From: a virus
Reading direction: 5' to 3' (one strand)
IMG/VR virus record: IMGVR_UViG_3300030019_000042
Coordinates: 1 to 53,352 of that record
Length of the DNA: 53,352 nucleotides
The notes beneath the pieces were generated by a model. That model was given only the letters and a program-made list of their open reading frames with translations. It was not told where the DNA came from and ran no database searches. The translations under genes were made by a program, and so were the position numbers. Below are positions 1 through 53,352 of this stretch, piece by piece (position 1 is the first letter of the stretch; the number at the start of each line of letters is the position of its first letter).

Positions 1-157
1 CTAATGTAATACCTGTGATTGTAGGGTATGAAACAGGCTTATATTTAGCCCATTTGTTTACATTTTCACTGATACACAATAGCCCTATATTGTGACTTCC
101 TAACCCAATTGCCTGACCTACTACAGTAGTACTAATATTTGTTGTTCCTATACTCAT
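1..157 (-). CDS. Partial CDS, tail-fibre-associated protein (N-terminus only)
   Basis: An ATG at 157 opens a frame that runs off the left edge after about 52 codons. It starts one base after the stop of the large fibre gene. The peptide begins MSIGTTNISTTVVGQAIG and contains NKWAKYKP. I recognise the WAKYKP-type stretch as common in proteins encoded next to fibres of Bacteroidota phages, but this is recall and not a search. Position next to the fibre suggests a tail tip, fibre or fibre-assembly role. The C-terminal part is missing, so the function is not established. Confidence 0.6.
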   Translation of the reverse strand, partial: MSIGTTNISTTVVGQAIGLGSHNIGLLCISENVNKWAKYKPVSYPTITGITL

Positions 158-158
158 T

Positions 159-3100
159 TTATTTACTTTCTAATTTTTTTATTTTTTCTGTTAGTTCTTG
201 AATTGATGCAATTAAATAAGGTATTAATTTAATATAATCAACACTTAAATATTCATCATTATAAATTGTATGAACCAGTTCAGGAAGTACTTCTTTTAAT
301 TCCTGTGCTATTAAACCAACATCTTTTTTATCTGTTTTATTTGAATTTAATTCTTTTGCTTTATCATTCCAATTATAACTAACTGGATTTAATAGATTGA
401 TAATATCTAATGAATTACCTATTGATTTAATATTAGTTTTTAATCTTTTATCTGATGCAGAATGAGCATTAATTTCACCTGTTGCTGTAATATTTCCAGT
501 TACTTGTAATCTTGCACCGTTGTCACTTGTTGAACCAATCATTAAATTACCACTTTTCAACAACATTCTTGATGAATTATTTTCAGCAAAATACATTGCA
601 TCTCCCGAATTACAATTAAATTCAACAATACCAAACCCACCCAAAAAAGACATATTTGATAATGAGGGTGTTGGTTGATTAAACCATATACCGCCATAAA
701 TATCCATTGTACCTATTTTTGCACTTGTTGCACCTACTGAACCTACACCATTTATTTTTATTAAATTAGTATCTACCAAACTATTAAATGCAACACTACC
801 ATTTACAGTTAAATTATTAGCATTCCAATCAACTGATGATAGATTTGAATTTCCATCATGCCAAATTCTTTTAACTGTACCAAATGAGGCTGTACCCTCT
901 CTTAAATACCATTCACCCTGTGCTCCTGTTGTACTTCCACCTATTAATTGCCAACTGTTATAAGAACCAGCATCCCATCCAGCAACATTAATACCTGAAC
1001 GCCAATCAGCACTAAGACCAGCAATGGAATTATTAAAAAATGTTGATATTGCATGACCTGCATAATATGTTGGTTGTCTATCTTCTCCCCTTGTATCAGT
1101 TACTGTCAATATATTTGCACTATTAGAACCAGTTGCATAATTTACATTTAATCCACTTGCTGTACCTGTTAATCCTGCACCACTTCCATTAAATGACGTT
1201 GCTGTTACTCCACCATTAAACAACCCACTTCCATTCACCGCCAACTTATTATTAGTTATTTCAGCTCCTGTGGAATATCCTATACCGACGTTGCCATCGT
1301 CTCTAAATAATATACTATTTGCTGCTGTATTTCCTGATTGAAAAGTCAAACCAAGATTAGCATTAGCATATATGTTATAACCATAACTTACTCCAGTAGC
1401 TCCATCAAGCCATATTTCTCCAACACCTATTTTGGTTGGAGTAAATACTCTTATCGGACTATCAACCAACACACCACTACCTTTCATAGGGATATAACCT
1501 GCTGTAAGGTTTGTTGGGGTAATTCCTGTTGTTTGGACGGTCGATGCAAAAGTTGCTGCACCTGAATTAGGGTTTACCTTTAACCAAGTTTTATTACCAC
1601 CAGCCTCAACACCTGCTCCAATTCTAAATTGTAAAGTCGAAGTGGATTTAATTTTTGTATCTAAGTAGACATTTCCATTTTCTACATAAGGATAAATCCT
1701 AAATCCCGTTAATCCATCATCGCCTAAATCAGTATTATCACCGAATAATGCAAATGTTCCAATTTTTGAATTTCCACTAATCCATATATTACCCGACTGA
1801 GCAGATGTAGTATTGTTTTGGATATACTTAGAGTCTAAAGATACTCCTGCAATAGTTGGAGTGTTGGAGAAATTGGCTATGCCTGATGAATTTATAGTTA
1901 CAGCATCAATATCATTAGTATAAAAAGTTAAAGATTGATTTTTGCTTGTTCCTAATCTAAAACCACCAAAACTATTCCAATCAATATTTCCAGTACCACC
2001 ATTAGCATAGAATGACATTACATTGTCTGTGGTTAATTTTTCGACAGCCCCAAACTCATAAGTATATGCTCCATTGGATACTTCTAACAGTGAACCAATT
2101 GGACTCCAAGTAGAATTTATTTTAATTTTTCCAAATGCATCAATATCACTCCCCCACAATTTACCCAGTCTTGAACTACTTGAACCTATTGTTTGTGGGG
2201 TTGATTGGTCGGTTAATACTGCCCCTAAGTAATTACCAAGGTTGTTGTTAAATTGGCTAAGATTAATAGGTTTATCCGTTAAAGAATTATAGCTTTTTTC
2301 TGATAAGTTATTTAGTGAGTGATTATGAGTTGATAAAGAAAATGTACTGCCTAAAGTAGCCGTAATTAAATTTCCTGTCTTAGATATTGAGGTTAAGGCA
2401 TTGCCCGAACCGGATATGACCACGCTGGTTGCAGAACCACTTTCGACACTTACCAATCTACTATTGATCTGATTTATCGTGTAGGCGTTGAATGTATCCG
2501 TTAATACAGCATTGTCAAACGCTCCACCTAGATTTGAGATATTGTAAACCGTTTGGATCAGCCCTCCACCTGCGCCGCCCGAACCTGAGCCAACGCCATA
2601 GGCACTAATCTCTCCCGCCGAATAAATACTGTTATCAATTGATAAATAACCATTTGCATCAACGATAAGATTAACGGATTTTGTGCCGTTCGTAATCGTT
2701 AACCCTTTTGTAGTGGTCTTTGCATTTACAGTTAATGCTCCAGACAAAGCTCCACCGGTTAACGGTAAAAAGTTCAATGCTGGAAAATTGGTTATATCAG
2801 ATACTAAATGAGTATGAATTAAAGGAGCTTTCCCTGTAATGGTTACAACGAGGGCAGCCATCGCATTATCGTCATTCGCCAACTCTAAGGATATTTCCTT
2901 TAATGTGTCTAAATTTGCGGGTGCTCCGCCTATTAAATCCGTAAACCGTTGGTCAACGTATAAGTTTGTTGCATAATTGGAGTCATTTAATAGCTGTGAA
3001 AGTTTAGTAGGTAAAGAAGATGCTGTTATATACCCTAATCCCGTCCACGGAGTTCCAGTAACAAACCCCCCGTAATTTCCTAAGTCATTAATTAATTGGC

Positions 3101-5255
3101 TTAATCTTAAAGGTAATGCAGACGATGTGATATATCCGGCATTCTCAACTGTTACAAGTCTGCTATTAATCCTGTTTACCGCATATGCGTTAAAAGTATT
3201 AGTTAGGTCTGAATCATTAAAAGTTTGACCTAAATTTGAATAACCGAATACTTGAGAAACTAACCCAGAACCACCGCCGCCACTAGTTGAACCTACACCA
3301 TAAGCTGAACTTTCGCCCAAAGAATAAACATCCTTGTCAATAGAAAGTCTTCCATCTGCATCAACTGTTAAGTTTACAATTAAACCATCTGTATTTTTTA
3401 TTGCTAATCCTTGAACAGTTGCAACACCTCTAACATCTGCTAATCCATTAAATGACTGACCAAATATTAATCTGCTATTTAACAATGAACCTGCAGAACC
3501 AGTTGTGTTTTGATTTAACACTCCTATTGGAAGCTGCGTAATTGCAGTTATTAACCCCTTTGCATTTACTGTAATTCTTGGAATAGCATTATTTAAGCCA
3601 TAAGAACCTACATTTGAATTAATATTCTTCAATACTAAAGCCACTGAAGTATTACCAGCAACAGTATTAACATCACCTGAAAATGTTATGAGTTTATTAG
3701 CGGTTAAATATGCGCTATCATTATTAAAATATGATACATTAATTGGAAAGTTGAATATATCATTTATTAAATGTGCATGATTACTATTTGCTTTATTATC
3801 AAGTAAGCTAACAACTGAAGCTACTCCTGCCTCTGTGCTTTCAATCCTGCTTTTAAGTTTAAATATAGAATAAGCATTAAACGTATTAGTTAAATCAGAG
3901 TCTAAGAATGCTCCTTCTGATGCTGCTATCATATCAGAGTAACTAAGCACATTCGATATCAGTCCTCCTGTTCCACCTCCACCACCACCTCCTGCACCAT
4001 AAGCACTTAAAAAGTCCGTAGAATACAAACCCCTATCAACACTTAGACATCCGTTTTCATCAACAACTAAGTTGACTGATTTTGTTCCGTTCGTTATGGT
4101 AAGACCTTTTGTAGTAGTTTTCGCATTTACAATTAATGCACCTGAGAGATTTCCACCTGTTAACGGTAAATACAGTGATACAGCATCAGTTTTGGTCAAA
4201 TACGTTGCCGTTGCAACTCCTGTTGCCAGATAAGTGCTATTGTCGTAACTAATTGTAGTACCGTTGGATTTGATAAACCCCAAACCATTTAATTGAGGTT
4301 GTTTTGTTCCGATCAAATTGGTTACAGTTGCCGCAAAGTTAGGATCGTTCCCAAGTGCATTTGCAAGCTCGTTTAAAGCATCTAAAGAAGCAGGGGCACT
4401 ACCTATTAAAGAAGCGAACCTTTGATCTACGTAACTCGCAGTAGCAAAATTTAGGGGGTTAGTTGCGTTATATGGAGTAAACCCGAGCGCATTAGTTATT
4501 AACTCGCTAGTCAAACCCGATAAGTAGTTTTTATTCTCAACCGTTACAAGTCTGCTGTTAATTCTGTTTATAGCATAAGAATTAAAAGTCGTTGTCAAGT
4601 TTGAATCATCAAAATCCTGTCCTAAATCAGAATAACTAAACACTTGAGTTATCAAACCTGAACCCGCCCCTCCTGTAGAACCAGCCCCATAAGCCGATAT
4701 TTCTCCGGATGAATAAATATCTCCGTCAAAACTTAATCTACCATTTTCGTCTACAGTCAGAGTTACGATTTGCGTTCCGTTTGTAATTGACAACCCCTTT
4801 GTAGTGGTTTTTGCATTTACATTTAAAGCGCCAGATAAGGTTCCGCCTGACAGTAACAAATAAGCGCCAAGCCAAGGGGTTTCTGTGATTCCATAACCAG
4901 CAAGCGTAGTGGGTCTATTGTTTAATTCAGAAAAATTATATGACGGCTTATTTGGCTGTTTAGCCCAATCGGATATATCTGTTGATAATAGAATATTTTG
5001 AGGTAACGATGCTGATACTACGCCATTTTCATCGATGGACAATCCTTCACCGATTTTAACTCCTCCCAATAAAGAAGAAGTGGCTTTTGGCAAAACATAA
5101 GGCGAAGAAGAATTTAATTTTATTTGAGTTCCAACGGCGATTGCTAAATTTGAAGACAAACGAGCGATTGATTTTTCCGGACTTGTGTCATTCGCATTTG
5201 CTTTGAATGCTTTAGCTATGTCGTTTTGAAATTGGTTGTAATCTATGCCGCTCAT
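159..5255 (-). CDS. Long tail fibre with C-terminal S74 intramolecular chaperone domain
   Basis: This 1698-residue protein is rich in Gly, Ser, Thr and Asn, as in trimeric beta-structured phage fibres that bind the host surface. Residues about 1598-1698 match the peptidase S74 / endosialidase chaperone domain: SASDKRLKTNI, LNPVSYNW, DVGLIAQELKEVLPELV and YLSVDYIKLIPYLIASIQEL. In that family the domain drives trimer folding and then cuts itself off near the conserved Ser-Asp. Four copies of a module (VNAKTTTKGL ... SAYG-Gly-rich ... FNAY.IN.INSRLV.VE) and two copies of a YVDQRF..LIG.AP..LD.L segment fill the N-terminal 60 percent. It lies directly after the baseplate J-like gene. The fibre role is secure; the receptor is unknown. 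Confidence 0.93.
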   Translation of the reverse strand: MSGIDYNQFQNDIAKAFKANANDTSPEKSIARLSSNLAIAVGTQIKLNSSSPYVLPKATSSLLGGVKIGEGLSIDENGVVSASLPQNILLSTDISDWAKQPNKPSYNFSELNNRPTTLAGYGITETPWLGAYLLLSGGTLSGALNVNAKTTTKGLSITNGTQIVTLTVDENGRLSFDGDIYSSGEISAYGAGSTGGAGSGLITQVFSYSDLGQDFDDSNLTTTFNSYAINRINSRLVTVENKNYLSGLTSELITNALGFTPYNATNPLNFATASYVDQRFASLIGSAPASLDALNELANALGNDPNFAATVTNLIGTKQPQLNGLGFIKSNGTTISYDNSTYLATGVATATYLTKTDAVSLYLPLTGGNLSGALIVNAKTTTKGLTITNGTKSVNLVVDENGCLSVDRGLYSTDFLSAYGAGGGGGGGTGGLISNVLSYSDMIAASEGAFLDSDLTNTFNAYSIFKLKSRIESTEAGVASVVSLLDNKANSNHAHLINDIFNFPINVSYFNNDSAYLTANKLITFSGDVNTVAGNTSVALVLKNINSNVGSYGLNNAIPRITVNAKGLITAITQLPIGVLNQNTTGSAGSLLNSRLIFGQSFNGLADVRGVATVQGLAIKNTDGLIVNLTVDADGRLSIDKDVYSLGESSAYGVGSTSGGGGSGLVSQVFGYSNLGQTFNDSDLTNTFNAYAVNRINSRLVTVENAGYITSSALPLRLSQLINDLGNYGGFVTGTPWTGLGYITASSLPTKLSQLLNDSNYATNLYVDQRFTDLIGGAPANLDTLKEISLELANDDNAMAALVVTITGKAPLIHTHLVSDITNFPALNFLPLTGGALSGALTVNAKTTTKGLTITNGTKSVNLIVDANGYLSIDNSIYSAGEISAYGVGSGSGGAGGGLIQTVYNISNLGGAFDNAVLTDTFNAYTINQINSRLVSVESGSATSVVISGSGNALTSISKTGNLITATLGSTFSLSTHNHSLNNLSEKSYNSLTDKPINLSQFNNNLGNYLGAVLTDQSTPQTIGSSSSRLGKLWGSDIDAFGKIKINSTWSPIGSLLEVSNGAYTYEFGAVEKLTTDNVMSFYANGGTGNIDWNSFGGFRLGTSKNQSLTFYTNDIDAVTINSSGIANFSNTPTIAGVSLDSKYIQNNTTSAQSGNIWISGNSKIGTFALFGDNTDLGDDGLTGFRIYPYVENGNVYLDTKIKSTSTLQFRIGAGVEAGGNKTWLKVNPNSGAATFASTVQTTGITPTNLTAGYIPMKGSGVLVDSPIRVFTPTKIGVGEIWLDGATGVSYGYNIYANANLGLTFQSGNTAANSILFRDDGNVGIGYSTGAEITNNKLAVNGSGLFNGGVTATSFNGSGAGLTGTASGLNVNYATGSNSANILTVTDTRGEDRQPTYYAGHAISTFFNNSIAGLSADWRSGINVAGWDAGSYNSWQLIGGSTTGAQGEWYLREGTASFGTVKRIWHDGNSNLSSVDWNANNLTVNGSVAFNSLVDTNLIKINGVGSVGATSAKIGTMDIYGGIWFNQPTPSLSNMSFLGGFGIVEFNCNSGDAMYFAENNSSRMLLKSGNLMIGSTSDNGARLQVTGNITATGEINAHSASDKRLKTNIKSIGNSLDIINLLNPVSYNWNDKAKELNSNKTDKKDVGLIAQELKEVLPELVHTIYNDEYLSVDYIKLIPYLIASIQELTEKIKKLESK
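2449..4845 (-). repeat. Four diverged in-gene modules of the tail fibre
   Basis: Inside the fibre gene, four related blocks lie at about 4540-4845, 3838-4150, 3148-3425 and 2449-2745. Each encodes a VNAKTTTKGL-like opening (weakest in the third), a LSxDxxxYS strand, a SAYG followed by a Gly-rich linker, and FN(A/S)Y-x-I-x-x-x-x-SR(L/I)xxxE. A second repeat encoding DQRF..LIG.AP..LD.L occurs near 4360-4440 and 2870-2960. The copies differ at many bases, so they look like old duplications, not recent tandem copies. Confidence 0.8.
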
Positions 5256-5298
5256 ATTTTGAATCTTTAATAAAATGTGTTATCTGTTGCCATTAAAT

Positions 5299-6501
5299 TT
5301 ATATAGTGGCTAAAACAGATTGCTGAAAATAATAGTCAGGCTCATTAGGGTAATAGAATGAACTTAATATCCCCGCGTTATCGTATATCAAATTACCATC
5401 TAAATCACGAATAACAAACCCTCTAATCCTAGGCAATTGTCCGATAGGTACATTTATATCAAATCGGGGTAAAAAGTTTGTATCGGGCACGTAACGGACT
5501 CCACCTGTATTTTTAGCAATAAATAATAAATTTTCCCATTCAATTTTATTTCCGTCTTTCCAAAATCTGTAATCGAATAACTTCGACATTTGTATTTGAA
5601 GATCTTTTCTAACAACATCTATGTCCGACGATGGGTCGATATCAAGCCTGAATTGAACATCCAATAAAAACCATTTTACATTGTTCAGTTGCAAAGAGAA
5701 TGTTGAAGCGTCGGAAGAATTTAAAAATTCGTTTATGGATAAATATTCTTCAGACCTAGAAACCATTTCATTTATTTCATCAGATGTGAAATCTTGACCA
5801 TTACAAGGAACAATTGTTAAGTTTAATTTTCCAGAACCGTCAACTCCGCCCTTTAAAACTCTCAATACATTATTATTGATTTTCATCAAAATCTGTTCGA
5901 TATACGATACTGTATCCCTCGCTAATTGATTGACGCTTTCTTTAATCCTTACCCGATACGTTTCATCGCTCTCAAAATCAGATCCCCCCGTGGCTTGATA
6001 CTCATTTGTGCACGATATATGTCCCTGAGGAATTATTGTCATTCTATTTATAGACACTGGCCCGACGTTCGTTTGCATCCCAGTGGATTCGCTTTTTACT
6101 TTAGCATATTCAAACCCTTGTATACCGATTGTGACGTCTTTTTCTAACGAAAATCTCACTCCGCTTGTGCTTAAAAATTGGTTATCTGCAGATGAATAAT
6201 AAGTACCTTTATCGGCGACTAATCTAATATAAGTTGAACTCCCTGAAGCTGTAAATCTTTCCGAAACCCCTCTTCTTTTTGCGGCTTCGTCTAAATAGCT
6301 ACCATAAGAAGAATCAGGGAATATATGACCTTCAATTATCGCTTGATTCGTCAAACATTTTTGACCTATTTTAGCAACTCCGTAACCAATTCCGCTTAAG
6401 ACTGACTCATTTGAAATGTCATTTACCTTATCAGTTTTGTTTAAGAATATTTCCAAAAATATTTGCTTTAATTCTTGCGCTGTACTTATTTTAGTTATCA
6501 T
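5299..6501 (-). CDS. Baseplate J-like wedge protein
   Basis: The 400-residue protein has the usual length and signatures of the baseplate J family (phage P2 gpJ, relatives of T4 gp6), which builds the wedge ring around the tail hub. Visible markers are AAKRRGVSERFTASG at residues 73-87 and TGGSDFESDETYRVRI at 171-186, the family's best-conserved stretch. Its start overlaps the stop of the upstream gene by 4 bases (ATGA), which suggests translational coupling. Next on the transcript is the fibre gene, as expected for a wedge-to-fibre order. Confidence 0.92.
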   Translation of the reverse strand: MITKISTAQELKQIFLEIFLNKTDKVNDISNESVLSGIGYGVAKIGQKCLTNQAIIEGHIFPDSSYGSYLDEAAKRRGVSERFTASGSSTYIRLVADKGTYYSSADNQFLSTSGVRFSLEKDVTIGIQGFEYAKVKSESTGMQTNVGPVSINRMTIIPQGHISCTNEYQATGGSDFESDETYRVRIKESVNQLARDTVSYIEQILMKINNNVLRVLKGGVDGSGKLNLTIVPCNGQDFTSDEINEMVSRSEEYLSINEFLNSSDASTFSLQLNNVKWFLLDVQFRLDIDPSSDIDVVRKDLQIQMSKLFDYRFWKDGNKIEWENLLFIAKNTGGVRYVPDTNFLPRFDINVPIGQLPRIRGFVIRDLDGNLIYDNAGILSSFYYPNEPDYYFQQSVLATI

Positions 6502-7418
6502 ATTGTTATCTTTTGCTCAGTTTTGTAATCATACTTTGTTTTAATGTCGCAAGTCAATGTCATATCTCCTTCCGAAAATTTAAATCCTTTTACGTTTACA
6601 TATTCAAACAAATCATTTTGCATAAATATATTCGTTATGTCCTCCACTAAAATGGGATATGAAAATTGTTTAACCGTACTGCCCGATATTAACGACATAT
6701 CCTTCCCAAATAATGGGTTTTCGGGAACATCCCCTCGATTTAATTCTAACAATATAGCGCACTTTTGGTCAATGTTATCTTTGTATAAAACAATATCTAA
6801 ATCATTGTCTACAAAAGTTATATTTTTACAAATATCTTTGCCATAAATTCTTTCTCCGATAGGCTGGTCTAAGATTGTAGTAACCACAATATCAGTGGCA
6901 TTGTTAACGAACGCGCTTATAGATTTTAATTCATCAATTTCCCAATCTGATTCGTTCAAATCGTTATTCAACATCAAGTCTATCCAGTCAGAATTTTCTC
7001 CGCTTACATTCTTGATTGAATTAGCCACTTCTTCCATTGTTCTCAACCCCCCTACTGTCGTGTCAACTTGTATGTAAGGTTTATACCCGTATTTGGTTTT
7101 TGAAGTCCTTAAAAACTTTGGTAATTTGTTTATTTTTTCAACAGCGGCTGTCAATGCTTCGACCAACTCCATTAGTTCCCAATAACCGCAGGTTGAAAAC
7201 TTAGACGAGAAATTCTTAAACTGAACCCCCAACGTTACACAGTCTTTTGTCAGCTTAGATAAAAAGTTTAAATGTGTATTATCAATTTCGTCTGTTTCCC
7301 CTGAATAATATTGAAGCACTATTGGATACGAATTTAGCATGAATAAACGATAGTCATTCAAGAATTTCAATAAAGGATATTTTGTTACTTTTTCAAATTC
7401 GTATATTATTGAATCCAT
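6498..7418 (-). CDS. Putative baseplate wedge protein (LysM-like middle, gp25/XkdS-like end)
   Basis: This 306-residue protein is not recognised outright. Residues about 112-165 (YKPYIQVDTTVGG ... MEEVANSI ... DWIDLMLNNDL) have the spacing of a LysM-like domain: a V/T opening, an 'I-A' helix, a tryptophan, then L...N.L. The C-terminal part (NPLFGKDMSLISG at about 234-246, then a helix and two strands) resembles the end of gp25- or XkdS-type baseplate wedge proteins. It lies between a hub/tube connector-type gene and baseplate J, where gp25- and gp53-like genes usually sit. A T4 gp53/gp25-like wedge role is therefore inferred, not shown. Confidence 0.55.
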   Translation of the reverse strand: MDSIIYEFEKVTKYPLLKFLNDYRLFMLNSYPIVLQYYSGETDEIDNTHLNFLSKLTKDCVTLGVQFKNFSSKFSTCGYWELMELVEALTAAVEKINKLPKFLRTSKTKYGYKPYIQVDTTVGGLRTMEEVANSIKNVSGENSDWIDLMLNNDLNESDWEIDELKSISAFVNNATDIVVTTILDQPIGERIYGKDICKNITFVDNDLDIVLYKDNIDQKCAILLELNRGDVPENPLFGKDMSLISGSTVKQFSYPILVEDITNIFMQNDLFEYVNVKGFKFSEGDMTLTCDIKTKYDYKTEQKITI

Positions 7419-7421
7419 CTT

Positions 7422-8186
7422 TTATATTTTTAATGCCATCCCGTAATTTTTGATTGCGCTCGTAACTAAATTATTTAATAATTTTGCTATTTGAGAACTT
7501 GCAACCGTTGTTAGAAATTTCTTCATGTCTTTGTTGCCGGAATAATCGCTCTTCACCATATTTCCGTCGGCGACTGCTTTTAGTTCTACTGAGTAAAACC
7601 AAAGCATATTGTTTTCAACCCCCTGAGAAAACGATTGTTGTAAAGGCTCAACCACGTATGAAGAATTTAACGCGTAATTATTAAATATGAGAATATGTGG
7701 TTTATTTTTATCGTCTAACTTCCAAGCTGACTCAAGAATATTCTCCATCATTTTCAGAAGCCCGAACCCAGTTTTTATTAACAAGTTTTCTTTTCCTATT
7801 TTTACGCCAGTATTCCCCCCGAAGAATGGGATAGTTGACACATTACCCGTTGCTTGAACTCCAGTAACTAAACGCAATTTTCTACCAAAGCAACCCTGCA
7901 AAGATATATCTCGTGGAGAAAACGAGTCACTAAATAAAGTAGTTATTCCCGTATTTGTTTTTGTTATAGTAGCAACTTGCGTTTTAGAGTCCATTACGTT
8001 ATTAGGCATAACCGTAAAAGTCATATAACCCTTTGTTATTCCGGAGCTGTCAATTAATTCCAAAGAACATAAATAATATTCTATTTCATCTGGATATAAA
8101 GCGTGTAAAGCGGCACGCCCCATAGACGATGTCGCTGAAGCTAAATTAGTAGCCGCACTGTTTAATCCATTAGAGAATAAATCCAT
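7422..8186 (-). CDS. Putative baseplate hub / tail-tube connector protein
   Basis: The 254-residue protein has a pattern typical of tube-initiator or hub adaptor proteins: a strand ending in FTVMPNNVMD, then FSDSFSPRDISLQGCFGRKL (the 'p..i.l.G.fg' motif), a helix (GFGLLKMMENILESAW), a strand pair (KPHILIFNNYALNSSYVVEP) and WFYSVELKAVAD. The N-terminus has a hydrophobic, Ala-rich helix. It sits between the spike gene and the wedge genes in a tightly spaced baseplate operon. Similarity to DUF6046-like Bacteroidota phage proteins is from memory. The exact ring position in the baseplate is unknown. Confidence 0.55.
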   Translation of the reverse strand: MDLFSNGLNSAATNLASATSSMGRAALHALYPDEIEYYLCSLELIDSSGITKGYMTFTVMPNNVMDSKTQVATITKTNTGITTLFSDSFSPRDISLQGCFGRKLRLVTGVQATGNVSTIPFFGGNTGVKIGKENLLIKTGFGLLKMMENILESAWKLDDKNKPHILIFNNYALNSSYVVEPLQQSFSQGVENNMLWFYSVELKAVADGNMVKSDYSGNKDMKKFLTTVASSQIAKLLNNLVTSAIKNYGMALKI

Positions 8187-8187
8187 A

Positions 8188-9084
8188 TTAATCTGTATTT
8201 GAAAGCTTAGACAACAAACTGCTGAGTTTACCTTTAATAGTTGTTAATTTTAATACCGATGGCGGGGATGGAACGGCTGTAGGCAATGAAACTGCTAGCA
8301 CCATAGTTGATATTGTGTCAATTAATTCTCCTAATAATTCGTTCAAAGAATTTCCTAAAACTAATGGTTGTTTGCCCGAACCCAGATTTATGGATTTTGA
8401 TTCAAGTTTTATTTCGTTATTCAGCGCGGTTATTTTATTATCAAATTCATCGATGTAAGTAAGACCTTCTCCCAACACATACTTTATACTACCTTTCGTT
8501 ACACCTTCTTCAGTAACGCTTAAATTTAGACTACCACTTGTACTTATGTTTATTTCTTTGTCTGAAGTTATGTTGAGTTGGTTATCGCAATAAATATCAA
8601 CTAACGAATCTTCATTTTCGCTGTTTATCTTTATTTGCAAATTTGATGGGCTGTCTTTATCTCCTAATAAACTAATTTGCAAAAGTGATTCTTCGCCATT
8701 CATGAAAAATTCGACAGTCTTTGAAGAACCGTTTCCTCGCACTAAGCGATATTGGTTCTTCCCCATTGAAAAACCGTCCCCCTCTTTTGTTAGATAAGCC
8801 ACTATAACAGGCAATCCAGACACTCCATCTTTTATCCAGATTACGGGAGTACCTAAATCCCCCTCATGTGGAAAATGTATGTTACTGATTACTTGTTCAG
8901 GACAAAGTACGTTATTAAAAAAGCCGTATCCCCGTCCTCCTTGCATAGTTAATCTATGGGTGGAATAACAATCGTTTATGTACTCTTCTCGCTCATTTTC
9001 ATCAGGCACCACTACATAACCTACTCCACCGCTGCCAATGTCAAGGTTGTTATTGTGTATTCCTAGTATATCTTTTTGTTGCAT
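8188..9084 (-). CDS. Baseplate central spike protein (gpV/gp45-like)
   Basis: The 298-residue protein has the layout of a membrane-piercing spike. Residues about 50-110 form an OB-like, Gly- and strand-rich domain (PHEGDLGTPVIWI, LPVIVAYLTKEGDG). A run of short alternating strands at about 145-190 (LQIKINSENEDSLVDIYC, LNITSDKEINISTSGSLNLS) is typical of the triple beta-helix shaft. The C-terminus (INLGSG, then an amphipathic helix) is a common ending in this family in Bacteroidota phages. No lysozyme domain is present; the adjacent upstream gene carries an M23 peptidase instead, so piercing and cell-wall cutting are split between two proteins. Confidence 0.75.
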   Translation of the reverse strand: MQQKDILGIHNNNLDIGSGGVGYVVVPDENEREEYINDCYSTHRLTMQGGRGYGFFNNVLCPEQVISNIHFPHEGDLGTPVIWIKDGVSGLPVIVAYLTKEGDGFSMGKNQYRLVRGNGSSKTVEFFMNGEESLLQISLLGDKDSPSNLQIKINSENEDSLVDIYCDNQLNITSDKEINISTSGSLNLSVTEEGVTKGSIKYVLGEGLTYIDEFDNKITALNNEIKLESKSINLGSGKQPLVLGNSLNELLGELIDTISTMVLAVSLPTAVPSPPSVLKLTTIKGKLSSLLSKLSNTD

Positions 9085-9088
9085 AGTA

Positions 9089-10642
9089 TTACATATTTCT
9101 TTGTCTGCCGTGAGTTATCAATTGTTCTTTTCTCATAAAATAACCGAATACTTCTTTGTTAACCTTCCATTTTGACATTACTTTTTGCCAATTGCTTTCA
9201 GTTATTTTTTCTTTATTTGTGCCAAAATCTATTATATTAAAATAGTTGTGTCCGTCTACCCCCTCGACAAACTCTTGGTACATTCCACGTGATACGCCTA
9301 AAACTGTTTTTCTCGTTATTCCGTTACTGCTAATACTCCACTCATTTGTAACGCTATCAATGTAGAAAATTTCTCCAGAGGTATGTAAAACCAACGTTCC
9401 CTTTTTGTATCGGCGATCTCCGTTTAAAGTTATGGTTCCTCGTCGTGTGAACGGAGCATAAGCGTTACATTCTATAAGATATTGCAAATCGGAGAAAGCG
9501 GCTTGTATAGTATTGTCGTCGTTTGTTTTATTTTTATCAGAATTGTATTTTCCTCTTCCGACCCAAGTGTAGTAATTGCTTTCAACTGCTAATGGCTTAG
9601 AGCCCCATATGGATGCGTACTCTGGAAAGAATACAGCTGGAACTAACGAGGATAATTCAAACTCGCCGAGTTGAAGTTGATACTTTGGCATATATTGATA
9701 CCATGAATAAATACCCTCGGTATTCCAATCTAAAGAAGTTGACACAATATCATCAGGGTTAATTTCCAACATTGCAAGTTCCATCATATTAACAATTCCT
9801 TCTTTGTCGAATGGCGGTTTTCTAGCGATCAAATAATATTGGTCTCCATAAGTATCTCCAAAAAATTCTACCATGGGTTCTTGGCAAACTTTGTGAAAAA
9901 AATTAAGCAAAGACCCTTGTTGTGAAGCTATACTGGAGTCTACAACTTGCTTGTTTGATATTGAACTATCCATAACCAACTTGACAATTCCCCAAATGCC
10001 TGCAGCCGCGCGCATAGAAGCCGTGGTATTGTTAGGAGTTATGACGTCCAATTTTTCAGTAGCATTTTCTATTGTAGTTTGAGGCACTACATTCGCTATT
10101 TTATCTGATATCGAAACGAAGTCGGTTTCCCAAACCATATACCCACCAGGAACAGAAGTGTCGTAAACACCTCCTTTGCCGTAAACTTTATTAGTTTTTT
10201 GTATAATAAGTTTATGATACATCAAGAAATCTATTGGGTCTATCGGAGTGGAAATATGCCTCATCTCCAGATGTAAATGTGGCCCAGTGGAATGCCCAGA
10301 ATTACCCGTTTTACCTAAATATTCTCCAATTTTTATATCATCTCCTAACGATATTCTTGAAGATATGGAGCTCAAATGCGCAAAATATATGTCTATATAA
10401 TCGCCAGTCATAATTTCATAGCGCACCACTACATGTTTACCGTATCCTTTTACTTCGTTGGCTATCTTTTTGATTACTCCATTAAGCGGGCAAGCGATAG
10501 AGATGCCAATTGGCGTTCCTATATCTATCCCCTTGTGATACTTATCTCCCCTCTTAGCTCCAAACATACTGGTTATTCTAAAAGTAGGATATCCCACTAA
10601 AAAATTTTTCAAAAACACTGGGGCTTGAAGAATTGCGTTCAT
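9089..10642 (-). CDS. Tail hub C-terminal half fused to M23 metallopeptidase
   Basis: Residues about 1-145 form an M23 (lysostaphin-type) endopeptidase. HKGID gives zinc ligands His36 and Asp40, PHLHLE gives His122 and His124, and FAHL gives His89. M23 enzymes cut peptide cross-links in peptidoglycan. The remaining 370 residues (INPDDIVSTSLDWNTEGIYSW, PKYQLQLGEFELSSLVPAVFFPEY, TRRGTITLNGDRRYKKG) resemble the later domains of gpD/gp27/XkdQ-type hub proteins. The upstream gene (10642-11934) carries the part resembling the hub N-terminal domains, and the two overlap by one base (TAATG). I infer a hub split into two polypeptides with a tail-tip peptidase for local wall digestion. Confidence 0.8.
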   Translation of the reverse strand: MNAILQAPVFLKNFLVGYPTFRITSMFGAKRGDKYHKGIDIGTPIGISIACPLNGVIKKIANEVKGYGKHVVVRYEIMTGDYIDIYFAHLSSISSRISLGDDIKIGEYLGKTGNSGHSTGPHLHLEMRHISTPIDPIDFLMYHKLIIQKTNKVYGKGGVYDTSVPGGYMVWETDFVSISDKIANVVPQTTIENATEKLDVITPNNTTASMRAAAGIWGIVKLVMDSSISNKQVVDSSIASQQGSLLNFFHKVCQEPMVEFFGDTYGDQYYLIARKPPFDKEGIVNMMELAMLEINPDDIVSTSLDWNTEGIYSWYQYMPKYQLQLGEFELSSLVPAVFFPEYASIWGSKPLAVESNYYTWVGRGKYNSDKNKTNDDNTIQAAFSDLQYLIECNAYAPFTRRGTITLNGDRRYKKGTLVLHTSGEIFYIDSVTNEWSISSNGITRKTVLGVSRGMYQEFVEGVDGHNYFNIIDFGTNKEKITESNWQKVMSKWKVNKEVFGYFMRKEQLITHGRQRNM

Positions 10643-11934
10643 TACTTTTTAGGCTTTAAATCAATAAATTTAGTTCGTCTATCTCCATACGAATCAAATA
10701 CGTAATTAGGTACAACTTCTACATTTGACAATTGAGACACAACCCCCTTGAGTATGTAATCTAAATCCATATTTATTTTGTTTCTGAATATGTCTATTTC
10801 TGTCGAGTCCAAGCGCATTCTAAAAATGGGATTATTTTGAGTTCCGTTTACAAAATTTATGTCTTTTGCATCACCTTGCGTTTCGTTAGCGAATACTGAA
10901 GAAGTAGATTTTGTAGTTGACACATTAAAGAAGAAAGACCCGTCCTCAATTAATAGCTTCATTAAGTCCCTCCCAGTGACCTCTACATGAGCTTGAGACG
11001 TAACGTTATCGGTAACCACTTTTACGCTATCTACCAGCGCTATCATGTCGTAAACCTGCCCCGCTATTTTTGTTTCTAAATCAAAGCTATCAGAGTCAGC
11101 ATTTTTATCCTTTCTTATCTTTTCCATTTCAAGTTCTTCAAAACTTATAAACAAAAGATCTTGAGAAGAAATTAACCAATTAAAATAGTTAGATTCAATG
11201 CTGGAAAACGGAGTTTTGCTATAAAATTCTTTACCCTTTTCGTAAAAAGATTTAGAGCCAAATTCGTTGTCCTTGACGGCTTGTCGATAGACTTTATCCT
11301 TCCCGTTAACTTTAGTGAAATAGTCATCAACTGCCGCCGTATTGATTATCGGCAATGTGAGTGTGAAACTTCCCCCTTCAGCGGTTGATGAAGTGCTAAG
11401 ACTGATTAAATATCTGCTCAAATCGACATATTGACCTATGCCCTTGCCCGTGTAAACTAATTTGTCTTTCTTAGATTCGGTAATGTAGTACAAACTCTTG
11501 AACCAGCCAAATACTTGACAAGTTGGATTCCTTTTGCTTAAACCATTTGCTCTATAACCTTCGTTTTGATATATTTTTTGTATTTCAGCATGGGCAAAGG
11601 CTACAAATTTTTCGTCATCTATTTGAAAATTAGTTTGACTTATGGCAAGTTCACGAGTAACTTTTGTTGGATTAATCCTTAAATTACACGGACAAGGCAA
11701 AGTCATATTTGCGCTTAAATCGCTAACCGTTGGCCAATTCTTTTTGCCATTAGATTTAGACCATGCTGTTTTGTCAAAAGCCGTCATCTGTCTAAAAATT
11801 AAAGCGCGGTTACTTTCAAAAAAATCCTTTTCTGAAATAGCATACACGCCAGACCGTTCCATAAAATCAGCTATGGTTTTTACGCTCGAGTTATTATGAC
11901 GCAGAAAAATATATTTGTTGTTGTTTTTTGCCAT
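10642..11934 (-). CDS. Putative tail hub protein, N-terminal part
   Basis: The 430-residue protein has no enzymatic motif. A segment near residues 295-335 (MIALVDSVKVVTDN ... HVEVTGRDLMKLLIEDGSF) matches the 'G.VD.......V.V.GRDL...L' pattern of the first domain of XkdQ/gpD-like hub proteins. It lies between the tape measure and the M23-hub fusion gene, the usual hub position. The paired 'W..EGIYSW' part is in the next gene, so these two proteins probably form one hub. The N-terminal 280 residues are not recognised and may be a phage-specific addition. Confidence 0.6.
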   Translation of the reverse strand: MAKNNNKYIFLRHNNSSVKTIADFMERSGVYAISEKDFFESNRALIFRQMTAFDKTAWSKSNGKKNWPTVSDLSANMTLPCPCNLRINPTKVTRELAISQTNFQIDDEKFVAFAHAEIQKIYQNEGYRANGLSKRNPTCQVFGWFKSLYYITESKKDKLVYTGKGIGQYVDLSRYLISLSTSSTAEGGSFTLTLPIINTAAVDDYFTKVNGKDKVYRQAVKDNEFGSKSFYEKGKEFYSKTPFSSIESNYFNWLISSQDLLFISFEELEMEKIRKDKNADSDSFDLETKIAGQVYDMIALVDSVKVVTDNVTSQAHVEVTGRDLMKLLIEDGSFFFNVSTTKSTSSVFANETQGDAKDINFVNGTQNNPIFRMRLDSTEIDIFRNKINMDLDYILKGVVSQLSNVEVVPNYVFDSYGDRRTKFIDLKPKK

Positions 11935-11936
11935 TG

Positions 11937-13937
11937 TTAATGTGCGCCTGCTCTACCTGTTGCGGGTGCCGCTGGAGTAGGATGGTCTGTTGTCAAGTGA
12001 GTATAAATATTAGCCACTGATTCTTTTATCCCCGCGAACATTTTAGTCCATTGGTCATTAAGTTGTGTGGTATTTTGAACCATGTTGTCTTTGAAGTTAT
12101 TTGTGGCAGCTTGTTCCTCGGTGTTTTTTGTAGCGTCTGACCTTAATACCTTACTGGCATCTCCGCCATTGGTAAATGCCTTTTGATAAGCGTCCATTCT
12201 TTCAGGAGCTATGTTAGGGAATAAACTTTTTAAAGTAAAGTACCCTAATGTAGTATCGGTTCCGCCATTTTGATTTTTAAGACGTTGCATGACAGATTGT
12301 ATTATTTTGCCCTCATTATCCGGATTTCTCAAATCTCTGTCCAATAAATCCATCCTCCCCTTTGACTTAGGGAATAAATCTGATACTGAACTGTAAACCA
12401 AAGCCTTCATTCTATCGTTTTGCGGGTTTTGAATCATGCCCTGAAATGAAGCGATGTCTGAACCTAAGCGCTTATCTTGAGTTATGCCATTTACCGAAGA
12501 AAATGCTTGCAACATGTGGTTAGCTACGTTGTAGTTTGGTTTGTCGGACCTGTCCATGTAGCTTCCCATTACTTGTTGTTGTATGTCAAATTTTTCTTGA
12601 ACCCGAGTGAAATCATCTCCACTAACCCCAGAACCCTTAATACCAGAAAGAACCGTAACCATTCTTGCTAGCGCGTCTGTTACATTTATCCCGTATCGGT
12701 CATATTGTCCGCCCTCAGTTAGAGCTCCAGATTTCATTCCTAACGATTTTTCCATCCCGTAACCTTGTATAGTCTGGTTATACCAATCGTCAGCCGTTCC
12801 CCTAGACCTTATTCGGTCGGCTGCTAAACCACCAAATTCTCCTCTATCCATACCGAAACCAACATATCTTTCTCCTAACTCACCGCCAGTGTCCATCCCG
12901 TTCTTCAAATAATCCCAAGATTCACTTCCGCTTCTACCGCCCGTGGCGGCATTCATTCCAGCTAAATTTAACAAACCCTTATTTGATTCACGACCACTCG
13001 TCATAGTTCCTATTAGCGCAGCAGCAACTCCAACAACAGCGTTCATTTTTAAAGCCATCTGAGCTGTCATCCCAGCTATCGAAGTTACTCCCATAGAAGC
13101 CCCCATCATCATTTCAGGTATGCTGCCTGAAGTGGCTCCATTCACTAGCGTTGTCATTCCTTGAGCTCCCATCAATGTTCGGTCAAATACTGGATTTGAC
13201 TTACCACCTCCCATTGCTCTTGCTATTTTCCCGTCGTATTCTTCAACGCGTTTTTGAGCGGCTGTCGCTTCTTCTGAAGTCATAGCATTATCCCTGTCGT
13301 GCATGGCATCTTTTCTGCCTTCACGCATTTTATTCAAAAAAGAGTTAGGGTCTGTTCCGCCCCTTCCGCTGGTTATTTCGTCGGTCAATGCTTTTATTGC
13401 TTCGACTAAATCCAATTCAGCATTTTTCTTTTCCCCCGCCTCATCGGCGCTTATTTGTTCGTCTTCTTTGTCGTACTTTTTCCCTATTTTTTCATACTCT
13501 CCGTCCCTTAATTTTTCATATTGTTGGTCAATATTTTTTTTGTGTAACGGGTCATTTTCGTATGCCCCTCCCATAGAAGCAATGCGTTTTGCTTTTTCAA
13601 TTTCAACCTGTTTATCAACGTTATCGTAATCGTTGCCCATTCGACTTTGCATGTCTGCGCGGCGAGCGTTGTATTTATCTGTTATATCTTGATTGGTTCG
13701 GTCTGATTCAATTTTCTTTACGTTTTCAATGGCTTCTTTAGCGCCCATTCCGCGTTGCTGCTGAATCTCGTTACGCACTTCGTCTATCAAACGAGTATCT
13801 GGCGCTAACGAACCTCTGCTACCTTGAGCGCCATCTTGACCTATCCGTTCGGCGTCAGGGCGACTTCCTGATACGCTATCAATTTCTTGCTTTAGTTGTT
13901 CGGCGTTTCCCCGTATATTTACTACTACATCTCCCAT
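11937..13937 (-). CDS. Tail tape measure protein
   Basis: The 666-residue protein begins with a short strand, then charged, coiled-coil-like helix (residues about 50-185, rich in Glu, Lys, Asp and Arg). A hydrophobic Met/Ala/Gly stretch follows around residues 275-315 (MMMGASMGVTSIAGM, AVVGVAAALIGTM), then Gly-rich mixed helix. A long helix-rich protein with a central hydrophobic segment, located between tail chaperones and hub, is the hallmark of tape measures, which set tail length and are ejected with the DNA. At 666 residues it is short, predicting a tail of roughly 100 nm by the usual length rule (inference). Confidence 0.8.
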   Translation of the reverse strand: MGDVVVNIRGNAEQLKQEIDSVSGSRPDAERIGQDGAQGSRGSLAPDTRLIDEVRNEIQQQRGMGAKEAIENVKKIESDRTNQDITDKYNARRADMQSRMGNDYDNVDKQVEIEKAKRIASMGGAYENDPLHKKNIDQQYEKLRDGEYEKIGKKYDKEDEQISADEAGEKKNAELDLVEAIKALTDEITSGRGGTDPNSFLNKMREGRKDAMHDRDNAMTSEEATAAQKRVEEYDGKIARAMGGGKSNPVFDRTLMGAQGMTTLVNGATSGSIPEMMMGASMGVTSIAGMTAQMALKMNAVVGVAAALIGTMTSGRESNKGLLNLAGMNAATGGRSGSESWDYLKNGMDTGGELGERYVGFGMDRGEFGGLAADRIRSRGTADDWYNQTIQGYGMEKSLGMKSGALTEGGQYDRYGINVTDALARMVTVLSGIKGSGVSGDDFTRVQEKFDIQQQVMGSYMDRSDKPNYNVANHMLQAFSSVNGITQDKRLGSDIASFQGMIQNPQNDRMKALVYSSVSDLFPKSKGRMDLLDRDLRNPDNEGKIIQSVMQRLKNQNGGTDTTLGYFTLKSLFPNIAPERMDAYQKAFTNGGDASKVLRSDATKNTEEQAATNNFKDNMVQNTTQLNDQWTKMFAGIKESVANIYTHLTTDHPTPAAPATGRAGAH

Positions 13938-13939
13938 TA

Positions 13940-14269
13940 TTATTCTTTTTTATCAAATTGAGACAATTCTAAATTTTCAAAAGCATCATCAATCTCGGCT
14001 TGGCTTAGAACGTTGCTGTCTTTGTTTTCATAATAACCTACCGATTCATAATCCTTATCGCTTACATCATTGGATTTAGATATCCTCTTGTTTATATCTA
14101 GCTCTTCTTGATAGTCGATAAGCATATCTATGAAGTTCATTTCACGATGAGTCACGGAACCAAATGGCACATTATATTTTTTTCTCCACCAATAATCTAT
14201 TGGGAAGGAATGCCATTGTTCTAAAAACTCACTCGCCTTCCTTCTCAGTGTCTTCTGCTGTTGCAACAT
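13940..14269 (-). CDS. Tail assembly chaperone, downstream (T-type) reading frame
   Basis: This frame is open from about 14400 down to 13940. The first ATG in it is at 14269 (109 residues); a TTG at 14344 would give 134. It overlaps the preceding chaperone frame and lies in the +1 (equivalently -2) frame relative to it. The motif WWRKKYNVPFGSVTHREMNFIDM is a pattern I recognise from the second chaperone of the G/GT pair in Bacteroidota phages. No convincing ribosome site precedes the ATG, so it may be made as a frameshift extension of the upstream product, as in lambda G-T. The start is therefore provisional. Confidence 0.7.
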   Translation of the reverse strand: MLQQQKTLRRKASEFLEQWHSFPIDYWWRKKYNVPFGSVTHREMNFIDMLIDYQEELDINKRISKSNDVSDKDYESVGYYENKDSNVLSQAEIDDAFENLELSQFDKKE

Positions 14270-14618
14270 CTGGCTCGCTGGATAAATAAAGTTCTCTTGA
14301 AACTGATTCGTACCAAGGCAACAATTGTTGTTTATAAAACTCAATAAGCTCTTTAGCGGCCAAAGGATCCATTTTTGTGTAATCTTCCAACTCCAACATA
14401 CGCTTTACTTTAGGGCAAAGTACTTGAATAAATACTATTGCGTCCACTAAATCTAGTGCTAAATACATTGATTTAATTCCGGAAGCCGACATAGAACCAT
14501 AACGATTATTAGTCAATGCTAACTTCATTGATTCCATATCTAGAAGCTGCCCCACGTTAGGGAATTTTACAATTAACTTTTCGCCTTTAAATGTACAAGC
14601 GTGTTCTTTTTCAATCAT
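14229..14618 (-). CDS. Tail assembly chaperone, upstream (G-type) reading frame
   Basis: The 129-residue protein starts at the ATG at 14618, behind an A-rich leader; a TTG 9 bases upstream is less likely. It is mostly helical, with IEKEHACTFKGEKLIVKFPNVGQLL at the start and an acidic tail (EDTEKEGE). Its place between tail tube and tape measure, and its overlap with a second frame carrying the WWRKKYN motif, identify it as the G-type chaperone that coats the tape measure during tail assembly. A hairpin terminator lies between it and the tube gene, so it is probably made at a lower level than the tube. Confidence 0.75.
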   Translation of the reverse strand: MIEKEHACTFKGEKLIVKFPNVGQLLDMESMKLALTNNRYGSMSASGIKSMYLALDLVDAIVFIQVLCPKVKRMLELEDYTKMDPLAAKELIEFYKQQLLPWYESVSRELYLSSEPDVATAEDTEKEGE

Positions 14619-14650
14619 AATTTTCAATTTTTATATTAATTCTAATAAAC

Positions 14651-14686
14651 AAAAAAGGCACTCCGTTTTTACAGAGTACCTCTTTT
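14651..14686 (-). terminator. Rho-independent terminator after the tail tube gene
   Basis: On the minus strand AGGTACTCTG and CGGAGTGCCT (arms at 672-681 and 656-665 of the 14 kb block) form a 10-bp stem with two G-U pairs and a TAAAAA loop, followed by six T. It sits in the 75-base gap between the tube stop and the chaperone start. It probably lowers expression of downstream chaperone and tape measure genes relative to the abundant tube protein. Confidence 0.85.
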
Positions 14687-14702
14687 AATAGTTGATTTCA
14701 CA

Positions 14703-15206
14703 TTAAAGAACGCTGTTGAACAAAATAGGTTCAAGATACTCAAATTCAGTATCGCGTCCGGAAATTTGCCCTTCTTGAATATCAAACCCCTCACGGGTTA
14801 CAAATGCTGCATTAATCTTAGCAAAAGTTTCAAACTTTGCTTTAATTTGACCAGTTTTGATATCGATAGCCCCGTCTTTTACTTTTCGCATTATAGCTAT
14901 TTCTAAACCATCTTCTTGCAAAAGTAATGCATTTGTCCAGTCTTCGATGGAAGCCGAATTACGAAAACTACCCCTGACCATTTTATTAGCCAAAAGATTG
15001 AAATTGATAGTGTACGAGGAGCAAGATAAAGAACCGCTCCATTCTACTGGAGGAAGTTCATCTGGGTTGAACCGACCTATCCCCGTAACCTTGCTTCGGC
15101 GGATATTTTCAGTAACTCGAACGCTCTTCATCTTACCGATAGTTATCCCATCGATTTGTATGATTGCGATTGGCGCCGTCATTACCTTTTCGTTTTTATT
15201 AGCCAT
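14703..15206 (-). CDS. Tail tube protein
   Basis: The 167-residue protein follows the sheath gene and has the length and pattern of XkdM-like tube proteins: APIAIIQIDGITIGKMKSV near the start, VRVTENIRRSKVTGIGRF, a central VEWSGSLSCSSYTIN strand pair, and a C-terminal beta half (IKAKFETFAKINAAF ... EFEYLEPI). Tube proteins stack as hexamers inside the sheath and form the DNA conduit. It is spaced 29 bases from the sheath stop and followed by a strong terminator, fitting a highly expressed structural gene. Confidence 0.88.
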   Translation of the reverse strand: MANKNEKVMTAPIAIIQIDGITIGKMKSVRVTENIRRSKVTGIGRFNPDELPPVEWSGSLSCSSYTINFNLLANKMVRGSFRNSASIEDWTNALLLQEDGLEIAIMRKVKDGAIDIKTGQIKAKFETFAKINAAFVTREGFDIQEGQISGRDTEFEYLEPILFNSVL

Positions 15207-15235
15207 ATTTGTATGTTTAAAATTTTTTGTTTATA

Positions 15236-16849
15236 TTACACGGTGAAGTCAAGCATATTTCCGATAAAGAACATTTTGTTGTTCGGCACATTTGGCACAA
15301 AATCGTAAGTAATGAAGAAATCTCCATTTACGGCTGTCACCTTAACGTTTTTCCAAGTTATAATAAGATTATCATTTCCTGGTCTGGCAACTCTTGAAGC
15401 TAATTTAGTTTCGGTGAAGTTCTTTAAACTTTCAGGAGAAGCTTGAGCAACAGTGTCGCCTGTAAACCGAGCAGCAGCATCAATTATGAGTTCCTTGTTC
15501 AGTTGAGCTTTAATAAGCGCAATTGATAACTCGAGACTTTCTCCATCGTCAGCGATAGTCTTTAGATTGTCTTGTATCGTTGTTATGCCTTGATTTATAC
15601 ACCAGTACCCGTTCACGTTACGAACGTGCATTATACCAGCTTGTAAAGCATTAACCCGTTCTTGCTTTTTCAAATCATAAACGAAGTTTTTGTACCCAAT
15701 ACGTTTGAAAGTTAATGGAGTTTGAGGAGCAAGGCTCGCATTCAACCCTATGACTGAAGCTGCAAGGTAAATTGACGGAAGGCTTTTATTTCCGTTTTTA
15801 TCTTTTCGAACGTCTTCGGGGGAACCGTGAACGGTCACAACTTGTTCGTCGTTATAATATTTTGCAATTGCTTCTGAAGTACCAACTTCTCCAAATAAAT
15901 CATCGTCTTTTTCGCCGCCGCCTATAACCATAAACTGGGTGAACTTTGCTTCATTCTTCAAGAAAGCGTGAAGTAATCCGTTAGTGGCGGTATCAGCTCC
16001 CATTACGCCATATTTGTCGCATAAAAAGAATGTAACATCAAGTTCTGATATCGCTTCAAGAACCGCTTTATATTCATTATCGACGCTGGTAGTGGCTCCT
16101 CCTGTGAATACTTCCAATGGGCGAGTTGCTAAATCTCCCAACAATAGTTGATTTGCAGAAACTAAGAAATTAGCCGTCATTACTTTATTGCTAATTGCCC
16201 AAGCTTTAAGTTCGTTAATCGACGTACATTCAGGACTTTCAGCCAGTAAAATTGGAGCGGAGTTATCGTATGATTTAGTACCATACACTTCGCCATCTTT
16301 GTCAACTCCGGACCAAGTTCCTTTATAAACTTGAAGTATAAACAAAAATGGAGTACTGCCTGTTATTATTTTTGCTGCATACCCAGTTTTTAATATACTG
16401 GAAGTTTCTGCGTCTAAAACTCCGTTACCAACTATGCCTTCGTTTTTGCAAGTAAAAGTTATATCCCCTTTTGTTCCCATTGATAAGACAAGACTGGCTG
16501 GAACGGTCGTGGCCGCTCTGGTGTAATACAACTTAGGAATACCAACTGAACCTTCTATCGGCATAAACAACTTCTTTGCTATGTCGGCAACAGGTCCTCC
16601 GTTGACAAATGCGGAAAAATCTTCCCAAGCGGTAAATTCATATATCGCCTTTAATCCCTTTGCATTAGTTCCTTTAATTCCGGAACCTCCCGAAAACTCA
16701 ACCCCATTCGATAAGCTTAACCCCGTATCTATAATCATAGCGTTGCCAAAATTAGCAACATTCGCTACCGATGTAGGATTATAGACCGTTGCGGCATAAC
16801 TTCCTGGTTCTATGCAGTTCTTGCCCTGAAAATTAACAACTGTACTCAT
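15236..16849 (-). CDS. Contractile tail sheath protein
   Basis: This 537-residue protein has sheath signatures: an N-terminal strand that reaches a neighbouring subunit, a central region with IYLAASVIGLNASLAPQTPLTFKRIGY, then a helix with NALQAGIMHVRNVNGYWCINQGITT, and a C-terminal domain ending ITYDFVPNVPNNKMFFIGNML. These match the conserved C-terminal part of tail sheaths of contractile phages. The gene lies directly upstream of the tail tube. The start at 16849 is preceded by an A-rich leader. This gene is the main evidence for a contractile tail. Confidence 0.92.
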   Translation of the reverse strand: MSTVVNFQGKNCIEPGSYAATVYNPTSVANVANFGNAMIIDTGLSLSNGVEFSGGSGIKGTNAKGLKAIYEFTAWEDFSAFVNGGPVADIAKKLFMPIEGSVGIPKLYYTRAATTVPASLVLSMGTKGDITFTCKNEGIVGNGVLDAETSSILKTGYAAKIITGSTPFLFILQVYKGTWSGVDKDGEVYGTKSYDNSAPILLAESPECTSINELKAWAISNKVMTANFLVSANQLLLGDLATRPLEVFTGGATTSVDNEYKAVLEAISELDVTFFLCDKYGVMGADTATNGLLHAFLKNEAKFTQFMVIGGGEKDDDLFGEVGTSEAIAKYYNDEQVVTVHGSPEDVRKDKNGNKSLPSIYLAASVIGLNASLAPQTPLTFKRIGYKNFVYDLKKQERVNALQAGIMHVRNVNGYWCINQGITTIQDNLKTIADDGESLELSIALIKAQLNKELIIDAAARFTGDTVAQASPESLKNFTETKLASRVARPGNDNLIITWKNVKVTAVNGDFFITYDFVPNVPNNKMFFIGNMLDFTV

Positions 16850-16869
16850 AATTATAATTTTTATTTTGT

Positions 16870-17559
16870 TTATATTATTACTTGTTCAAACATTTTACCC
16901 TTGAATACGAAATTTTTTATTATCTCGTCACAAACTGTTTTAGGAACAGTTAATTCGTATTTGAATGATAAATTTAATACTTTATGAAATATGGCCACTG
17001 GTATTAAATCATCTTGCATCATTATATCATTTCCAGATATTCGTGGAAGTCTAAGTCCTAAAAGTTCAAGATGTGGGGACAATATCAGCAGCATTGATTT
17101 TAATACATTATATACCACACCAACTTCGCTTGAGTTATCGCCCGTTATCATTATTTGATAATTACTTTCCATCATCTGCGTAAGCGTATCCCTTTCTTTT
17201 TCAACTCCATCGGAATTTATTTCAGTATCAGTTTGATACCCTTCTCCTAATCCTATTGAGCCATCGCAAGCCGATTCAGCGGGTAGCATAATGTGTAACG
17301 ATAAATCTTTTGCTACTTGAAAATTATACCCAAAATTAACGCTTAAAAATTGGGTCTTAAGAAAAATCTTTTTAGCTTGTTCAAAGTAATTATAGTTGTT
17401 TAATCTAATAGCTTGCCCGTCCGAGTTTTCTCCGAGCATTCTATATAATATGCTTTTTTTTGGTTCAGCTGTATTCTCAACAATATTATCCTTCAAAACC
17501 CTTTTAATGGTTTCAAGAGTATTGTATATAATTATTTCAGGTATTACAATTGCACTCAT
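16870..17559 (-). CDS. Putative tail terminator / neck protein
   Basis: The 229-residue protein has no motif that I can name with certainty. It begins with a helix (ETIKRVLKDNIV), has NYQIMITGDNSSEVGVVYNVLKSMLLILSPHLELLGL in the middle and ends in strands (LNLSFKYELTVP). This helix-strand order and its place immediately before the sheath gene fit a tail terminator (gpU/gp15-like), which caps the tail and joins it to the head. Its start overlaps the previous stop by 4 bases. Confidence 0.5.
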   Translation of the reverse strand: MSAIVIPEIIIYNTLETIKRVLKDNIVENTAEPKKSILYRMLGENSDGQAIRLNNYNYFEQAKKIFLKTQFLSVNFGYNFQVAKDLSLHIMLPAESACDGSIGLGEGYQTDTEINSDGVEKERDTLTQMMESNYQIMITGDNSSEVGVVYNVLKSMLLILSPHLELLGLRLPRISGNDIMMQDDLIPVAIFHKVLNLSFKYELTVPKTVCDEIIKNFVFKGKMFEQVII

Positions 17560-18359
17560 AATGTTGCGTCTAAATATTTCAAAGATTCATTATTCACTAT
17601 TGTATCGACATCTGTTGTTTGAACGGCTTGTTCTGATAAATGTACCGCTTTTAATCCCCTGTGTATCCAACTCAAGGGGTCTGAATTTGAACTAACTCTC
17701 CTGAAAGTGCCATACGTATTTTGAGTGGAATTTGCATACACGCCAGTGCGCTTTCCTAACCCATCGTACAAAGAATTTTTATGTTGATATTCGGCGAATA
17801 AAACAGCCGCCGATTTAGGGGAAGTTATTTCAGCTCTTGATTGCGGTATATTATAGGGAGCGGGGATGCTCGATGCAGGAAGTTGTTCTCCCTTAGATTG
17901 TTTTAATACCAAGTCGTAAACTTCTTGAGGAATTTGTCCGGCAAATCCAGCCATGCCTAATGTTCCAGGAACACCAATGCGAAATGGTATTGTTAGATAC
18001 CAACCCGCTGGTTTTATCATCATCCCTTTTTTGTTATAGACGGGGACGGTATTTTTAATTTTAGCGGACTTTAAAAATCCTGCCTTCATGTCAAAAGCAG
18101 ATGCCCCGTTTTCGAGCATAGTAGGTAAAACTCCAGTAAGTACTATTTGCTTTTCAAATCTTCCTTTATCTACTTTGTGTAAATTTTGAAGATATTCAGG
18201 GAGTGTAGATTTTAGATTTTGTTTTGCTAAAGATACCCAATTTAGATAAATAGCCGCTGAGACTTCATTAACGCAAATTTCCGTTAACAAATTTATATCG
18301 GTCGCACATAAACCGAATTGCTTTTTTAGCCCAGTTAAATCTATTTCTATGGGTTTCAT
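17556..18359 (-). CDS. Putative head-tail joining (neck) protein
   Basis: The 267-residue protein contains strand-rich stretches (GWYLTIPFRIGVPGTLG) and a C-terminal RRVSSNSDPLSWIHRGLKAVHL. A 'WIH.G....' ending of this kind occurs in HK97 gp10-like or tail-completion proteins, but I recognise it only loosely. It overlaps both neighbours by 4 bases, so the adaptor, neck and terminator genes are translationally coupled. A neck function is inferred from position. Confidence 0.45.
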   Translation of the reverse strand: MKPIEIDLTGLKKQFGLCATDINLLTEICVNEVSAAIYLNWVSLAKQNLKSTLPEYLQNLHKVDKGRFEKQIVLTGVLPTMLENGASAFDMKAGFLKSAKIKNTVPVYNKKGMMIKPAGWYLTIPFRIGVPGTLGMAGFAGQIPQEVYDLVLKQSKGEQLPASSIPAPYNIPQSRAEITSPKSAAVLFAEYQHKNSLYDGLGKRTGVYANSTQNTYGTFRRVSSNSDPLSWIHRGLKAVHLSEQAVQTTDVDTIVNNESLKYLDATL

Positions 18360-19174
18360 GGATATATTGTATTATCAAATATTTCGATGCCGAATTTTTG
18401 AGCGTCAAACATAAAATGTGCTTTTCGGCATGTTACGTTTACAGGCATTGCTGTGAGCTTTTCGTCTGAAAGTGATTCATTCCTTTCTCTTACTTTCATT
18501 AATTCCCTATTCGCGTCTAAAACGTGGTATACTGGAGCATACGAGTATCGTACTGTGATTGAAATAGGCAAATCTTTTGAGGACATATCTTTAGCTTCTA
18601 TTAGGTCTTGTATTCCTAAATCAAAAACTATTCTATTCCCCTTTATAGTGTATTGTTTATTTGTTAACGGCAACAATGGTTTATCATCTGATACAAATAA
18701 ATAAATGTTTGTAATGTCAATGGGTTCATAAATTGGATATGCTAATATCTCCCCTTCGAAAAGAATTGGTCTTAATACTTCTGAATAATACGCTTCTAAT
18801 TCTATAAGGATTATTCTATCCATAAATCCTAATTTGTCGATACCGCGAGTGGTAATTTTTGCAGTCCCTTGATTTACCTCGCTAAAATCTTTGTACCGCT
18901 TTGAGTTGTTCATCCCCTGAGAAACTACTCGGGTGAGTTTTCGGTCTACAAATATCCAGCCTCTTCCGGAACAGTTTTGGCAGGTAGTAAGAGCTTGACC
19001 TCCTGACTTTTCATTACATGGACAACGGAGCGCTCTGTCGATATACGCTTCATATCCGTGGTTATCTATCAACTCATTAAAATCGCCAACTCTCCAAACT
19101 GGCTGAGGGTCTACAAATTCTTTCGGAGTTGTGACTATTGGCAGATAATCGTTAACAATGCTCTTTGTTTTCAT
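18356..19174 (-). CDS. Head-tail connector-region protein with zinc-knuckle motif
   Basis: The 272-residue protein carries a Cys cluster at about residues 49-72 (CPCNEKSGGQALTTCQNC then SGRGWIF), a C-x-C ... C-x2-C arrangement with Gly-rich surroundings like one repeat of a DnaJ zinc finger. It probably binds one zinc ion. The rest is mixed alpha/beta. It lies between a probable adaptor and a neck protein in an overlapping gene string, which suggests a head-completion or connector role. Function is inferred from place only. Confidence 0.5.
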   Translation of the reverse strand: MKTKSIVNDYLPIVTTPKEFVDPQPVWRVGDFNELIDNHGYEAYIDRALRCPCNEKSGGQALTTCQNCSGRGWIFVDRKLTRVVSQGMNNSKRYKDFSEVNQGTAKITTRGIDKLGFMDRIILIELEAYYSEVLRPILFEGEILAYPIYEPIDITNIYLFVSDDKPLLPLTNKQYTIKGNRIVFDLGIQDLIEAKDMSSKDLPISITVRYSYAPVYHVLDANRELMKVRERNESLSDEKLTAMPVNVTCRKAHFMFDAQKFGIEIFDNTIYP

Positions 19175-19176
19175 GT

Positions 19177-19968
19177 CTACAATACTTCAAAAGTTATTCC
19201 TCTGTACTGATTTTTTATGTTAGGGAAAGTTTCTTTCATGTCCTCGATATACATCTTTATACGACCTTGGAAGAGTCCTCCGGCAGCTGACCTAGATAAC
19301 GGTGTGTTTTGGGAAACTCCGTCTAAACTGACTTGGATATTAGTTATACCAACTCCGTATAAAACATCTCCAATTATTCCTAAAACACTCACCGCCGCCA
19401 TCTTTGAAATGAAATCAAATAAGTCTTTTGGAGTTACGTCCCATCCTGTGACATACGACATTCTCCAATAGTTAGGGATAAATTTTTGACCAAACCACCC
19501 CATGCTTGGAGAAATTCCGTTGAATATTAATGAGTTTTGATTCATTTGAGAACCGCCCCCCATATTGGCAATTAAGTATATGTTTCTGTAAATAGCAACT
19601 TGAGATATTTTTTTTAGAGATATCCACTCTTTAGGATATGTTATTTGACAAACGTCGTTTATATAACCTTTCAACCCGTCTACCGATACAATCGGATACA
19701 TTGTCCTGATATACCCCCAGCAATTAAATTCTTCGCGTACAAAATCACGGCTTTCTTCAATAACTTGCTTAGTAAGTTTTATGCTAAACAAATTTTCAAT
19801 CTTCTGCTGCGCGTTCGCGATATGATTCTTAATAGCTTGAACTGATAATACTTTACCGTCGTTATTACTCATTGGTATACCAAACAAGTAATTTTCTATC
19901 AATTCCGATGGACTCATTATAAGACCTTCGTTCTTGTTATATTGTATTTTTAGTTTCAGCTTAGGCAT
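19177..19968 (-). CDS. Putative head-tail adaptor protein
   Basis: The 263-residue protein has helices typical of gp6/gp15-like adaptors that bind below the portal: KVLSVQAIKNHIANAQQKIENLF near residue 40-60, NYWRMSYVTGWDVTPKDLFDFISKMAAVSVLGIIGD around 165-205, and a conserved-looking ending SLDGVSQNTPLSRSAAGGLFQGRI. The last block, with a loop before a long helix, is common in adaptors of this size. The start at 19968 is used; an internal ATG 17 codons later (MSPSELIENY) is a possible alternative. Confidence 0.6.
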   Translation of the reverse strand: MPKLKLKIQYNKNEGLIMSPSELIENYLFGIPMSNNDGKVLSVQAIKNHIANAQQKIENLFSIKLTKQVIEESRDFVREEFNCWGYIRTMYPIVSVDGLKGYINDVCQITYPKEWISLKKISQVAIYRNIYLIANMGGGSQMNQNSLIFNGISPSMGWFGQKFIPNYWRMSYVTGWDVTPKDLFDFISKMAAVSVLGIIGDVLYGVGITNIQVSLDGVSQNTPLSRSAAGGLFQGRIKMYIEDMKETFPNIKNQYRGITFEVL

Positions 19969-19990
19969 AGTGGTATATCAGGACTAAATG

Positions 19991-20419
19991 TTATTTTACT
20001 TCTTCAATTTTTTCGGCAGGAACTTCAGGTTCTTCAACCGTTTGTTTGTCTTCTTCAGCCAAATCTGTTTCGAGTTTTAAATCGTTGTACTTTTTGATTA
20101 AGTACCCTTGCATTAATTTGTCTTTGTTTTTGAATTTAGCATATTCGGCTTCCGGATATTCAGCTCCTACTGCTAACGCAATCATGTCAAGCATTGACAT
20201 TTTTTTGATTGAAGAAATTACTTGTTCTTCTTCTGATTTTTCTTCACCTGATACTGGAATAATAGAAACTCCTACTTCTTCCCAATCCTCAGTCTGTAAA
20301 AGCAATGTTCTTGCAGCTTGAGTTGATACGTCAACCTGACCTTCAGAATCGATTGTAATTAAGCCATCAAAAGGGATAATCAATTTTGAGTTAGTAATTT
20401 TTTTTGATTGAATTTTCAT
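19991..20419 (-). CDS. Small acidic protein after the capsid gene
   Basis: I place the start at the ATG at 20419 (142 residues, MKIQSKKITNSKLIIPFDG), because the longer frame upstream runs through the capsid terminator hairpin. The N-terminal half is beta-like (GLITIDSEGQVDVSTQAAR), and the C-terminus is a charged helix ending EEPEVPAEKIEEVK. Genes at this position often encode head proteins or head-completion factors. No family is recognised. Confidence 0.6.
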   Translation of the reverse strand: MKIQSKKITNSKLIIPFDGLITIDSEGQVDVSTQAARTLLLQTEDWEEVGVSIIPVSGEEKSEEEQVISSIKKMSMLDMIALAVGAEYPEAEYAKFKNKDKLMQGYLIKKYNDLKLETDLAEEDKQTVEEPEVPAEKIEEVK

Positions 20420-20432
20420 AATGTTTACTTTT

Positions 20433-20471
20433 AAAAAAAAGAGGGGAAAGGGCAAGACCCCGACCCCTCTT
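20433..20471 (-). terminator. Rho-independent terminator after the major capsid gene
   Basis: On the minus strand AAGAGGGG (464-471) pairs with CCCCTCTT (439-446), with an inner GGG/CCC pairing, followed by eight T. It lies 20 bases after the capsid stop and before the next start. It probably lets capsid message outnumber that of the connector genes. Confidence 0.85.
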
Positions 20472-20492
20472 CTTCGATTATACAATTTTATT

Positions 20493-21983
20493 TTATGTCA
20501 AGGAAGTTCCAATGTTGATGAAACGAACCATTTTCTTTGGTGCGTACAAGAACGGAGTACCGTACATCAGAATCATGAAACGGAAGGCTGGAGATAATAC
20601 AGCTAAATCCATTTTCATAAGCGGAGCTAATTGAGCGAACTCAATAACCTCGTTGTCGAACTGTTGCATCATCGCTTGGTCGGTATCAGGCAAGAAACGG
20701 TTATTATCGCGAATACTTCCGGCAATTGCTCCGTCATAACCACGGTTCAAATCATCCAAAGAAACATCAAACAAGGGGAAGAACTGGCCAGAAGCCAACC
20801 CACCGCGTTTTGTACGATAAATTCTATAACCTGTTGCGGCATTAATTCCACCGCCTGTCGTAAATTTCAAATCACAACCAGCTCCTACGACAGCTGTAAC
20901 TGCCGCTGTATTGTAAATTGATAACGCCGACTCACCTTTTCGGTTCAAAGCTGTAACGGCATAATACACAGCTCCTGCGTCAGTAGAGAACCATTTACTT
21001 CCGTTAACAGCTGCGGTTACTGTAATTGGAGCAGTTGCATCCCAAATAGGAGCATTCGGAGCCAATACTGAATTAGCTGCGCTCAAAGAAGTCCGGAAAG
21101 GCAATTTTTTGAAGAATACATCGTGATTCAACCCAATCTGTCCAAACTGAGAATCAAAAGCCTGAACTTTTTGTCCCATGATACCATTCGACATGGCAGC
21201 AGTATTCGGTTGGATGAATTTGTTTCCATAGAAGTTTTTCACGAAATTACTCAATACTGCAGGAGGTGCATAAATTTGAGTGCCTAAACCGTAATTTTCA
21301 ACGATAGTGTTGGCGGCTGTTTCGATAGAATCTTCTTGTAAAGCTTTACCGCGTAAATCCACGATATGTTCAGAATCCATGTAAGTTCCAAAATCAGCCC
21401 AAGCATCAGATTGAATCTGTTGAGCGATAAACCCATTAAATTCCTGAGGGATGATTCTTTCGTCTCCAAAATAAAGAGATTTGTTCAATTTACGGAGAAT
21501 CCAAAGAGTACCGTCTTTGATTGTACGTTCCATAACGTTCCCAATCATGGTATTGACCAAAGTCATCTGGTGAGTCACACTCTTAGTAACGCCAAGGTAT
21601 TTCACCAACTGAGCCCGACGAACATAAGTCGAGTCTTCTTCGTCCGGAAGTTCTCCTTCAGAATTAAATCCACCGCGATCCTGACCGTAACTGGTCTGTT
21701 GGTTGTACTCTTCCACAGTGTTGAAAGCAGCTTTCTTTGGTATGTCTTTCCACAAGCGGATATCAGCTTCCTTGAAAGTGATATGTTTTAGGGTCTTTTC
21801 CAAAGACTCAACTTTCAATGGAGCGCCAGAAGCATCTGCCATGTCGGTGTTTTCACGACCAGTAGTTTCGCCAGCACTTAACGCTTTATTAAGAGCGTCA
21901 ACGCTTTCCCCCGAAGAAGATCCGTAACCGTCATTACCAGCGGCGTATCCGTAATCAGAAAGATTGATTGATAATTTTTCCAT
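20493..21983 (-). CDS. Major capsid protein with beta-sandwich insertion
   Basis: The 496-residue protein follows the prohead protease and is followed by a strong terminator, the usual setting for the capsid gene. It has an N-terminal flexible arm, a long E-loop-like region (residues 85-130), the spine-helix region and a C-terminal domain ending LAVLSPAFRFMILMYGTPFLYAPKKMVRF. A segment at about residues 315-400 (VYYAVTALNRKGESALS ... TGYRIYRTKRGG) looks like an Ig/fibronectin-type beta-sandwich inserted in the capsid fold, probably exposed on the shell. The 'GESA.S ... GY.IYR' pattern is typical of such insertions. Confidence 0.88.
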   Translation of the reverse strand: MEKLSINLSDYGYAAGNDGYGSSSGESVDALNKALSAGETTGRENTDMADASGAPLKVESLEKTLKHITFKEADIRLWKDIPKKAAFNTVEEYNQQTSYGQDRGGFNSEGELPDEEDSTYVRRAQLVKYLGVTKSVTHQMTLVNTMIGNVMERTIKDGTLWILRKLNKSLYFGDERIIPQEFNGFIAQQIQSDAWADFGTYMDSEHIVDLRGKALQEDSIETAANTIVENYGLGTQIYAPPAVLSNFVKNFYGNKFIQPNTAAMSNGIMGQKVQAFDSQFGQIGLNHDVFFKKLPFRTSLSAANSVLAPNAPIWDATAPITVTAAVNGSKWFSTDAGAVYYAVTALNRKGESALSIYNTAAVTAVVGAGCDLKFTTGGGINAATGYRIYRTKRGGLASGQFFPLFDVSLDDLNRGYDGAIAGSIRDNNRFLPDTDQAMMQQFDNEVIEFAQLAPLMKMDLAVLSPAFRFMILMYGTPFLYAPKKMVRFINIGTSLT

Positions 21984-22008
21984 CTTTTGTTTTGTTTTTA
22001 TTTTTATT

Positions 22009-23457
22009 TTATGCTACAATTTGAATTCCAAATTCACGCTTAACGCGGTCAATAATGTCTTTAGGAAGATTTTTGTTTGCTTCAAAATGAGTACAAGCGG
22101 CTGAATATTCTTCATCGTATCCCCCCTTTTGAAAAGTCGCTTCGTCAAGTATGGCGGCAATAGCCTTTTTTTGATTTTTCATACTCACACGTTGCATTCC
22201 GTCATCAACGGCTTTTTCGCCAAAGTCGCTATTGTCAGCTTTAACAAAATTCTTTTCAACCGCCGCTGTATTCCGCATTGATTTAGGGGCAGGAGATGAA
22301 GAACCAAATTCTTCAATCTGTTGACTCAAACCTAAAATAGTTGACTCGTTTGCTTTGATTACATCTAATAGCTCTGCTTCATGTATGGCGGCTGAATCAA
22401 GCTTTTGAGAACATTCTTTAATCAATACAGCAGCTGCAGTAATAAAGCCTTTAGTCAGTTTGTGTGATTCAGCGATGGCTTTTTCAATCGTATCAAAACG
22501 ATTTTCTTTTTTCACTTCTTCAGCTTCTTCGGCTTTTTTCATTTCAACTTTTTCTTCGGCTTCTTCAGCGGGTGCTTCTTTGGCTTCTTCGGCTGGCGTT
22601 TCTTCAGCTTCTTTTGTTTCCGCTTCTTTGGCTTTCACAATCGTTTCAGTACTTGAATTAATATCAAGACCTAAAACTTCATATGCTTTTTCAATATCAG
22701 CGTCGGTAACTGTTTTTCTATTATTCATATTTGAAATTTTTAGTAGCAATGAATATATTTTTTCTGCTTTTTCAATATTAATACTTGGTACGTCTAAGAA
22801 TATACGTTCCATTACCTCGGATTTACAAAAAGATTGATTTTTTATTTTCTTGTCGACCGATTCTTTAATCAAAGGAGCGGCTGTTGAAGTGTCCATTGAT
22901 TTTTCTTCTTCGTCATCTTCTTCTGGTTCGGAACCTTCGCCTTTAATAATGTCAGCGAACGTTTGAGAGTTTTTAGGTTGGTGTGTTATAGCAACTCCCG
23001 TGATACTTGCTTTTGTGATAATTTTATAATCAGGGGATTTTTTATCGTTAGATTTTCTTTGAAGAACTTTACCTTCGATTGAGTAACCGAGGCGACGGGT
23101 TTTGCTATCCTTTGCTAATGTCAAAGCGAGCTCATATACGTCACGAGCTATCTTGCTAGATGGGTATAAATCAGTTTCAATATAAAGACCTTCGGGTCTT
23201 ATTTCTCCTTTGCTTGGTTCTCCCACAATTGTAGCGGGTGCTCCTTTGGCTTGATGATGCCAATTTACTGTTCCGCTTTTCATCAAAGGTTCTATGTCAA
23301 ATCCCTTAGGGTCTAAAAACTCCCCGTCTGAATCTTTATCCATAGTGGAAGCAATACCGCCAAGTCGCATAATTTCAACGCCTGTAGTTTCGTCAATAGC
23401 TTTTTCAATCGCTACTGGACACCAAAATTTAAAATCGTCTTTAAGTACTCGTTCCAT
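22009..23457 (-). CDS. Prohead protease fused to scaffold region
   Basis: Residues 1-190 look like an HK97-type prohead serine protease: GGIASTMDKDSDGEFLDPKGFD, then NWHHQ (His67/68) and RRLGYSIEGKV (Ser126 as likely nucleophile). The remaining 290 residues are Glu/Lys/Ala-rich helix (extreme at about 280-335) and resemble a scaffold, giving a protease-scaffold fusion made before the capsid protein. The protein contains several copies of a hydrophobic-x-EKA motif (AIEKAI, NIEKAE, DIEKAY, TIEKAI), shared with other head-region proteins. The start codon abuts a terminator hairpin; the next ATG is 30 codons in and would cut the conserved N-terminus. Confidence 0.87.
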   Translation of the reverse strand: MERVLKDDFKFWCPVAIEKAIDETTGVEIMRLGGIASTMDKDSDGEFLDPKGFDIEPLMKSGTVNWHHQAKGAPATIVGEPSKGEIRPEGLYIETDLYPSSKIARDVYELALTLAKDSKTRRLGYSIEGKVLQRKSNDKKSPDYKIITKASITGVAITHQPKNSQTFADIIKGEGSEPEEDDEEEKSMDTSTAAPLIKESVDKKIKNQSFCKSEVMERIFLDVPSINIEKAEKIYSLLLKISNMNNRKTVTDADIEKAYEVLGLDINSSTETIVKAKEAETKEAEETPAEEAKEAPAEEAEEKVEMKKAEEAEEVKKENRFDTIEKAIAESHKLTKGFITAAAVLIKECSQKLDSAAIHEAELLDVIKANESTILGLSQQIEEFGSSSPAPKSMRNTAAVEKNFVKADNSDFGEKAVDDGMQRVSMKNQKKAIAAILDEATFQKGGYDEEYSAACTHFEANKNLPKDIIDRVKREFGIQIVA

Positions 23458-23497
23458 AAAAAAAGGTCAAGAAAGTTATTTTGTAACTCTTGACCTT
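23458..23497 (-). terminator. Rho-independent terminator directly before the protease start codon
   Basis: On the minus strand AAGGTCAAGA (488-497) and TCTTGACCTT (463-472) form a perfect 10-bp stem, with an inner GTTA/TAAC pairing around CAAAA. The hairpin is followed by a run of T that touches the ATG of the protease gene at 23457. It ends the lysis-type genes upstream. Because it leaves no normal leader, it may also control translation of the protease message that reads through. Confidence 0.88.
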
Positions 23498-23535
23498 ATT
23501 ATAGCTGCTTGAACTTAAAACAAAGAAAATATTTT

Positions 23536-23754
23536 TTATTCAGTTCTAGTGCCGCCAGTGACATCAGCATCTTTATCAAAGAATTTCCCAATTCCTAAAA
23601 TAACGGGAGTAGAGATTACAAGATATTGACCAATATCTGATATAGTGGCAATTTTTAAATATACAAAAAATAAAGAAACAAAAACATTTAACAAACACAA
23701 TATTCCTATTACATTTGTTTTCCAAGATCTCCCTAATAAATTAGTCTTTTCCAT
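23536..23754 (-). CDS. Small membrane protein, holin-like
   Basis: The 72-residue protein has two predicted membrane segments (VIGILCLLNVFVSLFFVYL and a segment around YLVISTPVILGIGKFF) and a charged tail (DKDADVTGGTRTE). Length and two-helix layout fit a small holin or holin-like protein. It follows the endolysin and lipoprotein genes by 11 bases, so a lysis role is plausible. A larger holin-like protein is encoded at 36110-36628, so which of the two acts as holin is open. Confidence 0.55.
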   Translation of the reverse strand: MEKTNLLGRSWKTNVIGILCLLNVFVSLFFVYLKIATISDIGQYLVISTPVILGIGKFFDKDADVTGGTRTE

Positions 23755-23765
23755 AATATATAAAT

Positions 23766-24191
23766 TTATTTAAATCCTGGCATTAATGTCGCATCCGGAA
23801 CATAATCGGTGGGCTTGTAATTTTTATTTTGAGCCTCAAATACACGAGTAGACCACCCCTTATAATATTTCCAATTTTTAGGGTTTTTATTACATAAATT
23901 ATAATATCTCAACAACCAAGAAAATTTGTACAATTCTATAAAATCGCTGTTGGTCATAAACGTTTTTAATTTGTATTCGTTTACGGTATTGTTTAAAGAA
24001 TCTAACTTTTTTTGTTGCACTAATATGGTCTCTTGAAGTTTGTATGTTGAATACAATAAAGTATCATTTTGAGCTTTAAGCACAATGATTGAATCTTTCA
24101 GCGGCTTGTCTGAAGACAATGTCTGAATTTGTTTAGGAGAACACGCTGCAAAATTGATAGATAATAATAGCAATAAAATTATTTTTTTCAT
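23766..24191 (-). CDS. Lipoprotein with coiled coil, possible outer-membrane spanin
   Basis: The first 17 residues form a lipoprotein signal with lipobox FAAC (Cys17 lipidated). Residues about 30-75 are a coiled coil (IIVLKAQNDTLLYSTYKLQ, ILVQQKKLDSLNNTVNEYK), followed by a compact aromatic region (WLLRYYNL, NWKYYKGW). Its start overlaps the endolysin stop by 4 bases. A lipidated coiled-coil protein beside an endolysin suggests an outer-membrane spanin subunit for the last step of lysis in a Gram-negative host. An inner-membrane partner is not adjacent, so this remains inference. Confidence 0.6.
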   Translation of the reverse strand: MKKIILLLLLSINFAACSPKQIQTLSSDKPLKDSIIVLKAQNDTLLYSTYKLQETILVQQKKLDSLNNTVNEYKLKTFMTNSDFIELYKFSWLLRYYNLCNKNPKNWKYYKGWSTRVFEAQNKNYKPTDYVPDATLMPGFK

Positions 24192-24619
24192 AAAGCATTT
24201 AATTTTGATATAAGTTCTGGGTCAACGACTCCGTCTTGCTTCACATGAACCAAACCTTCTGCCATCTTTATAGCTGGAGATATGCCGAGATTAACTGCCG
24301 CGTTTACTAATATCCCCGCAGTAGGTTGACTCTTTATACCGTTGCCTCCTATTTTATTCCAAAAATTCTTAAGGTAGAAACTCAATACGCTATCGTCTAA
24401 TCCTGGAATTGAGCCCAAGTTTTTAGGGAAATTTGCTTTATCTTTTTTGGCAATATCCACATACTTCCACACAGGTTCGTTTGGCCAAAAGTTACGTGCT
24501 ATTCCCCCGATTGTTTCCCCTCCCGAATCATTCTTATCATTAACATACCCCGTTCGTTTGTTTTTAGAATATCCTTCAATTGTGAGGACAGGTCTTATTG
24601 CTAAAAGAAAATCAGCCAT
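24188..24619 (-). CDS. Endolysin, GH108-type muramidase
   Basis: The 143-residue protein matches the glycoside hydrolase 108 plus peptidoglycan-binding layout. Glu15 in LTIEGYSKN is the likely catalytic residue, NDKNDSGGETIGGIA (28-42) is the family's 'N..D.GG.T..GI' motif, and VVDPELISKLNAL closes a short binding domain. GH108 enzymes cut the glycan backbone of peptidoglycan. There is no signal peptide, so export needs a holin. The lipoprotein and small membrane protein genes follow without a gap, forming a lysis cassette. Confidence 0.85.
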   Translation of the reverse strand: MADFLLAIRPVLTIEGYSKNKRTGYVNDKNDSGGETIGGIARNFWPNEPVWKYVDIAKKDKANFPKNLGSIPGLDDSVLSFYLKNFWNKIGGNGIKSQPTAGILVNAAVNLGISPAIKMAEGLVHVKQDGVVDPELISKLNAL

Positions 24620-24620
24620 T

Positions 24621-24983
24621 TTATTTTATTGTTAAAGATGTGAAATCAATACAATTTTTATTTAGAAAGTCAATTAATTTTGTGGACTTTTTTGAGTTAT
24701 CTAACAACAGAAATTTTGATACGTCAGTTCCATCGTTTTCCAAGTACTCTTTAAATCCGTTTTCTAAAAGGTATATTTGAAACCCTTTGCGTATCGCTTC
24801 TTGATATTCGGTCTTCAAATCACTTATAAGCATAGTCTTATCCATATCCTCGATTAAATGTGGATATTCAAAATCTTCCATTAACGGAAAATCCCCTTTA
24901 AACGGGATAAGGTCGCTCGGCTTCTTTTTTAGCAAATAACCTTTTGCTAATGTGCCTACTGTTGAAACTAAATTGTAATCCAT
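24621..24983 (-). CDS. Hypothetical protein
   Basis: The 120-residue protein is not recognised. It is mixed helix with an acidic middle (FPLMEDFEYPHLIEDMDK) and a Leu/Asp/Lys-rich C-terminal half (KFLLLDNSKKSTKLIDFLNKN). It sits between the kinase/ADP-ribosyltransferase gene (5 bases upstream) and the endolysin (1 base downstream). It could be a partner or immunity-like protein for the effector, but nothing in the sequence shows that. Confidence 0.6.
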   Translation of the reverse strand: MDYNLVSTVGTLAKGYLLKKKPSDLIPFKGDFPLMEDFEYPHLIEDMDKTMLISDLKTEYQEAIRKGFQIYLLENGFKEYLENDGTDVSKFLLLDNSKKSTKLIDFLNKNCIDFTSLTIK

Positions 24984-24988
24984 ATAGT

Positions 24989-27349
24989 TTATTTTTTTAC
25001 GATTATTTTACTTCTGTTTAACACTACCATAAATGAATTTCCCCGACCGTTTCCGTCAGGCGCTATTAAAGCGTCATACCCCTTTAAAGCGGCATAAACT
25101 CCTATGGCTTCACGATTGTGGTGTCTTGTGTTATCATATATCGCTGAATATACATCAGCATCCGCATTCTTTGGTTTCTTTAAAGCGTCTAATTCTTCTT
25201 TAGCCGTTACATTGGCTTTAAATAACGCATTTACTTCGCCTTTCATTGCCGCTACTTTATCTCCCATTTCATCCACTCCTTTTGTGACCGCTTTGTCGAT
25301 TACCTTATAATGATTGTTCATGAACCATTCTTGAAATTCTTGAACAGGATAACTATACGGGTTGGTGAACGCATTCTTTTGTTTTATTGCATTATTTTCG
25401 TACCTATATTTACTAAACATCAAAGATGTCTTAGAGTTTGGCATTTTTAAAATAAATACATTTGAATTAGGAGCTTTTTCAGTAACCGTTCCCCCGTTTG
25501 ACGTAACCCATTTAGTTATATTTTTACCAAAGAAATCGTCAAACTTAGGGTAATCGGGTTTATCATCGTCGTCTAATTTCCCCCAATCTATACTATCAAT
25601 AGTAAGTTGATGGTCGACTAACGACGCTTCGTCCCAATGCATATCTGCTTTTATGTCAGCTGTTACTTTTTCGGTGATATGTAATAATTCGTCTTTCTTT
25701 ATTTCTAGCTCTTTGTATAAATTGTCTACTTCCGCTTGCTTCGCCAAAGCTGCTTGAGTATCGAATGTTGTAAGTTTTTCAATTTCTTTTTTTAAATCTT
25801 CAATCTTAGCGACTTTGGCACTTTTGTCCATTGTACATTCCAATATCTGACCCCCGCTATGTGCATATTGGTGTGCGTGGGAATACGCGTCAGACTTTTT
25901 ATAATCAGCTTCGGTTCTTTGTTTATTGGCTCCATCGTTTACATGAAAGTAAATACCTTGACCGTAATACCCCATAGTCCCATAAAAGCATTCATCTGTA
26001 TATTTGAACTCGTCAGCCCAATATAAAGCGGTTTTCCCTCTTCCGTCATCAAGCCCCCTGAATAATTGTATATCCCCTTTGGCTATTTTATCCCAGTAAT
26101 TCTTATGTTCTACTACCAACGGTCTAGCATCAAATCCGCGGGATTGACAAATAGTATCTAATAATTCCCAACCGTGCTTACCTGTGTTATTTAATTTGCC
26201 ATCAGCACTTGAACCGTTAGCTTGAGACCAAAAATCCTTCAATTCATCATCTGAAAATTCCCTATACATGTCAACGTCCGGAAGTAAAGTCCTCGGTAAA
26301 ACGGTACGGTTTAATTTCTTGTCCGCGTCTTCGATGTCTTTTTTTATTTTTTCAAGACTGCTAAAACGTTTAATCATAACGTCCGCTAAAACCGCGTCTC
26401 CCGATAAAGAAATAAAGTTTAGGACATCATCCTTTTTCTTTATTACTTCATTTATCTGGTCAACTTTTTCTTTATTAGTCAGATTACCTAAAACAGTAGG
26501 ATTATATTTCAGCATACTGGCCCAATCATTGACATCATTATCAAATCCCTTCATGCCCCCTTGAGCCTTGTAAAACAAAGAACCCCCGTTATCAACTCGC
26601 ACTAACCGACCCGCTGAATCAATTAATATATTGTCGTTTTTATAGACATCCCAATTTGATAATAGCGCATCGGCTGCGTACCCTTTAGCCATATCGGGAT
26701 AATTAGAAGAATCCGGAACTTTAGCAAAAGGTATAAATTTGGACAACAATGTTTTATTTCCTTTACCGTCATCATACATTTCCATATCCGGAACACGTTG
26801 TCCGAGTATATGATAAAGTTGTGTCGCCATGTACTCGGAAGCTACGTGTCCGTTGGAAGTATTACTCCCCTTCTTCATCACGTATTGATTGCCCTTCGAG
26901 TCTTCAACCAACTGAGCCCCCGTACTACCGCCGAGTGCTTTAATTACCTTAAGATTGCTTATATCTTTGGGGAACATATCGTTTACATACGCAACATTCA
27001 TATCCGCTTTTTTGCTTGTTTGTTTAGCGTTGCCTGCCAACACATGACCCTTGTATACTCGCCAATCGTATGTGGTTGTAGCGCCAGGAGTTAGAGTCCA
27101 TATATATACAATTCCATCAACGTTTTTAGTTTGGCCAGGAAGTATTGCCTTGCATATTTCAACGTCTTGAGCGACTTCGTTTAAAAAATCGGCGATGGAT
27201 TTTGATACATAAAGGTGGTATTCGTAATCATCCATAAAATCGTCGGACTTTATCTTATATGCGTCACAAGCCTTTATCAATGTATCGTAAGAAGAATCGT
27301 CCAGCGCAAACTGAGAGATCCTCTCCAATGCTACTCTATATTCATTCAT
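24989..27349 (-). CDS. Virion-type effector: kinase-like domain plus ADP-ribosyltransferase domain
   Basis: The 786-residue protein has three recognisable parts. Residues about 70-100 (VYIWTLTPGATTTYDWRVYKG) are a variant of the 'VW..L.SGK.DWR' module shared by three other proteins here. Residues about 138-265 resemble a HipA/PI-kinase-like catalytic region: GGSTGAQLVED loop, YVMKKG lysine, NWDVYKNDNIL (Asp234, Asn240) and RVDNGG (Asp253). Residues about 420-510 plus the C-terminus resemble an ADP-ribosyltransferase: LFRGL (Arg431), YYGQGIYF, QILECTMD (Glu504), then GYDALIAPDG and VVLNRSKIIV at the end. Targets are unknown. In T4, packaged ADP-ribosyltransferases modify host RNA polymerase; a similar ejected role here is inference. 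Confidence 0.72.
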   Translation of the reverse strand: MNEYRVALERISQFALDDSSYDTLIKACDAYKIKSDDFMDDYEYHLYVSKSIADFLNEVAQDVEICKAILPGQTKNVDGIVYIWTLTPGATTTYDWRVYKGHVLAGNAKQTSKKADMNVAYVNDMFPKDISNLKVIKALGGSTGAQLVEDSKGNQYVMKKGSNTSNGHVASEYMATQLYHILGQRVPDMEMYDDGKGNKTLLSKFIPFAKVPDSSNYPDMAKGYAADALLSNWDVYKNDNILIDSAGRLVRVDNGGSLFYKAQGGMKGFDNDVNDWASMLKYNPTVLGNLTNKEKVDQINEVIKKKDDVLNFISLSGDAVLADVMIKRFSSLEKIKKDIEDADKKLNRTVLPRTLLPDVDMYREFSDDELKDFWSQANGSSADGKLNNTGKHGWELLDTICQSRGFDARPLVVEHKNYWDKIAKGDIQLFRGLDDGRGKTALYWADEFKYTDECFYGTMGYYGQGIYFHVNDGANKQRTEADYKKSDAYSHAHQYAHSGGQILECTMDKSAKVAKIEDLKKEIEKLTTFDTQAALAKQAEVDNLYKELEIKKDELLHITEKVTADIKADMHWDEASLVDHQLTIDSIDWGKLDDDDKPDYPKFDDFFGKNITKWVTSNGGTVTEKAPNSNVFILKMPNSKTSLMFSKYRYENNAIKQKNAFTNPYSYPVQEFQEWFMNNHYKVIDKAVTKGVDEMGDKVAAMKGEVNALFKANVTAKEELDALKKPKNADADVYSAIYDNTRHHNREAIGVYAALKGYDALIAPDGNGRGNSFMVVLNRSKIIVKK

Positions 27350-27351
27350 GA

Positions 27352-28896
27352 TTATCCTTCAGTTTCTTCGAACAATAAAGATTCAGCTTTTTCAATCGAC
27401 ATTTCGTTTATTTGGTCTTCAAACGATTTTTCAATTACTTCCGGAACGATAACCGTTTCTTGAAAAGTTTCAGCTTTTTCAAAAATTTCAACGCTTGAAA
27501 CAAACTCATTATCGTCAGCCTTCGTTAAAACCTGCAACGCTTGAGTTTCCCAATCCTTGTCTTTTGTTCCTAAATATTTTTGAAAATTGGCGCTTTGTTT
27601 TCTTAGGTTGGCTCTAGTTGCAGTTCTGCGTTCGTTAAGTATCTTTGAGAAAGTTCGAGTGGTAAATTGTGCTGGGTCAATATTGTTTTCGTGCCTGATA
27701 ATTAAATCTAGAAGTTCTTGACGTTCTTTGTCATCTTCGGCTGCATCATCCAAACGTGGAGCCGAATCAAATTCATAGTCTTGGAAACGACTTTTCATCG
27801 TTTCAATTGTTTCATGAATTGTTAAGTAAATTTCCGAAACAACCCCGCGGGACAAAATAGCTTTTGTGTCCTCGTTTTCAGACAAGGTATTAACGTCTTT
27901 ATTCGTCATTACCATTATACGCCCCGTAAATTCAAAATTACTTTTTACATCGTCTGGGTCTCCGATAATTCTTTTTCCGGTCGCCGATGTAGCCTTTTTC
28001 ATAACCGAAGCGCAATCGGCGCGGGTGATTACTTTATCCGTATCATCAAACAATATGATTTTCCCGTTGTGAGCTTTTAGGATAGTCAACAATTGTTTTC
28101 CCGAAGCTACGTCGGTTGCTTCAAAGATGTCATAATCTCCATCACCAGGAGTGTCGCCTTCTTGGAATGGTCTCATGTTCAATTCTTTTGCAAGTCCGTT
28201 GAAACCGTATGTTTTACCAATACCTGCTCCACCTGCTGAAATCATGAACCTTTGACCGTCGTTTTCAAGAAATTCCAAATACTTAGCATTCAAATCGAAT
28301 ATTACTTCGTCGGGTTGAATGTAGTTAGGGTCTTTTATTTTTTGTTTGTAAACAAATTTGTCGTAACGTATCCGGTCAGCTTTACCGATAAGTTTGTTGA
28401 ATGTTTTTTGAACACGTGGGTCGTTTTTGTTCAAATACCATTCTTCACGAATAGCTTCTTGACCGTCTAAATCTACTTCTGCGCCGTCGGCGATATCGTC
28501 AGTAGAAGCCGCGGCAGGTTTAGCTCCGTTGCCGACCATTTTATTAATTTTGGCTTGTTTAGCCATGTGGTCGTCTAAAGTTCCAGTTGTGCTTATGCCC
28601 GAAATATCAACCCCGCGCTTTTCAAGCTCTTCTCGAGCAATGATACGTTGTTCAGCTTTCGCATTCTTTGCTCCGGCAAATGTTATTAATTTTGAATCAT
28701 CGGTTTTAGAAGCCCATTCTTTCAGGGTATCGTTACTCATTGGTTTAGCGGTAGAACTCGAAGTCACGCTCCCCCTTCCGCCTTGTTTACGCCAATCTTC
28801 TTTGCCTGAAGTTAACAACGTCCAAACTAAAGAACTATCTTTAGGGTGCACGTCGCCTATTGCGTGTGCTTTCTTAATAATATCATCTTTATTCAT
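27352..28896 (-). CDS. AAA+ ATPase with N-terminal 'HP..VW..L.SGK.DWR' module
   Basis: I start the gene at the ATG at 28896 (514 residues, MNKDDIIKKAHAIGD), behind an A-rich leader; the longer frame begins with TTG. Residues about 10-36 carry the shared module (GDVHPKDSSLVWTLLTSGK then DWR). The ATPase has Walker A GGAGIGKT (222-229), Walker B IILFDDTD (280-287) and a sensor-like IMVMTN. The region around residues 55-100 (LKEWASKTDDSK ... EELEKRGV) is also found in the 34497-35513 protein. The C-terminus carries three hydrophobic-EK(A/S) motifs. A 15-nt gap separates it from the glycosyltransferase. An ATPase made among head genes may act in head maturation or be packaged; no family name is assigned. 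Confidence 0.78.
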   Translation of the reverse strand: MNKDDIIKKAHAIGDVHPKDSSLVWTLLTSGKEDWRKQGGRGSVTSSSTAKPMSNDTLKEWASKTDDSKLITFAGAKNAKAEQRIIAREELEKRGVDISGISTTGTLDDHMAKQAKINKMVGNGAKPAAASTDDIADGAEVDLDGQEAIREEWYLNKNDPRVQKTFNKLIGKADRIRYDKFVYKQKIKDPNYIQPDEVIFDLNAKYLEFLENDGQRFMISAGGAGIGKTYGFNGLAKELNMRPFQEGDTPGDGDYDIFEATDVASGKQLLTILKAHNGKIILFDDTDKVITRADCASVMKKATSATGKRIIGDPDDVKSNFEFTGRIMVMTNKDVNTLSENEDTKAILSRGVVSEIYLTIHETIETMKSRFQDYEFDSAPRLDDAAEDDKERQELLDLIIRHENNIDPAQFTTRTFSKILNERRTATRANLRKQSANFQKYLGTKDKDWETQALQVLTKADDNEFVSSVEIFEKAETFQETVIVPEVIEKSFEDQINEMSIEKAESLLFEETEG

Positions 28897-28939
28897 GCCA
28901 ATAGTTTTTATTTTTACACATGACAATTAATAGTTGATT

Positions 28940-30388
28940 CTATTCTGTTTCGAACTCGATTGGTAAATGTATCCCGAAAAAGTCTTCCATAATCTCACGA
29001 GTAACCCGCGTAACCGTATCAGAATCTTCGCCCCGACGCAATTCTTTATTGACTAACTTTTTGCCGCCTTTAATTAACCGAATAGTTTCTTCAGCATTTT
29101 TTACAGCGTTGAACAATTCCATTACCAAGTCAAAATTATGCTTCGTATCGATTAAATATTGCTTCTGAGTAATTTCCCTTTCAGCCTTCTTTAAAGCTTC
29201 AGCAAACTCCTTAGGAGTGGCATTCCATGGTATTATTACCGCTCGTATGTTTTCAAACAACGGGTCGTAAATTTCTTTTGTCGATTTTTCAAGCCCTCGG
29301 TAATCTCTCAATACTGGATAACACCCGTTCAACATTGCTTCGATTATAAACCCGTTGATATGCGTACGACAATATTGAGCATAATGGCGTGCCCACGATG
29401 GGTCTACGGCAAATTTAGTGCATTGCAATCTGCGAGTTACTTCGACACTACTCACTAAACCAATATAATGCATACCGAACTTCTCGGCTCTATTCCAAAC
29501 AGTAATTTTTTTATCGTATTCTTCAGGTAAATCAGGGTCGTACCTAATGTCGCAAATATAATTTTCTTTGACCTTATCTGGAGAAGTCATATAAGCTTGT
29601 TCAATGCCGGAACCAGCGACTGTTATGGAATAAGTCCCTTGAATAACATCGTAGTTCATATACGGAACCGCTCTTAATAAATCCTCAACCCGCTTCATGC
29701 TCTTGAATATGTGAGCGGCAAAGAAATCCTCTTTTCGGTCTTTTAATAAAACAACAGGCATTTTTGAGTTTTCGTCCAGATAACGCGGGTTCAAAAGCAA
29801 TACCCTCGGCATATCTATATTTTCACAACATTGGTACGCCGCAATATGAGCACATTCCAAATAAAGTATCTTTTCGTGAAGAGCCGAAACATTGGACGCC
29901 CTGATATCGAAGTACGCGTCATGAACAATGAACACTTGTTTTATCTTAGAAGGTAGGTCAAAAAACTTCCACCAAAAACTTGTATCTTTATGACTCCAAA
30001 CTGAGCTTTTTGTCGGTACGAAATTCCAAAGTATCAAGTCGGCGTCTTTAACTATCTCGTTCCAACGTTCAAGAGCGTCAGGCTCATATATCCCTATCTT
30101 GTTAGTTGGAGGTAAATAATACCCGTAGTAGTTATTCTTCCAATAACCTGTCGCTTCACTTATTTCGTACCCGCCGTTTTGAGAATTGATTTTCTGTTTT
30201 GACTCAAACGAACCATCCGCTAATTCAATTAGCGATTTGTCGTATGCTTTTTGTTTAGTAGACGTTGGGGATATTTGTATAATGTCGATGTCGTGGCCAA
30301 GATGTTTGAACGCCTTGACTTTTGACTCAACGTGTTCAACTATCCCGCCATACTTCATTATTTCGAAATCTGCAATAAAAATCTTCAT
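28940..30388 (-). CDS. Glycosyltransferase, GT-B fold (GT4-like)
   Basis: The 482-residue protein has the GT-B layout: an N-terminal Rossmann half starting MKIFIADFEIMKYGGIVEHV with an 'F..LGH.V..I' helix-strand pair, and a C-terminal donor half with SMKRVEDLLRA, VAGSG, and HINGFIIEAMLNGCYPVLRDY, the GT4-type 'G..i.EAm..G..pv..d' motif. It would transfer a sugar from a nucleotide-sugar donor. It starts on the last base of the deacetylase stop (TAATG), so it is coupled to that gene and to the radical SAM gene. The acceptor could be a virion protein, DNA or a small molecule; the sequence does not say. Confidence 0.82.
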   Translation of the reverse strand: MKIFIADFEIMKYGGIVEHVESKVKAFKHLGHDIDIIQISPTSTKQKAYDKSLIELADGSFESKQKINSQNGGYEISEATGYWKNNYYGYYLPPTNKIGIYEPDALERWNEIVKDADLILWNFVPTKSSVWSHKDTSFWWKFFDLPSKIKQVFIVHDAYFDIRASNVSALHEKILYLECAHIAAYQCCENIDMPRVLLLNPRYLDENSKMPVVLLKDRKEDFFAAHIFKSMKRVEDLLRAVPYMNYDVIQGTYSITVAGSGIEQAYMTSPDKVKENYICDIRYDPDLPEEYDKKITVWNRAEKFGMHYIGLVSSVEVTRRLQCTKFAVDPSWARHYAQYCRTHINGFIIEAMLNGCYPVLRDYRGLEKSTKEIYDPLFENIRAVIIPWNATPKEFAEALKKAEREITQKQYLIDTKHNFDLVMELFNAVKNAEETIRLIKGGKKLVNKELRRGEDSDTVTRVTREIMEDFFGIHLPIEFETE

Positions 30389-31050
30389 TACTTTGTTTTG
30401 TTTACGTAAATTTCTTCAGGTAACATTTTTTTGATATACCCCTGCTCGAACCACAATAAACCAGATTGGCTCTTATAGAACCTCTTTGCAAGGTCAAACT
30501 TAATGTCGTGAATCTCAACCGTCGGGATTGACTTGTAAAGTTCAAAATCTACCAAGCTGTTTTCAAACTGCTCTTTTGCCCGCTTCTTATACGAATGAGG
30601 AAATTCTCTATAAAAGTAATTTGCTTGAGCTGAAATTAACCAATGTACAAAATAATGGAAAGGGTGCGACTGCCCGAAAGGAGCTACAATTTTATAATCG
30701 GGATTTATCTTTTGAAATTTCCTGATGAAGGCATACAAAGCTTGAGAAATTTCAGTCAACTTATCTTCTCCCCAATATTCTGTCAAATAATTTAGGGCAT
30801 TCTCGTGATTAACGGTTTTAAACTGTTTAAAATACCCGTAATAGCTTTGGTCGTCGAACTCTACTGTCAAGTGGTGAAAAGGTATGTTCAAGAACTCATA
30901 AAGGTTCTTATCTTCTTGTATACGCTTTGCATTATTTTCAACGGTCAACACTTGAACTTCGTACCCTTCTCCCAATAGTGCGTGCGCACAACTAAACAAA
31001 ATATCATCACTGTGCGGCTGAATTAGCAATAGCTTTTCTACTTTTCCCAT
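30388..31050 (-). CDS. LmbE/PIG-L-type deacetylase
   Basis: The 220-residue protein begins with LLLIQPHSDDILFSCAHAL, a variant of the PHPDDE zinc motif of PIG-L/LmbE enzymes (His13, Asp15, Asp16), and has a second histidine-rich site at PFGQSHPFHYFVHW. The family removes N-acetyl groups from GlcNAc-containing compounds. A Glu usually follows the DD pair and is Ile here, so activity should be tested. It overlaps the radical SAM gene by 13 bases and the glycosyltransferase by one. The three together look like a small glycan or nucleoside-modification pathway. Confidence 0.78.
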   Translation of the reverse strand: MGKVEKLLLIQPHSDDILFSCAHALLGEGYEVQVLTVENNAKRIQEDKNLYEFLNIPFHHLTVEFDDQSYYGYFKQFKTVNHENALNYLTEYWGEDKLTEISQALYAFIRKFQKINPDYKIVAPFGQSHPFHYFVHWLISAQANYFYREFPHSYKKRAKEQFENSLVDFELYKSIPTVEIHDIKFDLAKRFYKSQSGLLWFEQGYIKKMLPEEIYVNKTK

Positions 31051-32006
31051 TTTCTTTTTACAATTATTTTTGATAAAGGTTGATTCTTTTTTGTTACTGA
31101 TTGGGCCAATGTCCGGACTTCATCGCTTATTTCCGGAAGTGTCTTTTGACCTGTTGGATCTGGAAGTAATCCAACTCGCATGCTTAAATTTGTACAACCT
31201 AAACATGGTGAGAAACTTCGTTCCTTATTATACAACATAACTCTGGCGGCTTGAAAACGTTCGTGGTTCCACAGCGCGTCAATTTCATAGTCAAATATAC
31301 TGCCAATTGGATAAGTGCCTCTGAAGTCGTCGCAACATAAAGCCACATTTCCATCCCAGCGAAAAGACATTTCCCTAAACGGCATAGTGCAACGTTTATG
31401 TTGGTCTTTGTTATCCAATGGGAACGCTGCTCCACAATGGTTAGTTAGGTTACGAACTAATGATATTTGTTCGGTACGTATTGGCGGAACAACTAAAATA
31501 CGGAACTCTTTTTTGTCAGAGAACATTGGTATCCCTGCTTTGAGATATTGTATGTCTTCCTTGCCATCCATCTCCTTAACAATTTTTGACCAATCTCCTT
31601 CGTCTGAATAGTTGTCTAACAATAGATGGTTGATGCCTGCTTCTTTTAAAGCTTCTATTTTTTCGTGTATGAAATCTTCTTCTTTTGCGATACCGTACCC
31701 GTTCGTTATTAAATGAAATATTGTCTTTGGCAAAGCAAACCTGAAAATACTAATTATGTCCAATAATTGCGGGTTCAAAGTTGGTTCCCCGTGCATTGCG
31801 AAGATTATCTTACTTGGCCAATTTGCTTTAGCTATTTCGCCCGCTATTTCTTTTGCAGTCTTTAGCGTCATAAAATTCCAAGGAGTAGTACCTTTTTCTC
31901 GCATTCCCCTTAACCCGCAAAAACTGCAACCAAGATTACACCCCTCGGTCGGCTCAATTTGTATTGAGTATGGGGCATGTTGTAATTCTAAATCTTCTAA
32001 TGCCAT
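31038..32006 (-). CDS. Radical SAM protein with SPASM-like C-terminal cysteines
   Basis: The 322-residue protein has the radical SAM cluster motif EGCNLGCSFCG (Cys23, Cys27, Cys30) and a following MHGEPTLNP ('GGEP'-like) SAM-binding motif. The C-terminal part contains CTMPFREMSFRWDGNVALCC and CLGC with a GSIFDYEIDALWNHERF pattern, typical of SPASM domains that hold an extra iron-sulfur cluster. Such enzymes start radical chemistry on peptides, sugars or small molecules. It heads a coupled operon with a deacetylase and a glycosyltransferase. The substrate is unknown. The gene pattern is unlike normal head genes around it and may be an acquired module. Confidence 0.87.
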   Translation of the reverse strand: MALEDLELQHAPYSIQIEPTEGCNLGCSFCGLRGMREKGTTPWNFMTLKTAKEIAGEIAKANWPSKIIFAMHGEPTLNPQLLDIISIFRFALPKTIFHLITNGYGIAKEEDFIHEKIEALKEAGINHLLLDNYSDEGDWSKIVKEMDGKEDIQYLKAGIPMFSDKKEFRILVVPPIRTEQISLVRNLTNHCGAAFPLDNKDQHKRCTMPFREMSFRWDGNVALCCDDFRGTYPIGSIFDYEIDALWNHERFQAARVMLYNKERSFSPCLGCTNLSMRVGLLPDPTGQKTLPEISDEVRTLAQSVTKKNQPLSKIIVKRKWEK

Positions 32007-32012
32007 AATGTA

Positions 32013-32225
32013 TTAATCTTTTTTAAAAATTTCAAATATATAGCCAGTTGACGAACTGTAAATCGTTGCCTTTGGTTTATCCATCAACTCTATTTTTCGG
32101 TTAGTGAAAGGCATGTCTTTTAGTTCTTCGCTACTTATAGAGGCAGTAATTGACATGTCTTCGGGAATCTTTATGCCCGACATTGCTAAATTTATAGCAA
32201 ATTGTTCAACTTCGTTTAGTGTCAT
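32013..32225 (-). CDS. Small hypothetical protein
   Basis: The 70-residue protein (MTLNEVEQFAINLAMSG ... TGYIFEIFKKD) is not recognised. It has one helix and a short strand pair. It lies 6 bases before the radical SAM gene and just after the tmRNA terminator, so it may be the first gene of the radical SAM operon transcribed by read-through or from a promoter I do not see. Confidence 0.6.
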   Translation of the reverse strand: MTLNEVEQFAINLAMSGIKIPEDMSITASISSEELKDMPFTNRKIELMDKPKATIYSSSTGYIFEIFKKD

Positions 32226-32254
32226 AATGTATATTTTTCTTTATTAACTCTGGT

Positions 32255-32290
32255 GACAAAAATGGGGAGCCTTTTCGCGGCTCCCCTTGG
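32255..32290 (-). terminator. Rho-independent terminator of the tmRNA gene
   Basis: On the minus strand GGGGAGCC (279-286) and GGCTCCCC (264-271) form a perfect 8-bp stem around GCGAAAA, followed by ATTTTTGT. It lies 12 bases after the end of the tmRNA tag reading frame and marks the 3' end of the tmRNA precursor. Confidence 0.9.
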
Positions 32291-32298
32291 TTCACGTC

Positions 32299-32575
32299 TT
32301 ATGCTACTGCTCTGAGCGGTGCATTAGAAAAGTTGATTGTTTTGCCCGTTATAGACAACGACTTTCTCTTTTTACCCTACTTATAACGCTGTCAAAACCA
32401 AACAGCCCCGTATAATTGTAACTAACATTCCCGTAGTCTAAGGCATAATCGGAATGCAGTTGCCTTCTGTTAGTTACTCCTCTGGCGAAGGATGTGGAGC
32501 TGGAGGGAGTCGAACCCTCGTCCAAACGTATTTCAAATAAACGTCATAGATTGTCGTGTAATATTAATAACCTTG
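32299..32575 (-). ncRNA. ssrA: Circularly permuted (two-piece) tmRNA
   Basis: On the minus strand the acceptor part comes first: the T-arm GGACGAGGGTTCGACTCCC and CTCCAGCTCCA ends at 32495. The 5' part comes second, starting at 32409 with GGGGCTGTTTGGTTTTGACA. GGGGCUG pairs with CAGCUCC in a 7-bp acceptor stem with the G3-U70 pair needed for alanine charging. A second helix can form between GCGUUAU (383-389) and AUGACGU (541-547). The intervening 85 bases (32410-32494) fold back through GTAACTAACA / TGTTAGTTAC. The tag frame, ending at TAA 299-301, reads GKTINFSNAPLRAVA from a GGC resume codon at 344-346. CCA is not fully encoded. This order is that of permuted tmRNA genes, processed to two RNAs. 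The 5' limit of the acceptor piece is uncertain. Confidence 0.88.
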
Positions 32576-32579
32576 GTAG

Positions 32580-33512
32580 TTATTTTGTGACTTTTATGTC
32601 AAGCTTCACACCTTGAAGTCTTGGATTTTTAGCAATATATTTTGGAGCAATAGAGAACGCCCGTAAACCTGAATCCCAAAGATAACCTTTTTGCTTATGG
32701 TTTATTGTGCAACGACAGTACGGGTGAACTGGAGAAATTGTCGCCTTATAATCAGCCGCCTTGAGTCCTATGTTATTCCCGTTCGCTATTACATCATCCA
32801 ATACATAAACTATCGGTTCGCTATTTGGGTCTTCTGGGTCTGTCAAGTAAAGCTCTTTGCAATGTTTACAAGCTCCTTCATAAACATCAAAATAGACTTC
32901 GGAATCAACGCCGTGGTTCTTTACGATACTTTGAGCTATTCCGGAGTTATACGCTTCGTGTAATAAGTAGTAAGCAATACGCAGCCAATCCCTTTCCCAG
33001 TCCTTAGTCGCTTCCCCAAGTTCCGCTGCTAGAGTACGCCCGCTTTTTCGTAATTCGACAGCCTTCGCCGCCTTATCCTTGATTAACGCCTTTATTTTGA
33101 ATTGGTTCTTTTGATTGCCACGAACTATGATATTTGAAGTACCTTGTCTGATACGACTACCCAGCCCACCAATATCATTATATGCTCGGTTCTTGATTTG
33201 TTCAAGAGCAAATCTTTCTTGTTCGGTCAAAGGTATGAAGTTACCAGAACCTAAAAACTTTGTAAACTGCGAGTAATTCAATCCCTTTGCTCTTTTAGAA
33301 CCTAATGCGTCGGACAATATTCCAAAGTAGAATGCATGGTCTATTATACCTTGACTATTCTTATACAAATTTACGTCAATTCCGGAAGCTAGAAGTAACG
33401 CTTTTTCGTTAGCCGACAGATAATTGTATCCAAGTTGTTTACCCACGAATATGCATTCCCACCTTTTGAGTATTCCGAGTATATCTTGTATTTGGTTATT
33501 GTTGAATATCAT
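32580..33512 (-). CDS. MuF-like minor head protein
   Basis: The 310-residue protein ends in the phage head morphogenesis (Mu gpF-like) domain: DWERDWLRIAYYLLHEAYN and SGIAQSI, then VYFDVYEGACKHCKELYLTD, and PVHPYCRCTINH, with the Cys pair and the 'HP.CRC' cluster typical of the family. These proteins bind portal and help DNA packaging and head assembly. It overlaps the zincin-like gene start region by 4 bases (start 33512, upstream stop 33509). The tmRNA acceptor piece begins within a few bases of its stop. Confidence 0.85.
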   Translation of the reverse strand: MIFNNNQIQDILGILKRWECIFVGKQLGYNYLSANEKALLLASGIDVNLYKNSQGIIDHAFYFGILSDALGSKRAKGLNYSQFTKFLGSGNFIPLTEQERFALEQIKNRAYNDIGGLGSRIRQGTSNIIVRGNQKNQFKIKALIKDKAAKAVELRKSGRTLAAELGEATKDWERDWLRIAYYLLHEAYNSGIAQSIVKNHGVDSEVYFDVYEGACKHCKELYLTDPEDPNSEPIVYVLDDVIANGNNIGLKAADYKATISPVHPYCRCTINHKQKGYLWDSGLRAFSIAPKYIAKNPRLQGVKLDIKVTK

Positions 33513-34495
33513 TTTTTGATAGGCTTAATAATTTCGTTGATTAATTTTTTGTACCTCGAATTAATCTTTTTGTCCAATTCTTCGAATACGGTTGGCAATT
33601 CCTTTTTCAACCAATCAGGCGCGATAAAATAATGCATAAAATTTTCTGCAAACACTTCATTGCTCTTGCTAATCTCATAAGGGCTGCTTGCGTGCGTAAT
33701 GGTTTTAGCAAACCCCTTGTACCCCTTACTTTCAAAGTGGTCATAATGATGTCCTAATTCATGCACAAACGTATTTGCATCCAATTTGGAAGGCATAGAG
33801 ATAGTATCTATCAAATCATGTCCAGCTATATTTCCAGAGCCGCCGTTGTACTCCCTCAACACCAACTTTAATTTAATATCCCTTGTTATTTTTTCAGCTT
33901 CATCGAACGAAATTTCAATATCTAAATTAACAGGCTGTTCTAAATTTCTTAGTTGATATATCTTCTTAGCGTATTTTATGTAATTGTCAAAATTCAAAAA
34001 ATCTGTTTTGTGCTTAATGTCTTTTAAATTCGCACTTTGTATATAACTATCATCTTTGTCTAATTCATCATAATTAATATCGAATTTAGTTTTTAGCAAA
34101 TCTTTGTATTTTTGATACTTATCAAGTTTCGGATTTAACGAAATAATATCTATGTACGCTTGAGCTTCATCATTTATTTCGTGTTTCTTAGCAGCGGGTT
34201 TCGCATCGCTCTTGCTGACATTACGCCAATCATACTTCCCTGAAGGAAGCTGTTTCCAGACCCATTTACCGTTCGGATGAATATCTCCCACGTTATGCCC
34301 CTTTTCAATGTCGTTTTCTTGCGCCTTATCGATGTCCTCGTCTTTGGTGTCGACTGCCGCTGATTTAGCGATATACTTTAACACATCCGCAACCGCCCCC
34401 GACAAATTAGTGTTGTATTCTGAAATGAACTTGTTTTCATATTCAGTTACAACTTTGAAGGGTGAAGGTATGAAATGTGAATCTTTCTTTGCCAT
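33509..34495 (-). CDS. Zincin-like metallopeptidase with 'HPNGKWVW..LPSGKYDWR' module
   Basis: I use the ATG at 34495 (328 residues, MAKKDSHFIPS), one base after the upstream stop; the longer frame opens with TTG. Residues about 55-62 read EDIDKAQ, followed by DIEKGHNVGDIHPNGKW and VWKQLPSGKYDWRN, the module shared with three other proteins. The C-terminal half has FVHELGHHYDH (HELGH at 245-249) and SNEVFAENF, the HExxH plus downstream Glu of gluzincin-type peptidases. It probably binds zinc and cuts proteins. It is coupled to the MuF gene. I infer a packaged protease acting in the head or in the new host. Confidence 0.72.
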   Translation of the reverse strand: MAKKDSHFIPSPFKVVTEYENKFISEYNTNLSGAVADVLKYIAKSAAVDTKDEDIDKAQENDIEKGHNVGDIHPNGKWVWKQLPSGKYDWRNVSKSDAKPAAKKHEINDEAQAYIDIISLNPKLDKYQKYKDLLKTKFDINYDELDKDDSYIQSANLKDIKHKTDFLNFDNYIKYAKKIYQLRNLEQPVNLDIEISFDEAEKITRDIKLKLVLREYNGGSGNIAGHDLIDTISMPSKLDANTFVHELGHHYDHFESKGYKGFAKTITHASSPYEISKSNEVFAENFMHYFIAPDWLKKELPTVFEELDKKINSRYKKLINEIIKPIKK

Positions 34496-34496
34496 A

Positions 34497-35513
34497 TTAT
34501 TTATCGCCTTTTTTGCTTTTTGATATTTCAACCGCTTCAGTCAGATATTTGTAATAATCTAAATAACCAGCTTTTTCTTGGCTCAACTCTTTATAAAAAT
34601 CTAGAGACCTTTGTATTTTTTCGTCATCAAATTTAGAAACGAATGGCGCAAACATATCTGGCCATAAAGGTCTTTCGCCAAGCATGTTGACTAAATCGTC
34701 TTGTTTTATTTTTTTGCTTATTGCCAATTCGACTTTTCTTAATATGGCATATCTCGCCCCATAGTCTATATCTCCAGCTTTCGTGCCCTCATCGTAAATT
34801 CTTTGAGATTCTTTTAATTGGTTTGCTAACCCTTTAAAATCAAATCCGCTTTTTTTATCTTCAACGTCTTTTGAATCAGGTTTTTCATCAAACTCGTACG
34901 AAGCTTTTTCGTGAGCATTACGCTGGTCGGTCAAGCTTTTTGCTGATTCTTTAGCTTCCGGAGTATCAACGCCCGACAGTTTCTCAATTGCTTCATTGAA
35001 TGTTTTCACATGTCCAGCGTGTTCTTCCTTTGTCATGCCCATAGAAGATTTCTTGTCCATGCTGACCCCGCGTTTCTCGAGCTCTTTCTTTGCAGCTGAA
35101 ACTAACTCTTCTTTTGCGTCTTTTGATTCCAAAACCTTTTTCAAAGTTTCAGTATCGGTCGTTGCAGCATGTTCTTCAAGTGTCTTCGTAATCGGCTTCT
35201 TCTTGCCGTTTTCGTCCAACTCAACTTTTTTGTTGTCTAAAAATTCTTTTGCCTTTGCTTTTTGTTCTGGAGTTGAATCATCTGAATCCATAACTCGCCT
35301 TGCTCTTATGGTTTGTTCAGAAGAAGCTGCCGACTTGACTTTCTTTGAGTCAACTTCGTTACCGTCTTTCTTTTCAGCCCCATACTTTTGTCCAACTCGG
35401 TTGAGTTTTTTGTTTTCCGGAGTATTTGCATAAACTCCGCTGCGAGATTTTTCAATTTCGTCTTCAAACCCCTTTAATATGTTTCTTCTTTTATCGTCTC
35501 CAATGTTTAACAT
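34497..35513 (-). CDS. Hydrophilic head-region protein with shared N-terminal leader
   Basis: The 338-residue protein opens MLNIGDDKRRNILKGFEDEIEKS, matching the leader of the 42143-42904, 42916-43896 and 49892-50038 proteins. The rest is highly charged helix (Lys, Glu, Asp) with repeats (TLEEHAATTD..TLKKVLES, AAKKELEKRGVS) that also occur near the N-terminus of the AAA+ protein. This composition fits an internal or scaffold-like head protein. It lies just before the zincin gene and after the membrane-anchored protein gene. Function is not known. Confidence 0.7.
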   Translation of the reverse strand: MLNIGDDKRRNILKGFEDEIEKSRSGVYANTPENKKLNRVGQKYGAEKKDGNEVDSKKVKSAASSEQTIRARRVMDSDDSTPEQKAKAKEFLDNKKVELDENGKKKPITKTLEEHAATTDTETLKKVLESKDAKEELVSAAKKELEKRGVSMDKKSSMGMTKEEHAGHVKTFNEAIEKLSGVDTPEAKESAKSLTDQRNAHEKASYEFDEKPDSKDVEDKKSGFDFKGLANQLKESQRIYDEGTKAGDIDYGARYAILRKVELAISKKIKQDDLVNMLGERPLWPDMFAPFVSKFDDEKIQRSLDFYKELSQEKAGYLDYYKYLTEAVEISKSKKGDK

Positions 35514-35525
35514 GATTTTGCGTGT

Positions 35526-36113
35526 TTAGAATTTTATACCAACATTTATTGTGTACCCTACTTGAGGACCTGAAACACCAACGTAACGTATTGCCGAAGC
35601 CCCAATCATATACTTTTGACCTAAATCAATCCCCGCTTGCACCTGATTCAAACTTAAATCTATCGACGACCCGACCATACCGTAAAACTGAATTGCCGGA
35701 ATACGAGTTATGGTATTGGTGGTCGTTATGTATTTAACAATCGGTTGTATGGTTGATTTTGCTTTTATTATTTTATTTCCCACAACTTTTACATCAACCT
35801 TAAACGTACCTAAACTGTCAGTTGAATAATCAAGATTGTAATCTCTTTCTAAATGGTAATCAGCCAAAATTGCTGTTGTGTCAACCTTTTGAATAATTGT
35901 TTTACCTGCTACAGCATACGGAACGGTATCATGCACCGCATAAGGAACTGGGTTATCCAATGTTTTAATAATCTCGTACGGAACTTTCTTAGTTACCGTT
36001 ACCGTTTTAGTGTTTATTGCAGTTTTTACTGTTAAACGCCCCGTAAACAATCCAGCGAAAAATAAAACTACGATAGTGATTCCTGCGGTCAAAAATTTGT
36101 TTCCTGTTGTCAT
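35526..36113 (-). CDS. Membrane-anchored protein, possible spanin or envelope protein
   Basis: The 195-residue protein has one N-terminal membrane segment (FLTAGITIVVLFFAGLFTG) without a cleavage site, then a periplasmic region rich in Val/Thr and Pro (TVTVTKKVPYEII), and a C-terminal strand-rich part ending YTINVGIKF, like an outer-membrane beta strand ending in Phe. It overlaps the holin-like gene by 4 bases. An inner-membrane anchored protein next to a holin suggests a spanin-like role; the C-terminal strands are unusual for that and could instead insert in the outer membrane. Confidence 0.55.
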   Translation of the reverse strand: MTTGNKFLTAGITIVVLFFAGLFTGRLTVKTAINTKTVTVTKKVPYEIIKTLDNPVPYAVHDTVPYAVAGKTIIQKVDTTAILADYHLERDYNLDYSTDSLGTFKVDVKVVGNKIIKAKSTIQPIVKYITTTNTITRIPAIQFYGMVGSSIDLSLNQVQAGIDLGQKYMIGASAIRYVGVSGPQVGYTINVGIKF

Positions 36114-36628
36114 TTTTCTTCTTGTTTAAAATAGTTTTCTACATCGTCTTCGTGTACTCCTAACTTATGAGCTATTTCGCCTGACAGTAATTTCTTCATC
36201 ATTTTTACCGCTGGCAAATCAGGCTTTATTATTAACATATGAGCGCATACAGAAAAGAACTCGGCTGCACATAATAACGCTGTTACGAAAACAGTCCCTA
36301 TACTTATGTCGTTGTTGATTAAAACTTTTTCTAAGACCAACGGCATAAAAAATAAAACAAAATACATTACCAATTTCACCGCTGTTGAATAAAGCGCGAT
36401 GCTTATTTTAAATTTACGAACCTTCAAAGAAGACCAACACCCAAAAAATAAATCGATAAAAAGAGCCAACAGCACCCAATGAAATAATTGCGCCTTTACG
36501 CCAAACGTTGCGGCAACGAACATCATAAACATCATCCCCCAACCCATGACAGTACTGAAAATAAGTCTTAGTTTTAAGACTAAATCGTCTATTGTTAAAA
36601 CAACTTTTTGAAAAGCATTCAATTCCAT
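36110..36628 (-). CDS. Holin, Phage_holin_4-like
   Basis: The 172-residue protein has about four hydrophobic segments (MGWGMMFMMFVAATFGV; WVLLALFIDLFFGCW; LVMYFVLFFMPLVLEKVL; TVFVTALLCAAEFFSVCAHML) and a soluble tail (HKLGVHEDDVENYFKQEEK). The order DLFFG, then a Lys-rich loop, two helices and an 'E..S...' helix fits phage holin family 4. It overlaps the membrane-anchored gene by 4 bases. A second, smaller holin-like gene is at 23536-23754, far from this one and next to the endolysin. Confidence 0.68.
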   Translation of the reverse strand: MELNAFQKVVLTIDDLVLKLRLIFSTVMGWGMMFMMFVAATFGVKAQLFHWVLLALFIDLFFGCWSSLKVRKFKISIALYSTAVKLVMYFVLFFMPLVLEKVLINNDISIGTVFVTALLCAAEFFSVCAHMLIIKPDLPAVKMMKKLLSGEIAHKLGVHEDDVENYFKQEEK

Positions 36629-36672
36629 CTCATATTACTATTTTATGCAAATTTATAGCCCTGTATATCTAT

Positions 36673-38421
36673 TTATTTGTACACAACTGTGCTGTCTATG
36701 CTATAATCTTCGGTCAAATCGCTGGTCGGTGCTAAGCTATTTATCGACACTGAATAATCTACCCCAGCCACAGCATTTTCCTGCTGGTTAGCGGGATTAT
36801 ACACATCGTCGATAATGTATGTTTCCGATTCTACTCCTCCAATTGGTATGGTTATATTATGGTCTACGGTGACGTCTGGACCAGTCGTCCTAGCGTAACC
36901 TATTATATTAGAAACTAATGCGCTACCAACCGCCTCGCTGCTAGTAGCCTTGATGTGTATCTGGTCTCTAAATGGACCATCAGTTTGGTCATATTTAACA
37001 AACAATACATTAAGCGTTATCAAATTTTGTATTTTGGTAGACCCCGAAACAACCAAAGTGTCATCGGATATCAAAGTCAATGCAACCACATCCAGTTTTA
37101 AAATTTGGTTTGCTGCGTATGTAGTGGCAAAATATCTCCAAATCGATGCCGAATCGCTTTTATGAACTTCTGCCGCCCAAACTGTTGATGATACTTTAGT
37201 AATGCGTAACCAAAGAGGATATTGTCCAGCCTTGAATATAATTTGTATTATTGGACGTTTTGAAGAAATAAAGTCGGCTTGAGAAGCCCAAATATTCATA
37301 ACATCGCGTACAGAACTCCAAGCGTATGAAAAATCTGCGTAATACACTTCTACAGATTCACCAACTGCTAAGTTTTGAGCTAACCAAGTTGATTTATCTC
37401 CGGAAAGTTGTTTCCTGTAAGTCTTGGAAAAATTGCTAACAAACGCATTAGTGTTATTTATTTGAGCTTGCGTTTTTCTGAAAGCCGAATCCACGCTGTC
37501 ATTGTTGTTTATGGCGGAAACAGAAGAAGATGGGGAAAAATCAAGCGACAATTTAATTCCTGTCGCTTCTTTAAATTTGTTTATCCAGCGTTGAAACTTG
37601 GACACTATTATTAACAAAGAATCGTTTAATAATATGTCCGTCGCTTCTCCCGTTGCGACAAGAGATGGGACTGTCTTTGAATAAATCTCATTAGACGAAG
37701 TTTGATTATTAATTTCTTCAGCGGTCTTAGCTACAATACTTTGATAGTTAGAACCTATCGCTGTTGTATCTCGGGACACCAAATCCATGTCGGTATCATA
37801 TTTTTCTTTAGATACAAATCCCCCCGCCTTATCTTTCCAAGAATCCAACGCCCATTTGAAATTGAAATACAATCCATTATTCCAAGATATCAAATTGCCT
37901 TGACCCTCCGATATCAGCTTAGATAATTTGTATTTTGCTAACGAAAATATCCCCTCGACTTTTGATTTACCGAAAATATACCCATCAGTAAAATCAAAGT
38001 CGACTTCATCAAATGTGAATATTAATTTCTTATTGGTTAAATCAAACACGCCTGCCAAATCATCAATCAGTAAATTAGATGACGTAACGTGGTATTGTAT
38101 GTTAGTTCCTAAATCATCAACAACGATATTTCCTAATGCGTCTGTGTATTGAACCTTGGTGGTTGTAATTGCAACTGCTATCGCATTTAATTTATCTGTT
38201 ATTCTATAATGAGCCCCCAATGACAACCCATCACCCGAAGCAAGATTAACTAACTCGCTGTATTGAATAACGGATATAATTTCTTGCTTCAAAACAATCC
38301 AATTCAAAAGAAAAAAATCATAAACTTTATGACATTTCTGAGAAGGGGTTGTGTCAAACCAAATTAATGTAGTATCTTCCGGAGCGTTAGCTCCTATATA
38401 CAAACCTGAAGTATCAGCCAT
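36673..38421 (-). CDS. Fibre-like virion protein (head or tail fibre)
   Basis: The 582-residue protein starts MADTSGLYIGANAPED and has strand-rich regions (GDGLSLGAHYRITDKLNA, YHVTSSNLLIDDLAGVFDL), a helical middle with a coiled-coil-like stretch (SAFRKTQAQINNTNAFVSN), and a beta-rich C-terminus. Composition and 'GL..GA.YRITDK' are typical of virion fibres in Bacteroidota phages. It lies beside portal and a small head-associated gene, so a head fibre or whisker is as likely as a tail fibre. Confidence 0.6.
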   Translation of the reverse strand: MADTSGLYIGANAPEDTTLIWFDTTPSQKCHKVYDFFLLNWIVLKQEIISVIQYSELVNLASGDGLSLGAHYRITDKLNAIAVAITTTKVQYTDALGNIVVDDLGTNIQYHVTSSNLLIDDLAGVFDLTNKKLIFTFDEVDFDFTDGYIFGKSKVEGIFSLAKYKLSKLISEGQGNLISWNNGLYFNFKWALDSWKDKAGGFVSKEKYDTDMDLVSRDTTAIGSNYQSIVAKTAEEINNQTSSNEIYSKTVPSLVATGEATDILLNDSLLIIVSKFQRWINKFKEATGIKLSLDFSPSSSVSAINNNDSVDSAFRKTQAQINNTNAFVSNFSKTYRKQLSGDKSTWLAQNLAVGESVEVYYADFSYAWSSVRDVMNIWASQADFISSKRPIIQIIFKAGQYPLWLRITKVSSTVWAAEVHKSDSASIWRYFATTYAANQILKLDVVALTLISDDTLVVSGSTKIQNLITLNVLFVKYDQTDGPFRDQIHIKATSSEAVGSALVSNIIGYARTTGPDVTVDHNITIPIGGVESETYIIDDVYNPANQQENAVAGVDYSVSINSLAPTSDLTEDYSIDSTVVYK

Positions 38422-38432
38422 GATTTTTATTT

Positions 38433-38684
38433 TTAGCGAGTGTAAACGTAATCGGATCTGTCATTCCAAACCGAAATAAAATCCATTGTTGATTGCGCAT
38501 ATTCAACGATCGTCACAGTTCCAGTAACGGTAGTTTTTGATATCCTCCAACCTGCTCGAGATGGGTCTGTCCCTAGAGGTGCATACCCTTTATAAGTACC
38601 GCCCACTTGAACATCTACGATAGGTTCTGGCATGGTATCGCTCAAAAGTTGTACTATTGGTGCGTTAGTTTTTTGTACTTCCAT
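38433..38684 (-). CDS. Small virion-associated protein
   Basis: The 83-residue beta-rich protein contains GGTYKGYAPLGTDPSRAGWRI and a C-terminal STMDFISVWNDRSDY. The 'Y.GYA..GT..S.A.WRI' stretch is a pattern I recall in small proteins encoded near fibre genes of several phages. Its start overlaps the portal stop by 20 bases. It ends 12 bases before the fibre-like gene, so it may form its attachment point. Function is not shown. Confidence 0.6.
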   Translation of the reverse strand: MEVQKTNAPIVQLLSDTMPEPIVDVQVGGTYKGYAPLGTDPSRAGWRISKTTVTGTVTIVEYAQSTMDFISVWNDRSDYVYTR

Positions 38685-40362
38685 CTTCTTCTTGTTTTAA
38701 AAAATTGTCAAATGCTTTTATAAATGAATTGTCTTCTGCTTTTTCTGAATCCTCGTCGTCGTTGTCGTATTCGCTACCTGAAGCGTCCTCGTCAACAACA
38801 GCTTCGTCAAATGGGTTATAAGTATCTTCTCCAGCTCCATTCATATTTGCTTGCTGTGTAGCCTGAGCGGCTTGTGTCTTAGCCGAAATATAAACTGCGT
38901 TTTCGATTATTTCACCTTCTTCGCCAATTGGTTCAAGTTCCCATTTCTCGCGGATTTCATTAATCTTCATGAAACTTCCAAGCTTCTTCACGTCCAAATC
39001 AACCTCTTCTGAAATGGTCATTCCATTTAACCCTACGAATTGGAACTCAAATTCGGGATTTACTTGTTCTACAATGTATTTGTTTATTTTACGTTGAAGA
39101 AATTTCAACAGCGGATATAACCCCTTATCCTTAGAATTTTTGAGACGTTCAGCTTGACTTCCTTCAAACATTCCTCCGCCACCCGATTTTGATATGTCCC
39201 ACCCTATTTCAGTTGGGTCAATAGAATAAATGGCACATGCGAGTTTTATTAAGTATTCAATCCAAGCCGTATATTCCATATCCCGATTGTTCTTCTGCAA
39301 GTCAATCCAGTCTATGTCGCCTTCTACCACAGGAGTCTTCCAGCTTTGCATAACGCCCGTAATCATAGATTGCCATTGTTGCTTAAATTGTTGAAGAGAC
39401 GCTTCGTTGACATTACCCTTAACACGCAACAACCCTTTAGGAGCCGAACCTTGTGAAAAGAACCTACGATTATACTCATCTCCCCACAACATGGAAGTAA
39501 CTACATTTATCAATTCTTCAAGTTCTGAAGTGCCATACCCGTTTGCGTAAATACTAGACGAAGGATTACGTACACCGAAACACATTTCCCAAGGCAAAAA
39601 TTCGCTTACTACTGCGTTTTGATATATTTGTACGTACGACGGTTTATAACCCTTTACCATCTGCCCTAGCATACGGTCTTGATTCGTAAAGGCAGTATTC
39701 CTTTTAAAGAAAACGTTTGTTGAATTATTGTCGAAGTAAGACTCAGCCATTCTGAAAGATGAAGCGTCCGTCGCCATAAATTGAGTAAGTTTCCCCCTTC
39801 GGTTACGGATGCACTCAAAAGTCATCTGGTCGTAAACTAATGAATCATCGACAGATTTTCGTATGAACGTATCAAAGTCATCGTGTTCCCAAGAATTAAC
39901 TTCCCCGCAATTTAGAATAAAGTCAGTTATCGCATTAGCTATCCTTTTGTCCTTATCATCCATTTTAGAATTAACCCCAAACTTCGGTTTCTTGCGAATT
40001 ACGAATCCCGTTGAATACTTGTCGGATTGAGGCTCGGCAAAATCAGCAATTTGATTCTTACGAGTTTTTATTATGGCGTTTATAATGGGAGCTTTTGACA
40101 TCCGTTTCAGCGTGGTGTAAGATAGCGAAAACGGTTTATCCTTGAATCCTAACGAGCTTTGAAATTCGAGAGGGTCTACAAAGAAGGATTTTGAATCATC
40201 GGGTTGTTTAGGTTGTATAGACGCTAATGAATTAGCCGCCTTTATCATGTCGTCTGGATGGTCTGACTTTAACGCCTTTTCGAGCGTCCTCAGTTTTTTA
40301 TAGTGTAAAAGCTGTTCCGCCTTTTCTATCGCTTCAATTTGTGTCGCTAATTTGCCAGCCAT
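38665..40362 (-). CDS. Portal protein
   Basis: The 565-residue protein has the portal pattern: SYTTLKRMSKAPIINAIIKTRKNQIADF near residue 100, a DDSLVYDQMTFECIRNRRGKLTQF wing region, GYGTSELEELINVVTSMLWGDEYNRRFFSQGSAPKG, and a clip/stem helix region (IEYLIKLACAIYSIDPTEIGWD). Portals form the dodecameric DNA gate and hold the terminase. Both ends carry the EKA-type motif (IEAIEKAEQL, DSEKAEDNSFIKAF), and the C-terminus is very acidic (residues 510-550). It lies upstream of the minor head genes. Confidence 0.9.
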   Translation of the reverse strand: MAGKLATQIEAIEKAEQLLHYKKLRTLEKALKSDHPDDMIKAANSLASIQPKQPDDSKSFFVDPLEFQSSLGFKDKPFSLSYTTLKRMSKAPIINAIIKTRKNQIADFAEPQSDKYSTGFVIRKKPKFGVNSKMDDKDKRIANAITDFILNCGEVNSWEHDDFDTFIRKSVDDSLVYDQMTFECIRNRRGKLTQFMATDASSFRMAESYFDNNSTNVFFKRNTAFTNQDRMLGQMVKGYKPSYVQIYQNAVVSEFLPWEMCFGVRNPSSSIYANGYGTSELEELINVVTSMLWGDEYNRRFFSQGSAPKGLLRVKGNVNEASLQQFKQQWQSMITGVMQSWKTPVVEGDIDWIDLQKNNRDMEYTAWIEYLIKLACAIYSIDPTEIGWDISKSGGGGMFEGSQAERLKNSKDKGLYPLLKFLQRKINKYIVEQVNPEFEFQFVGLNGMTISEEVDLDVKKLGSFMKINEIREKWELEPIGEEGEIIENAVYISAKTQAAQATQQANMNGAGEDTYNPFDEAVVDEDASGSEYDNDDEDSEKAEDNSFIKAFDNFLKQEEDGSTKN

Positions 40363-40389
40363 TTAGATAATTAAATTTAGTTTCATTAT

Positions 40390-40704
40390 CTATATAACTG
40401 CTAAACCAATTTTAATTTTGCGAAGATCTTTATTTTCACAAATTACATATTTGTCAGTCAATGTTTCGTGAGTAGCCAACACCGCATCCTCAATATCGTA
40501 TAATTCGGTATCATCATCAAAGCTACTGAAAGACTCAAATTCTTTTAGTTTTTCCCAAATAGAGTCAAACTCTTCAATGTCTTCAATGGTCATAGCGCTA
40601 AAATCTGAAAGAAATACCAAGTCTTTAACTTGCGTATCCATTTCTCCTGCTAACAACTGCAAGTCTATATCTAAATTAATAGTTTTATAATCGTTCCACT
40701 TCAT
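40390..40704 (-). CDS. Hypothetical acidic protein
   Basis: The 104-residue protein is not recognised. It is rich in Asp and Glu (TIEDIEEFDSIWEKLKEFESF), with a short basic C-terminus (NKDLRKIKIGLAVI). It lies 1 base after the hypermodification-type gene and before portal. It may be a small regulator or DNA mimic, but nothing supports this beyond composition. Confidence 0.55.
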   Translation of the reverse strand: MKWNDYKTINLDIDLQLLAGEMDTQVKDLVFLSDFSAMTIEDIEEFDSIWEKLKEFESFSSFDDDTELYDIEDAVLATHETLTDKYVICENKDLRKIKIGLAVI

Positions 40705-40705
40705 G

Positions 40706-41716
40706 TCATTTACCGATTACGCCCGTTGATTGTGGTACAAATTTAGACCTTTGTTTGCCTTCTCCAATTGTCATTTTCCAATACTTTTGAAATTCACATA
40801 GCCACATCTCTATCTGATGCAATGTGATATTGCATTCCTTGTCTGTGTAGTATTTACCTTTATCTTTATTCCAATAGAGGTAAGGCATCGAACCGAACCT
40901 CTTCAGCTCAACTTCAGCTAAATCTCTAAGCATATAGATTCCTATTTTTTGAGCCTTCCCTTTTAAGTTAGGGAAAATTAACCGTATCCCCACGCTAGCG
41001 CCAGGACCGACATTGGTGTAATCGTCTTGAGTGAACTTCATGAACCTTCGATTTGTGTAGCGAAAGATGTAAGTAAAATCTTGATAAAATTCGTGCGCTA
41101 TGAAATCAGCAACCCCAGGATATGACTTCAAATGTTTAATTATATCTTCCGGAGTTTTAGCGGTCAAAACTGTCTTTACTATGTTGTTGATATTTTTATG
41201 AAGCGTTGGGATTACAACTCGAGTATAACAATAATCGCGGGTGTGGTGAGGTGAGGCTTGTGAATTTATTAGATAAGCGTTGGTGAAAGGGTTGGCGTTG
41301 CAATCTCTTACTTCTTGTATTACTTCAGCAAAATCATCTTCATCAAAATCTTCCCAATTCTGGATACCCGCCTTCCAGCCGCGAGTCATTACCGCATATT
41401 CAAAAGTATTGGGATTGTTAAAATAGCGAAAGAACATTATCTTCCATATCAGGTTCCGGAGCGATAAACTATCATCCAGAATAATATTCTTGATTTGCCA
41501 TTGTGAATTTTTATCCAACTCACGATAAACGTTTGTAAACTTTGATTCAGATAGTATCTTATTTTTAGTCCATGGCGCGGGAGTCTTGTCTATAAAACGT
41601 TTCTTCCATACATTTTGGCGCTCAAACATTACATTGAAAAACAATTCCAGATTTGGTCTATAAACTTCCAAATCTTCTTCAGGCAAAGAACTATGCCAAC
41701 TATTTCTTTCAAACAT
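40706..41716 (-). CDS. Thymine-hypermodification protein (5-hmdU kinase helical / aGPT-pyrophosphorylase type)
   Basis: The 336-residue helical protein has the signature I recall for the alpha-glutamyl/putrescinyl-thymine pyrophosphorylase and 5-hmdU DNA kinase helical family: FNVMFERQNVWKKR, PAPWTKNKIL (47-55), FTNVYRELDKNSQW (60-73) and FFRYFNNPNTFE (95-106). These families act in phages that replace thymine with modified 5-hydroxymethyluracil derivatives. No separate kinase domain is present, so pyrophosphorylase- or transferase-like function is more likely than kinase. With the TET-associated-type glycosyltransferase and dUTPase upstream, it suggests modified DNA. Recognition is from motif memory. 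Confidence 0.68.
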   Translation of the reverse strand: MFERNSWHSSLPEEDLEVYRPNLELFFNVMFERQNVWKKRFIDKTPAPWTKNKILSESKFTNVYRELDKNSQWQIKNIILDDSLSLRNLIWKIMFFRYFNNPNTFEYAVMTRGWKAGIQNWEDFDEDDFAEVIQEVRDCNANPFTNAYLINSQASPHHTRDYCYTRVVIPTLHKNINNIVKTVLTAKTPEDIIKHLKSYPGVADFIAHEFYQDFTYIFRYTNRRFMKFTQDDYTNVGPGASVGIRLIFPNLKGKAQKIGIYMLRDLAEVELKRFGSMPYLYWNKDKGKYYTDKECNITLHQIEMWLCEFQKYWKMTIGEGKQRSKFVPQSTGVIGK

Positions 41717-41723
41717 ACGCTAT

Positions 41724-42029
41724 TTAATTTTTTCTTGACCTAATTATTAATTCTCTTTTTGCTTCGATATTGCCTTTGGAAAGAAGTTTTATTATTACTT
41801 CTTTCTTCAACTTAATAAATGGTCTTCTATAAGAATTAATTAATTTAGTATCGGACAATGTAAAATTACAAGTGTTTTTTATGCAGATTGGTTTGTTTGC
41901 AAAATGAACTGAAAACTCAGGTTGATATTTGTTACCGTGAAAACCGTGTATGACGAATAATATATCGCCCCATACGCTTTCATTCTTTACAATATCGCCC
42001 TCCTTAAAATACCCGTGAATTGACTCCAT
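41724..42029 (-). CDS. Hypothetical protein
   Basis: The 101-residue protein (MESIHGYFKEGDIVKNES ... KRELIIRSRKN) is not recognised. The first half is strand-rich with a 'GDIV' start like small SH3-type barrels; the second half is basic helix, which could bind nucleic acid. It is the first gene after a terminator at 42066-42100 and lies 7 bases before the hypermodification-type gene, so the two may be one operon. Confidence 0.55.
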   Translation of the reverse strand: MESIHGYFKEGDIVKNESVWGDILFVIHGFHGNKYQPEFSVHFANKPICIKNTCNFTLSDTKLINSYRRPFIKLKKEVIIKLLSKGNIEAKRELIIRSRKN

Positions 42030-42065
42030 GCTATATGACTCTTTTTATTTTATAAAACTTTGAAC

Positions 42066-42100
42066 TAAAAAGAAGAGCGAACTTCACAGCCCGCTCTCTC
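42066..42100 (-). terminator. Probable rho-independent terminator
   Basis: On the minus strand AGAGCG (92-97) and CGCTCT (74-79) form a 6-bp stem, extendable by a G-U pair, with a 12-base loop, followed by TCTTTTT. It lies after the leader protein gene 42143-42904 and before 42029. The stem is shorter than those of the other terminators here. Confidence 0.65.
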
Positions 42101-42142
42101 TCAATTGACAAATCTTAAATTTAACCAAATCACCCTATGAAA

Positions 42143-42904
42143 TTATTTTCCAAACCCAAATGCAATAACCTGTCTTGGTGACAACTCGTAACTTGAAGTA
42201 TCTTTTATTTCTTGAAGCAATTCGCAAGCCTTAATATCAGTCATGATATTACAAATCTTTGAAACCGTGTCGTTGTATTTTCTGCGCGTATCAGCTTCAG
42301 CTTTTGAGGCAGGGCAACAATTTGGTTTTGACTGTGCGTCGGTTACCGATAGGCTTTCAGCCACAGCGCCGCAATTTTCTTTTAAATTCGTGTCTTCCCA
42401 ATCGTACACCTTGAAGGGAACTGACAGTTTCATGTCTTGTGTCCACCAAGGCGATACGTCTTTGGTAGGAGCTGCTCCGCAATCTTCAAGTAAAGTATTA
42501 GCAGCGGCGGTTTGAACGGCAAGGTCGGCATTTAAAGCGGGTAAAACCCCCGTATTAATCTGATCTTTTATTTCCTTGCCAGTTTTACTGAACTTTATAC
42601 CACCGTCGTTCATTGCATACAGAATATCCGACTTCTCTACGTCGTCAACGGGTGCACCTTGAGTATCATCTTCGCTGACTGCCTTTTCAAAAGGGTTTTC
42701 GTCGACTTCTTCGACAACCTCAACCGCCTTTTCAATTTCGGCTTCGTCCACGTCGTCAACTGCTTTTTCAATGTCAACCTCAGCGGATTTTGCTAAATTA
42801 GATTCAGCGTCATCAGCTTTCAGCTGGTCTGAATTTGTAAAACCGTTGGCGATATGTAACCGCCGCGCTTGTTGCGCTTTTCTTATTTCGTCTCCTACGT
42901 TCAT
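42143..42904 (-). CDS. Leader-bearing head-region protein, Cys-rich C-terminal half
   Basis: The 253-residue protein starts MNVGDEIRKAQQARR then LHIANGF, matching the shared leader. Residues 38-92 are acidic with several EKA motifs (DIEKAVD, EIEKAVE, PFEKAVS, DVEKSD). The C-terminal half has Cys residues (DCGAAPTKD, NCGAVAE, PNCCPASK, KICNIM, ACELL) and PWWTQDMKLSVPFKVYDWED; it is a distinct folded domain that I do not recognise. It is 11 bases after its paralogue-like neighbour 42916-43896. An internal head protein processed by the prohead protease is plausible but inferred. Confidence 0.7.
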   Translation of the reverse strand: MNVGDEIRKAQQARRLHIANGFTNSDQLKADDAESNLAKSAEVDIEKAVDDVDEAEIEKAVEVVEEVDENPFEKAVSEDDTQGAPVDDVEKSDILYAMNDGGIKFSKTGKEIKDQINTGVLPALNADLAVQTAAANTLLEDCGAAPTKDVSPWWTQDMKLSVPFKVYDWEDTNLKENCGAVAESLSVTDAQSKPNCCPASKAEADTRRKYNDTVSKICNIMTDIKACELLQEIKDTSSYELSPRQVIAFGFGK

Positions 42905-42915
42905 GGTTTTATGTT

Positions 42916-43896
42916 TTATCTGCGTTTTATTCTATATGATACTGAACCTGAATATTCGTTATCTTCGTAATCATCCCAATCGCCGTCCGATTTTCCTTTC
43001 TTCATCAAATCAGAAAAACTTGTAAACCCTCCTCCGAATGGATTCCACACAGAGGTTGTGTCTACCCAAAATCCTTTTGGCGGAGAAATTAAAGCTTTTG
43101 CGGCTGCCTTGCGAGTTGCATCCGCTACAGTTCCTCTTTTTGAATCATAAGACACGCCCAAGGCAACTATACCCTTGCCTACTTTCTCAGTATAAAATTG
43201 ATAATTGTTATCGTTTTGTTTACTGTAGTGGTCATTTATGAGTTTTAATTCTTCTTTGGTAAATGGGTCGTCTGATTTAGGTTTATCGGCTTCTTTTGTT
43301 GGTTGCTTCTTGATAACGTCCGTATCCGTTTTTGGGGTTGGTTTTGTTGTAGTGCGATGCGATAATATCTCGGCTTCCCGCTTTTTCATTGATTCATATT
43401 TTTTAGCGGCAACTGGGTTTTTGGTTGCAAAGTCAGGAGCATTGACAGGATATTTTTTTCTATAATTAGCTATGTCAACTCTCAACCCTGTATATTCAAT
43501 TTCTTCTTTATCCGAAGCTTGAGCTGGCTTGCCTCCGATAGCCTTATCATGATATTGTTTTGAAGACGGGTCGTCTCCGTTTCTATCATCGCTGTCGTCT
43601 TGTTTCCCCGCTGAGTGTGTCTTGTTATCAGGCATATGAACATAAGGTTTGTTTGGGTCTGCATTAGCAGCGGGTTTTGAACCCGTCTTAGCTGCATTTC
43701 GCCAATCGTACTTACCTGATGGAAGTTGAGTCCAAACCCATTTACCGTTGGGGTGAGCGTCTCCCACATTATGACCTTTTTCAATGTCGGTTTCTTCAGC
43801 CTTTTCGATGCGGTCTGAACTTGAAACCACGAACCCCTTCAAGATATTCATCTTGCGGTCGTTTTGCGCCCTTCTAATGTCGTCGTTTATGCTCAT
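42916..43896 (-). CDS. Leader-bearing protein with 'HPNGKWVW..LPSGKYDWR' module
   Basis: The 326-residue protein opens MSINDDIRRAQNDRK and NILKGF (shared leader), then DRIEKAEETDIEKGHN, then VGDAHPNGKWVWTQLPSGK and YDWRN (shared module). A disordered Lys/Asp/Pro/Thr-rich stretch (about 75-240) follows, then a small C-terminal domain (FYTEKVGKGIVALGVSYD, PPKGFWVDTTSVWNPFGGGF). This is the most complete example of the leader-plus-module layout. It probably derives from the same ancestor as the N-terminus of the zincin gene, since the module DNA is similar too. The C-terminal domain is unknown. Confidence 0.72.
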   Translation of the reverse strand: MSINDDIRRAQNDRKMNILKGFVVSSSDRIEKAEETDIEKGHNVGDAHPNGKWVWTQLPSGKYDWRNAAKTGSKPAANADPNKPYVHMPDNKTHSAGKQDDSDDRNGDDPSSKQYHDKAIGGKPAQASDKEEIEYTGLRVDIANYRKKYPVNAPDFATKNPVAAKKYESMKKREAEILSHRTTTKPTPKTDTDVIKKQPTKEADKPKSDDPFTKEELKLINDHYSKQNDNNYQFYTEKVGKGIVALGVSYDSKRGTVADATRKAAAKALISPPKGFWVDTTSVWNPFGGGFTSFSDLMKKGKSDGDWDDYEDNEYSGSVSYRIKRR

Positions 43897-43898
43897 AA

Positions 43899-44879
43899 TT
43901 ATTTTAATAACATACCGTAAAATTGTTCTAATGTGAATGCCTTATTATAGTTGTAGTTTTCTTTTTGGTTATTCACATCATCCAACATATTTTCTAACAA
44001 GCTTTTCCCATTCTTCGTTTGATAGTCAGTATTGTTGTAGACTGAAAGGTTCAACCATGTCATTTTCAAATTGAATAACACCTGTCCTAAAACTACCTTT
44101 TCGTCTAACTTAGCATATTCAGAGAACCGCCCCGCTAACCATTGTGACATTTTTATCAGGTCTGGATTGTCATGTACAAATTGAGGATATGGCTTGATTG
44201 ATGTTACGAATTTTTCAAACGCCTTCTTGCCGAACCCCTTCAAAAGTTTAGGTATATTGTCGGAAGTGTCTCCCAATATCACCTTACCTAACAGAACCTG
44301 TATTGGGTCAATTTCGTTGACAGGTAAATTCATTTCAAAGTACCGCTCCCATTTATTCATATTTTCCGGAAGGCACGTCATCATTAACCGATTGGAAGCG
44401 TTGCAAAAGCAAGATACATTTTTAGTGCACATTTGAGTTATATCTGAATCGCCTGTAACGATTACCAATTCTTCGTCCAATATGTAACCGAAGTACAAAC
44501 TCCAAACATAGAGAAGGTCATCACCTTCGGCTCCCCAAACTCGGCTCACGATTAACCCCTTCTTGCGAAGTAACGCTTCGAACTCATCCAACACTTGCAG
44601 AAACAACTTATAGAAGTCGTCGCGCACCTTTGTCAGAGCGTACTTATAATCGTCATATAAGGAATAACGCCAACTTGAGCTGTCAATTACGAACGCAACG
44701 CGGTCAATGTCCTTAAATCGGTTGAGAGTAAAGCACATATCGATTACGCACTTTCGCAATAAAACTTGTTGGTTTTCTTTAACAGATAAAACCGAGGACA
44801 TATCTTGCCCTCGGTAATAAGTTGTAAATACGTTATAAACTTTGTGAAAAAGGAAATTTCCGTCAAATAGTATATTCAT
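43899..44879 (-). CDS. 5'-3' exonuclease / RNase H (FEN-like)
   Basis: The 326-residue protein has the metal-binding aspartates of the FEN/T4 RNase H family: MNILFDGNFLFHK (Asp6), FVIDSSSWR (Asp66), WGAEGDDLLYVW (Asp120, Asp121), VTGDSDITQM (Asp144, Asp146), and LGDTSDNIPKLLKGFGKKAF, the helix-three-turn-helix that holds duplex DNA. It would remove RNA primers or 5' flaps during phage replication. Its start overlaps the upstream stop by 4 bases. The family assignment is strong; RNase H versus exonuclease cannot be decided here. Confidence 0.88.
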   Translation of the reverse strand: MNILFDGNFLFHKVYNVFTTYYRGQDMSSVLSVKENQQVLLRKCVIDMCFTLNRFKDIDRVAFVIDSSSWRYSLYDDYKYALTKVRDDFYKLFLQVLDEFEALLRKKGLIVSRVWGAEGDDLLYVWSLYFGYILDEELVIVTGDSDITQMCTKNVSCFCNASNRLMMTCLPENMNKWERYFEMNLPVNEIDPIQVLLGKVILGDTSDNIPKLLKGFGKKAFEKFVTSIKPYPQFVHDNPDLIKMSQWLAGRFSEYAKLDEKVVLGQVLFNLKMTWLNLSVYNNTDYQTKNGKSLLENMLDDVNNQKENYNYNKAFTLEQFYGMLLK

Positions 44880-45652
44880 TTGAGCATTTTTATTTTGTTA
44901 ATTTGGTCGTCCTTTGATTCTTTAACCGCTTTATTGATACTTGTATTCTTGCCGTCTTTAACTCCGTGCATGAATATGTTGTTAACCTTAACGTTGGTTT
45001 GACGCCCCTTATTCATTTTATATTTGGTAGCCACAAACTCATCAATCGCCGCATCATTGCGTAAAACCAGAGCCGTTACCTTACCTGCAAAAATGGCGTC
45101 TTGGGATTTATCTGCATTTGCTTCTTCTTGAAACTTGACATCAAGTCCGGAAACACAACCGCCAAGATAATGACGTAAATAAGTGTCGAGACCGATTGGC
45201 TTAAATTTGAAATCAATTGTGTCCTGATATAATTTGTATTTCAACTTTCCTAATTCCACGAACCGTTCGCAAAGCATGGTGTGTAACCATTTCACAGTTT
45301 CCATGTTTTGAGGCAGACCCAAAATCAACATACGCCTATCTTTGCGGTCGCCGTGAATAAAACACTTACAAAAATTCCATTTGCAACATACGTACATCAA
45401 GCGAAACTCCCAATCACCGCCTATGAATTTATACTTGTACCAAGAGTCCATGTTTTCTTCAACTCCAGCTTTTGGTTTATCCTTCAAATCGAGTTCATCG
45501 ATTGACAGATTATAACTGAGTAATAAACGTTGAATGGCGGCTGCTGCGGCTGTCGCTTCGTTTTCATTACCCACCTTGATTGCACTTTCCTGAAGCTTGA
45601 TGAGCTTGCGTAATTTGTTCTGAATTTGGTCAATTTGATTTACAGTTTCCAT
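44876..45652 (-). CDS. DUF2786-type protein
   Basis: The 258-residue protein begins with a helical DUF2786 region (NKLRKLIKLQESAIKVGNEN, EATAAAAAIQRLLLSYNLS). A middle domain follows (WEFRLMYVCCKWNFCKC, KDRRMLILGLPQNMETVKWLHTML), as in other DUF2786 proteins, then a basic C-terminus. Function is unknown. It has its own promoter-like element at 45695-45725 and overlaps the exonuclease gene by 4 bases, suggesting an early or middle replication operon of the two. Confidence 0.72.
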   Translation of the reverse strand: METVNQIDQIQNKLRKLIKLQESAIKVGNENEATAAAAAIQRLLLSYNLSIDELDLKDKPKAGVEENMDSWYKYKFIGGDWEFRLMYVCCKWNFCKCFIHGDRKDRRMLILGLPQNMETVKWLHTMLCERFVELGKLKYKLYQDTIDFKFKPIGLDTYLRHYLGGCVSGLDVKFQEEANADKSQDAIFAGKVTALVLRNDAAIDEFVATKYKMNKGRQTNVKVNNIFMHGVKDGKNTSINKAVKESKDDQINKIKMLK

Positions 45653-45694
45653 TTATTTGTCATTTTATGGATTAATACTATTTGGATTACGATA

Positions 45695-45725
45695 CAAAGA
45701 TATCGCTTTATTTGAATACTACCTA
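45695..45725 (-). promoter_or_regulatory. Promoter-like element, Bacteroidota type
   Basis: On the minus strand TATCTTTG (695-702) is an exact match to the TAnnTTTG -7 box of Bacteroides-type promoters. At the matching distance (19 bases) upstream is TAGG in place of TTTG. The block AAATAAAGCGATATCTTT and a further upstream GTTAAATCTTGGCTC are repeated before the helicase gene at 47281. It would give a leader of about 35 bases to the DUF2786 gene. Confidence 0.6.
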
Positions 45726-45765
45726 ATGTTTTATTGATTATTTTTCGCTTAGAGCCAAGATTTAA

Positions 45766-47253
45766 CTATTCGCATTTAAAATCGGTTACAAATCCTAAAT
45801 AATGTTTTGCCCGCGTATATGCCACATAAACCAGATTTCGTTCTTGTTCTGCCATCCAAGGAATTTTCATACAATGTTTCAAGTACATTTTATCTTCACA
45901 TATGATAAACACCTTATCAGATTCGAGCCCTTTGGATTTATGAATGGTTGACAAACATATACCGTTTTTATTGTCGTCTTTGAAAATGGTTTCAATGCGC
46001 GAAATAACTTCATTGACAGTTGTCAACCCTTGCGACAATATATCAATCACCTTTAGTTTGTCTGAATAATTCTTGTACATATCCGACTCCATAGCCTCAG
46101 CCTGAGTGCAAGATGTTTTAGCTATTACCTTGCCAATGATTCTTGATAACTCCTTGCTCAAAACGTCTTGAACATCGGCTATCTGTTTACGGTTTGTTTT
46201 CTTTATCATGTTGATAAGGTTAGTTCCAATATCGCGACCCTTAACGTATGCTTTTGTGCCTTCGCTGATATACTTCATACACAAACTAACAAGCGGAGCG
46301 GTAACTCGGCAAAGAACCATATCGCCATCCTTTATATCTGCCGTTTTAGCGTCGCGGTCTACTATCCCAACGGGAGCATTATCGCGTGCTAATATCTGTG
46401 GTACTATGCCTTTTGCTAAATCTATGATTGATGAATCGCAGCGGTAACATATTGATAATGGCATTTTAGCGGTGTGCGGAGTATTTTTAAGTAGGTTGAA
46501 GCTTTCAACATCGGCTCCAGCAAAACCGTAAATTGCTTGGCGTGGGTCGCCTACCGCTATAAATCTTCCCGTTACTGGTTTTACGCATTGCAAAAACATT
46601 TCGCGTTGAGCCGAATTAAGATCTTGGCATTCGTCAATAAATACCCAATCAAACTTTGGCATGCGTAACTGCTTTACGTTGGGGAAATAAATCATGTCGG
46701 TAAAATCTATGACGTTGGTTTCTGATTCGCCCCAGGATATAACTTGCATTGCGGCTGCGCATTCGTTATCCACTATATCCAAATCATGTTTTTCAGCTAA
46801 ATCAGCCAATTGGTATTCTGACTTACATAAGCTTGAACGACCGAGATCGGCAAGCTTGGCAATATTTGAACGATACTGTCCTTGAGCTTCAAACGATATG
46901 GAAACATTTGGGCGAATTGCCCCGTATTTAACCGCGTTATTGATATAAGTAGTATATTTGTCGCCCTGAATTTGTGACTTGAAAGTCTTCATTATTGCCG
47001 AAGCTCCAAGGGAATGTAAGGTACGTACATCAACATTTGGCAGATTACCTACTTTTATTTTCAGTTCCTCAACAATAGCTTTATTGAAAGCCAAGAACAA
47101 CACGGATTGAGTAGATGGGATAAGTTTTAAAGCGTTTACAATTGTGGTGGATTTTCCGGAACCTGCGACTGCGTCTATGACCGCATTGCCTTTACCTACT
47201 TGAACGTATGTGTAAACGGCTTTCTGATAACGGGAGGGAGTTTGAGTTGACAT
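45766..47253 (-). CDS. UvrD/Rep-like superfamily 1 helicase
   Basis: I use the ATG at 47253 (495 residues, MSTQTPSRYQKAVYTYV), behind an A-rich leader and promoter; the longer frame opens with TTG. Helicase motifs are clear: Walker A AVAGSGKST (about 28-36), FIDECQDLN (motif II), VGDPRQAIYGFAGAD (III), ICYRC (IV-like), LSTIHKSKGLESDKVFII (V), and VYVAYTRAKH (VI). It would unwind DNA 3' to 5' in replication or recombination, like T4 Dda-type or UvrD-type enzymes. It lies upstream of the DUF2786/exonuclease pair. Confidence 0.9.
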   Translation of the reverse strand: MSTQTPSRYQKAVYTYVQVGKGNAVIDAVAGSGKSTTIVNALKLIPSTQSVLFLAFNKAIVEELKIKVGNLPNVDVRTLHSLGASAIMKTFKSQIQGDKYTTYINNAVKYGAIRPNVSISFEAQGQYRSNIAKLADLGRSSLCKSEYQLADLAEKHDLDIVDNECAAAMQVISWGESETNVIDFTDMIYFPNVKQLRMPKFDWVFIDECQDLNSAQREMFLQCVKPVTGRFIAVGDPRQAIYGFAGADVESFNLLKNTPHTAKMPLSICYRCDSSIIDLAKGIVPQILARDNAPVGIVDRDAKTADIKDGDMVLCRVTAPLVSLCMKYISEGTKAYVKGRDIGTNLINMIKKTNRKQIADVQDVLSKELSRIIGKVIAKTSCTQAEAMESDMYKNYSDKLKVIDILSQGLTTVNEVISRIETIFKDDNKNGICLSTIHKSKGLESDKVFIICEDKMYLKHCMKIPWMAEQERNLVYVAYTRAKHYLGFVTDFKCE

Positions 47254-47280
47254 GACTGTTTTGTTTTTACGATTATGGTA

Positions 47281-47311
47281 TAAAGATATCGCTTTATTTA
47301 ATACGCTCAAA
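47281..47311 (-). promoter_or_regulatory. Promoter, Bacteroidota type, before the helicase gene
   Basis: On the minus strand TTTG (308-311), a 19-base spacer and TATCTTTA (281-288) match the -33 TTTG and -7 TAnnTTTG signals, with one mismatch. The surrounding sequence, including GTTAAATCTTTGGCTCC about 45 bases upstream, is shared with the element at 45695. Transcription would start near 47274, about 20 bases before the helicase ATG. Confidence 0.68.
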
Positions 47312-47360
47312 ACTTTTTGCCAATTATTTTTGGTTGGAGCCAAAGATTTAACGTTTGTTG

Positions 47361-47669
47361 CTAATAATTCATGATAAGGTTGTTTTCATTGGCTAATCTC
47401 AACAAATAGTCTTCAGACATCGAGCAATAACAAAATGCAACATTTATGCCTTTAGCTTTAGCTGCTTTATGGTATGCCTTGCTGAATGTCTTAAACCTTT
47501 TATCTTGCGCATAAAAAGCATAATCATTTACCGCTATCCAATACCAGCGAAGTGAGCCGTCGGGATAGTAGTCTTCATGCGCTATACAAATAACGCCTTC
47601 CTTGAGGCTTTCTATTTTTTGTAGAATGCTCAAAAGGAAGGCTTCTTTATTTATTTTAGTTATCGACAT
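47361..47669 (-). CDS. Hypothetical protein
   Basis: The 102-residue protein (MSITKINKEAFLLSILQK ... LANENNLIMNY) is not recognised. It has an N-terminal helix, strands with many aromatic residues (YYPDGSLRWYWIAVNDYAFY) and a helix-Cys region (GINVAFCYCSMSEDYLLRL). It overlaps the methyltransferase gene by 10 bases. No function can be proposed. Confidence 0.6.
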   Translation of the reverse strand: MSITKINKEAFLLSILQKIESLKEGVICIAHEDYYPDGSLRWYWIAVNDYAFYAQDKRFKTFSKAYHKAAKAKGINVAFCYCSMSEDYLLRLANENNLIMNY

Positions 47670-48166
47670 TTTCTTTCAACGCTCGCTATCGTATCATGAA
47701 TTGCACCGCCGTGGGAGAATAAACATATTTTTTCCACTTCGAACCCTCTATTGACGCCGAACGTATTTGAATGATATCCGAAAGTAATTACTTTCCCGCC
47801 CATTTTTAAAACATTCGACACTTCGTCTTTAAGTTGCCTAAATGGACTACATCTCATTCCTTTGTACATTTCCATACTTTTGCGATAGGCATATGGCGGG
47901 TCAAGCAAAATGGTGTCAAATTTTTCTCCTTCCCATGTTCTTAAAAATTCGACCGCATCTAAATTATAATCCGCTAATGATTCAACGTCTAAATCATTCC
48001 TTATTTCGTCAATCTCTAATTTAGTTATGCCGGCAAAAAGATTTAAAGTTTTCCCTTCACAATTCTTCTCTACCCAACTTCTTATGGGTTTAACAGAAAA
48101 TGTATATCTGTGAAGAGGACATTTGATATAATCGAAATCTGGAATTTCTTGAACCGTCTTTTTCAT
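47660..48166 (-). CDS. DNA methyltransferase (DPPY type)
   Basis: The 168-residue protein has LNLFAGITKLE as SAM-binding motif and FDTILLDPPYAYRKSMEMY with the DPPY catalytic motif of N6-adenine or N4-cytosine methyltransferases. It is shorter than most such enzymes and has little room for a target-recognition domain, so specificity may be loose or its substrate may not be DNA. It overlaps the dUTPase stop by 1 base. Protection of phage DNA is the likely role. Confidence 0.75.
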   Translation of the reverse strand: MKKTVQEIPDFDYIKCPLHRYTFSVKPIRSWVEKNCEGKTLNLFAGITKLEIDEIRNDLDVESLADYNLDAVEFLRTWEGEKFDTILLDPPYAYRKSMEMYKGMRCSPFRQLKDEVSNVLKMGGKVITFGYHSNTFGVNRGFEVEKICLFSHGGAIHDTIASVERKCR

Positions 48167-48678
48167 TATTTCGAATAATTTGCGTCGCCCTCGCTCAAAT
48201 TGGGAGCACCATAACCTGAATCCCCAAACCCTTTTGCTCCACGAGCTGTTTCGTCAAGTTTTTCTACGACTACGAAATCACCTTGTATAACTTTGTCTAC
48301 AATTACCATTTGTGCTATGCGGTCACCATCATGTACGCCGTACATTATTTCACCAGAGTTGTAAATTATTACCCCAACTTCACCGCGATAATCAGCGTCA
48401 ATTGTTCCTGGTGCATTTAATACCGTAATTCCATTTTTCAGAGCCAACCCGCTACGAGGGCGAATTTGAGCTTCACAGTCGTCCGGAAGTTCAAGAAATA
48501 CGCCAGTACCTATCAAAGCACGTGTATGCGGAGGAATGTGAATGGTAGGTTGTCTGTCTTCAGGAGTTGTGAAATCTGTAATGTGAGCAAATAAATCAGC
48601 CCCTGCTGAATTTTCTGTAGCGTACCAAGGAGCCTGAGCCCCCGTTGCTAATTTGATATTAATCGTTCGTTTGTTCAT
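48166..48678 (-). CDS. dut: dUTPase
   Basis: All five motifs of trimeric dUTP diphosphatases are present: SAGADLFA, RPRSGLALKNGI, GTIDADYRGEVGVIIYN, GDRIAQMVI and RGAKGFGDSGYG (the last replacing the usual RG.GGFGSTG, with a Lys and an Asp). At 170 residues it has a usual length. It converts dUTP to dUMP and pyrophosphate, keeping uracil out of DNA and supplying dUMP, which would also feed a hydroxymethyl-dUMP route if this phage modifies thymine. It overlaps the upstream gene by 20 bases. Confidence 0.93.
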   Translation of the reverse strand: MNKRTINIKLATGAQAPWYATENSAGADLFAHITDFTTPEDRQPTIHIPPHTRALIGTGVFLELPDDCEAQIRPRSGLALKNGITVLNAPGTIDADYRGEVGVIIYNSGEIMYGVHDGDRIAQMVIVDKVIQGDFVVVEKLDETARGAKGFGDSGYGAPNLSEGDANYSK

Positions 48679-49138
48679 CTTGCTGATACGGTGCGTTTAA
48701 AATATGTATTTGTATAATTCTTACTCCTAATTTTTGGGCGATAAGGTATTCTTCTTTCACCCCGTCAATTTGAGCTCCTATGAAGAATGCCGTTCCTTTC
48801 AGTTTTGCTAAATTTTCGAGCATAGTCCAACGGTCACGCAAGATTGATTCTTCTTTTTCGCTTTCACGATACGCAACATCGCCTTCTGTTGTTCTATACC
48901 AACAAATCCTTTTGAAGGGATTTATTTGTCTTAAAAAATCCAAAACTTCGGTAGTCCAACCGCGTTGCTCTACTACAATTCTTGGTAAGAAACAATGATG
49001 CAGAACGTCATCGGTTTCTTTAACCAAACTTTCAGTCATCAACAATATATCAAAAGCTTCCTTGATTTGCTCAAGAGTTTGCCCTTTCAATGTGAAGTGT
49101 ACTGAATAGTCCTTAAATGCAATTAACCCATTTTTCAT
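48659..49138 (-). CDS. Hypothetical protein, possible nucleotide-binding fold
   Basis: The 159-residue protein is not recognised. The C-terminal part (LKGTAFFIGAQIDGVKEEYL, IAQKLGVRIIQIHI) has the strand-helix-strand order of small Rossmann-like domains such as SLOG or nucleoside deoxyribosyltransferase-like folds. A central region contains PRIVVEQRGWTTEVLDFLRQI. It lies between the glycosyltransferase and dUTPase genes, so nucleotide metabolism is plausible. This is a weak inference. Confidence 0.55.
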   Translation of the reverse strand: MKNGLIAFKDYSVHFTLKGQTLEQIKEAFDILLMTESLVKETDDVLHHCFLPRIVVEQRGWTTEVLDFLRQINPFKRICWYRTTEGDVAYRESEKEESILRDRWTMLENLAKLKGTAFFIGAQIDGVKEEYLIAQKLGVRIIQIHILNAPYQQDEQTND

Positions 49139-49140
49139 AA

Positions 49141-49860
49141 CTACAATTTTTTATATTTTATTTTTAAATCCAGCCGCCCGAATTTTTCGACCACGGTGCA
49201 GTTTAATGGATAACGTTGGACCATTATTTCATTATACTCCAAGTCTTTTTTGTCTCGATAAAAATCGGAAAAACCGCCGCTATTAGCTACCATTGTATGG
49301 TCGTATGCAAACGTGTTAAAACGCATTACAATTTTGTCGGCATAAATGTTCTTCAACGTGAAGTCCATGTCCTCTTTGCATTTCAACGTTTCGTCGTACC
49401 AAATATCGGTCTTGGAGTTTATTAATGTAATAGTCCCCACGAAACAATTAAAAGCATACGGGTTTTTTGAACTCCACACGAATTGGCGCATGCCGAGGGT
49501 CGCTATGTCGAACGATAAGTCTTGAGCCTCATATTCTAGTAACGATAGATATTCAAGAGTAGGTTTCCGGTTAGAATTATTGGTAAGGCGACTCGTAACT
49601 TGATCTAAGATATCAAACTTTATAATGTCGTCGTCAATCATCATTAACAGTTCACCGCGATACCGCCTTTTTATGAAATTCCGGACATAAGATATCCCCA
49701 TATCGTTTTTAGGCAATACGAGGATATTTTGTTTTTCATGCCCCCCTTTTAGGTATAGCTCAAAATCTTGAGGTTCTACTACTACTGTGTATTTGATACC
49801 CTGAAGCAGACTGAATGTCTTTCCGTTGGGTCTGTTCTTTGAGGGAATGTATATGTCCAT
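49141..49860 (-). CDS. TET-associated-type glycosyltransferase (GT-A), DNA modification
   Basis: The 239-residue protein begins IPSKNRPNGKTFSLLQ, then YTVVVEPQDFELY, LVLPKNDMGISYVRNFI, and LLMMIDDDIIKFD (Asp76-78, metal and donor binding), followed later by CKEDMDFTLKN. This order (IPSKNR, VVEP.., L.LP..D.GI...RN.I, DDD) is what I recall for TET-associated glycosyltransferases, which put sugars on oxidised bases such as hydroxymethylpyrimidines in phage DNA. I see no TET/JBP gene in this window. If the identification is right, it glycosylates modified bases; if not, it is still a GT-A enzyme. Confidence 0.68.
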   Translation of the reverse strand: MDIYIPSKNRPNGKTFSLLQGIKYTVVVEPQDFELYLKGGHEKQNILVLPKNDMGISYVRNFIKRRYRGELLMMIDDDIIKFDILDQVTSRLTNNSNRKPTLEYLSLLEYEAQDLSFDIATLGMRQFVWSSKNPYAFNCFVGTITLINSKTDIWYDETLKCKEDMDFTLKNIYADKIVMRFNTFAYDHTMVANSGGFSDFYRDKKDLEYNEIMVQRYPLNCTVVEKFGRLDLKIKYKKL

Positions 49861-49891
49861 TTTGTTGTGCGATTTTACTTAATAACGTTGT

Positions 49892-50038
49892 TTACTCTTC
49901 AACCTCTTCGACCTTAGTTTCGTCAACTTCAGTTTTTGCCTTTTCGAGCAATGAATCACTTTGTTCAAATCCGAAGCCTTTCATTATGGCTTGTTTGCGA
50001 GCTTCTTGCTCTTGTTTAATGTCTTCTCCTGCGTACAT
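49892..50038 (-). CDS. Stand-alone leader-like small protein
   Basis: A 48-codon frame starts MYAGEDIKQEQEARKQ, then AIMKGFGFEQSDSLL and EKAKTEVDE, and ends in an acidic tail. It matches the N-terminal leader of the 42143, 42916 and 34497 proteins (DDIR.AQ..R...I.KGF ... SD..IEKA) but carries no further domain. Gaps of 4 bases (to 50043) and 31 bases (to 49860) to neighbours and a normal start support a real gene. It could be a capsid-directed peptide or a truncated copy of a longer head protein gene. Confidence 0.7.
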   Translation of the reverse strand: MYAGEDIKQEQEARKQAIMKGFGFEQSDSLLEKAKTEVDETKVEEVEE

Positions 50039-50042
50039 AATT

Positions 50043-50204
50043 TTATTTGTTAAGTTTATATTTTTCAGCGGCTTTATCTACCGCATATTTGAATCCTTCA
50101 ATCACTGGTAATAACGTTGGGTCTATTGTCACTAATAACTTTTCTAATGCGATACGTTTTGATTTTACGCTCGCTCTATATGCCTCAAATTCTTCGTGTG
50201 TCAT
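50043..50204 (-). CDS. Small hypothetical protein
   Basis: A 53-codon frame encodes MTHEEFEAYRASVKSK then RIALEKLLVTIDPTLL and ends YKLNK. It is helical with an EF-rich start and a TIDPTLLPVIEGF turn. The ATG overlaps the previous stop (ATGA), supporting expression by coupling to the DUF6527-like gene. No family is recognised. Confidence 0.65.
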   Translation of the reverse strand: MTHEEFEAYRASVKSKRIALEKLLVTIDPTLLPVIEGFKYAVDKAAEKYKLNK

Positions 50205-50506
50205 ACAAAGTTTGCTTTATTTTTAGTTATAATATAATGGCTACGATTTGGACAATGTGTATTTAGGATTGATGGCGTGAACGAATATACGTCAGAATCG
50301 TTTTTTACTAAATCCCATCCATTTTCCCACATTGGCTTTAATGACATTGATGCTATTTCACCACACCCGCATAAACATTTATGTTGCGTACAACCATGTT
50401 CAATAGATACATAAATGGTGACTTTATTCATTTCATCATGCGGCGGTAATGGTTCGTTGCCTATGGTAAATTCAAATTTAACCTCAACACTTTTTATTGT
50501 TTTCAT
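50201..50506 (-). CDS. DUF6527-like zinc-binding protein
   Basis: The 101-residue protein has the DUF6527 pattern: GCTQHKCLCGCG, then W..NGWDLV, SFTPSILNTHCPNRSHYII, in which Cys and His residues probably hold a zinc ion. Similar small proteins occur in many phages and mobile elements with no firm function. It starts 2 bases after the terminase stop, coupled to it, and overlaps the small gene after it by 4 bases. Confidence 0.7.
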   Translation of the reverse strand: MKTIKSVEVKFEFTIGNEPLPPHDEMNKVTIYVSIEHGCTQHKCLCGCGEIASMSLKPMWENGWDLVKNDSDVYSFTPSILNTHCPNRSHYIITKNKANFV

Positions 50507-50507
50507 T

Positions 50508-52178
50508 TTACAAGAAATTAAATTTGAATCCCGTTGTCATTTTAGTAGCCCCTAATTTAGCAAGCCAAAAGCTTGAAGAAATATCATCATGTTCGCCTAC
50601 GGACTCAAGCCCTTTCTCTGTAAATGCAACGCTACCAAGGTCGGTAAATATCAAGTCCTTCATGTCTTGTGAAAACTTGTCGCCTATCGGTATGTGAATC
50701 TTGTTACGTTCAAAATCCAAAGCCAATCCTGGCCAACCAGTCTTTAGGTCGTATTTATCAATCCCCGTGGTATGTCCTATAACTGGCAGCCCCGCCCTGT
50801 CAGATTCTTGCACAAATATTTGTTGGAATACGTTTTGTTCTAAAACCATTACATCTGGACGATACCTAACATTCAGCCCCCTCAAGATTTGCATTTGTTC
50901 ATAAAAGCTTCGCCCCTTTTCGCGGTGCAACCAAAGCAACCAGCGCTCTCCCGTTTCGTCATCGACTCCCCACACGCTAAATACAGTATAATCCGCGCCG
51001 ACAGAAGATGATATAGAGAAGTCACAGCCAACCACTACCTTGCTGAACTTCATTGGGAAATCGTCCCTATTCTTTACCAACGTGTAGTTCTCCATACGAA
51101 CCAAAGAACGTATCAAAATCGACATTGGGAAGATTGAAGCTTCATTCGTAATTGGGCGACAAAGGTTTTCCCTTGAGAAAATAATGTTCCCTTGAGATTC
51201 CTTTTTGTCCATCAGGTCTTTGAAGTTCCACCTATGTGGCCAAAGTATTCTTCCGTCAGGGAATATGGCTGGATATTCAATAACGAACCAACCTTTCTTT
51301 GTTTTTAAATCCCCGTATAAATCGCTACTATGGAATGGTGTTCCAACTACTACAATTTGCCCACCAGGAACAAGCATGTTCATAATTACTGAATGGAAGT
51401 AGTCAATACCCTTGGTACGTTGAAGCGAACTATATATCACATTATCTTTTAATCCGTCATCTACCACAATCCAATACGGGTGTGCCCCGCGGACAGATGA
51501 CCCGAACCCTTTTACCGTTAAACGAGCTCCGTTTCGACATACGATATTAGTATTGGCCCAACCGCCGTTGTTAGTCTTAGGCATTAACCGTTCGTTCAAT
51601 ATGTCGTTTCCTTCAATAGTCCCCTTTAGGATTTCAAGAAGGTCGATGCCTTGTTGCAATGAGAATGAGAATATAAACCCACGGTTGGAGTTTGAAAGCG
51701 AAGGTCTAGCTGAATATGCCCCCGATTTAGGCTTTCTGTATTTGTATAACTGCCAAGCAGCGTATGCATTTGAAAAGTAATAAGATTTTCCGTGGTCACG
51801 CGCCGCTTCTACGCATATCTTTCGGTGACGCTGAACGAGGTCTCCCCATTCAAGATGATGCCAAGACATTTGAAAATCTGGCATTACAGAAGTAATGAAA
51901 TAACTAAGACTTGAGTTTCTTAATGTTTCTTCAATCGACTCGGAAAGTCTTTGTGTGTATTTAGGGCTGAAATCAATTTCGCCCTGCCCCGTATAAAGAA
52001 CCCCATAGGCATCCTTCATCAAGTTGTCAAGTACAAAATCTAAATCTCCGGAAGACCCCTGAAGTAACTCATCAAGCCCTCGGTCGTCCATCCCGTTTAT
52101 AATTTCATCAACTATCCCTAAACATTCCATGCGGTGCATGGGCGATTGCAATAAAGTTTGTCCAATGTCAAGTACCAT
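50508..52178 (-). CDS. Terminase large subunit
   Basis: The 556-residue protein has the ATPase motif EAARDHGKSY (about 124-133, Walker A variant), WIVVDDGLKDN (Walker B), a VVGTPFHSSDLY coupling motif, and the nuclease part beginning VVGCDFSISSSVGADYT, where Asp binds metal, followed by LEQNVFQQIFVQESD. The enzyme powers DNA packaging through the portal and cuts the concatemer. Cys-rich gene 52250-53251 is upstream, with a terminator between them. Confidence 0.93.
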   Translation of the reverse strand: MVLDIGQTLLQSPMHRMECLGIVDEIINGMDDRGLDELLQGSSGDLDFVLDNLMKDAYGVLYTGQGEIDFSPKYTQRLSESIEETLRNSSLSYFITSVMPDFQMSWHHLEWGDLVQRHRKICVEAARDHGKSYYFSNAYAAWQLYKYRKPKSGAYSARPSLSNSNRGFIFSFSLQQGIDLLEILKGTIEGNDILNERLMPKTNNGGWANTNIVCRNGARLTVKGFGSSVRGAHPYWIVVDDGLKDNVIYSSLQRTKGIDYFHSVIMNMLVPGGQIVVVGTPFHSSDLYGDLKTKKGWFVIEYPAIFPDGRILWPHRWNFKDLMDKKESQGNIIFSRENLCRPITNEASIFPMSILIRSLVRMENYTLVKNRDDFPMKFSKVVVGCDFSISSSVGADYTVFSVWGVDDETGERWLLWLHREKGRSFYEQMQILRGLNVRYRPDVMVLEQNVFQQIFVQESDRAGLPVIGHTTGIDKYDLKTGWPGLALDFERNKIHIPIGDKFSQDMKDLIFTDLGSVAFTEKGLESVGEHDDISSSFWLAKLGATKMTTGFKFNFL

Positions 52179-52195
52179 ATACGATTTTGATTAAA

Positions 52196-52230
52196 ATAAA
52201 AAAGGTTACGAAATTTCTTCCGTAACCCCC
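52196..52230 (-). terminator. Rho-independent terminator
   Basis: On the minus strand GGTTACG (221-227) and CGTAACC (204-210) form a perfect 7-bp stem with AA/TT extending it into the loop, followed by six T. It lies after the 52250-53251 gene and before the terminase start at 52178. It should reduce read-through into the terminase gene. Confidence 0.85.
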
Positions 52231-52249
52231 TTATAACTGGTCAAAACTC

Positions 52250-53251
52250 TTAGTATTCGATACTGAACTTTCTTTTCACGTCTTTCATCAATTGAGCTGT
52301 TAAATCCAATTGTTTCATGACATCTGGCTCAACTTGCCCTACAATTGTCCTGAATCTTGTTTCGTTAAACTTAAGAGCTTCACAAGAGGCAAACACATCT
52401 TTCCTCACGGCATCAATAGCTACTTTAGGGTCTGCGTTGAACTTAAACTCGTGATGTCCTTTTGTGAATGTAATAAACCCAAATACACTTAATAAATTGA
52501 GCACCTCAGCTGTTTTGGAATGTGTCAAGGTTGTTTTTCTTACCACTTCAGTTTCGGTGTGTATTAATCCGACAGGGTCAATAATATTAGCAGGAGTTAT
52601 CAGAACAAACAATTTTTTGCAATGTTCTTCAGCTTGTTTGAAATTGTTTACATCCCCAACAAACTCTTCCATAGTTTTAGCGCGGCTTTCAGATAACGCA
52701 GCTTTCGCTTCACGCTCAGCCAATACCTTAAAATCTTCTTCGGTCAATATAACTATGGTCATGCCTGTCTTTTCAGCTTGCTTTTTTACCATGTCCATTA
52801 ACTTGACGTTTTCGGTATAAATGAAAACAATCTTTTCTTCTTCAGTTAATTTAGGTTTTGCAGGTCTCTTCAATCTCGCTGGCGTTAAACATTCCAAAGT
52901 TGCGTCCGTTATCACAGAATGGTCTTCGCTTTCAACTCCAAGGTCAACTCCCAAAACCATAACTTCTTTCACATCACCAACGGGTAATTCAGAACCCATT
53001 ATGATTTTCCCAGCAATTTTGCCAGCTCCTAATACCAAATCATTTGCATGTTCGGTGTTAATTTCTACACCAGCGGCTAAATAATTTTCAGCTTCTTTGT
53101 CTTCAGCGGTGGAGGTTGCGTCCGCCGTACATCCATTACAACTACTGTAAATGCAACCTAAACATTGTCCGTCACACTCATTACCTGCTGAATCGTGATG
53201 AGTCGCAACAGGTCTCGTTACTTGTACTAATTCTTCTTCTAATCCTTTCAT
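52250..53251 (-). CDS. Hypothetical protein with Cys cluster
   Basis: The 333-residue protein has a Cys-rich N-terminal segment (ECDGQCLGCIYSSCNGC) that may bind metal, an acidic stretch, then a helical region (KLMDMVKKQAEKTGMTIVIL, EEHCKKLFVLITPAN) and a C-terminal helix (VMKQLDLTAQLMKDVKRKF). Position immediately upstream of the large terminase might suggest a small terminase or regulator, but it is much larger than small terminases and no DNA-binding motif is evident. It overlaps the preceding gene's stop by 1 base. Confidence 0.65.
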   Translation of the reverse strand: MKGLEEELVQVTRPVATHHDSAGNECDGQCLGCIYSSCNGCTADATSTAEDKEAENYLAAGVEINTEHANDLVLGAGKIAGKIIMGSELPVGDVKEVMVLGVDLGVESEDHSVITDATLECLTPARLKRPAKPKLTEEEKIVFIYTENVKLMDMVKKQAEKTGMTIVILTEEDFKVLAEREAKAALSESRAKTMEEFVGDVNNFKQAEEHCKKLFVLITPANIIDPVGLIHTETEVVRKTTLTHSKTAEVLNLLSVFGFITFTKGHHEFKFNADPKVAIDAVRKDVFASCEALKFNETRFRTIVGQVEPDVMKQLDLTAQLMKDVKRKFSIEY

Positions 53252-53352
53252 TATTTTAGTTTTGATATGTTTTCATTTAAAAAATTTAACAATAATTCTG
53301 ATGTTTGGAAAAGCTCCTTTGAATCAAACACTTGTTTTTCTGTAACGGCACC
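53251..53352 (-). CDS. Partial CDS, C-terminus only
   Basis: A frame open to the right edge ends at TAA 53251-53253 after 33 codons, with peptide ...VTEKQVFDSKELFQTSELLL then NFLNENISKLK. The stop shares one base with the start of the next gene (TAATG), as at other coupled junctions in this genome. The helical tail gives no functional clue. Confidence 0.5.
   Translation of the reverse strand, partial: GAVTEKQVFDSKELFQTSELLLNFLNENISKLK

Follow-up and report, generated by a model that had tools for sequence, protein, structure and literature searches.

The window analyzed here, the whole 53,352-nucleotide stretch of IMG/VR virus record IMGVR_UViG_3300030019_000042, carries a circularly permuted tmRNA gene on the minus strand at 32529-32299, as identified from the sequence, a covariance model and ARAGORN. 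The acceptor half of the gene lies upstream of the half that encodes the tag, and the locus is composed of the following elements, given in the direction of the minus strand:

32580..33512, minus strand: upstream neighbour, a head-morphogenesis gene, read as MuF-like by inspection
32496..32529, minus strand: acceptor piece, first in the gene, with the P2 3' strand, GGAC junction, T-arm and 3' acceptor strand (RF04321 match, sequence, covariation)
32519-32503, minus strand: T-arm of 5 bp, with GAGGG at 32519-32515, loop UUCGACU at 32514-32508 and CCCUC at 32507-32503
32502-32496, minus strand: 3' acceptor strand CAGCUCC, from the sequence
32495, minus strand: discriminator A73, at which the acceptor piece should end before CCA is added
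32494-32410, minus strand: intervening segment, 85 nt long, that is expected to be excised (sequence, RF04321)
32477-32468, minus strand: 5' arm of a 10-bp stem, GUAACUAACA, pairing exactly and identical in strain L137
32425-32466, minus strand: predicted H-type pseudoknot, AAGGCA/UGCCUU crossed with GCAUUCC/GGGAAUG (p 0.016 versus shuffles)
32427-32418, minus strand: 3' arm of the 10-bp stem, UGUUAGUUAC, pairing exactly
32409-32403, minus strand: 5' acceptor strand GGGGCUG, the start of the coding piece (sequence, RF04321, non-circular pairing test)
32386..32391, minus strand: P2 strand of the coding piece, CAGCGU, pairing with 32523-32529 (cognate test, strain swap)
32346-32299, minus strand: tag reading frame encoding GKTINFSNAPLRAVA, with resume codon GGC (A at -4) and stop codon UAA (ARAGORN; conserved in relatives)
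32286-32264, minus strand: intrinsic-terminator hairpin of 8 bp (7 G-C) followed by AUUUUUG, the likely 3' end of the precursor
31038..32006, minus strand: downstream neighbour, a radical SAM/SPASM protein in the head-gene region

Within the coding piece, GGGGCUG is followed by UUUGGUUUUGAC, the second P2 strand and the tag frame GGC...UAA. All seven pairs of the acceptor stem form, the G3-U70 pair among them, and CCA is not encoded after A73, where the DNA reads CAT. The two pieces are joined by a second helix, P2, comprising the pairs C32391-G32523, A32390-U32524 and G32389-U32525, a bulged U32526, and the pairs C32388-G32527, G32387-C32528 and U32386-A32529. The 85-nt length of the intervening segment and its 10-bp stem, both put forward in an earlier sequence-only reading of this DNA, were found to be exact; the last bases of the predicted pseudoknot overlap that stem.

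A search of the whole window against all families returned a full-length match to the permuted tmRNA model RF04321 (tmRNA_permuted; model positions 1-213, 50.2 bits, E 5.8e-7), which exceeds the gathering score of that model, 47 bits, by only 3 bits. ARAGORN called a permuted tmRNA with the tag GKTINFSNAPLRAVA, and this was the sole tRNA or tmRNA that it found in the 53-kb window. Both programs named as checks in the sequence-only reading, ARAGORN and a permuted covariance model, thus call the permuted form. The one-piece model RF00023 remained below its cut-off in the window (33.9 vs 47 bits), and none of the alpha-, beta- and cyano-type models RF01849, RF01850 and RF01851 reached cut-off in the window or in the related phage loci checked. 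These clade models do match control loci, namely in a phage of Alcaligenes (beta type) and one of Pelagibacter (alpha type). The total folding energy of the tmRNA stretch was ordinary (z = -0.22) and was rejected as evidence for a tmRNA because it is uninformative; relatives were therefore examined for pairing, and the case for a real tmRNA comes from the covariance model and covariation rather than from folding energy.

Relatives were collected from IMG/VR with a pattern for the T-arm only, which demanded a C after A73 and returned at least 120 loci. The acceptor stem was studied in 39 distinct loci, among the matches listed, that have a downstream GGGG...TT(T/C)GAC site. In 36 of these 39 loci pairing is complete at the variable acceptor positions 5-7, while shuffled partners gave a mean of 18.4 and a maximum of 25. 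For P2, cognate strands from 24 divergent phage representatives paired with a mean of -5.7 kcal/mol, compared with -3.1 for mismatched partners, and none of 20,000 permutations was as good (n = 24; permutation p = 5e-5). The claims that a 7-bp acceptor stem with the G3-U70 pair and a second helix join the two halves, and that the gene on the phage minus strand is permuted, were in this way borne out by covariation as well as by the programs.

Further information came from strain L137/L151, which is nearly identical to the window (portal 99% identical, neighbouring upstream gene 89%). In this strain P2 is replaced on both strands, from ACGUUUG/CAGCGU to GCCUUUUG/CAGGGGC, and still pairs; the swapped strands sit ~ 135 bases apart, and the T-arm and acceptor are unchanged. 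The joint change amounts, as judged from the sequences, to a natural compensatory experiment. Over the 110 nt of the tag and terminator, the window and L137 are 99% identical. Ahead of the acceptor piece, the L137/L151 loci also have an extension that the window type lacks; it contains UUAGCUCAGUAGGG, a sequence resembling a tRNA D-arm.

The intervening segment was compared across copies by testing the predicted pseudoknot against shuffled spacers. It reached p < 0.05 in 8 of 20 Bacteroidota-type members (mean z -1.1) and in 1 of 15 alpha-, beta- or cyano-like copies (mean z -0.28). Stem sequences differ on both strands when the window is compared with L137 and when L013 is compared with L031. 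Since the pseudoknot is nominally significant in 8 of 20 and is not universal, it is reported as a lead. Such a structure might keep the acceptor strands in place for processing, or it might stop exonucleases. Pseudoknots are also predicted in the spacers between the acceptor strands of L041, L116, L162 and L013/L031, and some spacer pseudoknots have an A-rich third loop and stop short of the RNase P site by a few bases.

In nearly all members 29-45 nt separate GAC from the resume codon, which is GGN in most. An A at -4 of the resume codon is expected for a tmRNA; here, the search for the resume codon itself imposed that base. In 14 aligned members the tag is conserved as GK(V/T)(I/V)x(M/L/F) at the N terminus and L-R-(A/M)-(A/V)-A at the C terminus, and the third positions are the freest at most aligned tag codons. 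The phage tags fall into the families GKxxxM...LRAVA, GNxFVTDYT..A and GEQVELAMAA. In the window the tag ends in RAVA, which is hydrophobic, and by analogy with ALAA-type tags we infer that a tagged peptide would be degraded. No phage ClpP was found in the window, all three ClpP-like hits lying outside it. A phage ClpX partner for the tag was considered and rejected, as the 'ClpX' of Chryseobacterium phage MA9V-3 (PV245944.1 26938-27777) scores only 46.9 bits against a ClpX-family cut-off of 371; this gene probably encodes another, generic AAA+ ATPase.

By its proteins, namely portal, head protease, major head protein, sheath and terminase, the window is a fragment of an SPO1-like myovirus. 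The closest isolate is MA9V-3 by portal (43%), MuF-like protein (35%) and head protease, and the next closest for the portal are the Bacteroides phages DAC. Only 1 of the 42 window genes is preceded by a Shine-Dalgarno-like 4-mer, and the leaders are A-rich; few Shine-Dalgarno motifs and A-rich leaders are usual in Bacteroidota. On the basis of the closest isolate and the scarcity of Shine-Dalgarno motifs, the host is very probably a member of the Bacteroidota, in agreement with the sequence-only reading. The only cellular locus found with a related portal (64% identical to that of the window) is on the Sulfuricurvum MAG contig DZBD01000005.1 (L169; Campylobacterota), which has no tmRNA. This is possibly a misbinned phage contig; otherwise it is a hint of a different host.

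The tmRNA of the window belongs to a sizeable family in Bacteroidota phages that is so far undescribed in the literature searched. The RF04321 cut-off was exceeded by 18 of 20 related records. MA9V-3 has a permuted tmRNA (RF04321, 64.7 bits) at a genome position different from that in the window, and ARAGORN identified permuted tmRNAs in the crAss-like phages cr10_1, cr50_1, cr60_1, cr114_1 and cr125_1; four of these six (MA9V-3, cr10_1, cr50_1 and cr114_1) passed the RF04321 cut-off. In GenBank the genes of MA9V-3 and of at least five crAss-like phages carry no label beyond 'tmRNA' or 'SsrA', and the form proved to be permuted on analysis. Like the window gene, these crAss-like and MA9V-3 genes are permuted, lack an encoded CCA and use a Gly resume codon, but they have other tags, intervening segments of 60-214 nt and other genome positions.

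The order of acceptor piece, intervening segment and coding piece, together with G3-U70, the T-arm, P2 and a tag, is common to this lineage, to RF04321 and to the alpha, beta and cyano types. Unlike the RF01849, RF01850 and RF01851 types, the lineage has UUUGAC and a GGN resume codon and is mostly without an encoded CCA. UUUGAC, in place of UUCGAC, was the property used to sort Bacteroidota-type members from the alpha-, beta- and cyano-like copies in other phages, and MA9V-3 is the sole exception, placed by its other features. CCA is encoded in 5 of 28 Bacteroidota-type copies versus 25 of 25 alpha-, beta- and cyano-like phage copies (Fisher p 2.6e-10), although this and other exact proportions may be biased by the C that the T-arm pattern required after A73. 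A Shine-Dalgarno motif precedes 12% of flanking genes in the Bacteroidota-type loci versus 51% in those of the alpha-, beta- and cyano-like copies. In a tree of the short aligned core, the beta-like copies separated, and the alpha- and cyano-like copies fell among the Bacteroidota-type ones.

Among 84,980 cellular species genomes, none contained an exact match to the UUUGAC-type pattern with a spacing of 57-87, and 14 stretches of the viral collection matched it over nearly the same gap range. As the pattern is strict, its absence from cellular genomes supports, but does not prove, confinement to phages. No SmpB was found in the window or in 17 related phage records, and the tmRNA of these phages must therefore use the SmpB of the host. 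Most relatives with 61-71% portal identity have no tmRNA in the sequence examined, so that the gene is dispensable and behaves as an accessory gene; in L149 a tmRNA is located elsewhere in the genome, far from the portal gene.

Permuted tmRNAs in phages are already known, and the present lineage appears to be a new variant. A count of phage two-piece tmRNAs gave 53, of which 50 were marine or aquatic (PMC9004378). Methylophilales phage Melnitz and marine phages resemble the window in carrying a permuted tmRNA, but theirs are of the alphaproteobacterial type, with a glutamine riboswitch, and belong to a different host group (PMC9004378). Phage tmRNAs of every form number 79 in the tmRNA database, which places permuted genes in three bacterial clades (PMC11915505). 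The paper on MA9V-3 lists a tmRNA and does not remark on its form (PMC13120357). Cellulophaga phage Calle_1 is likewise a Bacteroidota phage with a tmRNA, but this is one-piece with the standard gene order (RF00023, 86.6 bits), and together with the permuted copies it indicates that Bacteroidota phages carry both forms. A one-piece tmRNA with a long tag, AQIEANMEAVNAILNLEVAVGV, is present in both Calle_1 and phi38:1, and is unannotated in the latter. The literature searched, mostly open papers without supplements, held no description of a permuted tmRNA in Bacteroidota phages. The statement of the sequence-only reading that none is typical of such phages accordingly stands for the searchable literature and fails for the databases, which hold at least five crAss-like phages and MA9V-3.

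We consider it highly probable that the window holds a functional two-piece tmRNA gene and that this gene belongs to a lineage which Bacteroidota phages carry; its gene order, model match, covarying pairing and conserved tag frame are direct observations. Two-piece processing, alanine charging, tagging, dependence on SmpB and a benefit to the phage are what the sequence would predict. The minus strand would be transcribed, probably with the late head genes, as far as the terminator at 32286-32264. Host RNase P would cut before GGGGCUG (32410/32409), and host 3' processing would end the acceptor piece after A73 (32495); since the gene encodes no CCA, an enzyme would have to add it. Pairing in the acceptor stem and in P2 would keep the two RNAs together, and the alanyl-tRNA synthetase of the host would charge the acceptor piece through G3-U70. 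The charged tmRNA could then enter ribosomes stalled on broken messages with the help of host SmpB and EF-Tu. Addition of (Ala)-GKTINFSNAPLRAVA would release the ribosome, the hydrophobic end marking the peptide for proteolysis. The phage would benefit if this kept ribosomes free while it infects, a time of frequent message breakage.

Other explanations were weighed against a functional tmRNA. A T-arm and an acceptor strand that are side by side by chance, or the remnant of a tRNA, would fit the unremarkable folding energy, but either is scarcely credible given the covariance-model match, the covariation and the conserved family. A copy acquired from another genome and now decaying without function would account for the RF04321 score barely over cut-off and for the lack of the gene in most related phages. 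Against this, the tag and terminator are 99% identical to those of L137 when the neighbouring gene is 89% identical, P2 has changed on both strands together, and every paired element is intact; decay is thus very improbable. The phage RNA could instead act as a decoy or inhibitor, blocking host trans-translation by binding the SmpB, alanyl-tRNA synthetase or ribosomes of the host, and there is a precedent in phage DS6A, whose tag-less tmRNA-like RNA is an inhibitor of the endogenous tmRNA in E. coli (PMC11915505). A tag would be superfluous in a decoy, yet the tag frame, resume context and hydrophobic C terminus are conserved across divergent phages, with the third positions freest at most aligned codons, and we regard this role as unlikely.

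One further reading is compatible with a functional tmRNA. The RNA could act in the usual way and attach a distinct tag that, relative to the host tag, alters the fate of the protein, for example through slower or different proteolysis or by sparing phage proteins. The division of the tags into phage families is in its favour; all of them, however, end in small hydrophobic residues, as ordinary degrons do, the window has no phage ClpP, and the 'ClpX' match in MA9V-3 is weak. Reprogramming of this kind is judged doubtful, though well above the decoy in probability. Also tentative is the proposal that these genes form a fourth, phage-confined permuted lineage that arose by separate permutation or by long divergence from the alpha, beta and cyano types; it would be marked by an intervening pseudoknot and phage-specific tags, and the tmRNA of its hosts would be one-piece.

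The permuted tmRNA family occurs in phage groups that are unrelated to each other, SPO1-like myoviruses and the crAss-like phages of the human gut, in phages of a phylum beyond the three known clades, and the permuted form either moves with phages or arose again. Why a phage should supply a form of tmRNA that its host lacks is a question that follows from this. One possible reason for the permuted form is that the phage tmRNA escapes whatever acts on the host tmRNA. As MA9V-3 is cultured, processing, charging and tagging are directly testable.

Some minor observations concern the carrier phages. In the window, 40706-41716 and 49141-49860 encode a 5-hmdU DNA kinase helical domain (HMUDK_hel) and a TET-associated glycosyltransferase, from which it appears that the phage probably hypermodifies its DNA. 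In cr114_1 (NC_055897.1; L006, 2043-2115) the intervening segment of the permuted tmRNA contains a complete tRNA-His gene, so that processing of the tRNA would cleave the tmRNA precursor as well. Within a few kb of the permuted tmRNAs there are hatchet ribozymes and RAGATH RNAs in the crAss-like loci L002, L003, L005, L006, L007 and L163.
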